A stretch of 64,000 nucleotides of DNA from positions 310,001 through 374,000 of the forward strand of contig NZ_JANQLX010000017.1 in the NCBI RefSeq assembly GCF_028280385.1. The letters run 5' to 3'. Position numbers and translations under genes: made by a program. How positions within the stretch are numbered: position 1 is the stretch's first letter; every line of letters begins with the position of its first letter. Under the pieces are notes generated by a model. That model had not been told where the DNA came from and made no database searches. It worked only from the letters and a program-made list of their open reading frames with translations. This document shows, piece by piece, positions 1 through 64,000 of this stretch. This stretch comes from Allomuricauda sp. (lineage in GTDB: Bacteria; Bacteroidota; Bacteroidia; Flavobacteriales; Flavobacteriaceae).

Positions 1-382
1 TATGGCCTGTGACCCGAAGCTGGAACAATATTATTGCCTGGAAATAGATCCAAAAGGCAGGGTTTTGGACTATCAAGCCTCATTTCATCGCCAATTTGAA
101 TATTCGTGGCAATGGCCAGACAATCAGTTGTCCATAGAAACATCCATAGAACAGGAAAAATATACGGTGCAGGTTGCCATCGGAAAAAACTCATTAAAAC
201 AACTCGGTTTGTTGGCAGGTAACCGTATGTTGGCTGGAATCTATTTGGGACATTGCCAATCACTTCCCAATGCGGATAACACAGCGTCCATCCTTAATTG
301 GATTACCTGGATAGACCCACAATTGGAACATCCAGATTTTCATGTCCCTGGTACGTTTGGGGTATTGGAGCTTGTTGATTGA
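1..382 (+). CDS. C-terminal fragment of a CBM9-like carbohydrate-binding domain protein (5' end outside window)
   Basis: Open frame running to the window edge; sequence ...YYCLEIDPKGRVLDYQASF...WQWP...GTFGVLELVD resembles family-9-like sugar-binding domains; stop TGA at 380-382. Confidence 0.5.
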   Translation, partial: MACDPKLEQYYCLEIDPKGRVLDYQASFHRQFEYSWQWPDNQLSIETSIEQEKYTVQVAIGKNSLKQLGLLAGNRMLAGIYLGHCQSLPNADNTASILNWITWIDPQLEHPDFHVPGTFGVLELVD

Positions 383-387
383 GTCCT

Positions 388-1425
388 CTATATATAACTC
401 TTGACATTCTCAGCGTTGATAATGTCTATAGGCAATAGCTTTATCTGAGGTAGTTCTTTGTTAAAAAGTAAATTGTCCACCAAACTTCTAAGGCTCAGGT
501 AAGCCTGTTGTTTTGGGGCCTGGTGAATCAGAAATTGTATTTGGCCATTTTCCAAACATTTAATGTTTTCGTGGAGTAAGTCGTATCCAATAACCGTCTT
601 TGTTACTCCCAGTCCATGCAAGGATTCGGCCACTTCATAGGTTCTAGAGGTAGTCACAAAAAACGCTTCAAGCTTGGGATGCTCCCTCATAACCCGGTCA
701 AAATTATTTCTTACTTCCAGGGATTTTAAGGTGAAGGTCAGTACTTCGTAATCAGGATGGGACTCCTCAAAAAAAGACCTAAACCCGTTTTCCTTCTCTT
801 GCATGTGTGCAGCGTTATTGAAGGTTTCCTCCACATGGATAACGGCAACCTGACATGGCGGTTTCACCAAGTCCGATACCAACTTGGCTCCCACCTTGCC
901 ACTTAGAAAAAGATCTTGCCCTACATGATGGTGCACATGGTCCCACACAGGGCTGTTGAAGGTGGTGGAAAGAATATTTCTTTCAAACAACTTTTGTTGC
1001 AAAAGGGTACTTTCCCTACCAAAAAGCGGAACAAACAGAAGGGCATCCGGCTCTTGATCCAAAATTTTGTTTCCCATTGTTGTAAATGAACGCGGCTTGG
1101 ATGGATCATAAGTGTGCAGGGAAAAATCCAAATCAAAAGCGGCAAACTCTTCCATCAGTTCATGAACACCCTCCATGCATGGAGACCAATACGGGTCCTT
1201 TTTTGGGTCCGGAATTAGGATCTGGATCGTGTGGACCACATTATTGCGCAAAGACCTTGCAATGGGGTTGGGGGTATACTGAAGTTCCTTGAGCGCTTCG
1301 TTGACCTTGTTCAAGGCTTTTTCAGATACCCGGCCACGCTTGTGGAGCACTCGGTCTACCGTACCAATGGATACCCCGGCCAACTTGGCAATATCCTTAA
1401 TCGTGGTGTTTTTTTTCATGCGCAT
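388..1425 (-). CDS. LacI-family transcriptional regulator with periplasmic-binding-protein-like sensor domain
   Basis: N-terminal HTH TIKDIAKLAGVSIGTVDRVLHKRGRVSEKALNKVNEAL..., followed by a type-1 PBP-like domain (IPDPKKDPYWSPCMEGVHELMEEF). The ORF track start at 1428 is GTG; ATG at 1425. Confidence 0.9.
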   Translation of the reverse strand: MRMKKNTTIKDIAKLAGVSIGTVDRVLHKRGRVSEKALNKVNEALKELQYTPNPIARSLRNNVVHTIQILIPDPKKDPYWSPCMEGVHELMEEFAAFDLDFSLHTYDPSKPRSFTTMGNKILDQEPDALLFVPLFGRESTLLQQKLFERNILSTTFNSPVWDHVHHHVGQDLFLSGKVGAKLVSDLVKPPCQVAVIHVEETFNNAAHMQEKENGFRSFFEESHPDYEVLTFTLKSLEVRNNFDRVMREHPKLEAFFVTTSRTYEVAESLHGLGVTKTVIGYDLLHENIKCLENGQIQFLIHQAPKQQAYLSLRSLVDNLLFNKELPQIKLLPIDIINAENVKSYI

Positions 1426-1458
1426 CACAAAGATATTTAAATTTCTAGGGGGTGTATT

Positions 1459-1494
1459 GTGTACCTTAACATTAGTTTTGTGTTAACGTACACA
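1459..1494. promoter_or_regulatory. Putative LacI-type composite operator: gtgtaccttaac-N11-gttaacgtacac
   Basis: Inverted repeat (13-nt arms 1458-1470 and 1482-1494 with one mismatch, 11-nt spacer) in the divergent lacI/kinase intergenic region; same architecture at 57388-57426. Confidence 0.7.
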
Positions 1495-1582
1495 TTTTTT
1501 TCTATATTGCCCAATATTTCGGGATTACTTTTATGGAATCCTAGGAATTGGAAAGCTTAACCAATTGTTGTATTCCTTGAGA

Positions 1583-2686
1583 ATGAAAGATAGAATTGTA
1601 GCCCTGGCCCCTGGAAGAACCTGCCTTTTTGGAGATCATCAGGATTATTTGGGGCTCCCGGTAATTGCTTGTGCCTTTGATCGTCACATTGTTCTAGCGG
1701 CCTCAAAAAATGGCACAAAGGATTTGATATTGGATATGCCGGATATTGGCGGCCATCGCATTATAGATTCCAAGTCGTTGAACTCTGAAGTGGCCAAAGG
1801 CGACCATTTACTGGCTGCCCTGAAAATTCTTGAGCACTACGATTGCACACCCACCGAAGGATATGACATCACCATTAATGGAAAGGTCGCCATCAACGCC
1901 GGAACTTCAAGTTCAAGTGCCCTGGTCATAGCATGGATCATGTTCCTTACTACAGCTTACGGGTGTAATGTTCCTGTTACCAAGGAGTTTATTTCACAAA
2001 TTGCCTATGAGGCAGAAGTCACCTTCCATGGCGCTCCAGGTGGTAAAATGGACCAATACAGCATTGGTCTGGGCGGTGTTATTTATTTGGAAACTGGTAG
2101 TGAACTCTATTTTGAAGTCTTCCATAAACCACTGAACGGTTTGATTGTTGCCGAATCTGGCATCCCTAAAGATACCACCGGAGTCTTAGGGGAGTTAAAG
2201 GAAAAAGCCCTGTTGGCCATCAACAAGGTCAAGGAAAAAATCCCGGAATTTGAGGTGGGCAAGGTTTCAAAGACTTCCTTGGCCAAATACAGAAACTATG
2301 TTTCGGACAATCTTAAGGTATATTTGGATGCTGCAGTGCTCAACCACCATATTACCCAACAGGCATTGTTGGAATTTCGCAAGGATCACCTAGACCCCAG
2401 TGCCATTGGAATGCTGATGACCCAACACCACAATATTCTAAAGGATTATCTTAAAATTACCGTACCCAGAATTGATCAGATGATTGATGCCGCTCTTGGA
2501 GCTGGTGCCCTTGGTGCCAAAATTGTTGGTTCCGGCAGAGGGGGAAGCATTGTGGTCTTGGCAAGGGACGGGGAACAAGACAAAGTAATCAAAGCCTTAA
2601 TGAAATCTGGAGCCAGGGATGCCTATGCGGTTCAAATTGATCAAGGTGCGAGATTATTGGAACCAGAACCAAAAACTATTGAATAA
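1583..2686 (+). CDS. GHMP-family sugar kinase (galactokinase-like)
   Basis: Motif 1 APGRTCLFGDHQDYLGLPV (cf. PGRVNLIGEHTDY) and ATP-binding INAGTSSSSALV; GSGRGGS near the C-terminus. ORF track start 1565 is TTG; ATG at 1583. Confidence 0.8.
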   Translation: MKDRIVALAPGRTCLFGDHQDYLGLPVIACAFDRHIVLAASKNGTKDLILDMPDIGGHRIIDSKSLNSEVAKGDHLLAALKILEHYDCTPTEGYDITINGKVAINAGTSSSSALVIAWIMFLTTAYGCNVPVTKEFISQIAYEAEVTFHGAPGGKMDQYSIGLGGVIYLETGSELYFEVFHKPLNGLIVAESGIPKDTTGVLGELKEKALLAINKVKEKIPEFEVGKVSKTSLAKYRNYVSDNLKVYLDAAVLNHHITQQALLEFRKDHLDPSAIGMLMTQHHNILKDYLKITVPRIDQMIDAALGAGALGAKIVGSGRGGSIVVLARDGEQDKVIKALMKSGARDAYAVQIDQGARLLEPEPKTIE

Positions 2687-3565
2687 ATGGACCAACACTC
2701 AAATCTTATTATTTTGGCCGGTGGTGCTTCATCCCGGATGAAGAAACAACTGACATCCAACAGCGGACTTAGTACCGAAGACATCCAACAGGCCAACGAA
2801 CGCAGCAAAAGCCTCATCAGTGTAGGAAATAGTGGCAGACCTATGATGGATTATGTTTTGTACAATGCCAAAAAGGCCGGATACCGAAACATCTATATAG
2901 TTATTGGGGAAAAGGGTGAATTGTTCCGGACATTTTACGGAAGTAACGACCGTGACAATGAATTTAACGGTCTAAAGATTTCCTTTGCCATACAGTATAT
3001 TCCCGAAGGTCGCGTAAAACCCTTTGGAACGGCGGATGCTCTCCACCAAGCTTTGGAGCAGTTCCCGGAGCTCAACCAAACTTCCTATACGGTCTGTAAT
3101 AGCGATAACCTATATTCTGTGGAAGCCTTGATTGCCCTGCGCAACACTGAAAGCCCCAATGCATTTATAGCGTACGATCGGGATGCCATGTCCTTTCCCA
3201 TGGAACGTATATCGCGCTTTGCTCTGGCCAAATTGAATGAAGAAGGGCACCTATTGGACATCATTGAGAAACCCGCCCCAATCGAAGTGGAAAAGTACAG
3301 GGACGCTTCCAACAAACTACGGGTGAGCATGAACCTATTCAAATTTGATGGGAAAATGTTCCAACCGTATGTTGAAAACTGCCCGGTACATCCGGTAAGA
3401 AACGAAAAAGAACTGCCCTCTGCCCTATTGAACATGTTAAAGGACCATCCCGGGAGTGCCCTTGGGATCCCATTTTCAGAACATGTTCCCGACCTCACTG
3501 CCAAGGAGGATATTGTTGAAGTTAAAGAATATTTAAACAAAAAATACCCGAAACTGGACTGGTAA
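2687..3565 (+). CDS. Sugar nucleotidyltransferase (NTP_transferase fold)
   Basis: N-terminal LIILAGGASSRMKK nucleotide-binding motif; start codon immediately follows the kinase stop (taaatg), so translationally adjacent. Confidence 0.75.
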   Translation: MDQHSNLIILAGGASSRMKKQLTSNSGLSTEDIQQANERSKSLISVGNSGRPMMDYVLYNAKKAGYRNIYIVIGEKGELFRTFYGSNDRDNEFNGLKISFAIQYIPEGRVKPFGTADALHQALEQFPELNQTSYTVCNSDNLYSVEALIALRNTESPNAFIAYDRDAMSFPMERISRFALAKLNEEGHLLDIIEKPAPIEVEKYRDASNKLRVSMNLFKFDGKMFQPYVENCPVHPVRNEKELPSALLNMLKDHPGSALGIPFSEHVPDLTAKEDIVEVKEYLNKKYPKLDW

Positions 3566-3612
3566 CCATACTGGACCACGCAAAAACAAAAATCAAAATC
3601 AATCAAAAAATC

Positions 3613-4224
3613 ATGCAGGCATTCGTAGAGAAAAAGTCAATCAAAAACAATTCAATGTTGACCCAGGGGGCCAACTTAAAGGATTTGGCCCGGATATCGG
3701 GATACTCCATTTCCACGGTATCCAAAGCTCTTAACAACAGTGAGGAAATCAGTGCTTCCACTAAGGAAAAGCTAAGAAAACTAGCCATCGACCACAATTA
3801 TACCCCCAATAAAATGGCATGCGCACTACGCAAGCAAAAAACGGATATTATCATGGTATGTCTTCCCAAAAACGGCTTACAGCAATGCTTCGGCCTAGTA
3901 GAAGGCATTATTGACAAGGCGCAGGAAAAAGGCTATCAGACCATAGTACACCAGTACAGCAAAAAATCTTTGGGCCATACTTTAACGGACATGGACCTGG
4001 AAAGAAATTTTGATGGGATCATCTTCCTACTTGGAAAGGACGATTATTTATCGGAAGAACTAACGGACAAATTTATAACGGGTTGCATTCCAATGATCAA
4101 ACATACTGGAGCCTGTAGTTCAGACGTGCAAAACCATCGGAAAAAAGGAAAAAAAATGTGCGGAAAACTAGTGGAAAACATCAGTTGGAAATGGGATGAT
4201 ACCCACCAGTTTTCCAAAATTTAG
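3613..4224 (+). CDS. Truncated LacI-family regulator (HTH plus partial ligand-binding domain)
   Basis: HTH NLKDLARISGYSISTVSKALNNSEEISASTKEKLRKLA; ORF ends after ~200 aa and the convergent gene begins 40 bp later, leaving no room for the rest of a PBP domain. Start may be 3655. Confidence 0.7.
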   Translation: MQAFVEKKSIKNNSMLTQGANLKDLARISGYSISTVSKALNNSEEISASTKEKLRKLAIDHNYTPNKMACALRKQKTDIIMVCLPKNGLQQCFGLVEGIIDKAQEKGYQTIVHQYSKKSLGHTLTDMDLERNFDGIIFLLGKDDYLSEELTDKFITGCIPMIKHTGACSSDVQNHRKKGKKMCGKLVENISWKWDDTHQFSKI

Positions 4225-4263
4225 AATCTGCAACCCTAAATTCAAATTAAGGCAGCTACCCAT

Positions 4264-7200
4264 TTAACGGTCAGCCGCAAATTTGAGCACATCCAATTCC
4301 GATTGGTCCCATTTAAGCGAGGCGCCCACAGCATCTGCTTTGGTCCAATTTTTTTGGGACAGTGCCAACAGTAAGGCGGCAACTTCATTGTCTGCGGCCT
4401 TTTTTTCAAGTTCTCCCAAAATCTGGTCAAGTGCTTCTGTTTTACCCAGTTTTTCCATAGCCAACAAGGTGTATAATTGGTTTTCTCCAATATTGGACAC
4501 AGCTCCTTGTCTGTAGTTTAGCACCTTTTGAAAATAGGTATCTGCCTCCGCCTGTTTATTGAGTCTTTCATGACTGACCCCTAAGAGATAATCGCTCTGT
4601 CTATTGTCCGAATCGTAGGGCTCCCCAACACCTAGGGTTTCCAGCCATTTTTGGGATGCGGCCAATAACGGAATTGCCCTGGAATACTGGTTTTTTTCCA
4701 TACGTTCCTTTGCCAGATACACATGGGCCCTATCATAAATCTTCTTGCTCTCAGAAGCATGCTCGAAGGGGAGAATCCGAAGGTTTTTCATTACAGAAAT
4801 TGCCTTGTCATACTTCCCAGTGGCCACCAAAGTCTTGGCGTAGCTCAATCCCAAATTGTAGTTCCCTGGAAATTTACCGTATCCTTTTTTGGCCAATGCC
4901 AGTGCTTCCTGATTTTTGTCCTGGTCCAGATAGAACAAGACAAATTCATCCCAGTTTTTCCAACTACCGGAATTTAGGTCCAAGGCAGTCTGGTAATCAT
5001 TTTCCTGCTTTTGTACCGTGGCATTTTTCATGACTTGAGCCCGAAAAACATAGAAAGTGTCATTATCCGGGAGGTTTCCACAAGCTTCCAGCAGTTCATT
5101 GGCCTTATCAACAAGACCTACCGCCAAATAGTTTTGTGCGAGGTAGTATTTAAATTTCCAGTTTTCATTTTGCGAAACCGCCCATTGCAATACCGGTATG
5201 GTCTCCCTGCGGTAGGGAAATACGAAATCCGGCGACTGTCCCGCCAATTCCTCGAGCAACATACCACTCTTTTCCGATTTTTTTTGCAAAAAGGCCAAAT
5301 ACAATTTTGATTTGGCATCGGTATCATTCAATTCCAATAAATGTTCAGCTGTTTGGTCCTGTCCTAAGTTTAGATACTCCAAGACCAATTCCAATACCGT
5401 TTCACTGGCAAATTCATTGTGTATGCCTTCCATAATGGAGGCCGTGACACCTTGTTCAAAAAGCAGCTTCTCAAAAGAAGCAAAATGGTTGATCGGGCTG
5501 AACTCAAAGACTTTGTTGAGCTGTTCCGTAAAGGCGTCTACATCTTTGTATTTGCGATATATCACCAATAAGACCTGTCTGGCATTAAGATTTAACGCAT
5601 TGTATTCCAGTGCTTTTTTGGCATAGTGTTCTGCCTTTTCCAATTGGTTTCCATTCAAGTGTATTTCTGCCATTTGGGCGAAGGAAACCGAGCGATACTG
5701 AATGGCCCGTGCGGCCCACCCCAAAGTTTCCAGGGCATTTAGCGCATCCCCTTTCGCCCAGTATGAAATTCCAGCCAAATAATTGGCACTCGGATTATAC
5801 GTATCCAATTGTAAGGCTAGGTTGGCATGCTCCAAGGCCTTGTCATAGCTCGCTTTTCTGTATTCGGATTCGGAGGCCAATAACAGCGCACCAACGTGTG
5901 ATGCGTCCAAAGCAAACAATTCCGCTAATTTTTCATCCGCCAGCGCATATTCCCGATACTTCATGGCCTCGGAAGCTTTATGATACAATTGCCCTACCTT
6001 GGAAACTTTAACATCTGGATTGTGTACAAAATCCCTCTTAAGTAGTGTTTTGCTTACCGATGTGTAGCTCAACTTATCCCCACCAACATAAATCTCCAAA
6101 GTATCCGAATCCTTGCAGGGAAACGATTTTTCCATAACCTGCATGGGCAGCATCTCCAGCGACTCACCACTAATCTCCTTCTTATTCACAAAAATCTGAA
6201 GTTGTTCTTCAAAGCTCTGCAACGCATTTATACCCAAAGTTGCGGTATCTCCATTGCGTTCCACATTTAACACACCATATTCAGAAGCAGCTTCCATTCC
6301 GCCTATCTCCTTGATGGGAAACCAAAGTTCTTGCCAGGTATCCATTACATAAGGATCAAAATTGGCTTGCGATACCGGGTTTTCGGCACCGGGAAAATAT
6401 TGATTGAACAATCTTCCTGCCTGGAATTCAATATATTGCCCATCCGTATCAGTCAATAGGTCTTCCCAAATACCACCGGAACGGGACAGGGCCCACAACC
6501 ATAGTTTTTGACCGGGCATTTCCTCATAAGGCGATAAATGGCCGAAACCAACATTTCGGTCGTGGTAATACCCGCCAAAATAGTTTTTATAATCTCCCAC
6601 GATATGATAGGATTTGGAGGGTCCAAAATTGTTGTTCTTGTACCAGGACAAATCCCTCCCTTGCTCATCCAAGGGCCAGCTCCTCCAAGTACCATTGTGT
6701 TCCAAATAGCCATTTCCGGGAATAAAAAATTCCAAATCGTTGGTGGCCGGTGCGGCCCCGGTCATCCAGTTGTAATAGGATTGGTTCAAGGGGGTTCCAT
6801 TATACCAGGAGGCATTGGTCTCAAAAAATGCTTTGTCCTTTTCCAATCTTACCTCTACCTGCCAATAGGTCCTGGAGGGAAGATCCAAATTACCCACAAT
6901 ACAGCTTACACTGCCATCAGGGTTGCTCTTTGTGGTATAATCCACGGGAGTTGCCGTAGATGGATGGTGGCCGATTATTCCAAAGTTAAATTCTATACCA
7001 CCCGAAGTCCAAGGTCCCCGCATAGCTATATTTCTAAACTTGACCACTTCATTTCTGTACAAAAACTCGTTGCCCGTGCTCTTTTCAATGGCTCCCCAGA
7101 CCTTACCCCCAATTTCCGGAAGCACATAGACTTCAATGTACTCGTTCTCCAATTTAACAACCTTCCACCCTTTTTTCTGCGAAGTGTGGGAGTACCCTTC

Positions 7201-7365
7201 GAATTTGAAATAGGGAAATATCTTGGGGTTATCGGTTAATATGGGCACAGGATTGGGCGTACCAAAACCGTAGGTGTCCAATTGCATGATATTTTCGCTT
7301 ATAACAGCATTTTGGGCCGTCATCCCAAGCGATATCAACCAGAGTAGAATCGTTATTTTTTTCAA
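4264..7365 (-). CDS. DUF5107-like (mutarotase-like fold) domain plus TPR repeats, secreted
   Basis: Signal peptide MKKITILLWLISLGMTAQ; N-half YIEVYVLPEIGGKVWGAIEKSTGNEFLYRN... typical of DUF5107; C-half is a string of TPR-like helices. Confidence 0.75.
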   Translation of the reverse strand: MKKITILLWLISLGMTAQNAVISENIMQLDTYGFGTPNPVPILTDNPKIFPYFKFEGYSHTSQKKGWKVVKLENEYIEVYVLPEIGGKVWGAIEKSTGNEFLYRNEVVKFRNIAMRGPWTSGGIEFNFGIIGHHPSTATPVDYTTKSNPDGSVSCIVGNLDLPSRTYWQVEVRLEKDKAFFETNASWYNGTPLNQSYYNWMTGAAPATNDLEFFIPGNGYLEHNGTWRSWPLDEQGRDLSWYKNNNFGPSKSYHIVGDYKNYFGGYYHDRNVGFGHLSPYEEMPGQKLWLWALSRSGGIWEDLLTDTDGQYIEFQAGRLFNQYFPGAENPVSQANFDPYVMDTWQELWFPIKEIGGMEAASEYGVLNVERNGDTATLGINALQSFEEQLQIFVNKKEISGESLEMLPMQVMEKSFPCKDSDTLEIYVGGDKLSYTSVSKTLLKRDFVHNPDVKVSKVGQLYHKASEAMKYREYALADEKLAELFALDASHVGALLLASESEYRKASYDKALEHANLALQLDTYNPSANYLAGISYWAKGDALNALETLGWAARAIQYRSVSFAQMAEIHLNGNQLEKAEHYAKKALEYNALNLNARQVLLVIYRKYKDVDAFTEQLNKVFEFSPINHFASFEKLLFEQGVTASIMEGIHNEFASETVLELVLEYLNLGQDQTAEHLLELNDTDAKSKLYLAFLQKKSEKSGMLLEELAGQSPDFVFPYRRETIPVLQWAVSQNENWKFKYYLAQNYLAVGLVDKANELLEACGNLPDNDTFYVFRAQVMKNATVQKQENDYQTALDLNSGSWKNWDEFVLFYLDQDKNQEALALAKKGYGKFPGNYNLGLSYAKTLVATGKYDKAISVMKNLRILPFEHASESKKIYDRAHVYLAKERMEKNQYSRAIPLLAASQKWLETLGVGEPYDSDNRQSDYLLGVSHERLNKQAEADTYFQKVLNYRQGAVSNIGENQLYTLLAMEKLGKTEALDQILGELEKKAADNEVAALLLALSQKNWTKADAVGASLKWDQSELDVLKFAADR

Positions 7366-7387
7366 AATTCTTGTGTTTTGTCGTGTT

Positions 7388-10300
7388 CTATTTTTGCTGC
7401 TGATATATCACAACAGGTTTGTCGTTCCTGGCAAAAAGCAGCATGGATTTATTGTTTGGCCCATTCAGCTGAACCATATCCCTAACTTCACCATCCACAT
7501 TGAATCCACTTTCAGTGTTTTCAACGGCCGTGAAGCCGCCTTTTCCATCACCCATCAACAATAGGCCTCTATTGGCGTCGTACCTACCGTATTTTACCCG
7601 GGTGCCGTAAAAATTACCGGCCAGGATCAAATCCAGGTTTCCATCTTGATCTATATCCTCTGCTTGAATGGCATATACGGGTGAAAATTGTGCTTGCACC
7701 GGCAGTGGACTTAGTTGGAATGTTCCATTGCCCAAATTTTGCATATAGCTGGTCGCAAAATTGTTTGCTTCCAAAACATAGGCATCTTCCAATTCTGCTG
7801 CGGTGAATAGGTCGGTTATTTTTTGGTCCGCATAGTCTGAATAGTTGACATATCTGGGTTTAAGACCATTCAACTGCTCTACCAAATCGTCTTTTGAGAA
7901 TACCGGATAGCTCTCTCCCATTAGGTAGGAACAGAGCACGGGGTCTATAGCGCCATTGTCGTCAAAATCCTTGGCATACATCTGAACGGGTTCTTCCAAA
8001 GTGGCCTTTAACTGGGAATTCAGTCCAAAATTTCCAAGCACATAATCGGTGTCCCCATCGTTGTCAAAATCTCCTGACACAATCCGGTTCCACCAACCCT
8101 TGGAGTTCTTCCCAATTATTTTATCGGTTTCCTCCACCAGCTTTCCTCCTTCATTTTTGAAGCATCTAATAGGAGTAAATTCACCTACCACAATCAAGTC
8201 CTTTACATCATCCCCATCGAAATCGGTCCAAAGGGCATCAGATACCATTCCCAACTGGCTAAAATCCTTATTGACTTGCGCGGTCACGTCCTTAAAATTG
8301 CCCTTCCCATCATTTTGCAGCACAAAACTCTGCGCAGGCATGGGATATTTGCCAGGAACAGATCTTCCCCCCACAAAAAGGTCTTGGTCGCCATCTTGGT
8401 CATAATCATATGCCGTAACGCATGAACCATTGGCCAATTCTTTTGGTAGGGCGGACTCCCTTTTTCTAAAACTGCCATTGGTATTTATGTACAAACGATC
8501 TTGCAGCTCTGCTGCATCCAACCCAAATTCATGTCCTCCACTAACTACGTAGAGATCCATATCGTTATCGTTGTCCGCATCAAAGAACAATACTCCTATA
8601 TCCTCCGATGCCGCATCATTTTCAAATGTGGTGGTATTGGAGACCACAAAATCCCCGGATCTTTTTTGAATCAAAAGTTTTCCGGCATATCCCTTGGCCC
8701 CTCCTATAAATACATCTTCAAGTCCGTCCCCGTTGACGTCCGCCTTGGCGATTTTTGGTCCTTGTGTTGATAGTTTGTGAGGGATGAGCGACTCCCTTTT
8801 AAAGTCGATAAAGGGGTTTTCCTGATGATTATAGGTCAACAGACTATCGGAAGTTATATCTCTGAAAAGTGCTTGTCCTTTTGTGCCATCAATAGACTCG
8901 GCGACAGATGCATCTGTCTGTTTTAATTGCAACGTTTGATTGGCGGCAACGTTTTCTTGCATGGTTACCTTACCATCTGGCCATACTATTTTAAGTTCAT
9001 CCACCTGGGTTTGGTTGCCCAATCCAAATATGAGCGAAGGGTCTACGGAAGATTGAAATCCACGGCTTGGATACAGTTCCTGGTGCAACACCAAAGTATC
9101 CACCTTTAGGATGGCCTTGGCCCCTACCGCCAAAGTATTTCCGCCCGTGCCGCTCAGTTGTATTTTTAAGTAATTGTTGGTTCCGTTCAGCTCGCTGTTA
9201 TTTCGATAGATAAAGGCCTCCTGGTCCGTATTGTTCACAATGAGGTCAAAATCCCCATCGTTGTCCAAATCGGCATAGGCGGCTCCATTGGACAAGGATT
9301 TACCCCCAAGGCCCCATTCATCCGTGAGCTTGGCAAAGGTTAGGTCCCCGTTGTTCTTATAGATATAGTTTTCCTCAATGGTGGAGGGAATGTTCTCGAG
9401 GAGGTCCTTGATAGCGGTCTCCACACCGGAATCCATTTCTTCCAACCGTTTTTGCACGGCAAAATTCATGAAATCCATGTTGGTATAGTCCCGTTTTACC
9501 CCATTGGTCACAAACAGGTCCTTATAGCCATCATTGTCAAAGTCGGCAAATAAGGGTGCCCAACTCCAGTCCGTGGCATGTATTCCGGAAAGTTGACCTA
9601 TCTCGGCAAAGGAATTTCCCTTGTTTAGGTGCAACATGTTCCGCATATACTGATGGTGAAAATCGGAATTGACCAAGAATTGGTGTTTATCATAATTGTC
9701 TGGTCCAGAAACCATTTTCTGTCTAAAATTCCCTTCAGGCAACATATCCAGGGTTACAATGTCCGGTCGGCCATCATTATTGATATCCGAAATATCGGAT
9801 CCCATGGAAAAATGGGAGGTGTGACCGATAAATTCCTTTAGACTTTCGGTGAAAGTACCGTCGCCATTATTTAGATAGAGAAAATCGTGTTCGTGAAAAT
9901 CGTTGGATATGTAAATATCCGGCCATTGGTCGTCGTTCACATCGCTTACGGAAACGCTCAATCCAAATCCCAAAACGCTGGAAATAATTCCCGCTTCCTT
10001 GCTTACATCCACAAATTTTCCATTGTCGTTGCGGTATAGGCGATCGGCATAATCCGGGTACGACTTCTGGCGTTGGGATTTTGAAGTGTTCTTAAAACTG
10101 GAGTAGGGTTGCACCGAGTGGTTCAACACAAATACATCCAAATCCCCATCCTTGTCATAATCGAAAAAATTCCCCTGGGTGGAATATCCAAAATCATCCA
10201 AGCCGTATTCCTTGGATTTTTCAGTGAAGGTGAGATCGCCATTGTTTATAAAAAGTAGATTTCTTCGTTTATCCTTATCCTTTGCGGCCGAGCGACATAC

Positions 10301-10687
10301 GTAGATATCCATTAGGCCATCACCGTTTACATCCGCCATGGACGTACCGGTATTCCACAAGCCTTCTGCAAACACCCCTGCTTTCTCGGCAATTTCATCA
10401 AACTTGAAATTCCCCTTGTTCAAATACAGGCGACTGCCCACCATACTACCTGTGAAGTAAATGTCCTGAAGTCCATCATTGTTTATATCTCCAACGGCCA
10501 CTCCTCCCCCATTGTAAATGTTACCGTAGGTAAGGATGTTGAACTCGTCGGTTTCAACCACCAAGTTTTTGAACTTGATTCCAGTATGACTGGATGGCAT
10601 TTTGGAGAATAGTTTACTGGAGTCGATTTTTTTACAAGAAGCGACAATAAACAATAATAAGAAACAGGCTCTTAGGCTGGTACGCAT
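7388..10687 (-). CDS. FG-GAP/VCBS repeat and ASPIC/UnbV-like outer-membrane-associated lipoprotein
   Basis: Lipobox LLFIVASCKK; many repeats of the type DxNxDGxxDIYF (e.g. GDINNDGLQDIYFTG, DVNGDGLMDIYV, DYDKDGDLDVFV); C-terminal ASPIC-like segment around VVWPDGKVTMQENVAANQTL. Confidence 0.85.
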   Translation of the reverse strand: MRTSLRACFLLLFIVASCKKIDSSKLFSKMPSSHTGIKFKNLVVETDEFNILTYGNIYNGGGVAVGDINNDGLQDIYFTGSMVGSRLYLNKGNFKFDEIAEKAGVFAEGLWNTGTSMADVNGDGLMDIYVCRSAAKDKDKRRNLLFINNGDLTFTEKSKEYGLDDFGYSTQGNFFDYDKDGDLDVFVLNHSVQPYSSFKNTSKSQRQKSYPDYADRLYRNDNGKFVDVSKEAGIISSVLGFGLSVSVSDVNDDQWPDIYISNDFHEHDFLYLNNGDGTFTESLKEFIGHTSHFSMGSDISDINNDGRPDIVTLDMLPEGNFRQKMVSGPDNYDKHQFLVNSDFHHQYMRNMLHLNKGNSFAEIGQLSGIHATDWSWAPLFADFDNDGYKDLFVTNGVKRDYTNMDFMNFAVQKRLEEMDSGVETAIKDLLENIPSTIEENYIYKNNGDLTFAKLTDEWGLGGKSLSNGAAYADLDNDGDFDLIVNNTDQEAFIYRNNSELNGTNNYLKIQLSGTGGNTLAVGAKAILKVDTLVLHQELYPSRGFQSSVDPSLIFGLGNQTQVDELKIVWPDGKVTMQENVAANQTLQLKQTDASVAESIDGTKGQALFRDITSDSLLTYNHQENPFIDFKRESLIPHKLSTQGPKIAKADVNGDGLEDVFIGGAKGYAGKLLIQKRSGDFVVSNTTTFENDAASEDIGVLFFDADNDNDMDLYVVSGGHEFGLDAAELQDRLYINTNGSFRKRESALPKELANGSCVTAYDYDQDGDQDLFVGGRSVPGKYPMPAQSFVLQNDGKGNFKDVTAQVNKDFSQLGMVSDALWTDFDGDDVKDLIVVGEFTPIRCFKNEGGKLVEETDKIIGKNSKGWWNRIVSGDFDNDGDTDYVLGNFGLNSQLKATLEEPVQMYAKDFDDNGAIDPVLCSYLMGESYPVFSKDDLVEQLNGLKPRYVNYSDYADQKITDLFTAAELEDAYVLEANNFATSYMQNLGNGTFQLSPLPVQAQFSPVYAIQAEDIDQDGNLDLILAGNFYGTRVKYGRYDANRGLLLMGDGKGGFTAVENTESGFNVDGEVRDMVQLNGPNNKSMLLFARNDKPVVIYQQQK

Positions 10688-10731
10688 AGAATATTGGATT
10701 GGTTAGATTGTTGTAACGAAGAATTTAAACT

Positions 10732-10761
10732 AAAAAACCTGTGGGGTTAGCCACAGGTTTT
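10732..10761 (-). terminator. Intrinsic terminator/attenuator stem-loop between susD and the FG-GAP gene
   Basis: Arms aaaacctgtgg (10734-10744) and ccacaggtttt (10751-10761), 6-nt loop, T-tract on the minus strand. Confidence 0.65.
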
Positions 10762-10773
10762 TCTTTTGCCCCT

Positions 10774-12360
10774 TTAGAAATTAGGTCCTCCGGTATCCCA
10801 CCAGAGTCTTGTTCCAATTTCATCGGGGCCACCTAACTTCGCAGTTGCATCAGCGACACCGTCCGGGTTATTTTCCCGTTCGCTGTTAATGAATGTCATC
10901 CTTCGTAGAAATCCGTCTGCAGGGATTACACCCCAGTCGGAATTACTGTCATTTTGATAATTAAATGGCAGTTTTGGGTAATCTGTTCTACGATGATCCA
11001 CCCATGGTTCCATTGAATCTGTATAGGCCGCAATCCACTTTTGGGTAATGATCTTCTCTAATTTGATCTCATTGTCGGCCGCTTCATCCCAGGCTACCGT
11101 ATTGGTAATCCTGTTCACAAAGTCGTTTACATCTCCTGTTGCTTTGGGATCGTCATAATCCCAAGGAAGGCTAGTATCGTCCGCTAAATAGTCATCCACA
11201 CCTCCAGCTCCCCAGAGCTCGAAGGATGTGCGTACTCCCATTTCATAGTTGGTTCCGGCATCTCCGGCTCCAGCCCATCCTCTAAGGGCCGCTTCGGCCA
11301 TTAGGAAATAAACCTCATCGGCGCTCAACATCTTACGTTCCGTAACTACAGCGGGATCGTTAAATGATAGGTCGATGGTGGAGTAGCTCAAACGGTCGTC
11401 CTTGGCAACCAAGTTTGCACCGTTACGGATTCCTTTGTATGGCCAATCTGGGTGATCGGCTACCACGGCAGCATCAGTTGCCTCATCAAAGAAGGCACTG
11501 ACCCTCGGATCATTGTAACCGCCAAGAATGGACTCCATACTAGCACTCATACGCGTATCGTTCCACTCAAAGCAAATTACTGCTGGGTGGTACTTTCTTC
11601 CATAATTGGAAATATTGAAATTCTCCGCATTGGTCAAAATAAGTCCTGCAGAATCTGCAAGCGCTTTTTCACCTTCGGCCTGTGCCTTGGCAGGATCCAC
11701 CTTGGAAATCCTGATGGCCAAACGAAGCCTTAAGGAGTTGGCCATTTTGGCCCATGCTGCAATATCTCCACCATAACTGGCATCAAAGGCAGCAAAACCT
11801 CCAAAATCAGTGTTGGCGTTCAAGACTCCAATGATACGGTCCAAATCTGAGAAGAATGCGTTGTAGAGCACTTGCTCGCTATCATACTCACCAGTTCTTC
11901 CCAACCCGTACTCTGTGTATACCACAGGTCCTTGATACACCGTTAATCGGTGCATGGAAAGAATCTTGATCAAATTGGCCAATTCAATAAATACCTCATT
12001 GCCTTCTTCTTGGGCGGCAATATCAATTACCTGGTTGGCAGGGGCCATTACATTATTGTACTGTACGGTCCAATACCTGTTCCAACGAAGGTAATAGGTA
12101 GTATTGTTCACCCCACCCACGAACGGGGTTGGTGTGGCCAAATGCCGGGCATAGGAATCATTTGTCAAGTTATGGTCAATCTGGATACCGTAAAGGTTCG
12201 ACAACAATCCCGGGAAAAAAGCTCCAATATTATTGAAATCCTGTTTCAGCGATTCATCTGAAATCTCATATGGATTAGTATTGGTCTCTTCAAAGTCGCT
12301 GGTACAAGCACCTAGTGCCAATACCATTGATAACACATATATATACTTTTTCATATCCAT
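10774..12360 (-). CDS. susD-like: SusD/RagB-family glycan-binding lipoprotein
   Basis: Lipobox LALGACTSDFEETN; SusD-type helical sequence (MANSLRLRLAIRISKVDPAKAQAEGEKAL; EVYFLMAEAALRGW; KIITQKWIAAYTDSMEPWVDHRR); directly downstream of susC-like gene. Confidence 0.9.
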   Translation of the reverse strand: MDMKKYIYVLSMVLALGACTSDFEETNTNPYEISDESLKQDFNNIGAFFPGLLSNLYGIQIDHNLTNDSYARHLATPTPFVGGVNNTTYYLRWNRYWTVQYNNVMAPANQVIDIAAQEEGNEVFIELANLIKILSMHRLTVYQGPVVYTEYGLGRTGEYDSEQVLYNAFFSDLDRIIGVLNANTDFGGFAAFDASYGGDIAAWAKMANSLRLRLAIRISKVDPAKAQAEGEKALADSAGLILTNAENFNISNYGRKYHPAVICFEWNDTRMSASMESILGGYNDPRVSAFFDEATDAAVVADHPDWPYKGIRNGANLVAKDDRLSYSTIDLSFNDPAVVTERKMLSADEVYFLMAEAALRGWAGAGDAGTNYEMGVRTSFELWGAGGVDDYLADDTSLPWDYDDPKATGDVNDFVNRITNTVAWDEAADNEIKLEKIITQKWIAAYTDSMEPWVDHRRTDYPKLPFNYQNDSNSDWGVIPADGFLRRMTFINSERENNPDGVADATAKLGGPDEIGTRLWWDTGGPNF

Positions 12361-12363
12361 TTT

Positions 12364-15300
12364 TTAAAAAGTTACTTTAAGGTTCAGTCCATAGTTCCTA
12401 GTAGACGGTAGATTGAAGTTATCTAGACCTACAGAATTCCTATTGGTACTCATGGCCAATTCTGGATCAAATGGCGCATCTTTCTTCAAGAAGAAAAGGT
12501 TGTTACCAATAAAGGAAACGGAAGCCGATTGAATAAATGGCAAGCCCAATTTGGCTACATCAATATCGTATCCCAATGACAACTGGGCCACTCGAATATT
12601 GGTTCTGTCGTATACATAGGCCTCACCTACACCGTTACGATCTCCGATGAAACGGAACCATTGTTCTGGATCTACGCTGGTAACAGCTGCTCCAGAGGAT
12701 TCTACAACCCCGTTCACAGCTACACTTCCAGCATCCCTGGCAGCAGCAGTTCTTTCTGAAACCCCTGCACCGTCCAACATGGATTCGGTCTGGCTAAATA
12801 CATCTCCGCCAAATACACCATTGATCAATACACTTGCATTCCATCTTCCATAAGAGAAGGTGTTGTTCCAACCCAAGGTAAAGTCTGGATCCAAGTTTCC
12901 GATCAATTCCCTTTCTTGGGTCCTAAGCGGATTGCCATTGTCATCAAATAGAATTCTTCCTTGGTCGTCTCTACGGAATTTCAACACATATAGGTCGTTG
13001 AAACGTCCGCCTTCAACCAATCTGGAACTATAGCCTTCAGATGATCCAAGGTTAATGATCCTTTCATCATCCGGTCCTATATCTACAATTTCACTTCTGT
13101 TTCTTGTGAAGTTGAAAGCAGTGTTCCATTCGAAATTGTTGTTACGAACTGGCGTACCGTTCAATGAAATCTCAACCCCTTTGTTTACAATTTCACCAGC
13201 GTTGATGAACTTTTGGGTGTACCTACCTTCTGATTCTGGATCAGAAGCATCCAATGGTACAGGAATGAATTGGTCCTCACTCTTAATGTGGTAATACGTA
13301 AAGTCGATTCCCAATCTGTTACCGAAGAATCTCCAGTCAGCACCAATCTCTGTACTGGTGATGATTTCTGGTTTTGCATCGGTAAACGGCTTGGTCGTAT
13401 TTCGAGTTAAGCTTCCCACAGGATCAGAGATACTGTTTTGGGGATTGATTCGGTTGAAAGGTACTTCGTTGGCAACTTGAGTGCTGGAAACCCTGAACTT
13501 ACCAAAGCTGATAGCTTCTGGTAGATCAAACATTTCACTTACAATGGCCGTAATCCCCACAGATGGATAGAAATAGGAATCATTTCCTGTAAGTGCCAAA
13601 GTAGAGGCCCAGTCATTTCTACCACCAAGATCTAAAAATAGCATTTCCTTATATCCCAAAGTGGCATTGGCAAACAAACCTTGCTTCTTGATCACCCCGT
13701 TGGTAACCGATCTAACGGGAGTCTGCGTCAAGGCCAAGTTTTGGAAATTGAACTCATTTGGATAAATAAGACCGTTACCACTACTTGGAGTTACACGTAC
13801 ACCATCACCATAATCAGTTTCGGTGTAGCTACCCCCCACAAGTGCAGTTAAGCTAAAGTCCTCCGTCAAATCAGAATCATAGGTCAAGATAGCATCGGTA
13901 TAGATCAAGCGATCTTCATACTTGTGATAGTCCCATGTACCATTGATATTAACATTGGTAGAGTTGGACGTTGCAGCATGACGCTGTTCCCTAGTAACGT
14001 TTGCATAGTCATAGTTACCCCTAACCTGAAGGTTGAGTGCATCCATGATCTGATAGTTCAATGTTAAGTTGGCAATCACCCTTCTGTTGTTCTGCTCCCT
14101 TGGCTGTCTGTTGATGATCCAGTAGGGATTGGACTGGTGGTGATCGTTCACAAACCAGTTCATTGCATATAGGTTACGTGATTCATCAAATATTTGATAG
14201 TTCACCCTAGTATCTTCAAAATCCCTGTTTCTTGGGAAGAAGTACAGTCCTGTCAACGGATTCAGATAGTATCCGGAAGGCAATCTGTTCTCAGAATTCT
14301 CAATGGATAGGATAATGTTGGAACTTACGGTCAACTTATCATCCAACAATTTCGTTGATTGTTTAAAAGAAACGTTGTTCCTTGAATAGGTGTTGTCAGG
14401 AGTAATACCCGTTGCAGTGGTATTGGAATACGAGAAATAAGCCGTAGTCCTGTCGTTACCACCACTAATGGAAAGGGAATTGATCCAGTTGGCACCTGTG
14501 GAAAAGAAATCATCCACATAGTTGCTGGCATAATTACCGGGAGTGGTGTCCCAGCTTTCCTTGGCTTCTCCAACAGCACCATACCTAAATTGAAGGTCCG
14601 GTAACTCAATGGCACTTTCAAAAGTTACCCCAGAATTAAGGGAAACCGTTGTTTTACCAGCTTGTCCTTCTTTTGTGGTGATCAATACAACCCCATTGGC
14701 ACCGGCACTACCATAAAGAAGGGCGGCGTTAGCTCCCCTAAGGATGGAAATACTGGCGATGTCATCAGGGTTTAGCGCAGAAATACCGTCTCCTGAATCC
14801 GTTCCACCCCACATACCAGGCTGTCCGCCACGGTTGTTGGCCAATGGAATACCATCGATTACAAATAATGGAGTACTGTCCCCACTCAATGATTTGTTAC
14901 CCCTGAGCACGATCTTTGTTGATCCCCCGGCTCCGGAGCTACTCTTTTTAATTTCAACACCAGCGGTTTTACCGTTGATACTGTTCAGGAAGTTCACATC
15001 CCTGGTTTTGGTAATCTCATCGGCATCTACGGTCTGCTGGGCATAGGTAAGGGTCTTTTCCTCCCTTTTGATACCCAAGGCCGTAACCACCACTTCACCT
15101 AGTTGCTCTGCGTCCTCAGCCATAACCACATTAATGGAAGACTGATTGCCCACGGCCACTTCCTGGGCTGTAAACCCTAAGGAAGAAAATACCAAGGTGG
15201 CCCCACTCGATACGGAAATCGTATAATTTCCATCAAAATCGGTGGAAGTACCATTGTTGGTTCCTTTTTCGACAACGTTTACGCCTGGCAATGGAGAACC

Positions 15301-15720
15301 ATTATCGTCCACAACATTACCTGTTACAGTCTGTTGCACATTACTTTCAATGATTTCTGGAATTTCCTTCTCCGGTCTGGGTGTAACGGCAATGGTGCTG
15401 TTCATCCTCTTGAAGTTCAAGGAGGCTTCCTTACTTACTTGCTCCAAAAGGGAATAAATTGAATGTGTTCCCTGGGCAATTAAGAATCTCATTTTTCTGT
15501 CCACGTCTTTCTCATCATAATTGAATTTGAAAGCGGATTGGTTCTCGATTTCGTCAAAGACATCCATCACCTTTACTTGACGAGCGGTGTCCCACTCCAG
15601 GTAGATGTCCTTCATGCTCTGCGTATACCCCTCGTTAGCCATTGCAAAGTAGCAAAACACTAGTTGCAAAATGAATATCCTAGAGAGCATAGCGATTGTT
15701 TTAGATAGTTTAAATTTCAT
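12364..15720 (-). CDS. susC-like: SusC/RagA-family TonB-dependent receptor with N-terminal STN domain
   Basis: STN-like region, CarboxypepD_reg domain (VTGNVVDDNGSPLPGVNVVEKGTNNGTSTDFDGNYTI), TonB-box/plug (LGEVVVTALGIKREEKTLTYA...LFVIDGIPL...ILRGANAALLYGSAGANGVVLITTKEG), C-terminal barrel ending NYGLNLKVTF. Confidence 0.95.
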   Translation of the reverse strand: MKFKLSKTIAMLSRIFILQLVFCYFAMANEGYTQSMKDIYLEWDTARQVKVMDVFDEIENQSAFKFNYDEKDVDRKMRFLIAQGTHSIYSLLEQVSKEASLNFKRMNSTIAVTPRPEKEIPEIIESNVQQTVTGNVVDDNGSPLPGVNVVEKGTNNGTSTDFDGNYTISVSSGATLVFSSLGFTAQEVAVGNQSSINVVMAEDAEQLGEVVVTALGIKREEKTLTYAQQTVDADEITKTRDVNFLNSINGKTAGVEIKKSSSGAGGSTKIVLRGNKSLSGDSTPLFVIDGIPLANNRGGQPGMWGGTDSGDGISALNPDDIASISILRGANAALLYGSAGANGVVLITTKEGQAGKTTVSLNSGVTFESAIELPDLQFRYGAVGEAKESWDTTPGNYASNYVDDFFSTGANWINSLSISGGNDRTTAYFSYSNTTATGITPDNTYSRNNVSFKQSTKLLDDKLTVSSNIILSIENSENRLPSGYYLNPLTGLYFFPRNRDFEDTRVNYQIFDESRNLYAMNWFVNDHHQSNPYWIINRQPREQNNRRVIANLTLNYQIMDALNLQVRGNYDYANVTREQRHAATSNSTNVNINGTWDYHKYEDRLIYTDAILTYDSDLTEDFSLTALVGGSYTETDYGDGVRVTPSSGNGLIYPNEFNFQNLALTQTPVRSVTNGVIKKQGLFANATLGYKEMLFLDLGGRNDWASTLALTGNDSYFYPSVGITAIVSEMFDLPEAISFGKFRVSSTQVANEVPFNRINPQNSISDPVGSLTRNTTKPFTDAKPEIITSTEIGADWRFFGNRLGIDFTYYHIKSEDQFIPVPLDASDPESEGRYTQKFINAGEIVNKGVEISLNGTPVRNNNFEWNTAFNFTRNRSEIVDIGPDDERIINLGSSEGYSSRLVEGGRFNDLYVLKFRRDDQGRILFDDNGNPLRTQERELIGNLDPDFTLGWNNTFSYGRWNASVLINGVFGGDVFSQTESMLDGAGVSERTAAARDAGSVAVNGVVESSGAAVTSVDPEQWFRFIGDRNGVGEAYVYDRTNIRVAQLSLGYDIDVAKLGLPFIQSASVSFIGNNLFFLKKDAPFDPELAMSTNRNSVGLDNFNLPSTRNYGLNLKVTF

Positions 15721-15862
15721 ACTTTTACATCGGTTTAGTTGATATCCTTTAATTAAACTTTTGATGATAAGTTTGCCTCCATCGAAAGTGCCATTTTCTT
15801 TGGAGCAAACTTATTTTTTACGGGTAGTTCTGCGTTTTCATCTGTTTGAGTTTTAGTGGTTG

Positions 15863-16945
15863 TTATTCGAAAATTATTGTTACCGCCCTTTCATTGTCCC
15901 CATCTATTCTAAAGGAGAACTTTTCCACATAGGAAATCCGCTTCAAAACACTTTCCAAGCTCTCACTCGGAAATTCGCCTGTATACGATACACTTCTATG
16001 CAGATTGCGAACGGTTATGTCAACATCATACCAGTTTTCCAAGGTTTCCTCGATCTCGTCAAAACCGGCTGCCTTAAATACCAAGGTTCGGTTGGCCCAT
16101 TTATAAAAATCCATGTCGCTATAGGCGGAAAAATTCAGTTCTCCATCTTCGGAGGTAAACGTGGCCTTTCCTCCCGGGAAGTCCAAGATTCCCGGTTCCT
16201 GGTTGCTCAGCATGGGTCCAACGGATATTTTTCCTTCCACCAATCCCACTTCAACTTGCTCCCCTTTGTGCGCCTTAATGTTAAACGCCGTTCCCAGAGC
16301 CTTGGTCACCAATCCGTGCGAATTGACCAAGAATGGTTTGGTTGGATCTTTCTTAACTTCAAAATAAGCCTCACCCTCTAAATGGATTTCCCTGTTTCGG
16401 ACAAACCTGGAGGCATATTTTATCTTACTATTATTATTAAGGTATGCAACAGAACCGTCTGGCAAGGTAATCCTCGATTTTTTACCTCTTAGGTTCTCCT
16501 TGACCACCTGGGTAATGGCCTGGGTGGTGGGCATTAGGTCATGGGTGGAAGTAAATTGGGCACCGAAAACCAGTCCAAACAGCAAAAGAACACAAGCTGC
16601 TATTGGTAATATAAAAGTAATAAGGCTGCTTTTTCCATTTTTTCCAAGAGCGTTTCTCTTTCCAAGAATGGAGGTCAGCAATTGTTCACGGAGTTCATCA
16701 TCCATGGATTGGTCTGAATGATAATGCAAAGACAAAAGAATTTCCTTGGCGGCCAAAATGGTCTTCCTTTTGGAAGGGTGGGCGGCTATCCAATTTTTCC
16801 AAAAAATCTGGGAAGATTTGTTGGGGTTAAGGACCCAATCCCTGAATTCGGGATCGGCTAGAAAATCCTCCAAATTATATTCGTGGTAGTGCATTTTGTG
16901 TTCTCCGTTATATATTAGACTTAAGAATTGATCAATTGACATCAA
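15863..16945 (-). CDS. FecR-family anti-sigma factor
   Basis: Central TM; ITLPDGSVAYLNNNSKIKYASRF...REIHLEGEAYFEVKKDPTKPFLVNS... typical FecR; C-terminal DUF4974-like segment; next to ECF sigma. Confidence 0.93.
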   Translation of the reverse strand: MMSIDQFLSLIYNGEHKMHYHEYNLEDFLADPEFRDWVLNPNKSSQIFWKNWIAAHPSKRKTILAAKEILLSLHYHSDQSMDDELREQLLTSILGKRNALGKNGKSSLITFILPIAACVLLLFGLVFGAQFTSTHDLMPTTQAITQVVKENLRGKKSRITLPDGSVAYLNNNSKIKYASRFVRNREIHLEGEAYFEVKKDPTKPFLVNSHGLVTKALGTAFNIKAHKGEQVEVGLVEGKISVGPMLSNQEPGILDFPGGKATFTSEDGELNFSAYSDMDFYKWANRTLVFKAAGFDEIEETLENWYDVDITVRNLHRSVSYTGEFPSESLESVLKRISYVEKFSFRIDGDNERAVTIIFE

Positions 16946-17098
16946 AATTTTTAAACTTTTTTACAAAAAATTAAGATTTGTTTTGCGGATTTGCTTTTTT
17001 GGGCGTTCAACGCCAGTAAATCCGCGACTTGGGCCTATTTCCAACTTTTTTGTGGAAATGGCTTTTTTTGGAAGTTTTATGGATGTGGGTGATGGAAA

Positions 17099-17743
17099 TC
17101 AAACTTTGGATTCCTCCAAGCTTTCAACTTGTTTTTTTAGTTCCGTCAGCGACCTATAAATCAAGTTTCTTGCCGCCCTTACACTGGAAAATCCCATTAC
17201 CTCCCTGATCTGTGAATAAGACAGTCCGTTGTAATAGAGGTAATAAATGGCTTCCCGTTGTCTACGGGTCAGTTTGTTCAAGGAATCTTGGATCATTTTG
17301 ATTTGATCGGACTTAAACCGCCGATTGATCAAAACACTTTCATGGGATGGGGTCAAATGAAACGCATTGGGAGCCATAGAAAAATTCAAGGTCATGTTTT
17401 TTTTCCTTCGTTTCTGTTCCGTAATGATGTTGTTTCTGTAGCATTTGATCAAAAATGCCTTCGCTGAAACCACTTTATGCAATTTTCCCCGCTTTTCCCT
17501 GATCTTGATGAAGGTTTCCTGTAAGGTATCCTTTAGCAGTTCAGTGTCGCCGGAAAACTGCCGCCCCAAATTGTAAAGCATGTGGAAGTAGTGATTATAG
17601 ATTTTTACAAATGCTGCCTCGCTTCCATCGCAAAACAACTTCCATTCCCTGGCGGAATCAAAATCGTAAAGGCTAGACCGATCTTCAGAATCGCCCTTTA
17701 TTTCATGGACCTGGAGGTCCGTGTTTAAGTTAGGTGATGACAT
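17099..17743 (-). CDS. ECF-type RNA polymerase sigma factor
   Basis: Sigma-70 region 2 (LLKDTLQETFIKIREKRGKL) and region 4 (LTRRQREAIYYLYYNGLSYSQIREVMGFSSVRAARNLIYRSL). Confidence 0.92.
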   Translation of the reverse strand: MSSPNLNTDLQVHEIKGDSEDRSSLYDFDSAREWKLFCDGSEAAFVKIYNHYFHMLYNLGRQFSGDTELLKDTLQETFIKIREKRGKLHKVVSAKAFLIKCYRNNIITEQKRRKKNMTLNFSMAPNAFHLTPSHESVLINRRFKSDQIKMIQDSLNKLTRRQREAIYYLYYNGLSYSQIREVMGFSSVRAARNLIYRSLTELKKQVESLEESKV

Positions 17744-17820
17744 GTTAGTTTAGTTAGGTGTCAGTAGTTATTGGCCACTTACCTTGTAAGATAACCATAA
17801 TTTTTTATCCTTTTTCTATT

Positions 17821-19296
17821 TCATACCTTATTTACATAAGTTGAATTCACTTCTGGAACCTGCGCCTTGGTCCACTCCTTGAAACTATTCAGGTCACTTA
17901 AAAGCTCCCCTAATTTTTCAGGTTGCTCCCCTGCCAGGTTCATTTTTTCCTGTATATCGTTCTTTAAATTGTATAACTCCAAACTGTTGTCCTCATAAAA
18001 CTGAACCAGCTTCCAATCTCCTTTTCTAAGCGCACAACCTGGCGTCCAGCCACTGCCATGGTAATGGGGAAAATCCCAAAAAAGGACGTCGTGTACCTGT
18101 CCTTTGGGATTGTCCCATAATTGCCCCAGATTCTTTCCATCCACGTGTTGTTCTGGTCGTGATTCCAATTGCAGTTCATGTAATATGGTCGGATAGAGGT
18201 CCATACTGGCCACGGCCGCATCGATGGTCATTCCTTTGTGGCTCCCCGGCTTTTTAATGATTAGGGGAACGCGTATCCCCCCCTCATAGGCCCAACCTTT
18301 TCCGGCCCTGAGTGGGACAACGCTGGTGGGGGCCGCCCAGTTGTCCGTTTCCAAAGTGGATAGTCCTCCATTGTCCGAAGTAAATACCACTAAGGTGTTA
18401 TCGGAAAGCTCCAATTCCTCAAGTTTGTCCAACACCCTGCCTACATTTTCATCCATGGCGTAGACCATGGAAGCATATTCCGCATTGTTTTGGTGCTGCA
18501 TGGTATATCCATGCCCGTCCTGAATAATCTCGGCTACCGTATCCTTCAACATTTTACGTTTATCCTGGAATTTTTTCAAATGACGGTGACTGGCCTGAAT
18601 AGGAGTATGCACCGTGTAAAATGACAGGTAGAGCAAAAAAGGGGTTTCTCTGTTGGCCTCCATGAATTTTATGGATTCATCAACCAATCTATCCGTTAAG
18701 TACTCCCCTTCCGGACCATCGGAAAGTTTTGGGTTTTTATAGGGCGAGTAATATCCTCCAGGGGGTTGACCCTTGTGATGTCCACCCATGTTAATTTCAA
18801 AACCTTGATCCTCCGGAAAAAAACCTTCATCGCCCAAATGCCATTTCCCGGCAAAAAAGGTTCGATAACCATTTTCCGCCAAGGCTTCAGCCAAGGTAGT
18901 TTCCTCCAAAGGCAATTGGTGTAAGTCCTTTGGGCCAAGCAAACTACGGTCTTTTGGGTCCTTGCCCGGAATCCAGTCCGTGATTCCAACCCTGGTTGGG
19001 TGCTTACCGGTCAATAGCGCAGCCCGCGTGGGGGAACAAACGGGGCTTGCGGCATAGGCATTGATAAACACAGCACTTTTTGATGCCAACCTATCTATAT
19101 TGGGTGTCTCATGAAAGCTGCTTCCATAGCACCCCAAATCTTTCCAACCTAAATCATCCACCAAAATAAAAACCACATTGGTAGGTTTGCTCTGAGTCTC
19201 CTTGTTGGAATTGCAGGCAAAAAGAAATAGGGCAATACCAAGCACCACGAAGAGCTGCCGCAATAGAGTGCTTATATTTTCAAGTATTCCTTTCAT
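17821..19296 (-). CDS. Type I (formylglycine) sulfatase
   Basis: NVVFILVDDLGWKDLGCYG and maturation motif VCSPTRAALLTGKHPTRVG; FTSDNGG motif. Confidence 0.93.
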   Translation of the reverse strand: MKGILENISTLLRQLFVVLGIALFLFACNSNKETQSKPTNVVFILVDDLGWKDLGCYGSSFHETPNIDRLASKSAVFINAYAASPVCSPTRAALLTGKHPTRVGITDWIPGKDPKDRSLLGPKDLHQLPLEETTLAEALAENGYRTFFAGKWHLGDEGFFPEDQGFEINMGGHHKGQPPGGYYSPYKNPKLSDGPEGEYLTDRLVDESIKFMEANRETPFLLYLSFYTVHTPIQASHRHLKKFQDKRKMLKDTVAEIIQDGHGYTMQHQNNAEYASMVYAMDENVGRVLDKLEELELSDNTLVVFTSDNGGLSTLETDNWAAPTSVVPLRAGKGWAYEGGIRVPLIIKKPGSHKGMTIDAAVASMDLYPTILHELQLESRPEQHVDGKNLGQLWDNPKGQVHDVLFWDFPHYHGSGWTPGCALRKGDWKLVQFYEDNSLELYNLKNDIQEKMNLAGEQPEKLGELLSDLNSFKEWTKAQVPEVNSTYVNKV

Positions 19297-19302
19297 AAAT
19301 GA

Positions 19303-20094
19303 TCAATCCAACAGTTCCAAGGTCACCAAATACGCACAATGGTCGGACGCATAGGTATCCACAATGATTTCCTTGCTCACCACCCTCCACCTATGTTTGG
19401 GATAAAACATGATATAGTCAATTTTTGCTTTTGGATCGTGCGATGGTGCAGTGGGTTCCGGATGGTCCCTATCATAGGTGGGTGTCCAGAACTCTTCCAA
19501 AATATTGATCGTTTTACTCCCTGGTCTTGCATTTAGATCCCCCGCCAAAATGGTTGGGTATTGGTTTTTGGTAAATACTTCATTTAGTGCTTTGGCCTGA
19601 AGTTCCCTTCCGGCCGGTCCCTCATGGGCAAAATGCGTTCCCACAAAGGCAATTGTATCTTTGGATGGCAACTCCACCACCACTTCCAAAGCTGTCCTAG
19701 GTTCCTGCCCCCCAACATTGGGAAGTGGTACATTCCTGGTGGTCAAAAATGAAAATTTTGACAACACTCCTTCGCCATATTCGCCTCCATCGTAGTACAT
19801 GGCCCTGGCAAAAATTGGAATCATCTTTGTGCGCCAGCCCAATTCCGTTGCCAAATCCACTTTTCTGGAACGGTTTACCTTATAGTCAACTTCTTGCAGT
19901 GCTACCAAATCCGGGTCTATATCACGGATTACCTTGGCCACAACTTCAAAATTTAGATCTCCTTTGGTTGTCCTTCCGCCAAACACATTGAAGGAAAGTA
20001 CTTTAATCGTTTTTGAGGGATTGTCCTTTGTCTGTGCCGACACCGGTATGACCATCAAAAATGTTAACAGGGTCCAAAGGATTCTACATCCCAT
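19303..20094 (-). CDS. Secreted endonuclease/exonuclease/phosphatase (EEP) family protein
   Basis: Signal peptide then KVLSFNVFGG..., DPDLVALQEVD, ILAGDLNARPGS, SDHCAYLVTLEL. Confidence 0.88.
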   Translation of the reverse strand: MGCRILWTLLTFLMVIPVSAQTKDNPSKTIKVLSFNVFGGRTTKGDLNFEVVAKVIRDIDPDLVALQEVDYKVNRSRKVDLATELGWRTKMIPIFARAMYYDGGEYGEGVLSKFSFLTTRNVPLPNVGGQEPRTALEVVVELPSKDTIAFVGTHFAHEGPAGRELQAKALNEVFTKNQYPTILAGDLNARPGSKTINILEEFWTPTYDRDHPEPTAPSHDPKAKIDYIMFYPKHRWRVVSKEIIVDTYASDHCAYLVTLELLD

Positions 20095-20309
20095 ATTATT
20101 TTATTTGAAATTAAAATTTAATTAATCGTTAAAAGAAGACGGAAATAATTAGACCGAAGGCATTTATGAATATATCAACAACATTTCTGGAGCCATGGCA
20201 TTGCAATGGTTTTGATCTATTCTTGCCGCAATTACGTTTCTTTTGTTTGGTTGTTTTCGTGTTATTTTGGTATGCAACAATGACATTCAATGCGCAATAT
20301 ACTAAAAAA

Positions 20310-20325
20310 TGTGTACGTTAACACA
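20310..20325. promoter_or_regulatory. Putative LacI operator half-site tgtgtacgttaacaca upstream of the EEP/sulfatase operon
   Basis: 12-nt core gtgtacgttaac equals the reverse complement of the right arm at 1482-1493; only a weak second arm (TTAA core). Confidence 0.55.
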
Positions 20326-20427
20326 AAATGCATTTTAAACAGAATCAACTCCATACATTGTTTTCCGGCACATACCTTTGCCGATGGCCCTTTTATTTAA
20401 AAACCAACACTGGATTCCATGGAAACC

Positions 20428-20459
20428 AAAAAAAGCAAGCCAGCATACCGCCGACTTGC
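20428..20459 (-). terminator. Intrinsic terminator at the end of the beta-glucan operon
   Basis: Stem gcaagccagc/gccgacttgc (imperfect) with a T-tract on the minus strand, 55 bp past the GH17 stop. Confidence 0.6.
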
Positions 20460-20514
20460 CTTACCTATTCAATTGGAAAACTTCCCTCTGTTACAATTCA
20501 AAGGGTTTATTGTT

Positions 20515-21399
20515 CTAGAACTTTAGTTTTTCATCCTTGTCCCAAAGCCCCCAGTAGGCGCCTACATCGCCCTCTGCCCCCACTTTCCAGGACTCGTCAA
20601 AAGACGAGAAATAGAATATTTCTATGTCCTCTTCCATGGACCACTTTTGGGTATTCATAAAGTATTTCATGAAATTTTCAAAAGATGGGAATGCTCCTTC
20701 CAGATTGGTCCCCTGGCTTGGCCAGCCGGTTTCTGAAATGATGACCTTTTTTCCGTTGCCCGCCCGTAATGCACGATGGTACATGTCTTTCATATACAAA
20801 AGGGAATAGTCCAAATCACACCCCTCCCAAAACGGATAGCAATTGGCCAAAATAACATCACAGGCCTCCGTTATCCTGGGATGATCTGTGAATTCGTAAT
20901 AGGCATCCACGTACCCAACGGTAGTATCTGGAATCGCATCTTTCACCAAATAAATGAAATCCAACAATTCCTCTTCCGTTAAATCGCCGCGATACATTAC
21001 CTCGTTGCCCACCGCCGCGATGTCCACATAGCCTTGGTTGGCCAAATCGATAAGTCCGGCAACTTCCTTTTCGTTGATTTCCGGATCGTTCCCAAGCCAG
21101 GCACCAACCATGGTCTTTATACCATATTCCTTGGCAATTCTAGGAATTGCTTCGTTTCCATCGGTACAGGAAAAAGACCTGATCCATTTGGTATAGGGTT
21201 GGATAATTTTCATACGACGATGAATCTGCTCTTCCGTGATCTGGTCCCCGGGTTGCTGATTTTCCATATATGGGCTGAAACAAAGACCGTGCATGCCTTC
21301 GTCAAGCACCTCCCTGCAAAGTTTTTTTAATTCTTTCGCACTTTTCCCTGCATAGTCCAGGGAAGCTAGATTAAGAAATCGTTCTGCTTTATATGACAT
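20515..21399 (-). CDS. GH17-family beta-1,3-glucanase/transglucosidase-like protein, predicted cytoplasmic
   Basis: VDIAAVGNEVMYRGDL (acid/base region) and KKVIISETGWPSQGT (nucleophile region) are GH17 signatures; no signal peptide. Confidence 0.85.
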   Translation of the reverse strand: MSYKAERFLNLASLDYAGKSAKELKKLCREVLDEGMHGLCFSPYMENQQPGDQITEEQIHRRMKIIQPYTKWIRSFSCTDGNEAIPRIAKEYGIKTMVGAWLGNDPEINEKEVAGLIDLANQGYVDIAAVGNEVMYRGDLTEEELLDFIYLVKDAIPDTTVGYVDAYYEFTDHPRITEACDVILANCYPFWEGCDLDYSLLYMKDMYHRALRAGNGKKVIISETGWPSQGTNLEGAFPSFENFMKYFMNTQKWSMEEDIEIFYFSSFDESWKVGAEGDVGAYWGLWDKDEKLKF

Positions 21400-21456
21400 A
21401 GTTGTTCCTAAATTTTATCTCAATTCAAATCAAATTTTATCGGTATCCTCCATATT

Positions 21457-22881
21457 TTAAGTGGAGGCTGTTCTTCGTTTTTCCAATTCGGCCCTAATGG
21501 CATTGGCGCGTTCCTCATCCACATTATAATTGCGCATGATCAACATGGCTCCTATTGTTCCCAGCATAGGGAAGAAACAAAAGAAAGCGTGAAGCCCATC
21601 TACAGCTCCTTGCTGCTCCAATGTGGGCAAATCCGGATTAAAGCCAACAATTCCTATGATGACACCACTCAATCCACCTGCAATGGCAAATCCCACTTTG
21701 ACCATCCACCAGTAAATGGCCCCAAAAATTCCTTCTCTTTGCTTTCCTGTATTCATTTCGTCAATGTCAATAACATCTGCTGTCATGGACATCATGATCG
21801 TGAACAGACTTCCTATTCCGAAGGAGAACAAGGGCAATGCGATAATGTAAAGCCAGGGTTTCCCCGGAACAAATAGGAAATACAGCATGATGTAACCCAC
21901 AACCGACAGCGATTGGCACAACATAAACGCGTTCTTTTTGCCAATTTTTTTTGACATCCAGGTCACTGTGGGAATCACAATAAACGTTGTACCCAAAGCT
22001 CCCAAGCATCCAAACAGGGCCACCCACATACCGGTAGCCCCCGCATCCCCATTGAACAATTTGTATACAATCACAAAATATGTCAACGCAGCAACGGTGT
22101 TAAAGGCATTGAAAATCAAGAAGGTGGCACCACACAGTTTTCTAAACTCACTGATCTTAAAGGCTTCCTTGAAACTGTAGCCAATTTTTTTAAGACTACC
22201 CCCAATATTGGCCAAGTTAAGTGGCTCATAGTCTTCTTTCAGGGTAGATTTACTTTTGATAAACACCGCTGGAACAATGGCACAGAGGGCGCATGGGATG
22301 GCCACCCAAATGGCAAGTTCCCTGACCGCTATATCTGAGGATGGAAACCAGTCCTTATCATCCATAATGACCCAAAACCAAGGTGCGATGACCCAGGCCC
22401 ACTGACCGATCCATTGGGCAATGGCCATAATATTGGTTCGTTCATGGAAATCATCGCTCATTTCATAACCCATGGCCACATAGGGCACGCTAAACAGGGT
22501 CAATCCAAGATAAAATACGATGGACCAGATAAAAAAGTACCAAAAATTGTACTGCAAGGTATTTTCAGCGTAAAGCTGCCACATAAAAATAAACGCAATG
22601 CCCATGAGAATGCCGCCCGCCAAAACGTATTGCTTTCGCCTACCCCATTTGGATTTGGTATTGTCCGAAATATACCCCATAACAGGGTCGGTAATGGCAT
22701 CAAAAATCCTGGGAAAAAAATAGAGCAAGGACCACAGCCACCCGCTGAAACCCAAGGATTGTACCAGGACCACCATGAATATCCCAAGAATGGCCGGAAA
22801 CATTTGGTTCGCAAACATCCCTATTCCAAAGGCCACCTTTTGATCTAACGGCACACTACTATTTCTCGCGGAACGCATCAT
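21457..22881 (-). CDS. MFS transporter, GPH (glycoside-pentoside-hexuronide) type
   Basis: 12-TM; DAITDPVMGYISDNTKSKWGRRKQYVLAGG motif. Confidence 0.88.
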   Translation of the reverse strand: MMRSARNSSVPLDQKVAFGIGMFANQMFPAILGIFMVVLVQSLGFSGWLWSLLYFFPRIFDAITDPVMGYISDNTKSKWGRRKQYVLAGGILMGIAFIFMWQLYAENTLQYNFWYFFIWSIVFYLGLTLFSVPYVAMGYEMSDDFHERTNIMAIAQWIGQWAWVIAPWFWVIMDDKDWFPSSDIAVRELAIWVAIPCALCAIVPAVFIKSKSTLKEDYEPLNLANIGGSLKKIGYSFKEAFKISEFRKLCGATFLIFNAFNTVAALTYFVIVYKLFNGDAGATGMWVALFGCLGALGTTFIVIPTVTWMSKKIGKKNAFMLCQSLSVVGYIMLYFLFVPGKPWLYIIALPLFSFGIGSLFTIMMSMTADVIDIDEMNTGKQREGIFGAIYWWMVKVGFAIAGGLSGVIIGIVGFNPDLPTLEQQGAVDGLHAFFCFFPMLGTIGAMLIMRNYNVDEERANAIRAELEKRRTAST

Positions 22882-22942
22882 AAATGGGTAGTCAAATCCA
22901 GTTTAATTTCTATTTAATTTGATGTTCGAAATTGACATGTTC

Positions 22943-23578
22943 TTAAAATACCCCCCTACAGTTCTTTTTGGTATAAATAACCAGGCGCTCCACTTCCTTG
23001 GCTCCTTGTGGCATTTCTGCCAACTGCAATCCAGGATAATCATCAGCTTCCTTCCACTTGGCAATGGTTGAGCTAAAAAATACCGAGGCCGCGGCATCTG
23101 CTTCGTAAATAATTAGGTCGTAGGCTTCACCTTTGTCGCCTCCAAAACGGGTAACCACCTGCCATTCGCCGTCTCTTTTGTATGAAGTGTTGGTGTGATC
23201 GGATTGTGGATAATATCTGTCATCCGTTGGCCTAATAACCACCCAGATATCCTTTTCGTGGCCTTCTGGATACACTCCCATGGTCAATATGCGGCAATCA
23301 ACGGAATCCTTCTCTATAGGTGAAACCACCTTGACCACATCAACAGGTCCGCTGATCTTTAATTTATTTCCTATGGAAACCTGTTCCATCTGGGTGTTGT
23401 AGTTGACCAATTCAGACGAATAGCTTCCGTACATGATCATCAGTACGCCTATAATGCCTAGGGCTATTACCAGCTTACTGCCGAGAAATCCTTTATCTGA
23501 GCTTCCTTTTCTATTGCCCAAAATGGCAAGCAAAACAAGCACAATTCCTATGGATATGATTATAATTTTTGTTGACAT
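22943..23578 (-). CDS. Uncharacterised protein with two N-terminal TM segments and a soluble domain
   Basis: Intact 211-aa ORF in the glucan operon between two MFS genes; IIIISIGIVLVLLAILG and LVIALGIIGVLMIMYGSY hydrophobic segments; no recognised domain. Confidence 0.7.
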   Translation of the reverse strand: MSTKIIIISIGIVLVLLAILGNRKGSSDKGFLGSKLVIALGIIGVLMIMYGSYSSELVNYNTQMEQVSIGNKLKISGPVDVVKVVSPIEKDSVDCRILTMGVYPEGHEKDIWVVIRPTDDRYYPQSDHTNTSYKRDGEWQVVTRFGGDKGEAYDLIIYEADAAASVFFSSTIAKWKEADDYPGLQLAEMPQGAKEVERLVIYTKKNCRGVF

Positions 23579-23608
23579 CTTACTTTATTTTCGGTTGTTA
23601 CACATTCC

Positions 23609-25039
23609 TTACAGCACCCCTCTTCTTGCTTCCAGCTGCTCTTTGATTTCTTTTGCCCTTGCTTCGGACAAACTATACTTCCACATTACCCATATGGCCA
23701 AGCCAGCGGTGACCACAGGAATGATGATATCGGCAATTCTCAATTTGGTCAAGGTTTCCACCGTCTGCGTTGCCGCATTCCCATCAAAACCAATCATTTT
23801 TAGCACTAGACCGCCCAGCACCAAAGCCAAACCTTGTCCTAGCTTTACCACCCACCAGTACAATGCGCCAAAAGTACCTTCCTTCCGGGGCATCCCATTC
23901 ACCAATTCATCCAAATCGCAAACGTCGGCCGTCATACTCATCATCAGGGTAAACAGACTCCCTAAACCAAATGACATTAAAGGTATTGGAATAAAAGATA
24001 GCCAGATATTATCAGGTGTAAATGCCCACCATTTCATTAGGTACCCCACTATGGACAGTGCAGTAGAAATAATAAAAGCTTTCTTTTTTCCCCATTTTGT
24101 GGCCATGGCCGATACAATGGGTATCACCAAAAACGCGGACACGAGGGCGCCAATGGAACTGAACCATGCAGGCCATGTTGAGGTAGCCTCATAACTTCCA
24201 TTAAAAATGTAAAAAACAAAAATGAAGAAACTGAAGGAAGCTACAATCTGATATCCATTGAAAACCAAGAACGTAGCACCACATAGTTTCATAAACGGTT
24301 TGTTCTTAACAGCTTCTTTGATGCTCCCAAACAGGTCCTTAAGATTGCTAAATATAGTGGTCAGGGTCAATCGCTTTCTGTTGACCATGTTGGCAGAATC
24401 CATTCCCCTACAAAAGAAAGCGGGCAAAAGACCCAACAACAGACATGCGGCACCTACGTACAGAGCCATCGTCCGAACTCCTTCAGCTTGGTTGCTAAAA
24501 ATTTCGGGGTCGGCAATGATCACCCAAAACCAAGGTACGATCACCCATGCCAACAAACCCACGGTTTGTGAAAAGGCCATTAAACGGGTTCGCTCATTGT
24601 AATCGGACGTCATTTCATAGCCCAACCCCACCAAAGGAGTGGCAAACATGGTATTGCCGATAAGAAACACCATGGACATGATCAGGAAGTACCAAAAATT
24701 ATAGTTGGCGGAATTGGTTTCATCCAGTTGCCACAGCAGTACAAATGTGATGGCACTAATAATCCCCCCAACAAAAATGTAGGGTCTACGTCTCCCCCAT
24801 TTTGAACTGGTGTTGTCCGAAATGAACCCCATGATCGGGTCCGTGATCGCATCAAAAAAGCGGGGCAGCCCCCCTAGCAATCCCGCCAAAAATGGATCCA
24901 TTCCAAAGGCAGTCAATAAGAAGAACATAAAGAACCCCAAGGCTCCCGGATAAAGGTTCAAAACCAAATGTCCTGCTCCAAAAGCCGCTTTCTGCCCCAA
25001 GGGGACTCTGTCTACTTTAATGGTTTTTACTTTTGACAT
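23609..25039 (-). CDS. MFS transporter, GPH type (paralogue of 21457-22881)
   Basis: DAITDPIMGFISDNTSSKWGRRRPYIFVGG; start likely ATG at 25039 because the longer ORF overlaps the upstream gene. Confidence 0.88.
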   Translation of the reverse strand: MSKVKTIKVDRVPLGQKAAFGAGHLVLNLYPGALGFFMFFLLTAFGMDPFLAGLLGGLPRFFDAITDPIMGFISDNTSSKWGRRRPYIFVGGIISAITFVLLWQLDETNSANYNFWYFLIMSMVFLIGNTMFATPLVGLGYEMTSDYNERTRLMAFSQTVGLLAWVIVPWFWVIIADPEIFSNQAEGVRTMALYVGAACLLLGLLPAFFCRGMDSANMVNRKRLTLTTIFSNLKDLFGSIKEAVKNKPFMKLCGATFLVFNGYQIVASFSFFIFVFYIFNGSYEATSTWPAWFSSIGALVSAFLVIPIVSAMATKWGKKKAFIISTALSIVGYLMKWWAFTPDNIWLSFIPIPLMSFGLGSLFTLMMSMTADVCDLDELVNGMPRKEGTFGALYWWVVKLGQGLALVLGGLVLKMIGFDGNAATQTVETLTKLRIADIIIPVVTAGLAIWVMWKYSLSEARAKEIKEQLEARRGVL

Positions 25040-25049
25040 AATAGTTGTT

Positions 25050-26549
25050 TTAGTTAGTATTAGTTGGCCTGCCCTGATCTGGATTTTTGGGGATAACAAT
25101 GGTTTGCAAGGCTTTGCCACTTATGTTGATCTGTATGCAATTTTCACCAAGGACCAAGGTGAATGTTCTGGCCTTTGGGTGTTCATTGAAAACGATGACC
25201 GCTATACTGCCATCAGCATTTTGGGCAGCGGTAACCTCTAGGTTCTGATCGGCAATTTCAAATCCGATGCGAACAGCACCTGGTCGGATGTATTTGCTAA
25301 AATGGGAAAGGGTGTAGTACAGGGGCGTAAAATACACCTCATCCTTAACGGGATCTACAATAACCGGGGCCACACACCAGTTTTTGGCCCAATTGGGCCC
25401 ACCTTGTGTGTCAAGCAGCATATTCCAGTCAATCCAGCCGTCTACCCAGTTGTTCAAACATCCTATAATATCCTTGGCATACCTGTACACCGGGACATAT
25501 TTGGGATGCATGTGTTTGTGCTCCTTAGGTGCCCAGTCCCAACCCCAATCAGTTGCTTCTTTGGACCAATACCATAGATCATCCCGCCATTTGGGGACCT
25601 CGGCATCCACGCAGGCCTCTGTCTGGATAAGATGCTTGTTCGGTGCTTTTTGATGAGCATATTGTAGAGCCTCAGGGTAGACTTCGAAAGTACTGGCATA
25701 CCAATGGATAGCGGTTCCATCAAAGTATTTGGAAGTTTCTTCGGATTGGAACATGATGTTCACCCATTCCTTCAGATGTTCCCGATTTTGGTCATAGCCA
25801 AATATTCTAATCTGTCCCTTCCCTTGTGCCTCCAAGGTTGGTCCAAGATGGTGTTGGACAAAATGGGTCATTTCCATGGGGGAAAAGTGCATACTTTCCC
25901 AGTTATTGCCGTTCCCCAAGGGTTCATTTTCCACGGTAAAGCCCCAGATGTCTATTCCTTCAGCTTTGTAGGCATCCACAAACTTGGCAAAGAAAAGAGC
26001 CCAGGTGCCATAGTAGTCCGGCAGTAATTTTCCACCAACCCAGTCCTTGTTGTCCTTCATCCAAGGCGGTGCTGTCCAGGGAGAAGCAAGTATTTTAAAC
26101 CCTTCCTCCGACGCGGACATGGCTTCCTTAATCATAGGAATAATACCGTTCTTATCCCGCTCTATGGAAAAATGTTGTAGTTCCCTGTCATTTTCCACTG
26201 GGGCATAGGAATAATTGCCCAAGGAAAAATCGCAGGAATTCATGTGTGTCCTCGTCAAGGAATAGCAAGCTCCTTCCGGCCCAAAATAGGCCTCCAATAT
26301 CTTTTTCCGGTTTTCAGCCCCCAGTTGATTGAGCAAATGGGCTGAAGATTGTGTAAATGAGCCACCAAATCCGGTGATGGTCTGAAATTTTTCTTCTGGT
26401 AAAAGTCTTATCATCACCTCTTCTTTAGCTTTCTCAGCAGCGGAAACAACAGTTAGCCTATAGCCTTCTGCCGAAGTCTCATAGATTTCCACCTCCAAAC
26501 GGTTGGTGCAAGATTCCGTTGCTATTTCTTCTTCTGTGATCAAAATCAA
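25050..26549 (-). CDS. GH30-family beta-glucosidase/beta-1,6-glucanase-like, predicted cytoplasmic
   Basis: ITGFGGSFTQSSAHLLNQL, WGFTVENEPLG (acid/base), HLIQTEACVD (nucleophile). No ATG near the N-terminus: in-frame TTG at 26549/26543; no signal peptide. Confidence 0.85.
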   Translation of the reverse strand: MILITEEEIATESCTNRLEVEIYETSAEGYRLTVVSAAEKAKEEVMIRLLPEEKFQTITGFGGSFTQSSAHLLNQLGAENRKKILEAYFGPEGACYSLTRTHMNSCDFSLGNYSYAPVENDRELQHFSIERDKNGIIPMIKEAMSASEEGFKILASPWTAPPWMKDNKDWVGGKLLPDYYGTWALFFAKFVDAYKAEGIDIWGFTVENEPLGNGNNWESMHFSPMEMTHFVQHHLGPTLEAQGKGQIRIFGYDQNREHLKEWVNIMFQSEETSKYFDGTAIHWYASTFEVYPEALQYAHQKAPNKHLIQTEACVDAEVPKWRDDLWYWSKEATDWGWDWAPKEHKHMHPKYVPVYRYAKDIIGCLNNWVDGWIDWNMLLDTQGGPNWAKNWCVAPVIVDPVKDEVYFTPLYYTLSHFSKYIRPGAVRIGFEIADQNLEVTAAQNADGSIAVIVFNEHPKARTFTLVLGENCIQINISGKALQTIVIPKNPDQGRPTNTN

Positions 26550-26594
26550 TTTTTTACCGATTCCTTTTATTTAGTCCTACTTGCCAACCACATG

Positions 26595-27887
26595 CTATTG
26601 CGGCACTGCTTGTTCCCTTTTCAATGGGGGAGTCAAGACATCTTCCATGAGGGCATCCACGTCCCCGTTATAGGTTTTTGTAATGGGGTTTCCATTGCGG
26701 GTAAGTCCCTCGAAAACACCTTGGTCCACCATCTCCCAAAGCGCATATTTGGCCTGACCTTCCAAGGTAAAGAGGCCAAAGTGGTTTTCCGAACCGTGTT
26801 TGTTATGGGCATCTTTCCACTTTTCATTGAAAGCTTCAAAATAGAAGCAGGAAATACCTGCTTTGTTGGTCCATTCCCGTAGGTGCTTGTGGTACAATGC
26901 TTCTTTGTATTCATCCGTGGCCTTGGAGCCTTTTGGCCCATAATGTCCGTTGGAAACTGTGGCCCATCCGGTTTCTCCAATATGAATCGGTTTGTCCACT
27001 CCCAAACTTTTCATGTGATTGCCAACTGCCTCGTACTGAGACATTGCAAAGGCCTTTGCCCTGAGCATGGCCGCCTCAATCTTGGCAATATCGGACAGTT
27101 GTTCCTCGTCTTCGGGAACGCCCCAGAATTCTGGATTGTAATGGGTATTGTGGTAGGGATAGGTGTGCATGGAAATATAGTCCACGGCCTTGATTAAATC
27201 CGCTAGGTCTTGAGTGTGGTATTCTGGATCTCCCCCACCCCATGAAGCAAAGTCATCCGAGCTGGTGATCCATAAAGCTGCAGGAAGTTTTCCTTCCTTC
27301 TTTAATGCCTGTAAGTGGTTGACCCATTTTAAAATTACACTAGGTTGCACATAATAACTTGTGGCCCATTTTACCATGGCCTCATTGCCCACGGCAATGA
27401 TTTTTACAATATCTGGATACTCATTTGCCAAGGCTACGGCCCTTGCTATTTCACCTTCATTCTGTTCACTTTCCACGTTGTGGTCCGGCTCCATGCCGGT
27501 CCAGGCATTTTTGCAGTCTATCCATGCCCCCAGCATCACATACATCTCAAAATCGGGGTCGTCCTGTTTCATCTCGCGGATGGCCTTTAGCAAATTGGAG
27601 GCTTGTTGCAATTGTACGTTATAGGTCCGTACTATTTTGATGCCCATGGCCGCCAAGATGCGCATATCTTCTTTAAGCTCGTCGAGGGTAGGTTGAACAT
27701 CGCGGGAAATGGCTCTATATCCACCATAGGAGATGGCCAAGTAATCTGGGTTGCCTAAAATATCTTTAGCTGTCACTTCTAGTTTTATTTGGGATTGATG
27801 ATTTTCTGTACTATTCTTTTTCTCCTTGCAGGCTTGGCCAGAAACCATGACCGCCAATACAAGAAAAAGTTTTGTTGTTAGTTTCAT
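26595..27887 (-). CDS. GH17-family lipoprotein
   Basis: Lipobox MVSGQACKEKK; IIAVGNEAMVKW and KPIHIGETGWATVSNG GH17-like active-site segments. Confidence 0.82.
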   Translation of the reverse strand: MKLTTKLFLVLAVMVSGQACKEKKNSTENHQSQIKLEVTAKDILGNPDYLAISYGGYRAISRDVQPTLDELKEDMRILAAMGIKIVRTYNVQLQQASNLLKAIREMKQDDPDFEMYVMLGAWIDCKNAWTGMEPDHNVESEQNEGEIARAVALANEYPDIVKIIAVGNEAMVKWATSYYVQPSVILKWVNHLQALKKEGKLPAALWITSSDDFASWGGGDPEYHTQDLADLIKAVDYISMHTYPYHNTHYNPEFWGVPEDEEQLSDIAKIEAAMLRAKAFAMSQYEAVGNHMKSLGVDKPIHIGETGWATVSNGHYGPKGSKATDEYKEALYHKHLREWTNKAGISCFYFEAFNEKWKDAHNKHGSENHFGLFTLEGQAKYALWEMVDQGVFEGLTRNGNPITKTYNGDVDALMEDVLTPPLKREQAVPQ

Positions 27888-27903
27888 AATACGATTTTTT
27901 CAT

Positions 27904-30900
27904 TCATCTTAATCTTGATTCCTTTAGGTTAACAATTATGTATCGGACCTCGTCGGTTCTTTCAAAAAGCTCCTTGCTATGTTGTAGGTCCAGACTTAAG
28001 GTATTAAAGGTTGTTTTACTGTTGTTTTTATCCAGGACCACCACGCTCTCCTCTGCTGATATATTGTAGATGATGGGTACTTGGCAATAGGTAAAGCAAA
28101 GTGCGTCTTGATCCACCTGGATTTTTCGCTTTTGGGAATTAACATCCACAAAATTGAAGCTTGTTGAAGCTGTTAGGAATTCGCTTTTTCTTAGCAAGAC
28201 CGGATTGAACTTTAGTGCCCCGTCTTCAACAAACACGCCCAATTCCCCAAACCTGCTTAGGATATCTTCTTTCACCTGACCGGTCATACCGGGCTGTTGG
28301 GCGCCTTTTCCTGCCGGAGTATGGGAATAGGGATCTGTTGGGAAAGCACCATAGAGTTCAGGGGACTTATGTACCCCAATACCCTCATTGATTTCATAAA
28401 AATGCTCCAACAATTTGCCCACCACAACAGCATCAGCCCCTTTTTCGATGGCTTCTACGGAACACTCCATAACTGCCAACAACAATTTGGAAACCATATG
28501 CCAATAGATGGACCCAAGGCCTTCATATCCATAAAAAGTTCCCGACCTTCCGGTAAATGCCTTATGGTTGAAGACATCCTCAAAAATTTGAAGCACCAAT
28601 CCAGATTCCTTATCAAGCAGTTGTTGGTATTTTTCCGATAAAGCATGGAGAGCCTCTTCCAAGTCTCCGGCGTTTTTGAAGTCGCCGTTGAAGTGGAAGT
28701 CCCCATTGATATCTTTTTCTAGCACCTTTACATCGCCATCCTCCACTAGTTTGGACAACAATCCGGATTTATTGACCTGCTCTGCCGGAATGGTATTTTT
28801 ATTCATGAACGAAGGCAGTTCTTTGTTCGGGTACAGTAAATAGCTGTACTGGTCTGGTCGGAACAATTTGCTTTGCTTTAGGCCATCCAATACCTCCAAA
28901 TTCTGTTTGGGTGTCAGGTAACCCGAACTCAAAACTGCTACTTGCCCTTCCAACATTTCGCTCAAATAAGAAATGGAAGCGCTCTTTCCTTCGGTCACTG
29001 TCATTAAATTATAGGCATGGTACATCCCATCCTCCCTTTTGTTGGCAGCAATGGAGTGCTCCAAAAATTCGAGGGCAATGGATATCATCTGCTTTAATTC
29101 ATCAACTGCCAACGCTGACTTTTGACCGGTAAAAGCATTATCGTAGATATTTGTTCTAAACAGGCTGCCAGCCTGGCCCAATTCCTGGACAATCTGAAAT
29201 CTTTCTTCGTCCCCCAATGATCCTGAAAGTAAATAGTGATGTTCCGCAAAGGTCTTGGCAATGCTACTGAAAAACCCGTGTACTTCTTTGGAAAGTCCCA
29301 CTTCCTTAACCTCAGAACCCTCCAACAATTCCTCGAAGAATTTTAAAAATCTTCGCAAATAATACAGGGTTACCATAGACACCCCATTGCCCACCAGGGC
29401 ATTGTTGGCATCATTCCATTCTGGACGCTGGGTATTCATCCAAATACCTCCTTCCGGTACCAAATTGGACAGTTTGGACAAGACAGTCGCCAATATTTTT
29501 TCTAGGAAATTGGCCTTGTGGATGGTATTATCGCTTGTAGTGAGCAGGGCCCCATCAGCACCCAATTCCATTCTTCGCTCGCGGATGGTTTTATCCAACG
29601 CTTCATCAAACTCAATGGTATCCTTTGGGTTCTTTACAATATCCTCAAACCCCTTGATTCTGTAAGGCACATTGGCGTAGACAAAAAGATCCTGACCAAA
29701 ATAACTGTCCAGCTTGCCCGGATAATGGTCTTGAATAAACTCCAAGAATTTCAGCAAATAGATGATTTGGTGGTCGCCCCAATATCCGATATAGGACCAT
29801 GGGTCATCTGGTTCAACTATTTCCCAATCAAATCCTCCTTTTGTAATTCTATAGGGATTGTAGCCATCAAAGGTGGTGGCATTCAAGAACTTGTGGATCA
29901 TGTTTTCAATGAATTCCGGATAAGAATGCGCTAGTGCCTCCCAATTTTGGAAGATATCCCGCCAATTTCCTTCATAATCCAGAATCTTGGATCCGTCTAC
30001 TTCACTCCTTGTATTGATGGAAAACCTGTTCCAAGGCCTACTGGGGTCGCCATGCCTGCGACTGAATTTTAAGGGCATGTATTCCAAGCAGAGACGCACA
30101 AAATCGCTATCGTGGTTTTGATCCGTCAATGTTTTAAGTGCTGATAGTGGAAATACCCCTGGTAAATCAGCAAGGATGTTCTCCGCATTTTTGAAAACTT
30201 CCTTATTGGCTTTTGAAAGGTAGTCCTCAAAATCCCATTTTTCAATTCGGTATCCATCATCGAAAATCCCACCACGCATTATGTTGAACAGGGTGTTGGA
30301 GAAATGTCGGGTATCCCTTAGACCATCCGAGGTCAATTGAAGACCATCGGAAGCTGCCGTTAAGGCTATGAGCTGCTTTGTTCCTTTCTCAATATCCTCA
30401 TTTATGTTTTGGGCCACTTGTGCCGGATTCTTAAGGGAAGCGGCAATTTCAACTATGGCGGAATGGTTCTGGTTGACGTTTAGAACGATCATCCACTGTT
30501 TACTGGATTTTGGGGCCAAAAGCAAATCCGTATTTAAAAAATAGGCTCCTTTTTCCGCTTTTATATCGGTCTCTTGGTGCACGGTGTGTTTGGTCCTAAA
30601 ATCGTTGAGTTGTAATGAAGACAAAAGGTACTTGGGGTTTTCCAAACCAATGGACCAGGCCACATTTGCCTTCAAGGCCTCGCTGGGTTCCGCCTTATCC
30701 ACAATAATGGCGCTTAGTGCGTATATACCTATGCCTTCCTTTTCAATTAATTCACTGCGCTTGTATGCGTCCACTAAATTGCTCTGTCTGTTCTGCAGGT
30801 CACTTCCAACACCATAAGGGATTAAATTCTGCACACCATCCAAGACGGAAACCTTGACTTCCTGATCACCCAAATTGGACAAAGATGACTTCCTTACAAA

Positions 30901-31365
30901 ACCATAGGTATCACTGGAGTTCCATTGATAACTGTACTTCAGGTCCAAATCATGGTTTATTTCTTCGAAGAGAATTTTATTGCCGTAAACACTTTTATAC
31001 AGATTTCTGGAAACTTGGTATTTTCCCCGATCACGGTCAGAAAAGGGTTCCCAAACTACAGGTCCATCTGGATGGTGCACAAGAAATATACTTTTGCTGC
31101 CGGTTATCTCCGCAGACTCCGTAATCTTATCGTCAGTATAGTACGGAAAAAGGGAATACTCCGTATTTTTTCGTCCAGCAGTCAGCCCTCCATTACTTGA
31201 AATGAACATCCAGTGATCGGAATCACTTACGATGCTCATAAAGAAAGGTCGTAATGAATCGCTATCTGAAATCTTGAAAAAGTTTTCGTCGCCTATTTTA
31301 AGCTGTTCCATTGTTTTGGTATTAACTGCTTTGGTTTCTTTTTCCAGTGATGCTTCACTTATCAT
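27904..31365 (-). CDS. Putative beta-glucan/oligosaccharide phosphorylase, GH149 most likely (alternatives GH161/GH94-like), cytoplasmic
   Basis: ~1150 aa; FISSNGGLTAGRKNTEYSLFPYYTDDKI N-terminal motif; GNWRDIFQNWEAL and RPEWNDANNALVGNG resemble the RDQ and catalytic WND motifs of clan GH-Q phosphorylases; sits with GH17/GH30/GH16. ORF track start 31377 is TTG. Confidence 0.65.
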   Translation of the reverse strand: MISEASLEKETKAVNTKTMEQLKIGDENFFKISDSDSLRPFFMSIVSDSDHWMFISSNGGLTAGRKNTEYSLFPYYTDDKITESAEITGSKSIFLVHHPDGPVVWEPFSDRDRGKYQVSRNLYKSVYGNKILFEEINHDLDLKYSYQWNSSDTYGFVRKSSLSNLGDQEVKVSVLDGVQNLIPYGVGSDLQNRQSNLVDAYKRSELIEKEGIGIYALSAIIVDKAEPSEALKANVAWSIGLENPKYLLSSLQLNDFRTKHTVHQETDIKAEKGAYFLNTDLLLAPKSSKQWMIVLNVNQNHSAIVEIAASLKNPAQVAQNINEDIEKGTKQLIALTAASDGLQLTSDGLRDTRHFSNTLFNIMRGGIFDDGYRIEKWDFEDYLSKANKEVFKNAENILADLPGVFPLSALKTLTDQNHDSDFVRLCLEYMPLKFSRRHGDPSRPWNRFSINTRSEVDGSKILDYEGNWRDIFQNWEALAHSYPEFIENMIHKFLNATTFDGYNPYRITKGGFDWEIVEPDDPWSYIGYWGDHQIIYLLKFLEFIQDHYPGKLDSYFGQDLFVYANVPYRIKGFEDIVKNPKDTIEFDEALDKTIRERRMELGADGALLTTSDNTIHKANFLEKILATVLSKLSNLVPEGGIWMNTQRPEWNDANNALVGNGVSMVTLYYLRRFLKFFEELLEGSEVKEVGLSKEVHGFFSSIAKTFAEHHYLLSGSLGDEERFQIVQELGQAGSLFRTNIYDNAFTGQKSALAVDELKQMISIALEFLEHSIAANKREDGMYHAYNLMTVTEGKSASISYLSEMLEGQVAVLSSGYLTPKQNLEVLDGLKQSKLFRPDQYSYLLYPNKELPSFMNKNTIPAEQVNKSGLLSKLVEDGDVKVLEKDINGDFHFNGDFKNAGDLEEALHALSEKYQQLLDKESGLVLQIFEDVFNHKAFTGRSGTFYGYEGLGSIYWHMVSKLLLAVMECSVEAIEKGADAVVVGKLLEHFYEINEGIGVHKSPELYGAFPTDPYSHTPAGKGAQQPGMTGQVKEDILSRFGELGVFVEDGALKFNPVLLRKSEFLTASTSFNFVDVNSQKRKIQVDQDALCFTYCQVPIIYNISAEESVVVLDKNNSKTTFNTLSLDLQHSKELFERTDEVRYIIVNLKESRLR

Positions 31366-31382
31366 TGTCAAATTCAATATGT

Positions 31383-32924
31383 TTATGTCCTAATCAACAA
31401 ATCTTCCACTTCCTCCAATGTTTTGCCTTTGGTTTCCACTACATAACGGGAAACGAAAATGAACGCGACGGAGGAAAAAATCGCATAAATGGCAAAGGTC
31501 CAAGTAGGCCCCAGATTGGTAAGTTCCCAAGGAAAAACCTGGGTTACCGAAAAACTCACCAAGGAATTGAAAAAGCCCACAACTGAAATGGCAATTCCTT
31601 TGATCTTGTTCGGGAATATCTCCGATATCAATGTCCACATTACGGGTCCCAGCGAAATGGCAAATGCCGCCACATAGAGTAAAATGGCAATCAGTACCAA
31701 GGTGGCATTGATTTGGATGAAATTGGTGACCTGATTCCTCTTGAATTCCAAAAATTGCGCCGGGCCCAGTTTTCCCCTTACTTCATTGAACAGTGCTGTT
31801 TGGCTATCATAGGTTTTACCCTCCAATTCGGTCAACGCCACATAAATCTGGTAATCCTCCACTTTCCGTAAAGACGATTCCTTGAATTCGTAGCTGGCAT
31901 TGTTAAAGGCAAAAGTGGCCATGAGCAAGGCTATTGTCATGACGCCAGAACCTATTAAAAGTAGTGGTTTTCGACCTAATTTATCAATCAGCCAAATGGC
32001 GACCAAGGTAAACACCAAATTGGTCAAGCCCACCACAATGGCCTGCAAAAATGAGGAATCAGTGCTTCCCCCAGCCTGTTCAAATATGGTAGGTGCATAG
32101 TAAAATATAGCGTTGATTCCCGTAATCTGTTGAAAGAAGGCAATGCCAAGGGCTATGATCATTATAGTGGCGTATTTACTTTTGAACAAGTCCGCCAAAC
32201 GTCCTTTTTGTTCCTTTTTTTCGCGTCCCCTTTGGATTTCCATTACGGTGATTTCCGCATATTCCTCGCCTCCAATTTTCTGCAAGATTTTTCGGGCCAG
32301 CTTGATCTTGTTCAATTTTAGAATCAACCATCTTGGACTTTGTGGAACGGTAAAAAGGGACAAGAAGTAAACTACTGCCGGAATGGCCTCCACCCCGAGC
32401 ATCCATCGCCAGCTTTCGTCACCGTAATTCACCAAGAAATAATTGGAAAAATAGGCCACAGAAATACCGATAACAATATTCAATTGGTTGAAGGACACCA
32501 AACTCCCTCTAAGGTTGGGGGGTGCTATTTCCGCAATGTAAATAGGTGCTATAAGAATAGCCCCGCCAATGCCAACACCACCTATAATGCGGGCTATAAT
32601 AAATTCCGTGTAACCTGTAGCCAAAGCCGACCATGTAGCGGAAATGGCAAAAAGTGCGGCCACAACGATCAATACTTTCTTTCTTCCAAACCTATCCGCC
32701 AGGGGTCCGGCCATCAAATTCCCGGCCATTGCCCCAAATATGACACAGCCCACCGCAAATCCCAGCATGGCATCTGTCATCTCAAAATAGGTAGTAATTC
32801 CTTTTATCGCACCGGATATCACCGCACTATCAAAACCCAACAGAAATCCTCCCAGTGCTACGATCAAACTGATGAGCACCGTATAGGATTTGTTCATTTT
32901 AACAACTTGCTTGTTCTGGGACAT
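31383..32924 (-). CDS. MFS sugar porter (SP) family transporter
   Basis: GFLLGFDSAVISGAI, DRFGRKKVLI, PQSPRWLILK, GPVMWTLISEIFPNKIKG, VETKGKTLEEVE signatures. Confidence 0.93.
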   Translation of the reverse strand: MSQNKQVVKMNKSYTVLISLIVALGGFLLGFDSAVISGAIKGITTYFEMTDAMLGFAVGCVIFGAMAGNLMAGPLADRFGRKKVLIVVAALFAISATWSALATGYTEFIIARIIGGVGIGGAILIAPIYIAEIAPPNLRGSLVSFNQLNIVIGISVAYFSNYFLVNYGDESWRWMLGVEAIPAVVYFLSLFTVPQSPRWLILKLNKIKLARKILQKIGGEEYAEITVMEIQRGREKKEQKGRLADLFKSKYATIMIIALGIAFFQQITGINAIFYYAPTIFEQAGGSTDSSFLQAIVVGLTNLVFTLVAIWLIDKLGRKPLLLIGSGVMTIALLMATFAFNNASYEFKESSLRKVEDYQIYVALTELEGKTYDSQTALFNEVRGKLGPAQFLEFKRNQVTNFIQINATLVLIAILLYVAAFAISLGPVMWTLISEIFPNKIKGIAISVVGFFNSLVSFSVTQVFPWELTNLGPTWTFAIYAIFSSVAFIFVSRYVVETKGKTLEEVEDLLIRT

Positions 32925-32973
32925 ATAGATTGCTGGTTTCTATTGGTAATGGGATGTTGATACCCGATTGGTT

Positions 32974-33005
32974 GGATAGGCCGGACCATACGTCCGACCT
33001 ATTCC
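32974..33005. other. Intercistronic stem-loop
   Basis: ggataggccggac-catac-gtccgacctattcc, long imperfect inverted repeat without T-tract between the CBM-repeat lipoprotein and the sugar porter. Confidence 0.55.
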
Positions 33006-33067
33006 GTAACAACCAATTTTCTAATTCACCATTATTCCTGATACACAAGAATAATTTCTTTATGATT

Positions 33068-36000
33068 CTAAATTTCTGTTACAACAACGTCATCAATGAT
33101 CACTTCTCCTGCACAGGTACCCGCGCCACCGCAAGTTGCCTGTATCAATAAGGATATACCTTCTTCTATACTGGCATCTGTAGTGAAAGTACCCGTATAG
33201 GTCTGCCATACCCCTGTTGTGGTCACATCAGCAGCATTTCCTAAATCATGGGCAACAGCTGGGTTGGTGGTAAATTCGGAGAATGCCAATACCTGCAGTA
33301 TTGCCCCGTCCACAAAACTTGTGTTGATCTTGTACCTAAATTCTACTTGAACGCCCTGGCTACCAGCAATACTGGTTGCGAAACGCTCTTGCTTGATATT
33401 TGGCACCTGGGCGGGCCCCGAGGTTAGTCTAACAGAGTATGTACCTGTGTTGGCATCGGTATCAATTATAGTGACAGCACCACCTCCGTCATTGAGTTGC
33501 CAGCATGCACCGTCACCTGAATTAGCCTCAAATCCACCGTTGGACAAAAGTTCGCCGGTAGGGGGTGCAGGACATCCTCCACCACCTCCGCCACCGGAAG
33601 TTCTATAGAAATAGATATTGTCCAAATAGATATCATGTGGATCCGTGTTGGCGCTTCCATCACCATTGAACTGGCCGTCAAACTTCATTTGGATCACGCT
33701 GTCCCATGTCATTCCCGTGAAATCGCCAATTGGCAGGTCCACACTGTTCCAGGATCCTGGGGTTACTGGCACCACGACCAATACTTCGCCAGCTCCTGTT
33801 CCACTGTTGATGGGACTGATTTTCACCTGACGGTCCGTTCCGCTTGGTACCCAAATATCCACATGGATGAATTCCATTGCGGAAGCATCTTGCGCATTAC
33901 CGGAGAAATCGGTTCCCTGGTAGTTGAAGGTTGGATAGGCTAAGGTCAAATTCCCATCTCCTGGATCGAAGGAAGGGTTCACCAAACCAAAGCCGGACTG
34001 GCCCCAATTGGGATCATAATCGATTCCTGAGATATTGGTATATGTTCCACCATATATGGAGATCACATCTGCAGCATCCCTAGCGGGAGGAACCGGCGCG
34101 GACGTTGTAGGCGCAGTTCCGCCACCGCTCGGCGCTTTGTAGAAATAGATATTGTCCAAATAGATATCATGGGGGTCTGTGTTGGCACTACCATCGCCAT
34201 TGAACTGGCCATCAAACTTCATTTGAATCACACTATCCCAGGTCATCCCTGTGAAATCACCAATGGGAAGATCAACACTGTTCCATGCCCCAGGGGTCAA
34301 AGGAACCTCGACAAGAACTTCTCCTGCACCGGTACCACTATTGATAGGACTGACTTTCACCTGGCGGTCCGTACCCGATGGCACCCAGATATCTATGTGC
34401 AAAAACTCCATTGCCGAGGCATCTTGAGCATTTCCTGAAAAATCGGTACCCTGATAGTTAAAGGTTGGGTAGGCCAAGGCCAAGTTCCCATCTCCTGGAT
34501 CAAAGGCAGTGTTCACCAATCCAAATCCGGACTGGCCCCAGTTGGGATCATAATCAATTCCTGTTACGTTGGTGTAAGTTCCTCCATATATGGAGATCAC
34601 ATCCGCAGCATCCCTAGCAGGCGGAACCGGTGCAGATGTTGTTGGAGCATTGCCACCACTGCTTGGTTCTTTATAGAAATAGATATTGTCCAAATAGATA
34701 TCATAAGGGTCGGTGTTGGCACTTCCATCGCCATTGAACTGGCCATCAAACTTCATTTGAACGACATCGTCCCATGTCATTCCCGTGAAATCGCCAATGG
34801 GTAGGTCCACGCTGTTCCAAGAGCCCGGCGTCAATGGTACTTCAACCAAAAATTCGGCCACTCCCGTACCTGCACCACCGTTGATGGGGCTGATTTTTAC
34901 TTGACGATCCGTACCACTTGGCACCCAGATATCCACGTGCAAGAATTCCATAGTGGAAGCATCTTGTGCATTACCAGAGAAATCTGTTCCCTGATAATTG
35001 AAGGTTGGGTAGGCCAAGGCCAAATTCCCATCTCCTGGATCAAAGGCAGGATTTACCAAACCGAATCCGGATTGCCCCCAGTTGGGATCATAGTCGATTC
35101 CTGTAACGTTCGTATAGGTCTCACCAAATATTGAGATTACATCCGCGGCATCCCTTGCAGGAGGAACTGGAGCGGAGGTCGTTGGAGCGTTTCCGCCACC
35201 ACTGGCTTCTTTATAGAAGTAAATGTTATCCAAGTAAATGTCGTGTGGGTCCGTATTGGCACTTCCATCACCGTTGAACTGGCCATCAAACTTAAGTTGG
35301 ACCACCTCATCCCAAGTCATTCCAGTGAAATCCCCAATTGGCAGGTCAACACTGTTCCAAGCACCAGGTGTCAATGGTACTTCAACCAGGAATTCGGCGA
35401 CTCCGGTGCCTGTGCCTCCATTGATTGGGCTGACCTTAACTTGTCTATCTGTGCCTGTAGGCACCCAAATGTCTATGTGAAGGAATTCCATTCCCGAGGC
35501 ATCCTGCGGATTTCCGGAGAAATCTGTTCCTTGGTAATTGAACGTTGGATACGCCAAGGCAAAATTGCCATCACCAGGATCGTATTCGGTATTAACAAAG
35601 GCCAAACCTGATTGTCCCCAATCTGGATTGTAGTTAATTCCATCTATGTTCGTATACGTGCCCCCGTAAATGGAGATCACATCAGCTGCATCCCTTGCAG
35701 GTGGAACCGGTGCGGACGTTGTTGGTGCAGTGCCGCCACCTCCGGTCATGGTCTCCACCTGGGTAATATCATCTATGTAGAAAGTACCTGCGGTGGTTCC
35801 AGGACCATCCACGAACATGGTAAATCTTGAGAAGCTATCGCCAGACGTGAAATCGAAGGACAACATTTCCCATCCACTACCACCATGGCTGGCGGTAATT
35901 TCTGTAGCTGCCCCGGTGCCTTCTTCAAGTTTTAGAAGGACATCAATGGCTGCATCCGCCCAGAAATTCATTTGAATGGTCTTATCCGTACTTAGGTCAA

Positions 36001-36526
36001 TAGGAGTTCCCAAATCAAAGAAGAATCCTTCAAATGCGGCTCCGCTGTTGGTTATGGCCCCTACTTTGGAAGCGGTATCATTACTACCACCAGGAGCGGG
36101 GTTGTCCACCACTTCAAATGCGGCCCCATTAAACGTGGAAGCATCGTAGTCCACATTGGCTCCATCAAAAGTAATCGGCAAAGCCACAGCTTCTGGTACC
36201 ACAATTACCAATTCGTCTTCAAAGGTATCCGAACCTCCAGCAGCATTGGATGCTGTAAGGCTTACGGTATAGGTTCCTGTAACATATGTTTTGATGGGGT
36301 CTATTTCGGTAGAGGTTGTTCCATCCCCAAAATCCCATTCGTATTTATCCGCATTTTCCGAGGTATTGATGAAGGAAACCGTTCCTGTTCCTTCCGTGGT
36401 CAATTGGGTAAACCCGGCCAATACTTCTGGAAGGCTCCCTCCTTCGTCATCTTCTTCACATCCCAAATAGGACATGGCCAAAATCATCAAGCATACAATC
36501 TTGGCTCTGTTTAATAATAGTTTCAT
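33068..36526 (-). CDS. Surface lipoprotein with PKD domain, CBM-like modules and four tandem ~178-aa repeats
   Basis: Lipobox AMSYLGCEEDDEGGS (acidic, surface-export-like); PKD segment YEWDFGDGTTSTEIDPIKTYVTGTYTVSLTASN; four copies starting APTTSAPVPPARDAADVISI; CBM4_9-like C-terminus. Confidence 0.85.
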   Translation of the reverse strand: MKLLLNRAKIVCLMILAMSYLGCEEDDEGGSLPEVLAGFTQLTTEGTGTVSFINTSENADKYEWDFGDGTTSTEIDPIKTYVTGTYTVSLTASNAAGGSDTFEDELVIVVPEAVALPITFDGANVDYDASTFNGAAFEVVDNPAPGGSNDTASKVGAITNSGAAFEGFFFDLGTPIDLSTDKTIQMNFWADAAIDVLLKLEEGTGAATEITASHGGSGWEMLSFDFTSGDSFSRFTMFVDGPGTTAGTFYIDDITQVETMTGGGGTAPTTSAPVPPARDAADVISIYGGTYTNIDGINYNPDWGQSGLAFVNTEYDPGDGNFALAYPTFNYQGTDFSGNPQDASGMEFLHIDIWVPTGTDRQVKVSPINGGTGTGVAEFLVEVPLTPGAWNSVDLPIGDFTGMTWDEVVQLKFDGQFNGDGSANTDPHDIYLDNIYFYKEASGGGNAPTTSAPVPPARDAADVISIFGETYTNVTGIDYDPNWGQSGFGLVNPAFDPGDGNLALAYPTFNYQGTDFSGNAQDASTMEFLHVDIWVPSGTDRQVKISPINGGAGTGVAEFLVEVPLTPGSWNSVDLPIGDFTGMTWDDVVQMKFDGQFNGDGSANTDPYDIYLDNIYFYKEPSSGGNAPTTSAPVPPARDAADVISIYGGTYTNVTGIDYDPNWGQSGFGLVNTAFDPGDGNLALAYPTFNYQGTDFSGNAQDASAMEFLHIDIWVPSGTDRQVKVSPINSGTGAGEVLVEVPLTPGAWNSVDLPIGDFTGMTWDSVIQMKFDGQFNGDGSANTDPHDIYLDNIYFYKAPSGGGTAPTTSAPVPPARDAADVISIYGGTYTNISGIDYDPNWGQSGFGLVNPSFDPGDGNLTLAYPTFNYQGTDFSGNAQDASAMEFIHVDIWVPSGTDRQVKISPINSGTGAGEVLVVVPVTPGSWNSVDLPIGDFTGMTWDSVIQMKFDGQFNGDGSANTDPHDIYLDNIYFYRTSGGGGGGGCPAPPTGELLSNGGFEANSGDGACWQLNDGGGAVTIIDTDANTGTYSVRLTSGPAQVPNIKQERFATSIAGSQGVQVEFRYKINTSFVDGAILQVLAFSEFTTNPAVAHDLGNAADVTTTGVWQTYTGTFTTDASIEEGISLLIQATCGGAGTCAGEVIIDDVVVTEI
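33600..35735 (-). repeat. Four tandem ~537-bp coding repeats
   Basis: Near-identical segment tagaaatagatattgtccaaatagatatcatg recurs at about 33604, 34140 and 34673, with a diverged copy at about 35212. Confidence 0.9.
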
Positions 36527-36553
36527 TTCAGTATATATTAGTTTAGTTAGCTT

Positions 36554-37390
36554 TTATTCCTCGTACACCCTTACATAATCCACCAACATGGTCTGTGGGA
36601 AAACAGTTTCAGCATTGGGGCTTCCCACAAAGGTTCCCCCTACGGCAAGGTTCATCAAGATGTAAAAAGGCTTGTTGAACACCCATGTCCCGGTAACATC
36701 CTCGGGCGTGATCTGATTGTAGAGCACGTCGTCCACATAAAAGTTGATATACTCTGGACCCCACTCTATTCCAAATACGTGGAAACCAGTATCGAATCTG
36801 TCATTCTCCAAAATGTATTCCTTGGAAATTGCCTCCCCGGCCGAATATCCCGGTCCGTGAACACTTCCAATAAGCACTGTTGGATTTTGACCGCGATATT
36901 CCATGATGTCAATTTCCCCAGCTGCTGGCCACGGATTATCATCTATATCCGCTCCCAGCATCCAGAATGCCGGCCAGATTCCTTGACCGTACGGCAAACG
37001 AATCCTCGCTTCAAAGCGGCCGTACTGTTGTTCAAAAAGATCCTTGGTCAGCAGTCTTGCAGAGGTGTACTGCGAGTTTTCAAAAGACTCTTGGCGTGCT
37101 GTTATGAGCAGGAATCCATTGTCCACTTTTACATTTTCCGGGCGACTGGTATAGTACTGTAGCTCTTGATTCCCCCAGCCATTTACACCAGTTCCTATAT
37201 CGTAACCCCAAATTTGTGGATTGGGGGCTCCTTCAGTCTCAAAATTATCCTCCATCACCAAGTTGGTAAATCTCGCAACAGTTTGTGTGTCGTCCGTTGT
37301 ACATCCTGAAAAACAGTACACTAAAAGCAACACCAATATTGATGGAAAACTTGATCTTATAGTTTTTATGTCTTTATACTTTTTATTCAT
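36554..37390 (-). CDS. GH16-family endo-beta-1,3-glucanase (laminarinase-like) lipoprotein
   Basis: GEIDIMEYRGQNP (ExDxxE) active site, YGRFEARIRLPYGQGIWPAFWMLG; lipobox YCFSGCTTDD. Confidence 0.93.
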   Translation of the reverse strand: MNKKYKDIKTIRSSFPSILVLLLVYCFSGCTTDDTQTVARFTNLVMEDNFETEGAPNPQIWGYDIGTGVNGWGNQELQYYTSRPENVKVDNGFLLITARQESFENSQYTSARLLTKDLFEQQYGRFEARIRLPYGQGIWPAFWMLGADIDDNPWPAAGEIDIMEYRGQNPTVLIGSVHGPGYSAGEAISKEYILENDRFDTGFHVFGIEWGPEYINFYVDDVLYNQITPEDVTGTWVFNKPFYILMNLAVGGTFVGSPNAETVFPQTMLVDYVRVYEE

Positions 37391-37422
37391 AACCCTATTT
37401 TTTCTATTGATTGAACACCTTA

Positions 37423-38829
37423 TTATTCAGTGAAGAAGTACACATTATCAAATATGAAATTTGGTCCCCCTACGAGTATGATCGCACCCAAATTGTTTTT
37501 TTGGTCGGCGATGTCACCATCGAGCGCAATATTGAACGATGTCCATTGTCCCACGGTCAATCCGGTCAAATCAAACCTGCGATCTCGATCATCTCCTGTA
37601 GGCAATCCTGTATTGACATCCGTCTCCAATGTTTGGTTTGCCCCTATGTCCCTGATCTGTACTCCTACCTCTACACCTGGTGCTTGTACATAAACATCGA
37701 TATGTAGGAAGGTAAGGCCGGAAGCATCCACTGTATTATCGAAAATCATACCGGTGAAGTTGTTATTGGTATACACCAACACATCCCCATTTTCAGTGGA
37801 AGTCACCTTGGTTTCTGTGGTTGAACCACCAAATCCTGGAGAAAAATTACTGTTGGTATCATTGGTGTAGGCGTCACTGAAGATGGATTTCACATTCCCT
37901 GCCGGATGAATGGGGTTCGGCGAAGCCTGTAAGCTTCCGCTCGATGTGACTTCCAAAGAACCTGCAGCCCTTACGTTTCCTAGAAGTGCGCTAATATTGG
38001 AAGTTCCTGCTCCGATAATGGAGATTTCTCCCAATTCGCTCACAACCGCCACTCCAACATCTGAAGATGAAAAATTAAAATAGGAAGGTGCCGCGGTAAC
38101 CGTTTGGTTTACCCCATTATCCAAATTAAAGGTCTGGGTAAGTCCTGTAATAGGAATATTAGATCCTGTAAAGGCTTGTTCCACCAACTCCTGGCCGCCA
38201 AAAATTGCCGGTCTGGGCTGGGCAACCGTGCCCAATTTTTCAAATTTGATCTCATCAAACCATAAAATGTAACCTCCTTCATCACCTTCGAAAGATGCTC
38301 CTTCGGCCAACCAGAACATACCGGTTTCCTCGGTCAGTTTGGAGGCATCTGGAATGGGTATCACATATTTTTCCCATCGGGTGCTCACACCCAAGTTATT
38401 GGCTGTTACCTGAAACTTATTGGCTGTCTCGGCAGAGATGCCAAAACCAATGGCGTTAATGGAGGCCGCTTTGGACGCCTTTGCATAAAACGTCAATGCG
38501 TCAAAACCGGAAAGGTCGCGCTTTACGGTAGTATTAAATGCAGCACCCACAAAACCGTTTCCAAAAGCCGGAACATCAAACCTCATTGCGGCATCGCCAT
38601 CAAAGACATCATTGGTTTCCACCGAAAACGCCTCTGGGTCCGCACCTGCATCCACAAAAGGAAAGTAATCCAATCCTGCTGAAAAGGCATCTATAAAAAC
38701 ATCGCCATCTGCAGGGAACGTAGCAAATTTTACCTCATCCGAAAAATCTCTTTCACAACTGGAAAAAACAACAATACCCAGGCAGAGAAAAAGTATGGAT
38801 GGTAAGCTGATTATATTCTTATTTTTCAT
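37423..38829 (-). CDS. Glycan-binding lipoprotein with Ig-like (Big2-type) and C-terminal CBM-like module
   Basis: Lipobox VVFSSCERDFSDE; C-terminal FLHIDVYVQAP...IFDNVYFF matches the repeat module of 33068-36526. ATG at 38829. Confidence 0.7.
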   Translation of the reverse strand: MKNKNIISLPSILFLCLGIVVFSSCERDFSDEVKFATFPADGDVFIDAFSAGLDYFPFVDAGADPEAFSVETNDVFDGDAAMRFDVPAFGNGFVGAAFNTTVKRDLSGFDALTFYAKASKAASINAIGFGISAETANKFQVTANNLGVSTRWEKYVIPIPDASKLTEETGMFWLAEGASFEGDEGGYILWFDEIKFEKLGTVAQPRPAIFGGQELVEQAFTGSNIPITGLTQTFNLDNGVNQTVTAAPSYFNFSSSDVGVAVVSELGEISIIGAGTSNISALLGNVRAAGSLEVTSSGSLQASPNPIHPAGNVKSIFSDAYTNDTNSNFSPGFGGSTTETKVTSTENGDVLVYTNNNFTGMIFDNTVDASGLTFLHIDVYVQAPGVEVGVQIRDIGANQTLETDVNTGLPTGDDRDRRFDLTGLTVGQWTSFNIALDGDIADQKNNLGAIILVGGPNFIFDNVYFFTE

Positions 38830-38842
38830 TTTTATAGTCTTT

Positions 38843-41800
38843 TTATTTGCCAATGTTGATATGTATATATGTCATGATTTCCCACTCGCTACCATCTCCA
38901 AATCCTACTGGACTTATTATGGGTGAGTCAGCAAATTCAAGTGCTTGGTTGGGAAGGTATCTAGGCGAAAATTCATCCAAAGACCTCCATGTGCCCCTTA
39001 TTCCCACCTGTGTGCTTGGTAGAATAAACCAATCTGGTTTTCCAAGAGTGGTAGATATATCCAGCATTAACTGTACTGGGTATGTTAGGTTAAAGTCACG
39101 ATGGTAATCAAAAGGGCCCCAATCGTTAATTTTTTGGGTATACTGAATTTTCAATTTGTTATAGATCATTCGAATATCCCCGCCAAAACGTTTGATCAAA
39201 CGCTCACTATCACCATTGGCCTGTCCGTTACCATAATAGAAGTTCCCTATGATTCCTATATCGGAATTGATCTTGGACACCATTCTGGAATGTACTTCCC
39301 ATAAATCTTCAGCCGGAACCGAATTTGGGAAAGCAAAGAAGGTCCTATCGGCGTTGAAACCAATATGTGAATCGATGCTTGTTGGAAGGTGACGATATAC
39401 AAATCCAAGATTCATGGCGAATTTGGCATCCTCCGATCTGTCGTTGTCCCACTCGTACATCCAAGTACCGGGCGTTGGGTCAAACGTGAACAAAATCTCA
39501 CCGGCAGTGGTCTCCCTATTGCCACGAACGGAAAAAGGATCATCAAGATTGTTCCTTAAACGTCCAGGTGCATTTACATCGTTGGGCATTGGATCTACCA
39601 AAGGTTTTTGATAGAGAAAGTTGGGCGCGATTTGGAAATTTCCAGCGGCAACTGTAAATCCTGTCAAGAAATTGGCTTGGTTTCCGCTTCCCGTATCTTT
39701 TAATTTCCAACCTGTGAATGTCAAGGTTTGGTCCGCACCTCCATTGGCCACAAGTCCCATTACCGCACCTTGACCATACCAATTGAACTTTCCACCTTCA
39801 TAGGTAAGCTTTACTTTACCACCCCAGTTGTCATCTGAATTTATAACATCTTCATATACAACGTAGTTGCCAGGAGTACCTCTAACATCTTGAAACGTAC
39901 TTCCATTCAAAGGGTTTCCTGCCCAAATACCTCCAAGATGGACCCCAAACTTGCCAAACTCCCTTTCAATGGCCAAGGTGGCCCTTTCGGTTGGCCAAAA
40001 GGGGATAACACCACTTCGTACTTGGTTTACATCCAAGACCCGACGTCCATTTTCATCAAATACGAGTTCAGTTTTAAAATCCCGGTGGTAAATACCGGTA
40101 ACATCAAATTTTCCGAAATGTCTTTTATACTTGAAAAGCATTGTAGGGTTGGCTCCCCACCACAACTGTGGTCCAATGGCAGCCTTTAATCCTTTTAAAA
40201 CGCCTTTGCCATCAACTTCAACCCCAAGGATCTCACCGTTATAGATATCCAGGTTTGGTCCGTAGTTGGCTTCTGGATACAATCCAAAGAAGTCACCTTC
40301 GTAACCCCAATGGTAGTGACCTGTCCTATAAAAACCTCTTAAATCAAATTCTTTTGCCTTCCATTCAAACTCGGCTTGGTACACGGCCAACCTGTTATTG
40401 TCGTTAAGCACAACATCACCTTCTGGCGAACTTACGGTAATAGGCCTTGCCCGATTCTCATAAAAAATTTCGTTGATTGGATTCTGGGCAACATTTCCAA
40501 GAATGTTGAAATTCACCTCTGCCCTCATATTGGGAGCGGGGTTACCTTCAATGCCAACAAAATAGGATTGCATATGGTCAAACCCTAATTGGTTTGGAAA
40601 GGTGTTTGGATCATCGGGATCCGCATTGTCAGGTGTGGTAATTAGGCTACCACCCGTACTGAAGGTGGAGAACTTTGCCTGAAGATTGCTTATGCGAAGC
40701 AAATTACTTTGTTCGCCTCTTAACGCAGCTTTATCGCCACGTGCTTTGAGCACGGCCTCCATTAACTCGATATTATCGAAATAGTTTTCTACAAAGGCTA
40801 GGTCCATGCCTTCCGCATATGGGTTTAGCTGATGCGCTTCTTTCAGGGCATAATAGGCGGCCCTTGGGTAAAGCTCGTAAAGCCCACGAGGGTTTGTTGC
40901 ACCCTTGGCGCATATCCCGAACCACTCTTCATTCATATTGTTTGCTCCCGGAGAGGCCAAATCCCTGGCGTATCCACCATTGGACCAAGAGGCATTGTTG
41001 TCATGGACATCAGCATTTTTTCTATCATCAAAACCAAACTTCCACCATCCATCACTGAATTGGAAGGTAAACCCACCTATGGAATTTCCGACCTTCCCCA
41101 ATCCTGCTGCATTTTCATAGATCTCTTTCCAGTTCCCTACCATGTAATAGGCCTGGGAATATTGATCTTCCTTATTTTCCACGGCGTTAAATGCATCTGC
41201 CCCAAATTCCGTGAACATTACGGGCATTTTAAGTTTGTCCTGTACCACTTGGAACATGTCGCCAAAAGACACACCTCTATAGGTGTTGGTTCCGTAGATA
41301 TCCACATCTTTACATTCTTCAGCAACAATATCAATGAACAGCACATCACCGTTACAAATGGCCACCGGGTGGGAGGCATCCATCTCTTTCATCATTTTGG
41401 CGGCTTCGTTCATTAAACGGTACATGGGTCTACCACGACTCTCGCCAATAAACTGTATCCTACCTTCATCATCTGGAAAATCCTCTGTTTCCGCACCTGC
41501 CCAAAAAAGACCGTAATTGTTCTCATTACCCAACAAATAGAGTAACAGTCCTGGTGTATCCTTGTACCCATTGACCAATTCCTTCATTTCCTGCATGAGG
41601 AAATCAACGGTTGTTGGATCATCGTAAATGGTCACAGGGGTCCAAACACCCTCCAAGGTTAGTCCGTAACGGCCAAACGAATGGTTGAGCATGGTATAAA
41701 TGCCATAGTTCTCGTAGATGTACTGAATCCATTTTGCCGGGACCCCAGTATACTGACGAATCACATTTACGCCCATGTTCTTGAGCAACGCCATTTCATG

Positions 41801-42028
41801 GTCAAGTCCTGCCTTAATGACATCATCGGACTTTTTCCAGAAATTTGCGTTCACGGTGTTGGTTCCAATTGGAATATAATCCCAATTCATACCGTTGATC
41901 ATAAAATCCTCACCGTTGACAACTAATTTCATTCCTTCCTCATTGTGCACCACAGAAACCTGATCGGCTTGGGAATAAAGACCCGAAGCAAACAACAAGA
42001 GCAGTAATCTCATTAAATTGTTTTTCAT
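38843..42028 (-). CDS. Clan-A TIM-barrel glycosidase (GH2_C/GH5-like) fused to a C-terminal predicted outer-membrane beta-barrel
   Basis: N-half FMINGMNWDY...LLYLLGNENNYG (acid/base) and MPVMFTEFGAD (nucleophile); C-half ~600 aa of alternating aromatic/polar strands ending ...YIHINIGK. Signal peptide begins at MKNNLMRLLLLLF (42028). Confidence 0.7.
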   Translation of the reverse strand: MKNNLMRLLLLLFASGLYSQADQVSVVHNEEGMKLVVNGEDFMINGMNWDYIPIGTNTVNANFWKKSDDVIKAGLDHEMALLKNMGVNVIRQYTGVPAKWIQYIYENYGIYTMLNHSFGRYGLTLEGVWTPVTIYDDPTTVDFLMQEMKELVNGYKDTPGLLLYLLGNENNYGLFWAGAETEDFPDDEGRIQFIGESRGRPMYRLMNEAAKMMKEMDASHPVAICNGDVLFIDIVAEECKDVDIYGTNTYRGVSFGDMFQVVQDKLKMPVMFTEFGADAFNAVENKEDQYSQAYYMVGNWKEIYENAAGLGKVGNSIGGFTFQFSDGWWKFGFDDRKNADVHDNNASWSNGGYARDLASPGANNMNEEWFGICAKGATNPRGLYELYPRAAYYALKEAHQLNPYAEGMDLAFVENYFDNIELMEAVLKARGDKAALRGEQSNLLRISNLQAKFSTFSTGGSLITTPDNADPDDPNTFPNQLGFDHMQSYFVGIEGNPAPNMRAEVNFNILGNVAQNPINEIFYENRARPITVSSPEGDVVLNDNNRLAVYQAEFEWKAKEFDLRGFYRTGHYHWGYEGDFFGLYPEANYGPNLDIYNGEILGVEVDGKGVLKGLKAAIGPQLWWGANPTMLFKYKRHFGKFDVTGIYHRDFKTELVFDENGRRVLDVNQVRSGVIPFWPTERATLAIEREFGKFGVHLGGIWAGNPLNGSTFQDVRGTPGNYVVYEDVINSDDNWGGKVKLTYEGGKFNWYGQGAVMGLVANGGADQTLTFTGWKLKDTGSGNQANFLTGFTVAAGNFQIAPNFLYQKPLVDPMPNDVNAPGRLRNNLDDPFSVRGNRETTAGEILFTFDPTPGTWMYEWDNDRSEDAKFAMNLGFVYRHLPTSIDSHIGFNADRTFFAFPNSVPAEDLWEVHSRMVSKINSDIGIIGNFYYGNGQANGDSERLIKRFGGDIRMIYNKLKIQYTQKINDWGPFDYHRDFNLTYPVQLMLDISTTLGKPDWFILPSTQVGIRGTWRSLDEFSPRYLPNQALEFADSPIISPVGFGDGSEWEIMTYIHINIGK

Positions 42029-42332
42029 AGTAATGTTTAGTTTTAGTTTGAAGTCAGCGCAGAAAGGAAGTGAAGTCCAATTAAGATTGAGCCGAAGCTT
42101 TGCCATCCTTTCATTTTTGCGGACGGTTAAACTTATCTTAAAAAAATAGCAAGTCCTTAAAATTGACCTCAACAAAAAATATACATCTCAAAAAAAGAGG
42201 CATTTTTTTGTGAAATTGGCAAAACGGTAGTTTTTACAGGGGTTCAGAGCGAATTTGGAAAACGGTAAAAATGAGGGAAATTTAGGCTTGTATAGGTAAT
42301 GTTGAGGCGTTTGGCCAAGGATGTAAAGCGTT

Positions 42333-45146
42333 TTACAACTTTAAGATGTAGTCTACAAGGTTATCATCGTGCTCCAAGTTCATTTTCTTGCGCAAACGGT
42401 ACCGTTTTATCTCCACACTTCTTGGGGATATGTTGAACATCGGTGCGATTTCCTTGGATGATAAATTGAGCCTTAGGTAGGCACATAACCTAATGTCGTT
42501 GGGGGAAAGATTTGGGTGGGCTTTTTTAAGTTTTTTGAGGAATTTCCGGTCTGCATTGTTGAAAGCTTCCTTAAAAAGTTCCCAGTCATCGTTCTGGTTG
42601 AGATTCTTATCAATGACATGGATTATGGGCTTTACCGCTTCCTTATCATCGGTGGTAAGCAATTGTTCCTTTACCTTGGAAAGTAATTCATTTTTTTTGA
42701 TGATACTCATGGTAGAGGCGGCCAGCTCGTTACTCTTGCTTCTAAATTCCTCCTGGAGCTGTTTGTTCTTGAGTTTGATGATCTCCTTCTCGTTTTGCGC
42801 CTTGGCCAGTTCCATTTCCCGTTGGTTCTTCTCAATGAGTTGCCGTTGTCTTTTGTGATAATAGCGACGGTACATATAGTGTACGAGTATCAGGCCCAAA
42901 ATTCCCCCGATGGCGTATAGGACAATCATCAAGTTGGACAGGTACCAGGGCCTCGCAATTTTGAATGCATAGGCTGCGGACACCTCCGATACTTTTTCAC
43001 CGATTTTTGCCCTCACATTGAAGGTGTAGTTGCCTGGGGGCAGGTTTTCAAACAATACGGAGCTTTCGTTGGACCAATTGCTCCAGTTTGGATATATACC
43101 CTTCAGCTGATATTGGTATTGGGGTTTTAGATATTTGCTGTAATGGGGAACGAAATAGGAAATCTCTAGACTGTTTTCCTCACTCTCAAAATCACCAATA
43201 CCATTGGGGTCCCAGAGTGTTTTCTCAGATTCCAAGCGTTGTTTTCCTGCCATTTGAACACTGGCAATGGAAATATCGATATTGTCTACCTGAAAGCTAT
43301 GGATATCCAAGGTGAAATAACCGGAACGTGCCCCGAAAAGGTATACACCTTCATCTTCCAAGGCCGTTACACTTTCATATCCAATAATGCCATTTCTAAT
43401 GTTTTCCGTCAAGGGAATCTTGTTTATTTTGGGTGTACTGGCCAGGCTGCTGCTGGAAACAAATCCAATATTTGCTTTGGAGAAGGTCCATAAATATCCA
43501 TTTTTATCGTCTACCACCATTTTTCCCGAAGCATATTCCAGAGGCGTATATAACTGGCTTAGCACTGTGTCCTTGACAAAATGGTCCTCCTCGGTATCAT
43601 AGGTGAAAATGCCATTTTTAAAACCATATAATAAGTCTCCCTTGTACTTAATAATCCCTGAATTGGAGTCCCGTATCACGGTATCGATTTCCATCCGGGC
43701 CACCCGAGAAAAATCCTCTTCTACCTGCAGTTTAAAAACCCCCTTGTATTCGTGGTTGACGAAAATGCGGTCATCGAATACCTCGAAATATCTGGCTGAA
43801 TGTTCAAAACCTTCAATCTTATTGCGGGTTTTCCATAATCCATTGGTCCTTTCCAAAATATATAAACCGTCATAGCTGCCCAATAAAAGCTGATTGGGAC
43901 GATCTTCCAATTCGCCAATTTTCCAGGCTCCCTGTATGTTGGATATTTTGCGAACCCTAGCCCCCTCTACAATGTATGCCCCTGTATGGTGCCCACAAAA
44001 AAGGGTGCCATCGATCATGTCCAAAGACCACACCTGACCCTGGGTACCTTCAACGAAGCTAAAATCCGAATTGGCATCCAAATTTTTGTAGTAGAGTCCC
44101 TGGTTTGTGCCTAAATACAGATGGTCATTGTCCACGGCTGCGGCATAAACGCTACCTACCAGTCCATTGCTATCCGGATATACCTGGAATGGGGACGCAA
44201 TATTGATGTAGCTCACCCCTACATCCAAACCCAACCAGATATTCCCATCCAAATCTTCCAGTAGGGCCAATACCGTATTGTTCTGCAAGCCCTTGGTTTG
44301 ATCAAGGTGTTGGAGCAACATCCCTTCGCCATCCATAAGGATTAAACCGTGGGAAATGGTGCCCAAGGCAAAATTTCCATTTCTCAACTTAATACCACTG
44401 TAAAGGCTTAAATCCAAAAGGAGATCATCTACCTGGGTATCCCACTTGACCAATCCTTGATCCTCCACATTGTAAAACCCTTCATTGCGAAACAAAAAGA
44501 GCAATCTATCCCCATCTTCAATGATATTGATGATTTCATCCGTTCTCAACACAGCATCGTCCAAGACAAGTTCCGGTCTGCCATTTCCAACCCTGAACAC
44601 CCCTTGCCCCATTTTTTGGAAATACACTGTATCGTCTACCTTAAAGGCCTTGGGAATAAACGCATCAGACTTGATAATGGAGACATTGTTGTCATCCAAA
44701 TTATAGGTATAGATCCTATAGTGCGACTGGAACACAATCAAATTTCCAAAGTTTAGAATCTCCCAGATTTCCTCATCTTCCAACAAGTCATCGGCTATGT
44801 TATTGGATAAACTGGTGTATTGGTACAGTCCGTACCGGTCCTTTTCCCAATAGCCAAATTCCATATAGCAGCCTGTATAAATCCGTTCTTCAACGGCTCT
44901 TACCGATCTAATTATGGATTCGTTGGGAGAAGGGAAAAAATCCCACTTGGCACCATTATAAACCATCAGCCCGGTATTGTTGGCCACATATATGGTTTTG
45001 TCCGCTCCCTGGGCCACGGCCCAATTCTGGCTTTCCGCGTTATAATCGGAAGGATAGAAATTCTGAACAGGCGGTAGTTCCTGCCCATAGGAGTACCCAA
45101 AGAGGTACAGTATTAAAAAAAGAAGGAAATATTGCTGTTTAGCCAC
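42333..45146 (-). CDS. Sensor-regulator: beta-propeller repeats, Y_Y_Y domain, TM, LuxR-type HTH
   Basis: Propeller-like repeats (GNIWLGLDVGVSYIN), triple-tyrosine segment (YQYQLKGIYPNWSNWSNESSVLFENLPPGNYTFNVRAK), TM, C-terminal LSPNDIRLCAYLRLNLSSKEIAPMFNISPRSVEIKRYRLRKKM. Confidence 0.88.
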   Translation of the reverse strand: MAKQQYFLLFLILYLFGYSYGQELPPVQNFYPSDYNAESQNWAVAQGADKTIYVANNTGLMVYNGAKWDFFPSPNESIIRSVRAVEERIYTGCYMEFGYWEKDRYGLYQYTSLSNNIADDLLEDEEIWEILNFGNLIVFQSHYRIYTYNLDDNNVSIIKSDAFIPKAFKVDDTVYFQKMGQGVFRVGNGRPELVLDDAVLRTDEIINIIEDGDRLLFLFRNEGFYNVEDQGLVKWDTQVDDLLLDLSLYSGIKLRNGNFALGTISHGLILMDGEGMLLQHLDQTKGLQNNTVLALLEDLDGNIWLGLDVGVSYINIASPFQVYPDSNGLVGSVYAAAVDNDHLYLGTNQGLYYKNLDANSDFSFVEGTQGQVWSLDMIDGTLFCGHHTGAYIVEGARVRKISNIQGAWKIGELEDRPNQLLLGSYDGLYILERTNGLWKTRNKIEGFEHSARYFEVFDDRIFVNHEYKGVFKLQVEEDFSRVARMEIDTVIRDSNSGIIKYKGDLLYGFKNGIFTYDTEEDHFVKDTVLSQLYTPLEYASGKMVVDDKNGYLWTFSKANIGFVSSSSLASTPKINKIPLTENIRNGIIGYESVTALEDEGVYLFGARSGYFTLDIHSFQVDNIDISIASVQMAGKQRLESEKTLWDPNGIGDFESEENSLEISYFVPHYSKYLKPQYQYQLKGIYPNWSNWSNESSVLFENLPPGNYTFNVRAKIGEKVSEVSAAYAFKIARPWYLSNLMIVLYAIGGILGLILVHYMYRRYYHKRQRQLIEKNQREMELAKAQNEKEIIKLKNKQLQEEFRSKSNELAASTMSIIKKNELLSKVKEQLLTTDDKEAVKPIIHVIDKNLNQNDDWELFKEAFNNADRKFLKKLKKAHPNLSPNDIRLCAYLRLNLSSKEIAPMFNISPRSVEIKRYRLRKKMNLEHDDNLVDYILKL

Positions 45147-45459
45147 TAAGTTTTCTATTCAATCTTCAGTTTCATAAGGGCCTTTATCCACATTTGAAAC
45201 AGATGTTCCCACGCATTCAATTGTGTTACCATTGATGTTTGCCCATGCTCAAAATACACAAAAACCAGAACATCTGCCATAGGTTTGGTCAATGCATTCA
45301 CAATTTTCCACGCTGTGAAGGACAATTATCCGCTTATTTCGGTCACCAAATTTCCAAACTATGGCAAAAGGTCCGTTTACGAACCCAAAGTGCGTGCTCA
45401 CTCAAAATGGATATTTCTTTAGGTAAAGAGCTTCTAGTTTAGTGGTCAAACCACCGATC

Positions 45460-48285
45460 ATGAAAACCAAAATCATCTTTCTGACCTTATTTTTATCCTC
45501 AGTCTTCCCTCTTTTTGCCCAGCAAGGAATTATATCCGGCACCCTTTTGGATAAAGAAGGTGTCCCCATCCCCGGGGTGAACATTACCATTAAAGGCAGC
45601 AACGAGGGGGCGCAGACCGATTTTGACGGCAACTACAGTATTAGCTGCTCAGTTGGGGACTTTTTGGTTTTTACCTATATCGGATTTTCCACCAAGGAGG
45701 TCAAGGTTACGGCAGATATGTTCCAGCATGGACTAAATACAAAAATCATCAGGAAGGAGCCGGTACAACAAGTCCTTTCAGAGGACTACATCAACTTTTT
45801 GAAACAGCAAAAAGGACCCCAATTTGATATTCCTGATATTGCAACTTCCTACAAAAAGTTTACTTCAAAATATCGGTATCGGTACTTCAACGCCTCCAAA
45901 ATCAAAGACATTGAGATTTCGAAGGATGCCATAAAAGTTAAAAACTATACGGACGACCTGTATTTTGAGATTGGTCTACAACAAAAAACCAGTCTTCAAT
46001 TTGTACAGCAATCAAACCTTCCCGAGATCCAGACCCAATTTGCCCAAGGAAGACCTGAAGACGGAAATTTGGCATGGTTTGGGGCGGAAACCAATGAAGC
46101 GTTTTCCTTCGGTCCCAGAATTTCAAATCTGGAGTTTGACGGGCAGGCATATCCTTTTGATTCAAACGGGGCTTTGGTGGCTCTTGGCTCAGGAAATGGA
46201 CAAGCTGCCAATGCATACCGTTCCCAATTGTTCAAAAACAGCTGGAACCATAGTACCGCCCTTAACCTAAACATCCACACCGAGCAGCAACAGCTCAACT
46301 TCAGTTATACCAACAGCGCATTCAAAGACCTGTTCAACAAATCAGGAAGCAAGACCAATTATTTTGATCTAGGTTACATAAATCAAGGAGATAGGCTACA
46401 GTGGGACGCTTCTGTACAATGGAGCAAGAGCAAAACCGAAAATGCCAATATAAACGGGCTGTACAATCAAATCCATTTGGCGCAATTGATTACACCGCCA
46501 ACATTTTCGAATAGCCAAGGCCCAATGCTGATTGACGGCAGCCAAAGGAGTTTTAGCCCTCAAAATTATAATAACCCCTATTGGCTATTGGAGCACAACC
46601 AAAACACCTTTGACCATTCTTTTTTGAAGGCCATTTTACAGAACAGCTTTGATATTGCAGGCAACCTGAAGATTGCCACAGGTCTCACTTACACCAAGCA
46701 AGAGGAAAATATTCAAGCCAATCTACCATTGGGGACAAATGGTTTCCCGAACGGTTTTAGGTCCAACAAACAGTTTGGAACCGAGGAATTCACAGCTGCA
46801 CTGGCAGCCAATTATTGGCATCTTTACCTTACTGACGATATCCATTTTTCACCACATTCCTCTTTTCGGTACCATTATTCAGATTTGAACTATCACCTTA
46901 CGGAAGCTTCATTATTTCAAGAGTTGAACAACATAACAAGTAGGCCGGTCAAATCAACGTTGGAATTGGAAAATAGAATGCTGTTTGAAGGCTATTTTGG
47001 TTTTGACCTAAGGCTAACATTGCAAAACAACTCCTTCTCTTCTTCTGTACAGGGCAGTAAGTGGTTCTTGCCTTCCGCCAAACTGTACCTTCAGCTTGGA
47101 AACCGAATATTTGACCACTCTGATTTTTTGCATTCCATTTCAATTAGCGGTGGATACTCCAAAAATGTGGTCGATTTTCCATTGTACTACAATAATTTCA
47201 GCCACAACAGTCTACAGTTGGAGGTGGAAAACCACCAAAGCTACACCACCAACAACGATTTGTTCATCTCCACTAATCTTGAATTTGAAGAAGCGGAGCA
47301 ATTTGATGTCGAGGCCAAAATCTCATTTTTCAACAATAAATTGAGCTTGGGGGCCAACTATTACAATGCGTTGAACAAAAACAGCATATTCCCAGTTTTC
47401 GAGGGCAATTGGGAGCTTAGAAATATGGCCACGATAAGAAACCAAGGACTGGAAGCCAGTATTGATTTTGATGTCTATCGGCATTCTAACTCCAACTTTG
47501 GTTTGGATACCCGGATTTCCTTTAGCAGGAATACACCCATGGTCCAATCAATTGCGGATATTGGTTTGGAGCGAATCCCCGTTGCCGGGTTTTCTTCCAT
47601 CTCCAAAAACCTGATAAAGGGACAGGCCCCTGGCACCATTGTGGGTTCAGCCTTCTTACGAAATCAAGAAGGTCAAGTGGTTATAGGACCCGATGGATTT
47701 CCGCTAGTAGATTCCCAACCCCAAATTTTGGGCAACCCCATACCGTATTTTAACCTGGGATGGTCCACAACACTCCATCTTCATCAGTTCACCATGAACT
47801 TTCTATGGGATTACCAAAAGGGAGGAGATATTTGGAACGGGACCCAAAACACCCTGAATTATTTTGGAACTTCCCAAGAATCGGTCCAATTGAGAGGTAT
47901 CTCCGATTTCATTTTTCAGGGCGTGGATGCACAGGGAAACATCAATGCCTTACCGGTTGCCTTTGCTCCTACCACATCCAACATCCAACAAAATAGATGG
48001 GTACGCTATGGTTTTGAAGGTGTGGCCGAAGAAGCCATTGCTGACGGTAGCTACTTGAACCTAAAGTCCATTTCCCTGAAGTACACCATCAAAAAAGACG
48101 ACAAGGATGCCCTGTTCAAGGAAGTTGTTTTTGGCCTTTTTGCCAAGAATGTCTGGACTTGGACCAAGACTAGGGGAGCCAATCCCTATAGCGCCCTTTT
48201 TGGCAACAGTACCGCCTCGGGCCTCCATTTTTTTAACCTGCCATTGGCCTCCGAGGCAGGTATCAACATCAATATAAAAATTTAA
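45460..48285 (+). CDS. SusC/RagA-like outer-membrane barrel with CarboxypepD_reg domain but apparently no TonB plug domain
   Basis: Signal peptide MKTKIIFLTLFLSSVFPLFAQ; GIISGTLLDKEGVPIPGVNITIKGSNEGAQTDFDGNYSI; then ~100 aa linker without EVVVTALG/VIDGI/GVVLI(T/N)TK motifs, then SusC-like barrel ending ASEAGININIKI. Confidence 0.8.
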   Translation: MKTKIIFLTLFLSSVFPLFAQQGIISGTLLDKEGVPIPGVNITIKGSNEGAQTDFDGNYSISCSVGDFLVFTYIGFSTKEVKVTADMFQHGLNTKIIRKEPVQQVLSEDYINFLKQQKGPQFDIPDIATSYKKFTSKYRYRYFNASKIKDIEISKDAIKVKNYTDDLYFEIGLQQKTSLQFVQQSNLPEIQTQFAQGRPEDGNLAWFGAETNEAFSFGPRISNLEFDGQAYPFDSNGALVALGSGNGQAANAYRSQLFKNSWNHSTALNLNIHTEQQQLNFSYTNSAFKDLFNKSGSKTNYFDLGYINQGDRLQWDASVQWSKSKTENANINGLYNQIHLAQLITPPTFSNSQGPMLIDGSQRSFSPQNYNNPYWLLEHNQNTFDHSFLKAILQNSFDIAGNLKIATGLTYTKQEENIQANLPLGTNGFPNGFRSNKQFGTEEFTAALAANYWHLYLTDDIHFSPHSSFRYHYSDLNYHLTEASLFQELNNITSRPVKSTLELENRMLFEGYFGFDLRLTLQNNSFSSSVQGSKWFLPSAKLYLQLGNRIFDHSDFLHSISISGGYSKNVVDFPLYYNNFSHNSLQLEVENHQSYTTNNDLFISTNLEFEEAEQFDVEAKISFFNNKLSLGANYYNALNKNSIFPVFEGNWELRNMATIRNQGLEASIDFDVYRHSNSNFGLDTRISFSRNTPMVQSIADIGLERIPVAGFSSISKNLIKGQAPGTIVGSAFLRNQEGQVVIGPDGFPLVDSQPQILGNPIPYFNLGWSTTLHLHQFTMNFLWDYQKGGDIWNGTQNTLNYFGTSQESVQLRGISDFIFQGVDAQGNINALPVAFAPTTSNIQQNRWVRYGFEGVAEEAIADGSYLNLKSISLKYTIKKDDKDALFKEVVFGLFAKNVWTWTKTRGANPYSALFGNSTASGLHFFNLPLASEAGININIKI

Positions 48286-48289
48286 GATC

Positions 48290-51200
48290 ATGACGCTCAA
48301 AAATAGACTTCTTAAGCATATTGCCCTGACATTTATCTTGTTTTGTGGCACCCTTGCCACTACGGCCCAGATGCAATCGAATCCCCTGGAAAAAATCTAT
48401 ACCCAAACAGATAGGCCCTTTTACTTTCCCGGGGAAACTCTTTGGTTCAAATCCTACGTGGTTGATGAAAACAACCGCCCCTCACATACCAGCGACCTTA
48501 TCATCGCCGAGCTTATTTCCCCAAAAGGAACCGTGGTAAAGCAAAAAAAGCTGGCCACCTCCTTTGGATATGCCCATGGCGATTTCACCATACAAAAAGA
48601 TTGGGTAGGGGGCATATACCGGTTAAAGGTGTATACCCATTATATGCGAAACTTTGGAAAAACCTCCTTTTTCACCAAGGAGATCACGGTACAAAAAGTG
48701 GTGGTTCCCAAATTGCTCCTATCCCTTGACTATCAAAAAGAAACTTATGGCAAAGGAAGTGTGGTACACGCCGATTTTAAAGTTGAAAACTTGAAAAACC
48801 AACCCTTGGCCAATACATCTTTTGTGGCAAAAGTTAGGCTTAGGGGGTATCTGATCATGGAAAAGGAGCTTCGCACCGATGAAGCTGGAGAAAGTGTCGT
48901 CACGTTTCAATTGCCAAAGGATCTCAATACCTCAGATGTGGTTCTTAACATAGAGGTGCCCTACCAAGGCTCACAAGAATCCATTTCCAGGACAGTACCG
49001 GTGCTGATGGACAACATAGACCTTCAATTCCTGCCAGAAGGAGGGAAAATCATAAAAGGGGCAACCAATACCATTGCTTTTAAAGCTTTGAACGAATTTG
49101 GAAAACCTGCGGACGTAAGCGGAATCATTTGGGACGCGGAAGGAAATAAAATACAAGAGTTTGAAAGTACCCATGACGGGATGGGTGCCTTTGATCTAAA
49201 ACCGGGAAGTGGGATGGCTTACAAGGCCCAAATAACCCATCCATTTATGTCTGATTCACTATACCAGCTGCCGCATGTCCATACTTCTGGTGCAAAAATC
49301 TCCCTATTGGAACACACTTCTAAAAACACAGGTTGGGAATTCCACACCGCAGCACCCTTCCAAGGAACGTTCCAGGCCTTGGATGCCCTGGGCAGGGTTT
49401 GCTTTGAAAAAAATATATCGTTCAGGCCAGGTAGCCATAAAATCAAAGTGCCCATTTCCCAATTTCCAAGGGGCATTACCAAGTTCAGGGTATTGACGGA
49501 ACAGAAACATGTGGTCAGTGAACGATTGGTATTTCTGAATAACCACAAGGCCTTAAAAATTGAAATCAAACCGGATAAAGAGGTCTACGGCCCTAGAGAG
49601 AAGGTAGTCCTGGAAATTCTTACCAAGGATTTTGACCAGAATCCAATCAGCAGCAATCTTGCTATATCCGTATCGGACAATGCACTGTTATCTTTTGCGG
49701 ATGACAAACAAGATCGTATTGACAGCCATTTTTTGCTGTCCAGTGAATTGAAGGGAAAGATTCATGAGCCTTCCTTTTATTTTGATCCAGAAGAGAAAAA
49801 TACGGAAGAGGCCAGGGACCTGGTCATGTTGACCCATGGTTGGAGGGACTATTTACAGCAGCCCAAAAAGAAACTGGACTTTTTCCCTGAAAAACGAAAT
49901 TTATTGGAAGGTCAGGTCTTAGACAAAAAAGGAAATCCCATTGAGGCCCATTTGATATTATTTGACCGCTTTGGTGATAAGGCCCTGCAATTTAAAACCG
50001 ATGCACATGGCAATTACCGCTGCAAATTGGGCAAGGCGCGTTCTTATGTGCTTGTGGCCTATAGGGAAGACAAGCAATTTTTAAAGATTGTGGAACGGCA
50101 AACTCCCACTACCCTAACAGCTCCTATTCCCGCGAACAATGGAGTCCTAAAGAAAGCCAATGAAAAGACTACTGGTTTTGCCGCAGTTGATGGTACCAAA
50201 AAACCACTTCAAGAACCCATTAAGGAAGCAGCTGCATTTTCCATAAATATGGAAGAGGATGCCCAATCTTTGGATGAGGTAGTAGTGACCGCCCTGGGCA
50301 CCACAATTTCCAAACAAAGCCTTGGTTATGCGGTAGCAGAAGCAGATGCTGAAGAACTTGGCGGAAGTTCCGATACCATCAGTCAACTGCTTCAAGGTCG
50401 TGTTGCAGGGGTGCAAATCACCAACTCAAGCGGTGTGAACGGAGCTGGAACAACAGTCAACATTCGGGGATTGGGTTCGGTGCGCGGTTCCAGCAGACCT
50501 CTTTATGTAATTGACGGCATTCCGTATTCAGATGGATTTTCCGATGATCAAAATACCGAGCTACAAAATCTAAACCCATCCGACATCCAAAATATCAGCG
50601 TACTTAAAGGCGTAGCGGCCAGTAGTCTCTATGGATCTGCAGGATTGAACGGGGTGGTCTTGATAAACACCAAAAAAGGCAGGTACAGATACAACGATAA
50701 AATACTGTCAAAAAAGAAATTCAACAATTATGCGGTAAAATATATTTTCAAATACAACCGTCCAAATTCGGTCAGCTCAACCAAGGAATTTTATATGCCG
50801 GTTTACGATGCTGGTGAAATGGTAACGGAACGAAACGATTTTAGAAAAACCATCTACTGGAACCCCGTGGTGCAAACAGATAAAAATGGAAAGGCCCAAC
50901 TGGAATTCTATAATTCGGATGCCATTACCTCATTCAATATTACCGCCGAAGGAATGTCGTACAACGGTTTGGTCAACCATCAGGAAGTAACGTACAGCAT
51001 CCAAAGACCGTTAAGCATTTCCACTAAACTGCCCCGTTATAGTGTCTTGAACGATACCATTAAAATTCCTGTTACCATAACCAACAACACTTCCCAAATC
51101 CAAAAGTTGCAGTTTGATGTAACCCTGCCCAAGGAATTCCAATTGCTGGACAAGAAGGAATTGGGAGATAGCATACAGGTGGATGCCAATGGGTTCTTGT

Positions 51201-52915
51201 TGAAACACATTGCAGTGGTTCCAAAGAAAACAGGAAAAAACCTGGCTTTTACCGCCAACGTGCACAATGGTTTGCACAGCGACGGATTCAGCGAGGACAT
51301 AACGGTGTTAAGTCCATATTTCCCTACGGAGACCACCATCTCCGGGTCCGAAAATGGAACATATAGCTTTGTTATGGATCATGTAGTTGCAGGGAGTGTT
51401 CAAGCTGATTTCAAGGTGTATGTGGATGTTATTGGCGATGTTATGAACGGGATTGAAGGTATCATCCGGAAACCTTATGGGTGTTTTGAGCAGACCTCCG
51501 CTTCCACATATCCCAATGTAATGGTACTTAAATATCTTCAGGAAACAGGAAAAAGCAACCAGGAAATTGAAGCCAAGGCAATGAACTACATTAAGCAGGG
51601 ATATAAAAGACTGATTGGCTTTGAGACTTCTGAAGGTGGCTTTGAATGGTTTGGAAAAACTCCTCCACATGAAACCCTTACCGCCTTTGGAATTTTGGAA
51701 TTTACCGAAATGAAGGAAGTATATCCAAAGGTAGATCAAAAGATGATCCACAGAACTGTTCAATGGCTTTTGGGACAAAAGGATGGCAAAGGTGGATTCC
51801 ATAAAAGCAAAAAGGGGTATGACAGTTTTGCAAGTTCACCACCTAAGGTGGCCAACGCCTACATTGTTTATGCCCTCAGCGAGGCAGGGCTATCCACAGA
51901 AATTGAAGCGGAATTCCAAAGTGCTCTGCAAGAAGCGCTGCGCTCCAAAGATGTGTACCGCATGGCCCTAATGGCACTGGCCAGCGATAATCTTGGCAAT
52001 ACATCGGCTTATGCGGAATTAATGAAAGAACTACTTCAAAAAATTGAAAAACTAGGTTATGAAAACCAAAAGGTGGAAAACACCATTACCCGTTCCTATG
52101 GAAATTCCAAGGCCTTGGAAACAACTGCACTGATAGTGTTGGCCCTTTTGCGCGATGATGCCCATAGTGACAAAGTTGCGAAAGGCGTACAGTTTATTAC
52201 ATCGCATAGGGAGCACGGCCGTTTTGGCAGTACCCAAGCCACCGTGATGTCCCTAAAGGCGCTTTTGGAGTATAGCAAAAGTCAAAAAAGAGCGCTTCTT
52301 GGCAAAGATGATTCCATTGCAATAATGGTCAACGGTAAGACTTTTATGAAGAATCTGCAACAATTGGACAACGGAACGCTACTGATTCCAAATATTGGGG
52401 AATACTTGGTTGAAGGGGTCCAAAAAGTTGAGGTCAAATTCAAGAATGACAAGAAAACCTCTCCCTATGCCCTAGATGTTAAATGGGACAGTTATTTGCC
52501 AAATTCCTCCACTCTTTCACCTGTTGTTTTGAAGACAGAGCTCAGTGGGCCTGATACTTCTGTGGGAAGTTTGGTAAGAATGGGCATCCATGTTTCAAAC
52601 AAGTTGAATGAACCGGTTTCCATGACCACGGCTATCATAGGTATTCCAAGCGGTGCCGGACTACAGCCCTATCAACTAAAAGAACTTTTGGAAACCAATC
52701 TTGTGGACTATTATGAAGTTTTTGACAACTATTTGGTACTCTACTGGAAAAGTATGACGGCATTGGAGGAAAAGGTAATCCATCTGGATCTAAAGGCTGA
52801 AATCCCTGGTCGTTTCCAAGCTCCGGCCAGTGCGGCGTATTTGTACTATGGCGATGAAAACAAATATTGGGTACCTGGAACATCGGTACATATAAGGGCA
52901 ACGGTCGGTAATTAA
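48290..52915 (+). CDS. Alpha-2-macroglobulin-like protein (MG domains, thioester domain) with embedded CarboxypepD_reg and TonB-dependent receptor plug domain
   Basis: MG2-like YTQTDRPFYFPGETLWFKSYVVDE; plug LDEVVVTALGTTISKQSLGYA...NIRGLGSVRGSSRPLYVIDGIPY...VLKGVAASSLYGSAGLNGVVLINTKKG; thioester YGCFEQTSAS followed by the TED-like helical domain. Confidence 0.9.
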   Translation: MTLKNRLLKHIALTFILFCGTLATTAQMQSNPLEKIYTQTDRPFYFPGETLWFKSYVVDENNRPSHTSDLIIAELISPKGTVVKQKKLATSFGYAHGDFTIQKDWVGGIYRLKVYTHYMRNFGKTSFFTKEITVQKVVVPKLLLSLDYQKETYGKGSVVHADFKVENLKNQPLANTSFVAKVRLRGYLIMEKELRTDEAGESVVTFQLPKDLNTSDVVLNIEVPYQGSQESISRTVPVLMDNIDLQFLPEGGKIIKGATNTIAFKALNEFGKPADVSGIIWDAEGNKIQEFESTHDGMGAFDLKPGSGMAYKAQITHPFMSDSLYQLPHVHTSGAKISLLEHTSKNTGWEFHTAAPFQGTFQALDALGRVCFEKNISFRPGSHKIKVPISQFPRGITKFRVLTEQKHVVSERLVFLNNHKALKIEIKPDKEVYGPREKVVLEILTKDFDQNPISSNLAISVSDNALLSFADDKQDRIDSHFLLSSELKGKIHEPSFYFDPEEKNTEEARDLVMLTHGWRDYLQQPKKKLDFFPEKRNLLEGQVLDKKGNPIEAHLILFDRFGDKALQFKTDAHGNYRCKLGKARSYVLVAYREDKQFLKIVERQTPTTLTAPIPANNGVLKKANEKTTGFAAVDGTKKPLQEPIKEAAAFSINMEEDAQSLDEVVVTALGTTISKQSLGYAVAEADAEELGGSSDTISQLLQGRVAGVQITNSSGVNGAGTTVNIRGLGSVRGSSRPLYVIDGIPYSDGFSDDQNTELQNLNPSDIQNISVLKGVAASSLYGSAGLNGVVLINTKKGRYRYNDKILSKKKFNNYAVKYIFKYNRPNSVSSTKEFYMPVYDAGEMVTERNDFRKTIYWNPVVQTDKNGKAQLEFYNSDAITSFNITAEGMSYNGLVNHQEVTYSIQRPLSISTKLPRYSVLNDTIKIPVTITNNTSQIQKLQFDVTLPKEFQLLDKKELGDSIQVDANGFLLKHIAVVPKKTGKNLAFTANVHNGLHSDGFSEDITVLSPYFPTETTISGSENGTYSFVMDHVVAGSVQADFKVYVDVIGDVMNGIEGIIRKPYGCFEQTSASTYPNVMVLKYLQETGKSNQEIEAKAMNYIKQGYKRLIGFETSEGGFEWFGKTPPHETLTAFGILEFTEMKEVYPKVDQKMIHRTVQWLLGQKDGKGGFHKSKKGYDSFASSPPKVANAYIVYALSEAGLSTEIEAEFQSALQEALRSKDVYRMALMALASDNLGNTSAYAELMKELLQKIEKLGYENQKVENTITRSYGNSKALETTALIVLALLRDDAHSDKVAKGVQFITSHREHGRFGSTQATVMSLKALLEYSKSQKRALLGKDDSIAIMVNGKTFMKNLQQLDNGTLLIPNIGEYLVEGVQKVEVKFKNDKKTSPYALDVKWDSYLPNSSTLSPVVLKTELSGPDTSVGSLVRMGIHVSNKLNEPVSMTTAIIGIPSGAGLQPYQLKELLETNLVDYYEVFDNYLVLYWKSMTALEEKVIHLDLKAEIPGRFQAPASAAYLYYGDENKYWVPGTSVHIRATVGN
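50266..50695 (+). other. TonB box/plug domain embedded within the A2M-like protein
   Basis: Translated region SLDEVVVTALG...GVVLINTKKGRYRY aligns by eye with the plug of the SusC at 12364-15720. Confidence 0.88.
51482..51493 (+). other. Thioester motif CFEQ (CxEQ) of the A2M-like protein
   Basis: TGT TTT GAG CAG in frame with the 48290 start, in context KPYGCFEQTSAS. Confidence 0.88.
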
Positions 52916-52946
52916 CAGTTGCTTGTTTTAACCTAGGCTCCAACAC

Positions 52947-52975
52947 AAGCGCCCAACAATTTGGGCGCTTTTTTT
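52947..52975 (+). terminator. Rho-independent terminator of the barrel/A2M operon
   Basis: Perfect 10-bp stem aagcgcccaa-caat-ttgggcgctt followed by ttttt, 32 bp after the A2M stop. Confidence 0.9.
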
Positions 52976-53017
52976 AATACGATCAAGGATGCCAAAAGTT
53001 GCAATGGGTTGATGCTC

Positions 53018-54268
53018 TTATAAACTCCTTTTTACTTCTTCCAAGGAGGTATGCAGTAGTTTAAGGCATAGCATATCCAGCTGTTCCTCATCACCGGTAA
53101 AATGAAAAGTTCGATGGAAATGGGTCAACGATTCATTAGGTGCCAAATCCGCTGCCCTTGATGAACTCTCCAATTCGTAGAACGGACCCAGCTGACCGCC
53201 ATCTTCCAAAGGACCATCATTATAGGAATTCACCGCATCCCCAGCAAATGGATCATCCTGTAATTTCCAAAGGGAATTGACGTAATCAAACTGATTGCTT
53301 TCCAAGGTAAATTGGGCTATGGTGAGCATCTTGTTATTTGGGTCGTAGCTGCCCATTATAGGATAAGTCCGCCTGGGTGATAATCCAATTTTGCTGCGTT
53401 TGTTCCCATCTGCCTTGAAGAATATGACACTATCCACAACCGGCAAACGGTCTGCAGGCACTTTGCCAAAATAGTTGTCCGTAACAATTTGCCCCAAGTT
53501 AGATGGATCACCAGTTTTAAATGGTACTACCACCACCGTTTTATCCGAGGGCTTAAACATGCTCAAAATCCAAATGGAGAGCATTCCGGTCTCCTTGGTC
53601 CATTCAGAATTTCCGTCATTGGTCAATACATTTTCGGTTTCAAAACCAACCATTTTCACCCCATTGGGGATGGAAATATCAAGATGCTGGCCTACAGTAT
53701 TTGCATCCAATAGCCGAACAGTGCGGTCTATGGAAATTTCAAAATCATTGTTGGAATGGTTTACCAATTGGGCCTTTTTATGAAAATGTGCCTGTTTTTC
53801 CGTTCGGTCAACCAATTGGAAGGCTTCGGTATCCATTAGGGTCGGGACTTTCCAGTTTTCAAAATTGAAATCCGTTCCAGGTTTGAAGTAAATGGAGAAC
53901 TGCCCCCCTTCCGGGCCAATCCAAAATCGCTCTTCCCCTCCATAAGGGTTGAATTGTGGGTTGGTCTCCTTGGATGAAATATGCTTGTAATTGATCCACC
54001 CAAAACTGGACCCTTGGTCACCGGCAAGAGTACTGGTCATAACCCTTCCTTGAAGTTCTGGAGTTACCAAAATCTTACTTTGACCTTCTCCCAATACAAA
54101 GCTCTGGGGAAAGTGTTGGGTCATAAAAGCAACATCATAACCAAAGGAATCCTTGGCCAATGTTTCTTGTTCTACTTCCGTTTTGGCTTTGGGCTTGCAT
54201 CCAAGTAAAACAAACACCATCAAAATGGGAACCAACAAGATTTGCAAATTCATTGGAAAATGTTTCAT
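53018..54268 (-). CDS. Lipoprotein of a DUF6786-like family
   Basis: Lipobox VFVLLGCKPK; SKILVTPELQGRVMTSTLAGDQGSSFGWINYKHI... mutarotase-like beta-rich sequence. Confidence 0.6.
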   Translation of the reverse strand: MKHFPMNLQILLVPILMVFVLLGCKPKAKTEVEQETLAKDSFGYDVAFMTQHFPQSFVLGEGQSKILVTPELQGRVMTSTLAGDQGSSFGWINYKHISSKETNPQFNPYGGEERFWIGPEGGQFSIYFKPGTDFNFENWKVPTLMDTEAFQLVDRTEKQAHFHKKAQLVNHSNNDFEISIDRTVRLLDANTVGQHLDISIPNGVKMVGFETENVLTNDGNSEWTKETGMLSIWILSMFKPSDKTVVVVPFKTGDPSNLGQIVTDNYFGKVPADRLPVVDSVIFFKADGNKRSKIGLSPRRTYPIMGSYDPNNKMLTIAQFTLESNQFDYVNSLWKLQDDPFAGDAVNSYNDGPLEDGGQLGPFYELESSSRAADLAPNESLTHFHRTFHFTGDEEQLDMLCLKLLHTSLEEVKRSL

Positions 54269-54412
54269 CCAGGTATATTTTCTGGCTTGGTTAGTCCAGA
54301 ACCAAACACAATTATGACTATTACCAAACCTAGGTGTTAGTTGACTGATTCACAATCACTAAAATAACAGAATTGGGTACTTGTTTTGCCAGAATGGGTT
54401 ATTTATCCTCAA

Positions 54413-55246
54413 CTATTGATATACCTTAACCCAATCAATGATCATGTGCACCGGCAGTTGGTCCAAATCCACTTCCCCCACCCAAGAACCTCCCAACTGC
54501 TGGTCAATTAGCAGATAAAACGGTTGATCAAAGGGCCATTGTGATGGGTCCACCCCATCCACTTTTGGGTAGGTAAAAGTTGGACGGCCATTCAAGGTAT
54601 ATACCAATTTATCCGGATACCATTCCAAGCCGAAAGTATTGAATTCCCCTTTGTTGAATGAAGTGGTACTGTAGTAAGGGGGATTTTCCTTCTGCTTCAG
54701 TTCCAAGGTATAATAGGAATGTGTGGTCTGATAGATAATGTCATCGAAATTTAGGTGTTCCATGATATCTATTTCCCCATTTCTGGGATAGGCCCCATGT
54801 TTTCGCTGTTCGGAAAGCATCCACATGGCCGGCCATGCGCCCTGTGTCGATTCCAGTTTGGCCCGAATTTCAATTTTTCCGTATTGAAAGGCAAATTTCC
54901 CTTTGGTATAGATACCGCCGGTGAGGTATGGCCTTGGATCAGTAAGCGTGTCCGTGTTTTTGATGCCTACCAGATGTAATTTGCCATCTTTCCATTCAAA
55001 ACAACGCGCGTCTTTGTCGGTCATTTGATCATTCCAGTCCGATGTGCCTTGGGCAATTTTAGTCCATTTTTTGGCATTGAGTACCGGAGATTCAAAATGG
55101 TCTTCCCAAACCACTTTCCATTCCTTATCGAGGCGATGTTTTTTTAGGATATAAAGTTCGGCCCCGGTATCCGCCACTGGGATCGTCTTGCAGGAAGACG
55201 CCAATACAGATACAACACAGATAAATATCCGATTTCCAAATCCCAC
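54413..55246 (-). CDS. GH16-family glycoside hydrolase lipoprotein
   Basis: GEIDIMEHLNFDDIIYQTTHS active site; YGKIEIRAKLESTQGAWPAMWML; lipobox VLASSCKT. Confidence 0.92.
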   Translation of the reverse strand: MGFGNRIFICVVSVLASSCKTIPVADTGAELYILKKHRLDKEWKVVWEDHFESPVLNAKKWTKIAQGTSDWNDQMTDKDARCFEWKDGKLHLVGIKNTDTLTDPRPYLTGGIYTKGKFAFQYGKIEIRAKLESTQGAWPAMWMLSEQRKHGAYPRNGEIDIMEHLNFDDIIYQTTHSYYTLELKQKENPPYYSTTSFNKGEFNTFGLEWYPDKLVYTLNGRPTFTYPKVDGVDPSQWPFDQPFYLLIDQQLGGSWVGEVDLDQLPVHMIIDWVKVYQ

Positions 55247-55252
55247 AACCTT

Positions 55253-57337
55253 CTAGCTTTGGGTTGCTGCCAAAAGAGCGTCCTCAATCTTCTGTAAAAA
55301 CAGGATTTCTGCATAAAACTGCCAATCGAAAGAGAGGGATTGATTGGCCAAGTGCACATGATGGTCCTGGTCAAGGATGTAGTTGTCTGGCTTGGTCAGG
55401 ATACGGGTTTTTCCGTACACCGCCTCCAAATCTGCCCTGACATCCGCAAATTGTGCTTTCAAAAAGGACAGTTCCATCAACACTTGTTTCCGTTTGGTTT
55501 CATCTGTTTCCTGGTCAAAGGCATTCAGTTTCAACAATATTCCGTTACTAAATTGGACCAATTTGTTCACTTGCTCGTACACTTCCAGATTATGAAGGTT
55601 GCGCTGCGCCAAATTTTTCATGTGTCCAATTTTGGATGCAATGGTGTCACATTTGGCCATAGTGACTTTGGCCTCCGCTATTCTCTCCGCATATTTATTG
55701 GACCAAGCCCCTGGGTTTTGGACATCGGGCACTTGCATGATCAACTCCTCCATGGCTTTTGGATTGCTTTTTAGATGATTCCTACTGTTCCCATCCATCA
55801 AAAGGTGTTTCCATTTGGACACAGGGTCTTCGAGCATATCAATAAACCCATATTTGGAATCGGACAAGGTATGGGCATACTCCCTATGTCTGAAGGCTGC
55901 TTTGATTTCTTCCTTATTTCTTTGATCTCCGGCCCAGGTATATTCCGCAAAGGCCAATATACCGCGCATATAGAGTTCGAAATGGGGGGAATCATCGTCC
56001 CACAGGGTCAATAATAGTCCATTAAGGCCACTCTCTATAGAGGACAGGGCAAATGACCTAATATTGACAATATTGCTCTCTTCCTGGGGCATCAAGGTCC
56101 ACCGGGTTTGGCCTGCGGTAGCGCCCATTACCTTAAAACCATTATTCCTGAACCAATTCATGGCCTTACTATTGCCGTAGGTCTCCGGCATTTGGTAGTT
56201 CCATCGCATATAAATGCAATTTTTGGGGAACTCGTCTAAAAATTCAACCAGTTTATGCTCGTTCTCCTTCCAAATTTGGTCCACTTCTTCTTTGCTTATC
56301 TCCCTATTGAACATAGGTCCATACACCTTGGCGTGTTTTAAAGGCATATCATCCCAAAAAATGGGAATACGGTCATGCTCCGCGGCAAACTGGCACACTT
56401 TATTTAGCCATTGCAGCTGTAATTCCAATGGGGATTTTCCACTGCCACGACCAGAGGTGTGTACCTCATCACCCCCAATATGTAGGTATTTGCCATCAGG
56501 TGTGGCTTCCATGGCTTCTTCATATAGATCATACTGCAATTTGTAGGTTTCGGGATCAAGTGGATTATAGGCCCAATCACTTTTGGGGTCGTCCCTAAGG
56601 TGTTTGTAATCTTCATGTTTTAGAACAAAGGAGGAATGTCCCAGGCCCTGTACCAACGGACTTATCTCTATGAACCGGTCTTTGGCGTAGGCAGAAATTT
56701 GTTGCCATGTTTCCTTGCTCAAAGCATCCCCTGATGCGATTTTGGGATGGCGTTCAAATTGGATTTTGTCCTCTACCTCGAGGATAATGGCGTTAATTTT
56801 ATAGCTGGCCAATTTGTCCAGTAGCTGGTAGTAATATTCCGTTTTTTCCAGGTGATGTTTTACATCCCAATGAACAGACCTGTACTGCAAAAGCGGAAAG
56901 TCAGCAATTTCGCAAAGGGGGAGGTTCACTTGTTGTTCCTTGGCATCCAAAACAAGTTGTTCCAAAGTTTTGAACCCATAAAACAAGCCCGCCTTGTCCT
57001 TTCCTATTAAAGAAATTGCCTCATTCCCGATGTTGAGTTGGTAGCCTTCCGCCTGCACATCCAATTGATCATTGATGCTATAGACGATTTGTGCATTGGA
57101 TGCATCATTTGTTGGGTTTATGCCACCCAGTAAACCACCCAAAATGGGCAATTCAGTACCGTCCTCGGCAAATACAAAGCGGAGGTCGTCAACTTTTAAA
57201 TCGCTAACACCGGTTACTTTAAAATTCTGGGGAGACGGCAATACTACAAAGTCACCCATCTTTTTTTCCACGGGTGAAGCGCAGCTCCCCAATAGGCAAA
57301 TGGATAGAAGGAATACGCCCTTTTTTAGAGTTCTCAT
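55253..57337 (-). CDS. GH20-family beta-N-acetylhexosaminidase-like lipoprotein
   Basis: HIGGDEVH catalytic DE pair, RSVHWDVKHHLEKTEYYYQLLDKLASYKINAIILEVEDK; lipobox LLGSCAS. ORF track start 57364 is TTG; ATG at 57337. Confidence 0.85.
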   Translation of the reverse strand: MRTLKKGVFLLSICLLGSCASPVEKKMGDFVVLPSPQNFKVTGVSDLKVDDLRFVFAEDGTELPILGGLLGGINPTNDASNAQIVYSINDQLDVQAEGYQLNIGNEAISLIGKDKAGLFYGFKTLEQLVLDAKEQQVNLPLCEIADFPLLQYRSVHWDVKHHLEKTEYYYQLLDKLASYKINAIILEVEDKIQFERHPKIASGDALSKETWQQISAYAKDRFIEISPLVQGLGHSSFVLKHEDYKHLRDDPKSDWAYNPLDPETYKLQYDLYEEAMEATPDGKYLHIGGDEVHTSGRGSGKSPLELQLQWLNKVCQFAAEHDRIPIFWDDMPLKHAKVYGPMFNREISKEEVDQIWKENEHKLVEFLDEFPKNCIYMRWNYQMPETYGNSKAMNWFRNNGFKVMGATAGQTRWTLMPQEESNIVNIRSFALSSIESGLNGLLLTLWDDDSPHFELYMRGILAFAEYTWAGDQRNKEEIKAAFRHREYAHTLSDSKYGFIDMLEDPVSKWKHLLMDGNSRNHLKSNPKAMEELIMQVPDVQNPGAWSNKYAERIAEAKVTMAKCDTIASKIGHMKNLAQRNLHNLEVYEQVNKLVQFSNGILLKLNAFDQETDETKRKQVLMELSFLKAQFADVRADLEAVYGKTRILTKPDNYILDQDHHVHLANQSLSFDWQFYAEILFLQKIEDALLAATQS

Positions 57338-57387
57338 ACGGTCTGTTTTTCCAATTTTCGACAAGATATTAAAAAGTCAATCAATTT

Positions 57388-57426
57388 ATGTGTACGATAA
57401 CGCAAAAATTATGTTATCGTACACAT
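57388..57426. promoter_or_regulatory. Putative LacI-type composite operator upstream of the GH20 gene
   Basis: Perfect 14-nt inverted repeat atgtgtacgataac-N11-gttatcgtacacat, ~50 bp upstream of the GH20 ATG; same arm consensus and spacer length as 1459-1494. Confidence 0.78.
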
Positions 57427-57467
57427 TTTTATAGGTTTTGGGGTCTTGTGTTTAATTTGTGGTTATT

Positions 57468-60281
57468 CTAACGAATCACTGCCCACGTATAACTGTTAGG
57501 CTCGACCGATGTTTTTAGAGTAATGGAATAATCCCTATCCAAATTGAATGGTACGGGCTTCCCCTCCTCCCATTGCACCTTGGCCACATCCGTTAATCCC
57601 GTATAATATAGGGGTACTTTGATGGACCTGGTTATGGCTTTATCGGTTGGATTGTACACCAGTAACATGCCTTTTTCACCTCCATCGGGATTTACGCTTA
57701 ACCAATAGTCAATGTCCCTTCCATCTGCCCTGCGCAAATGGATGATATCTCCTTCCAGAACATCCCGGTATTTCTTAAACCAACTGACCATTCCCTTGAC
57801 CATACTTTTGGTTTTTTCAGTATCATACAGTCGTGGGCCCCGGTAGCAGGCCTGCACCCCTCCTCCCAAGTTACTGGCCATCATCATTTTATAATGCTCC
57901 AAATGTTCGTTTAGGGGCTCGATTGTGGCTGCTGCTCCCCCACCATGATATTCGGTGAGTGGAACAAACATCCAACCCATGGAGGGTGTTTTCTGCCAGG
58001 CACCGTCATAAATGTTTTGGCGGGTGTGGATGAGTTGTTGGTTTCTGGGCAAACTCCAATTGACTTCCCGATAGCCCATCCCACATTTGTTGCCCCCACT
58101 CATGTAATAATAATCCGGGATGTTCAAATAAATTCCGTTGGCCCTACACCATTTGTAAAATTGGGATATGGTCTCGTACTGCTCCCATCTGGAATCCTGG
58201 TAGCCCTTATGTCCTGGGTGGTGTTCTGCTGTACAGACATCGCCCGGATAAGAGCCGTCATGCTCCAACAACGAAAAACCCGTTTGCTGGTAAAAATTGT
58301 ACAGTTTTTTAAAATAAGCCTGGCCCCATTCACTTTCCAAACAAGGTGAATTGCCAAAGGTGGGCCGTTTCCCTTCTGGCATTACCACATCCTGCCCGCC
58401 ACCGATCCTTCGCGAAGCCAAAAGCGAATACCCTCCTATTTCAACACCCTTGCTCTTGGCATAGCTGGCATACTGCTTCATTTTAGTTATGTACTCCACG
58501 CTATCGTCTTCAATATTGAATCCACTGCCGAACGTAAGGATAACCATTTCAAAACCTACTTCGGCCGCCTGGTCAATGGCTGTTTTAACCCGATCCCAAT
58601 CCGCAAATCGGGCATGCATCATCAGGGGATTTTCCGTGGTCCACGGAGCCAAGGTCCTGTACATGCGCCGTAATGCCATGCCCTGTCGTTCCCGATCATA
58701 ACCATCATAAGGCATAACAAAGGTGCGGAAGCTGGTAAAACTTTTTCCTGGTGCAATGGTTTTATTAGGACCAACTTCGGGTCCAACTTGGAGCAAACAG
58801 GGCGTAATGCGCAGATAATTCACTTGCGTATGGTAATCCGGGTCTGGTAACCATTTTACTGCATGATGGTTGGCATCTTCCACATTGAAGCTGGAAAATG
58901 CATAATCGGTTTCTACATGTATGTTCGGTTTTGGCACATTAAATTGCCGGGTTTCCACAGCGGATCCATACTCTACCGCAGCAATGATCTCGCTGGTAAA
59001 TTTGTCAATGGTGATTTCCCTACCACTGTTGTTCTGCAATGTCAGCCATTTGGCCATCACCGGTATGCCGTCATAGAGTTCATAATGCACGGAAAGGGTA
59101 ATGTCTTCCCTGCTGAAGCCGGAAGTGGTTTTATCTTCCAAATCCCCGTAGGTTGCATAGTCCAGAACTTGCATCCTTACCAACTCGCCAACCTCATCCC
59201 CATTTTCACTTTGGTTGCCATACTGGTTCGTCTTCCCAATTCTGACCTTTGAAGGCATGGTTTTAAATGGTGCAAGTTCTTCCACAATCTGCCAATCACC
59301 TTCTTTCGGTTTTGCTTCGCAAAATACCTTTTGTGCCGTAATTCTGTAGCGCAGTGTCCAAGCTTGGTTTACATCCAACACTTGGCGTCCACCAGCAGCT
59401 TTGTGTTCCTTTTTTCCATCCCAGAGTCCAAACATGGGTACTCCATCATCATAATCGTTCCCTCCTGGGCGCATGTAAAACTTCACCGTTTTATGGGGCC
59501 AAACCAAGGTTATGCCCGGTCCAAACTCCTTGCTTTTGTCAGTGCCCACATTAAATGTCGCTTCGATTATCCTGGCATCGGGTTGCAGTTCTTTTTCCGC
59601 AAAAACAGCTGTGTTGGAAGGGGTATAAATCTCCCCAATCTTGCCCTCATTTTGAAAGGATGACCGTGGATGTTTTTTGGAATAAGCAATCTTCCAAACG
59701 GCATCAAGTGATGTAAAATCCGTACTGTACAACTGTGTCCGGCCATAGGAACTGGGCAACAAGGTTTTCCCTCCCAACAAATCCTGGGTCTGGGGCATCC
59801 CATAATCCATACGAAGATGTACCCCTTTGGGTGGCCATACAGAATTTTTGGCATGGTGCCTTACTTGTTTCCAAGCAAAAGAAGCCTTGGGTTCGGACAC
59901 CTCATAACCCACATACTGCATGGAAGCAGGATCAGCCTGCATATCTGCCAACCATTCCGGTTTAAGAAAGGCATAGTTGGGTTGACCTTTTAGGCCACCA
60001 ATTTCGTAATTGATCCCATCAATTTTTACAATAGCCTCGGGTTTCACTCCTCTTAAGAGCGATTCACCGGTCACTAAATTGTCAAATCGAACCGTAGCAG
60101 CATTGGGCGTAATTCTAAAAACACGTTTGATCAAGCCATTGGACAGTTCAATCTCCTTCTCTGTCTTGTTCACTTCCGCTGTATAGGTAGAACCATCAAT
60201 AAGCCAATCTTGGGCCTTTACAACTGATGAACAACAAAAAATTGCTACAATAAAAAGAAAGTTATGAATGCGCGTTCTCAT
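57468..60281 (-). CDS. Secreted GH36/GH-D-like TIM-barrel glycosidase (alpha-galactosidase-like)
   Basis: Signal peptide; GFSLLEHDGSYPGDVC and NIPDYYYMSGGNKCGMGYREVNWSLPR segments typical of alpha-galactosidase-like barrels; LamG/ConA-like insertion in the N-terminal beta domain. Confidence 0.55.
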   Translation of the reverse strand: MRTRIHNFLFIVAIFCCSSVVKAQDWLIDGSTYTAEVNKTEKEIELSNGLIKRVFRITPNAATVRFDNLVTGESLLRGVKPEAIVKIDGINYEIGGLKGQPNYAFLKPEWLADMQADPASMQYVGYEVSEPKASFAWKQVRHHAKNSVWPPKGVHLRMDYGMPQTQDLLGGKTLLPSSYGRTQLYSTDFTSLDAVWKIAYSKKHPRSSFQNEGKIGEIYTPSNTAVFAEKELQPDARIIEATFNVGTDKSKEFGPGITLVWPHKTVKFYMRPGGNDYDDGVPMFGLWDGKKEHKAAGGRQVLDVNQAWTLRYRITAQKVFCEAKPKEGDWQIVEELAPFKTMPSKVRIGKTNQYGNQSENGDEVGELVRMQVLDYATYGDLEDKTTSGFSREDITLSVHYELYDGIPVMAKWLTLQNNSGREITIDKFTSEIIAAVEYGSAVETRQFNVPKPNIHVETDYAFSSFNVEDANHHAVKWLPDPDYHTQVNYLRITPCLLQVGPEVGPNKTIAPGKSFTSFRTFVMPYDGYDRERQGMALRRMYRTLAPWTTENPLMMHARFADWDRVKTAIDQAAEVGFEMVILTFGSGFNIEDDSVEYITKMKQYASYAKSKGVEIGGYSLLASRRIGGGQDVVMPEGKRPTFGNSPCLESEWGQAYFKKLYNFYQQTGFSLLEHDGSYPGDVCTAEHHPGHKGYQDSRWEQYETISQFYKWCRANGIYLNIPDYYYMSGGNKCGMGYREVNWSLPRNQQLIHTRQNIYDGAWQKTPSMGWMFVPLTEYHGGGAAATIEPLNEHLEHYKMMMASNLGGGVQACYRGPRLYDTEKTKSMVKGMVSWFKKYRDVLEGDIIHLRRADGRDIDYWLSVNPDGGEKGMLLVYNPTDKAITRSIKVPLYYTGLTDVAKVQWEEGKPVPFNLDRDYSITLKTSVEPNSYTWAVIR

Positions 60282-60525
60282 AGATTGGTGTTGGAGGGTA
60301 ATCAGAAAATGGAAATGAACCCATGGTCAAATCCAATATATCGCACTAAATCTAAAAAGTCAAATCAACATAAGCTACCTACCCATTATGCCTTTAAGAT
60401 ACTTGATTTGCCAAACCACAATAGATCATTGAATTACAGTAATTTATAGTTTGCATTGGGTATTTTTTTAACTTGTATCAGAAATGAAATTTATACTGTT
60501 CCGAACTTATTTGGTTAAAACCATC

Positions 60526-62256
60526 ATGAAAAAAGGGCTCTTGATTTTAAGCTTACTTTGTTTTCTTCCATTGCATCCTCAAAATGCGACACCTTTGGTT
60601 AGCGGAAAAATTACCGATGTATGGGGCACGCCCATCCCCAACGTAAACCTATTGGTCAAAGACACAACTATAGGCACGCAAACGGATGAGTCAGGCGTTT
60701 TTAGCCTAAGTGCCCAAACTGGGGAAATCCTTATTATTTCTTCCATTGGCTATGGCACCATTGAATATAGGGTCACCGAAAAGAGGAGCGGTATTTTAAT
60801 TACCCTGTCTCCAATGACCACCAAATTGAATGAGGTGGTCGTGGAAAAAAGAAAGCGGAAAACCAAACAGGACCTTTTGGCCGATTATGCGGAAAACAAA
60901 AACCTGATCAAGACCTCTTTTGGAATATTGGACAAGGACCGCTCATCCTCCTCCATGCGATTTGTGGAAGGGGATGATCTTGCCAATGTGGGTCCGGATT
61001 TTCTAATGACCTTGAAAAACCACGTACCCGGTATGCGGGTTGTTCGGCCTCCCTATGCCAACGATGTGGAGGTTTATTTGAGAAGAATGTCGTTTTCCAT
61101 AGATACCTCGGGGGCCATGAACGCTGCTCCAAAAGCCATCTTTGATGTGGACGGTATTATCTTGGAAACCGCACCCACCTACCTAAATGCAAGTGATATT
61201 GACAGGTTGGTTGTACTTGAGCGCAATGGTGCCATTTCCAGGTATGGTCCCAGGGGCATTGGCGGCGTGATCATTATCAATACAAAAGGTAAAAACCAAA
61301 TGGACGAGCGCGGGATTGAACGGCGATATGACAATTCTGCCATGAGGGACAGTCTATATGACCTATTTGCCAGCAAAACCTATTATGCCCCGTTGACCCC
61401 GCATTATATGGATGGTTTTGCAATGGCAGCATCAAAACCCGAAGCCAGGGCTATTCTACAGGATCAAATGGAAATTCACGGGAAAGACCCCAACTTTTAT
61501 CTTGATCTGGCGTACTATTTCAAGGAACGGTGGCAAGACCCTAAAATATCCGGATTGCTGTTGGACGAAGTCCAAAACAAGTTTCCCGACAATCTTCCGG
61601 CATTGAAGTCGTTGGCATATCGATATGGGACCATGGGCCAAAACGAAAAAGCCCTGGAGGTCTATCATAAAATTTTACAACTTGATGAAAGTTCGCCCCA
61701 ATCCTATGAAGATGTGGTTCTTGCGCATCTACAATTGCACCAGGATGAAAAGGCTCGTGAGGTGTCTTTACAATATCAAAGTCTGATAGCGGATAGTCCA
61801 GCAACTGCAGAACCAGCGGGCGACGAAAATGAAAATCACCAACATTTTCCCATACATAGAAGGTTTTTGAATGTGGGAAAGGATTCCAAAAATCTGGACT
61901 TTAACGCATCACTCACCTGCGTCAATATAGCGATAGCGAACAAGGATGCCCATACCACCCTACGGATCATTGACCCAGAAGCCAATTCCACCACTTGGAC
62001 CCATGCACCATCAACGGAAAGTAAAACGGGGATGTATATGAGCACGCAGTTTTTTATAGAACAAGAACCCAAAGGGGAATGGCAGGTTAAACTTCAACAA
62101 TTTGAAGGTGCCCCCACTTTCATTCGCTTTACGGTCTTTTTTGATTACGGATTACCGTCCGAGTACAAAAGAGTGATGTTGTTCAAACTCACTCCTGATT
62201 ATTCGGGCAACCATCTGTTTTCCATCAATGCTGCCTCAAACACCATTCTGGAGTAG
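60526..62256 (+). CDS. Barrel-less CarboxypepD_reg + degenerate TonB plug + TPR protein
   Basis: VSGKITDVWGTPIPNVNLLVKDTTIGTQTDESGVFSL; LNEVVVEKRKRKTK; plug-like FDVDGIILETAPTYLNASDIDRLVVLERNGAISRYGPRGIGGVIIINTKGK; then TPR-like helices and a C-terminal beta domain; stop at 2256 of 62 kb with no barrel. Confidence 0.75.
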   Translation: MKKGLLILSLLCFLPLHPQNATPLVSGKITDVWGTPIPNVNLLVKDTTIGTQTDESGVFSLSAQTGEILIISSIGYGTIEYRVTEKRSGILITLSPMTTKLNEVVVEKRKRKTKQDLLADYAENKNLIKTSFGILDKDRSSSSMRFVEGDDLANVGPDFLMTLKNHVPGMRVVRPPYANDVEVYLRRMSFSIDTSGAMNAAPKAIFDVDGIILETAPTYLNASDIDRLVVLERNGAISRYGPRGIGGVIIINTKGKNQMDERGIERRYDNSAMRDSLYDLFASKTYYAPLTPHYMDGFAMAASKPEARAILQDQMEIHGKDPNFYLDLAYYFKERWQDPKISGLLLDEVQNKFPDNLPALKSLAYRYGTMGQNEKALEVYHKILQLDESSPQSYEDVVLAHLQLHQDEKAREVSLQYQSLIADSPATAEPAGDENENHQHFPIHRRFLNVGKDSKNLDFNASLTCVNIAIANKDAHTTLRIIDPEANSTTWTHAPSTESKTGMYMSTQFFIEQEPKGEWQVKLQQFEGAPTFIRFTVFFDYGLPSEYKRVMLFKLTPDYSGNHLFSINAASNTILE

Positions 62257-62278
62257 GCAAAGGATCTAGGTTATCGTA

Positions 62279-64000
62279 TTAATTGAGATTGTCTATTCCC
62301 AGGCGGGCCTTGATACGGTCGTTCCATTTTACCATGGCTTCGTGAACCGTGCCCTTTCCAGTTTCCAGGGCCATGGTCTTTACCTCGATTCCAGCACCAT
62401 GATGCACCTCATCAAAAATGGCTTTTACCTCGTTGAATGTCATGTTTGGGGTGATTCGGGACATGGCCAGCTGACGAAAAACCTCGTAAATATCAAACGT
62501 CATGTTCAAAAAGGCCAGTTTGTGTTTGGACCCATCGTTGTTGGCATGGAATGAGTTGATGTCCATCAAGGTACTGCTGGTAACATTTGGCTGTCCTGAC
62601 TTATCATTGAAGCCATCAACCATATAGAAAATGTTCAGCGCTTTTTTCTTTTTCTTGGAAGTGTTTTGGACATGGGCGGCGACAGGGGTATCAAATCCCT
62701 TTCCTACACCAATATCCATTTTTCCCTTGGTACGATCAAAACTGGGGTCGTCAGATTTTGGGTCTGAATTGTTCACCAGATGTTCCCATTGAAAGCGATT
62801 GTCCTTTTGCCAAGCCAAAACGGAAGGTTTTGTAAATTCCAGGTCCTCCAATCTAATGTTGCTTTCATAATTGATCAAATAACCATTTTTCTTCATGAAT
62901 TCAGTGGTGCGCTCATCTTTGCGGCTTTTGGGTACCTGGTAGTTGGTCTCCCAAAACTTTTTGGAGGCTTGCAGCGCCACAATTTTGTCATAGTCGTTGT
63001 TAAAGAAGATTTCTTTGGTAAAATAGGGTTCTTGAAACGTAGCCCCGTAATCATACAGATAGAGAAAAGTTCTGGAATCTATAAGCTCAACGAAATCATC
63101 CAGCTTATACTCCATTTGAAAATCAAAGTTTATGTACTGTATTTTTCGATGGTCCAGGGGGTCAAAAGCAAAGGTCATCAAAATCTCCTTTGGGGTCAGT
63201 TCGGTATGTTCATTAATGGAGGCCAGTGCTTCTGTGCTGGGGTCTTTGATCCCCAATTCTATTTTTTTAACTATCAACTTGCTGTGGTCCACTATCATTT
63301 TTCCATAAAACAACCTTCCATTGGGTCTCTTGGGAAAGAAGGCAAGGGCCACTTCCTGACCACTGCAGTTTTTACATTCATCAATTCGGACTCTGTATTT
63401 TCTGGAAATGGCATCGTAGGACATGTTTCCGGGATAGTTGGGCAGTATTTGCCCGCTGGTGCCGAACAATTTAAAGTCGCTTAAAATCTTTGTATTGTCC
63501 AAGCTATAGAAGGCAAACTTTTTATTGTGGCCAAATCGCCCACTTTTAACCTTTAGGTCCATAATACCGCTGGATAGGCTCTGTTTTCCACTATAAAATC
63601 CCTCAATCTGTTCAATGGGAATGTTTCTTGCGGAGGATGTCAGCTTAAAAAATGCCTTGCTGGTGGTTTCAATATCATTTTTCCGATATTTTTCAATGGC
63701 ATTGGAAAGTAATCTATAGGGATATTCCTTGTCCTCTTTTGCCGTCAAGACAATTTCGTCCAGAGCGGAAACGTCCGTTTCCAAATAAAGCCGTGATTCC
63801 GTATTGAAGTAAGACAAGGCCTCCTTTTTGGGCATAAATCCAATATGTCTTATTTCCAAGGAATCCGTGGTGATGTTACCATCCAGGGCAAACTTACCAT
63901 CCTCATTGGTAATGGTATGGTCCGTTTTTGAACCGAAGATCACAAGGGTGCAATATGGCAATGGCTTGTTTGAGGATTTATCAAATATGAACCCTTCAAC
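62279..64000 (-). CDS. CarboxypepD_reg-like domain-containing protein (5' end outside window)
   Basis: DGKFALDGNITTDSLEIRHIGFMPKKEAL...LDEIVLTAKEDKEYPYRLLSNAIEKYRKN resembles flavobacterial carboxypeptidase-regulatory-like proteins; open to the window edge. Confidence 0.65.
   Translation of the reverse strand, partial: VEGFIFDKSSNKPLPYCTLVIFGSKTDHTITNEDGKFALDGNITTDSLEIRHIGFMPKKEALSYFNTESRLYLETDVSALDEIVLTAKEDKEYPYRLLSNAIEKYRKNDIETTSKAFFKLTSSARNIPIEQIEGFYSGKQSLSSGIMDLKVKSGRFGHNKKFAFYSLDNTKILSDFKLFGTSGQILPNYPGNMSYDAISRKYRVRIDECKNCSGQEVALAFFPKRPNGRLFYGKMIVDHSKLIVKKIELGIKDPSTEALASINEHTELTPKEILMTFAFDPLDHRKIQYINFDFQMEYKLDDFVELIDSRTFLYLYDYGATFQEPYFTKEIFFNNDYDKIVALQASKKFWETNYQVPKSRKDERTTEFMKKNGYLINYESNIRLEDLEFTKPSVLAWQKDNRFQWEHLVNNSDPKSDDPSFDRTKGKMDIGVGKGFDTPVAAHVQNTSKKKKKALNIFYMVDGFNDKSGQPNVTSSTLMDINSFHANNDGSKHKLAFLNMTFDIYEVFRQLAMSRITPNMTFNEVKAIFDEVHHGAGIEVKTMALETGKGTVHEAMVKWNDRIKARLGIDNLN

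Follow-up and report, generated by a model that had tools for sequence, protein, structure and literature searches.

A conserved two-gene unit of flavobacteria that encodes a plugless SusC-type barrel and an alpha-2-macroglobulin with an internal TonB plug

The window analysed here, a stretch of 64,000 nucleotides of Allomuricauda sp. DNA, contains a two-gene unit that is carried by many marine flavobacteria. Its first gene encodes a SusC-type outer-membrane barrel that has no plug, and its second encodes a thioester-containing alpha-2-macroglobulin (A2M) with a TonB-dependent receptor plug in its interior (Table 1). Judged by sequence, the two genes jointly appear to make one SusC: in a search of the organism's own genome with the SusC profile TIGR04056 the barrel protein covers profile positions 3–63 and 277–980 and the A2M covers 60–231, and the 22 other SusC proteins of that genome are all whole. 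The extension, Ton box, plug and barrel of a single TonB-dependent transporter (TBDT) are all encoded, distributed across two chains. We favour, with a probability of about 0.68, the reading that the two proteins form one split TBDT, in which the A2M would plug the barrel in trans and hold its thioester trap below it in the periplasm.

Table 1. Coordinates of the barrel/A2M unit in the window (residue numbers are those of the protein named)
Feature	Position	Strand	Size or residues	Basis or remark
Plugless SusC/RagA-type 22-strand outer-membrane barrel gene	45460..48285	+	941 aa	ORF, Pfam, TIGR04056, structure model, Foldseek
Barrel signal peptide	45460..45519	+	1–20	By sequence; helix 2–19 in structure model
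CarboxypepD_reg-like N-terminal extension of barrel	45532..45717	+	25–86	PF13715 E 5.3e-14; 36/36 relatives
Linker at the plug's place in barrel protein	45718..45960	+	87–167	No plug by any profile; 90–143 mostly pLDDT <50
SusC-type 22-strand barrel	45961..48282	+	168–941	TIGR04056 positions 276–980; model; Foldseek to SusC 5fq7
Gap between barrel and A2M genes	48286..48289	+	4 bp	-1 to 6 bp in nearly all relatives
A2M gene with internal TonB plug	48290..52915	+	1541 aa	
A2M MG2 domain	48392..48646	+	35–119	PF01835 E 4.7e-15
CarboxypepD_reg-like domain before A2M plug	49904..50062	+	539–591	Weak, under Pfam cut-off
A2M Ton box-like LDEVVV	50270..50287	+	about 661–666	Glu kept in 49/49 A2M plugs
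A2M TonB-dependent receptor plug	50315..50656	+	676–789	PF07715 E 4e-18; at A2M bait-region position
A2M domain PF00207	50849..51112	+	854–941	
A2M thioester-containing (TED) domain	51413..52273	+	1042–1328	PF07678 E 6e-37
A2M thioester motif GCFEQ	51479..51493	+	1064–1068	Cys1065, Gln1068; 47/47 relatives
A2M C-terminal macroglobulin (receptor-binding) domain, A2M_recep	52622..52855	+	1445–1522	Weak match
Intrinsic-terminator-like hairpin closing the pair	52947..52970	+		10-bp stem and T run

The barrel protein is 941 amino acids (AAs) long when counted from its ATG codon, or 947 if a GTG upstream at 45442 is the start. A sequence-only reading of the window had given it a signal peptide, a CarboxypepD_reg domain and a SusC-type barrel, the last two of which are borne out by Pfam and TIGR04056; residues 252–940 align to positions 276–980 of the latter profile, with a score of 157.4 bits that is far under the family cut-off of 368.25. 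Its structure model (mean pLDDT 76.8) has the 22 strands of a SusC-type barrel, and the best Foldseek matches of the model are SusC proteins (E 5.4e-38). Pfam finds no Plug domain (PF07715) in the 941 AAs, even at E ≤ 1, and the barrel chain holds neither plug nor Ton box: PF07715 is absent from 36 of 36 barrels and a dedicated plug model (below) matches 0 of 47. The plugless linker of the sequence-only reading survives in its lack of a plug and not in its length, which is about 80 AAs (residues 87–167) and not about 100. The model shows this linker as disordered, mostly below pLDDT 50 over residues 90–143, and the lumen of the barrel is free of any domain. We note that three Dokdonia barrels (L104, L107 and L111) are just 802–806 AAs long, having lost some 140 residues in two blocks, one after strand 1 and the other before the last strands.

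The A2M-like gene 4 bp downstream, with its Ton box-like LDEVVV and full plug, is also as first described (PF07715 E 4e-18), with the refinement that plug and Ton box are internal and lie at the bait region, not at an end of the protein. The plug sits between macroglobulin (MG) domains and directly before PF00207, which is the bait-region position of other A2Ms, and A2M residues 643–901 align to SusC profile positions 60–319. The rest of the protein has the features of a thioester A2M of Type I, namely MG2, PF00207 and TED domains and a CXEQ motif (GCFEQ in 47 of 47 relatives). In a structure model of residues 420–1541 (mean pLDDT 70.4) the MG, TED and C-terminal domains are confident, and the closest folds are macroglobulins and complement proteins. 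Residues 605–693, a disordered stretch that runs before and across the Ton box, fall below pLDDT 50, as parts of the plug are also low; the low confidence of the plug may reflect only the missing barrel, and we set it aside as evidence. The signal peptide of the window A2M is of the ordinary type. It has no lipobox (a lipobox-like motif occurs in only 3 of the 47 A2Ms), and an NCBIfam scan of the window protein found no type IX secretion system (T9SS) C-terminal sorting domain.

The terminator that had been noted at the end of the pair is found as a hairpin at 52947–52970. In this genome a polysaccharide locus (38843–60281) with GH2-like, GH16, GH20, DUF6786 and Y_Y_Y regulator genes surrounds the pair, which lies on its opposite strand; a functional tie to these genes was considered and rejected, as the neighbours vary between genera. 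The genes that adjoin the pair in the window encode the Y_Y_Y regulator and the DUF6786 protein, so that no SusD gene stands beside it, and PBP1c is not among the neighbouring genes.

A scan of 85,462 species genomes, in which the query was the C-terminal half of the A2M and two conserved heptapeptides served as seeds, found at least 37 loci, a lower bound. They are spread over more than 15 genera that belong almost entirely to the Flavobacteriaceae. The genera include Allomuricauda, Winogradskyella, Aquimarina, Kordia, Dokdonia, Leeuwenhoekiella, Tenacibaculum, Hyunsoonleella, Robertkochia, Neptunitalea, Subsaxibacter and Flavivirga, among others. The plugless barrel is the next gene upstream of the A2M in 35 of the 35 scanned loci that have upstream DNA, at a distance of about -1 to 6 bp (usually 2–6); two larger overlaps are matters of start-codon choice. 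Altogether 47 barrel/A2M pairs were collected, nearly all from Flavobacteriaceae and over 15 genera, and recurrence on this scale means that the arrangement is not due to chance. The neighbourhood survey that the sequence-only reading had proposed as a check thus finds the pair strongly conserved (47 pairs, 35/35 adjacency), and the profile search for a normal plug within the barrel, which it had proposed as well, finds none (0/47). At one locus, from a metagenome-assembled genome (L112, 7452–12073), the A2M is split into two overlapping frames of 882 and 701 AAs by a frameshift or a sequencing error.

The two genes were found only together. Among 400 genomes drawn evenly from the family, the A2M is present in 15 and the plugless barrel in 16; these are the same genomes, with the genes adjacent, and in the sixteenth the contig ends inside the A2M, after its plug. 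Among 396 genomes of the phylum, the four that have a plugless barrel are the same four that have a plug-bearing A2M, and one of them belongs to another family of the order. Three more A2Ms in the sample have no plug, and none of these has a barrel neighbour. The next-best barrels in the family search are all full-length SusC proteins of 1060–1172 AAs, and the inspected ones are followed in most cases by a SusD-like gene.

The domains of the two proteins are complementary throughout the family. A model of the plug, derived from 18 intact SusC proteins, matches 47 of 47 A2Ms (69–142 bits) and 0 of 47 barrels (best E 0.24), and a barrel model matches 47 of 47 barrels and 0 of 47 A2Ms. The plugless barrels form one clade with a support of 100, showing at the level of sequence that they have a single origin, and they have in common with their nearest intact SusC relatives a signature that follows strand 1, LPxLQxxxAQGRPxxG...GPET...SxGPxxxxLEFDG. 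Those intact SusC relatives (L146–L150 and L152) are often encoded beside rpsL-rpsG-fusA, and a SusD-like gene follows them. The history of the plug is less tidy: a plug tree of 146 columns, made to trace the SusC from which the plug came, is largely unresolved and disagrees with the barrel tree, a test does not reject that the A2M plugs form one clade (p 0.076), and the plug phylogeny is discordant with the remainder of the A2M as well. One reading of this discordance is that plug segments may have been exchanged with the many SusC genes of each genome.

In TBDTs plug and barrel are held together by residues known from FhuA, two basic ones of the plug set against two glutamates of the barrel. 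Residues of this kind are largely retained on both sides of the pair: in the A2M plugs the IRG arginine is present in 49 of 49 and the lysine in 48 of 49, and in the barrels Glu610 is kept in 45 of 47 and Glu/Asp666 in 46 of 47, while a third position, 616, is not conserved. The glutamate of the Ton box is kept in all 49 A2M plugs. From such sequence features, and from the complementarity of the two chains, we infer that the A2M plug docks in the barrel in trans. Covariation gives this no help: over 46 pairs (effective number 41), an underpowered comparison that had no positive control, there is no excess coupling between plug and barrel, and the plug has fewer of the top inter-protein couplings than expected. 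The plug and barrel tree distances of the same number of pairs are weakly correlated (0.51; partial 0.09), and the plug follows the rest of the A2M equally poorly (0.50). The idea of the sequence-only reading, a split SusC whose plug is supplied by an A2M, is therefore upheld by the plugless barrel (0/47) and by the conservation of the pair, and draws no support from covariation in the 46 pairs. The weak distance correlation, the shortage of plug couplings and the discordant plug tree all count against the split-transporter reading, as do two draft genomes (G006 and G014) in which a contig start truncates the A2M and a plugless barrel was found nowhere else. The divergence of the barrel is followed by the N-terminal MG third of the A2M (residues 31–370, window 48380–49400), with a partial r of about 0.39–0.47, and only the segment right after the plug rivals it in this; we take this as a hint that the N-terminal third may contact the barrel.

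In TBDTs of known structure the plug has its two ends on the periplasmic side. Since the plug lies in the middle of the A2M, the body of the A2M would then be in the periplasm, under the barrel. As we picture the split transporter, the first gene would supply the 22-strand barrel with its N-terminal extension and no plug, and the second the thioester A2M with a Ton box and plug between MG domains at the place of the bait region. After Sec export of the proteins the plug would enter the barrel from the periplasmic side and close it in trans, with the A2M body beneath the channel. When TonB pulls on the Ton box, the channel would open and the A2M would be strained or moved. Such an assembly would most likely serve for covalent capture, by the thioester, of proteins or proteases at the channel mouth during import of peptide or protein material. 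The nature of the imported substrate is a guess that starts from the trap, and the role may be protease defence or capture of the imported protein. Channel and trap would, as the two-gene unit suggests, act as a single machine.

How the trap would be set off can be pictured in two ways. The thioester of the E. coli A2M becomes exposed and active once the bait region is untethered (PMC4498604). With a plug in the bait position there are two models of this step: a protease may cleave an ordinary bait within the disordered residues ahead of the Ton box, or TonB force may arm the A2M. In the second, which is a special form of the split-transporter reading and compatible with it, the plug would stand in for the bait, and the thioester would be exposed by TonB force and not by proteolysis; by pulling the plug from the barrel TonB would open the channel and arm the A2M together, and passing proteins would be captured as they enter the periplasm. 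This fits the position of the plug directly before PF00207, at the place where bait untethering activates the E. coli protein (PMC4498604), the invariance of the Ton box glutamate (49/49) and of the thioester (47/47), and the disordered stretch 605–693 that precedes and includes the Ton box. That stretch is, however, equally explicable as an ordinary protease bait, and we regard force triggering as unlikely, if the best placed of the alternatives.

Next in order, and improbable, is the view that the A2M plug is a TonB-binding or structural module that acts outside this barrel, the barrel being a co-expressed porin that is open or closes itself. Plug-like domains do exist without a barrel partner, in orphans with degenerate plugs and in a VWA protein, which argues also against the split transporter in that a plug need not dock. 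Orphan macroglobulin proteins (L077, 8800–11271, and L078–L089; about 800–950 AAs), which are common and encoded by single genes, resemble the paired A2Ms in their MG2 architecture and in having a plug-like domain ahead of the final MG domain; they differ in that they end before the TED, have no barrel neighbour, and carry a degenerate plug (at most 28 bits; 5 of 11 pass E 1e-3). The missing plug–barrel covariation signal and the discordance between plug and barrel phylogenies also speak for such a module. On the other side, A2Ms carry the plug precisely when they are paired with a barrel that lacks one, and the three A2Ms that have no barrel do not carry it; its signature residues are nearly invariant in the A2Ms, whereas the orphan plugs reach only those 28 bits, and the barrel model has an 80-AA linker with no folded domain in the lumen. 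A second kind of free-plug protein is seen at locus L143 (1360–4206), where an ECF sigma factor gene is followed, directly upstream of a barrel/A2M pair, by a gene for a 771-AA protein with a Ton box, a plug, a VWA domain and a T9SS-like tail. Just upstream of another pair (L134, 1677–3093) are genes for an ECF sigma factor, an anti-sigma-like protein and a 156-AA secreted protein with two mini plug motifs.

Export or display of the A2M, one of the roles put forward in the sequence-only reading, is not favoured and ranks below both of these. The barrel would here be a dedicated outer-membrane exit or anchor, and the A2M would end up at the surface of the cell while its plug stays behind in the barrel. 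The tight gene pairing and the lack of a SusD gene adjoining the pair in the window would suit such a role, and there is a precedent in the TBDT Oar, which is needed for secretion of the protease PopC (PMC6434023). Against it, the window protein has no T9SS tail or domain and a lipobox-like motif is found in only 3 of 47 A2Ms. It is made less likely by the periplasmic position of the two plug ends, which would require 640–740 residues to thread outwards on one side. Finally, an artefact, a frameshifted or mis-assembled SusC beside a chimeric A2M, has nothing in its favour beyond the odd architecture and, at a negligible probability, was rejected: there are 47 open-frame pairs over very different sequences, and the two genes lie in different frames, each with a start codon and a signal peptide. 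The survey led to rejection of a pseudogene as well.

Should the plug dock in trans, the pair would be a natural TBDT whose gate belongs to another protein, would tie a macroglobulin to an outer-membrane channel, and would offer a ready-made means of fitting a gated pore with a covalent trap. It would also make two questions testable. One is whether the plug of a TBDT can leave the barrel as a unit, for which a separate plug protein could be tagged, exchanged or left out; the other is the target of the defence that bacterial macroglobulins provide.

Among published open-licence papers we found none that links a macroglobulin to a TonB plug or to a plugless SusC. The nearest known systems are the SusCD/RagAB TBDTs (TIGR04056; PDB 5fq7 and 6sli), which share with the pair the 22-strand barrel, the CarboxypepD_reg extension and the sequence of the SusC-type Ton box and plug, and the closest intact relatives of the plugless barrel are Flavobacteriaceae SusC proteins followed by SusD-like genes. 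In those systems, however, the plug is part of the barrel chain and an adjacent gene encodes the SusD lid, whereas here the plug is in a separate A2M, which is the second gene in all pairs. A Bacteroidota outer-membrane barrel that is closed on the periplasmic side by a separate protein is known in the T9SS translocon SprA with its Plug protein (PMC10202324); SprA differs in being a 36-strand secretion translocon that is not presented as TonB-dependent in PMC10202324 and has no macroglobulin.

On the macroglobulin side, bacterial A2Ms are classed by their thioester and partner genes into Type I, with PBP1c, and Type II, in the six-gene mag operon (PMC5764988). Type I proteins (ECAM/YfhM and the Salmonella A2M) are like the A2M described here in their MG domains, in the thioester with its CXEQ motif, in the TED and in the MG domain at the C-terminus, and those known are anchored in the inner membrane and encoded with PBP1c (PMC4498604, PMC5764988); the A2M of the window differs in having a plug at the bait position and an outer-membrane barrel as its partner gene, and has no lipobox or PBP1c there. 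The Type II protein MagD of Pseudomonas aeruginosa, a macroglobulin that acts in complex with products of its own operon (PMC5764988), is comparable in this to the proposed assembly and differs in having no thioester and no plug or barrel partner. The barrel/A2M arrangement fits neither Type I nor Type II.
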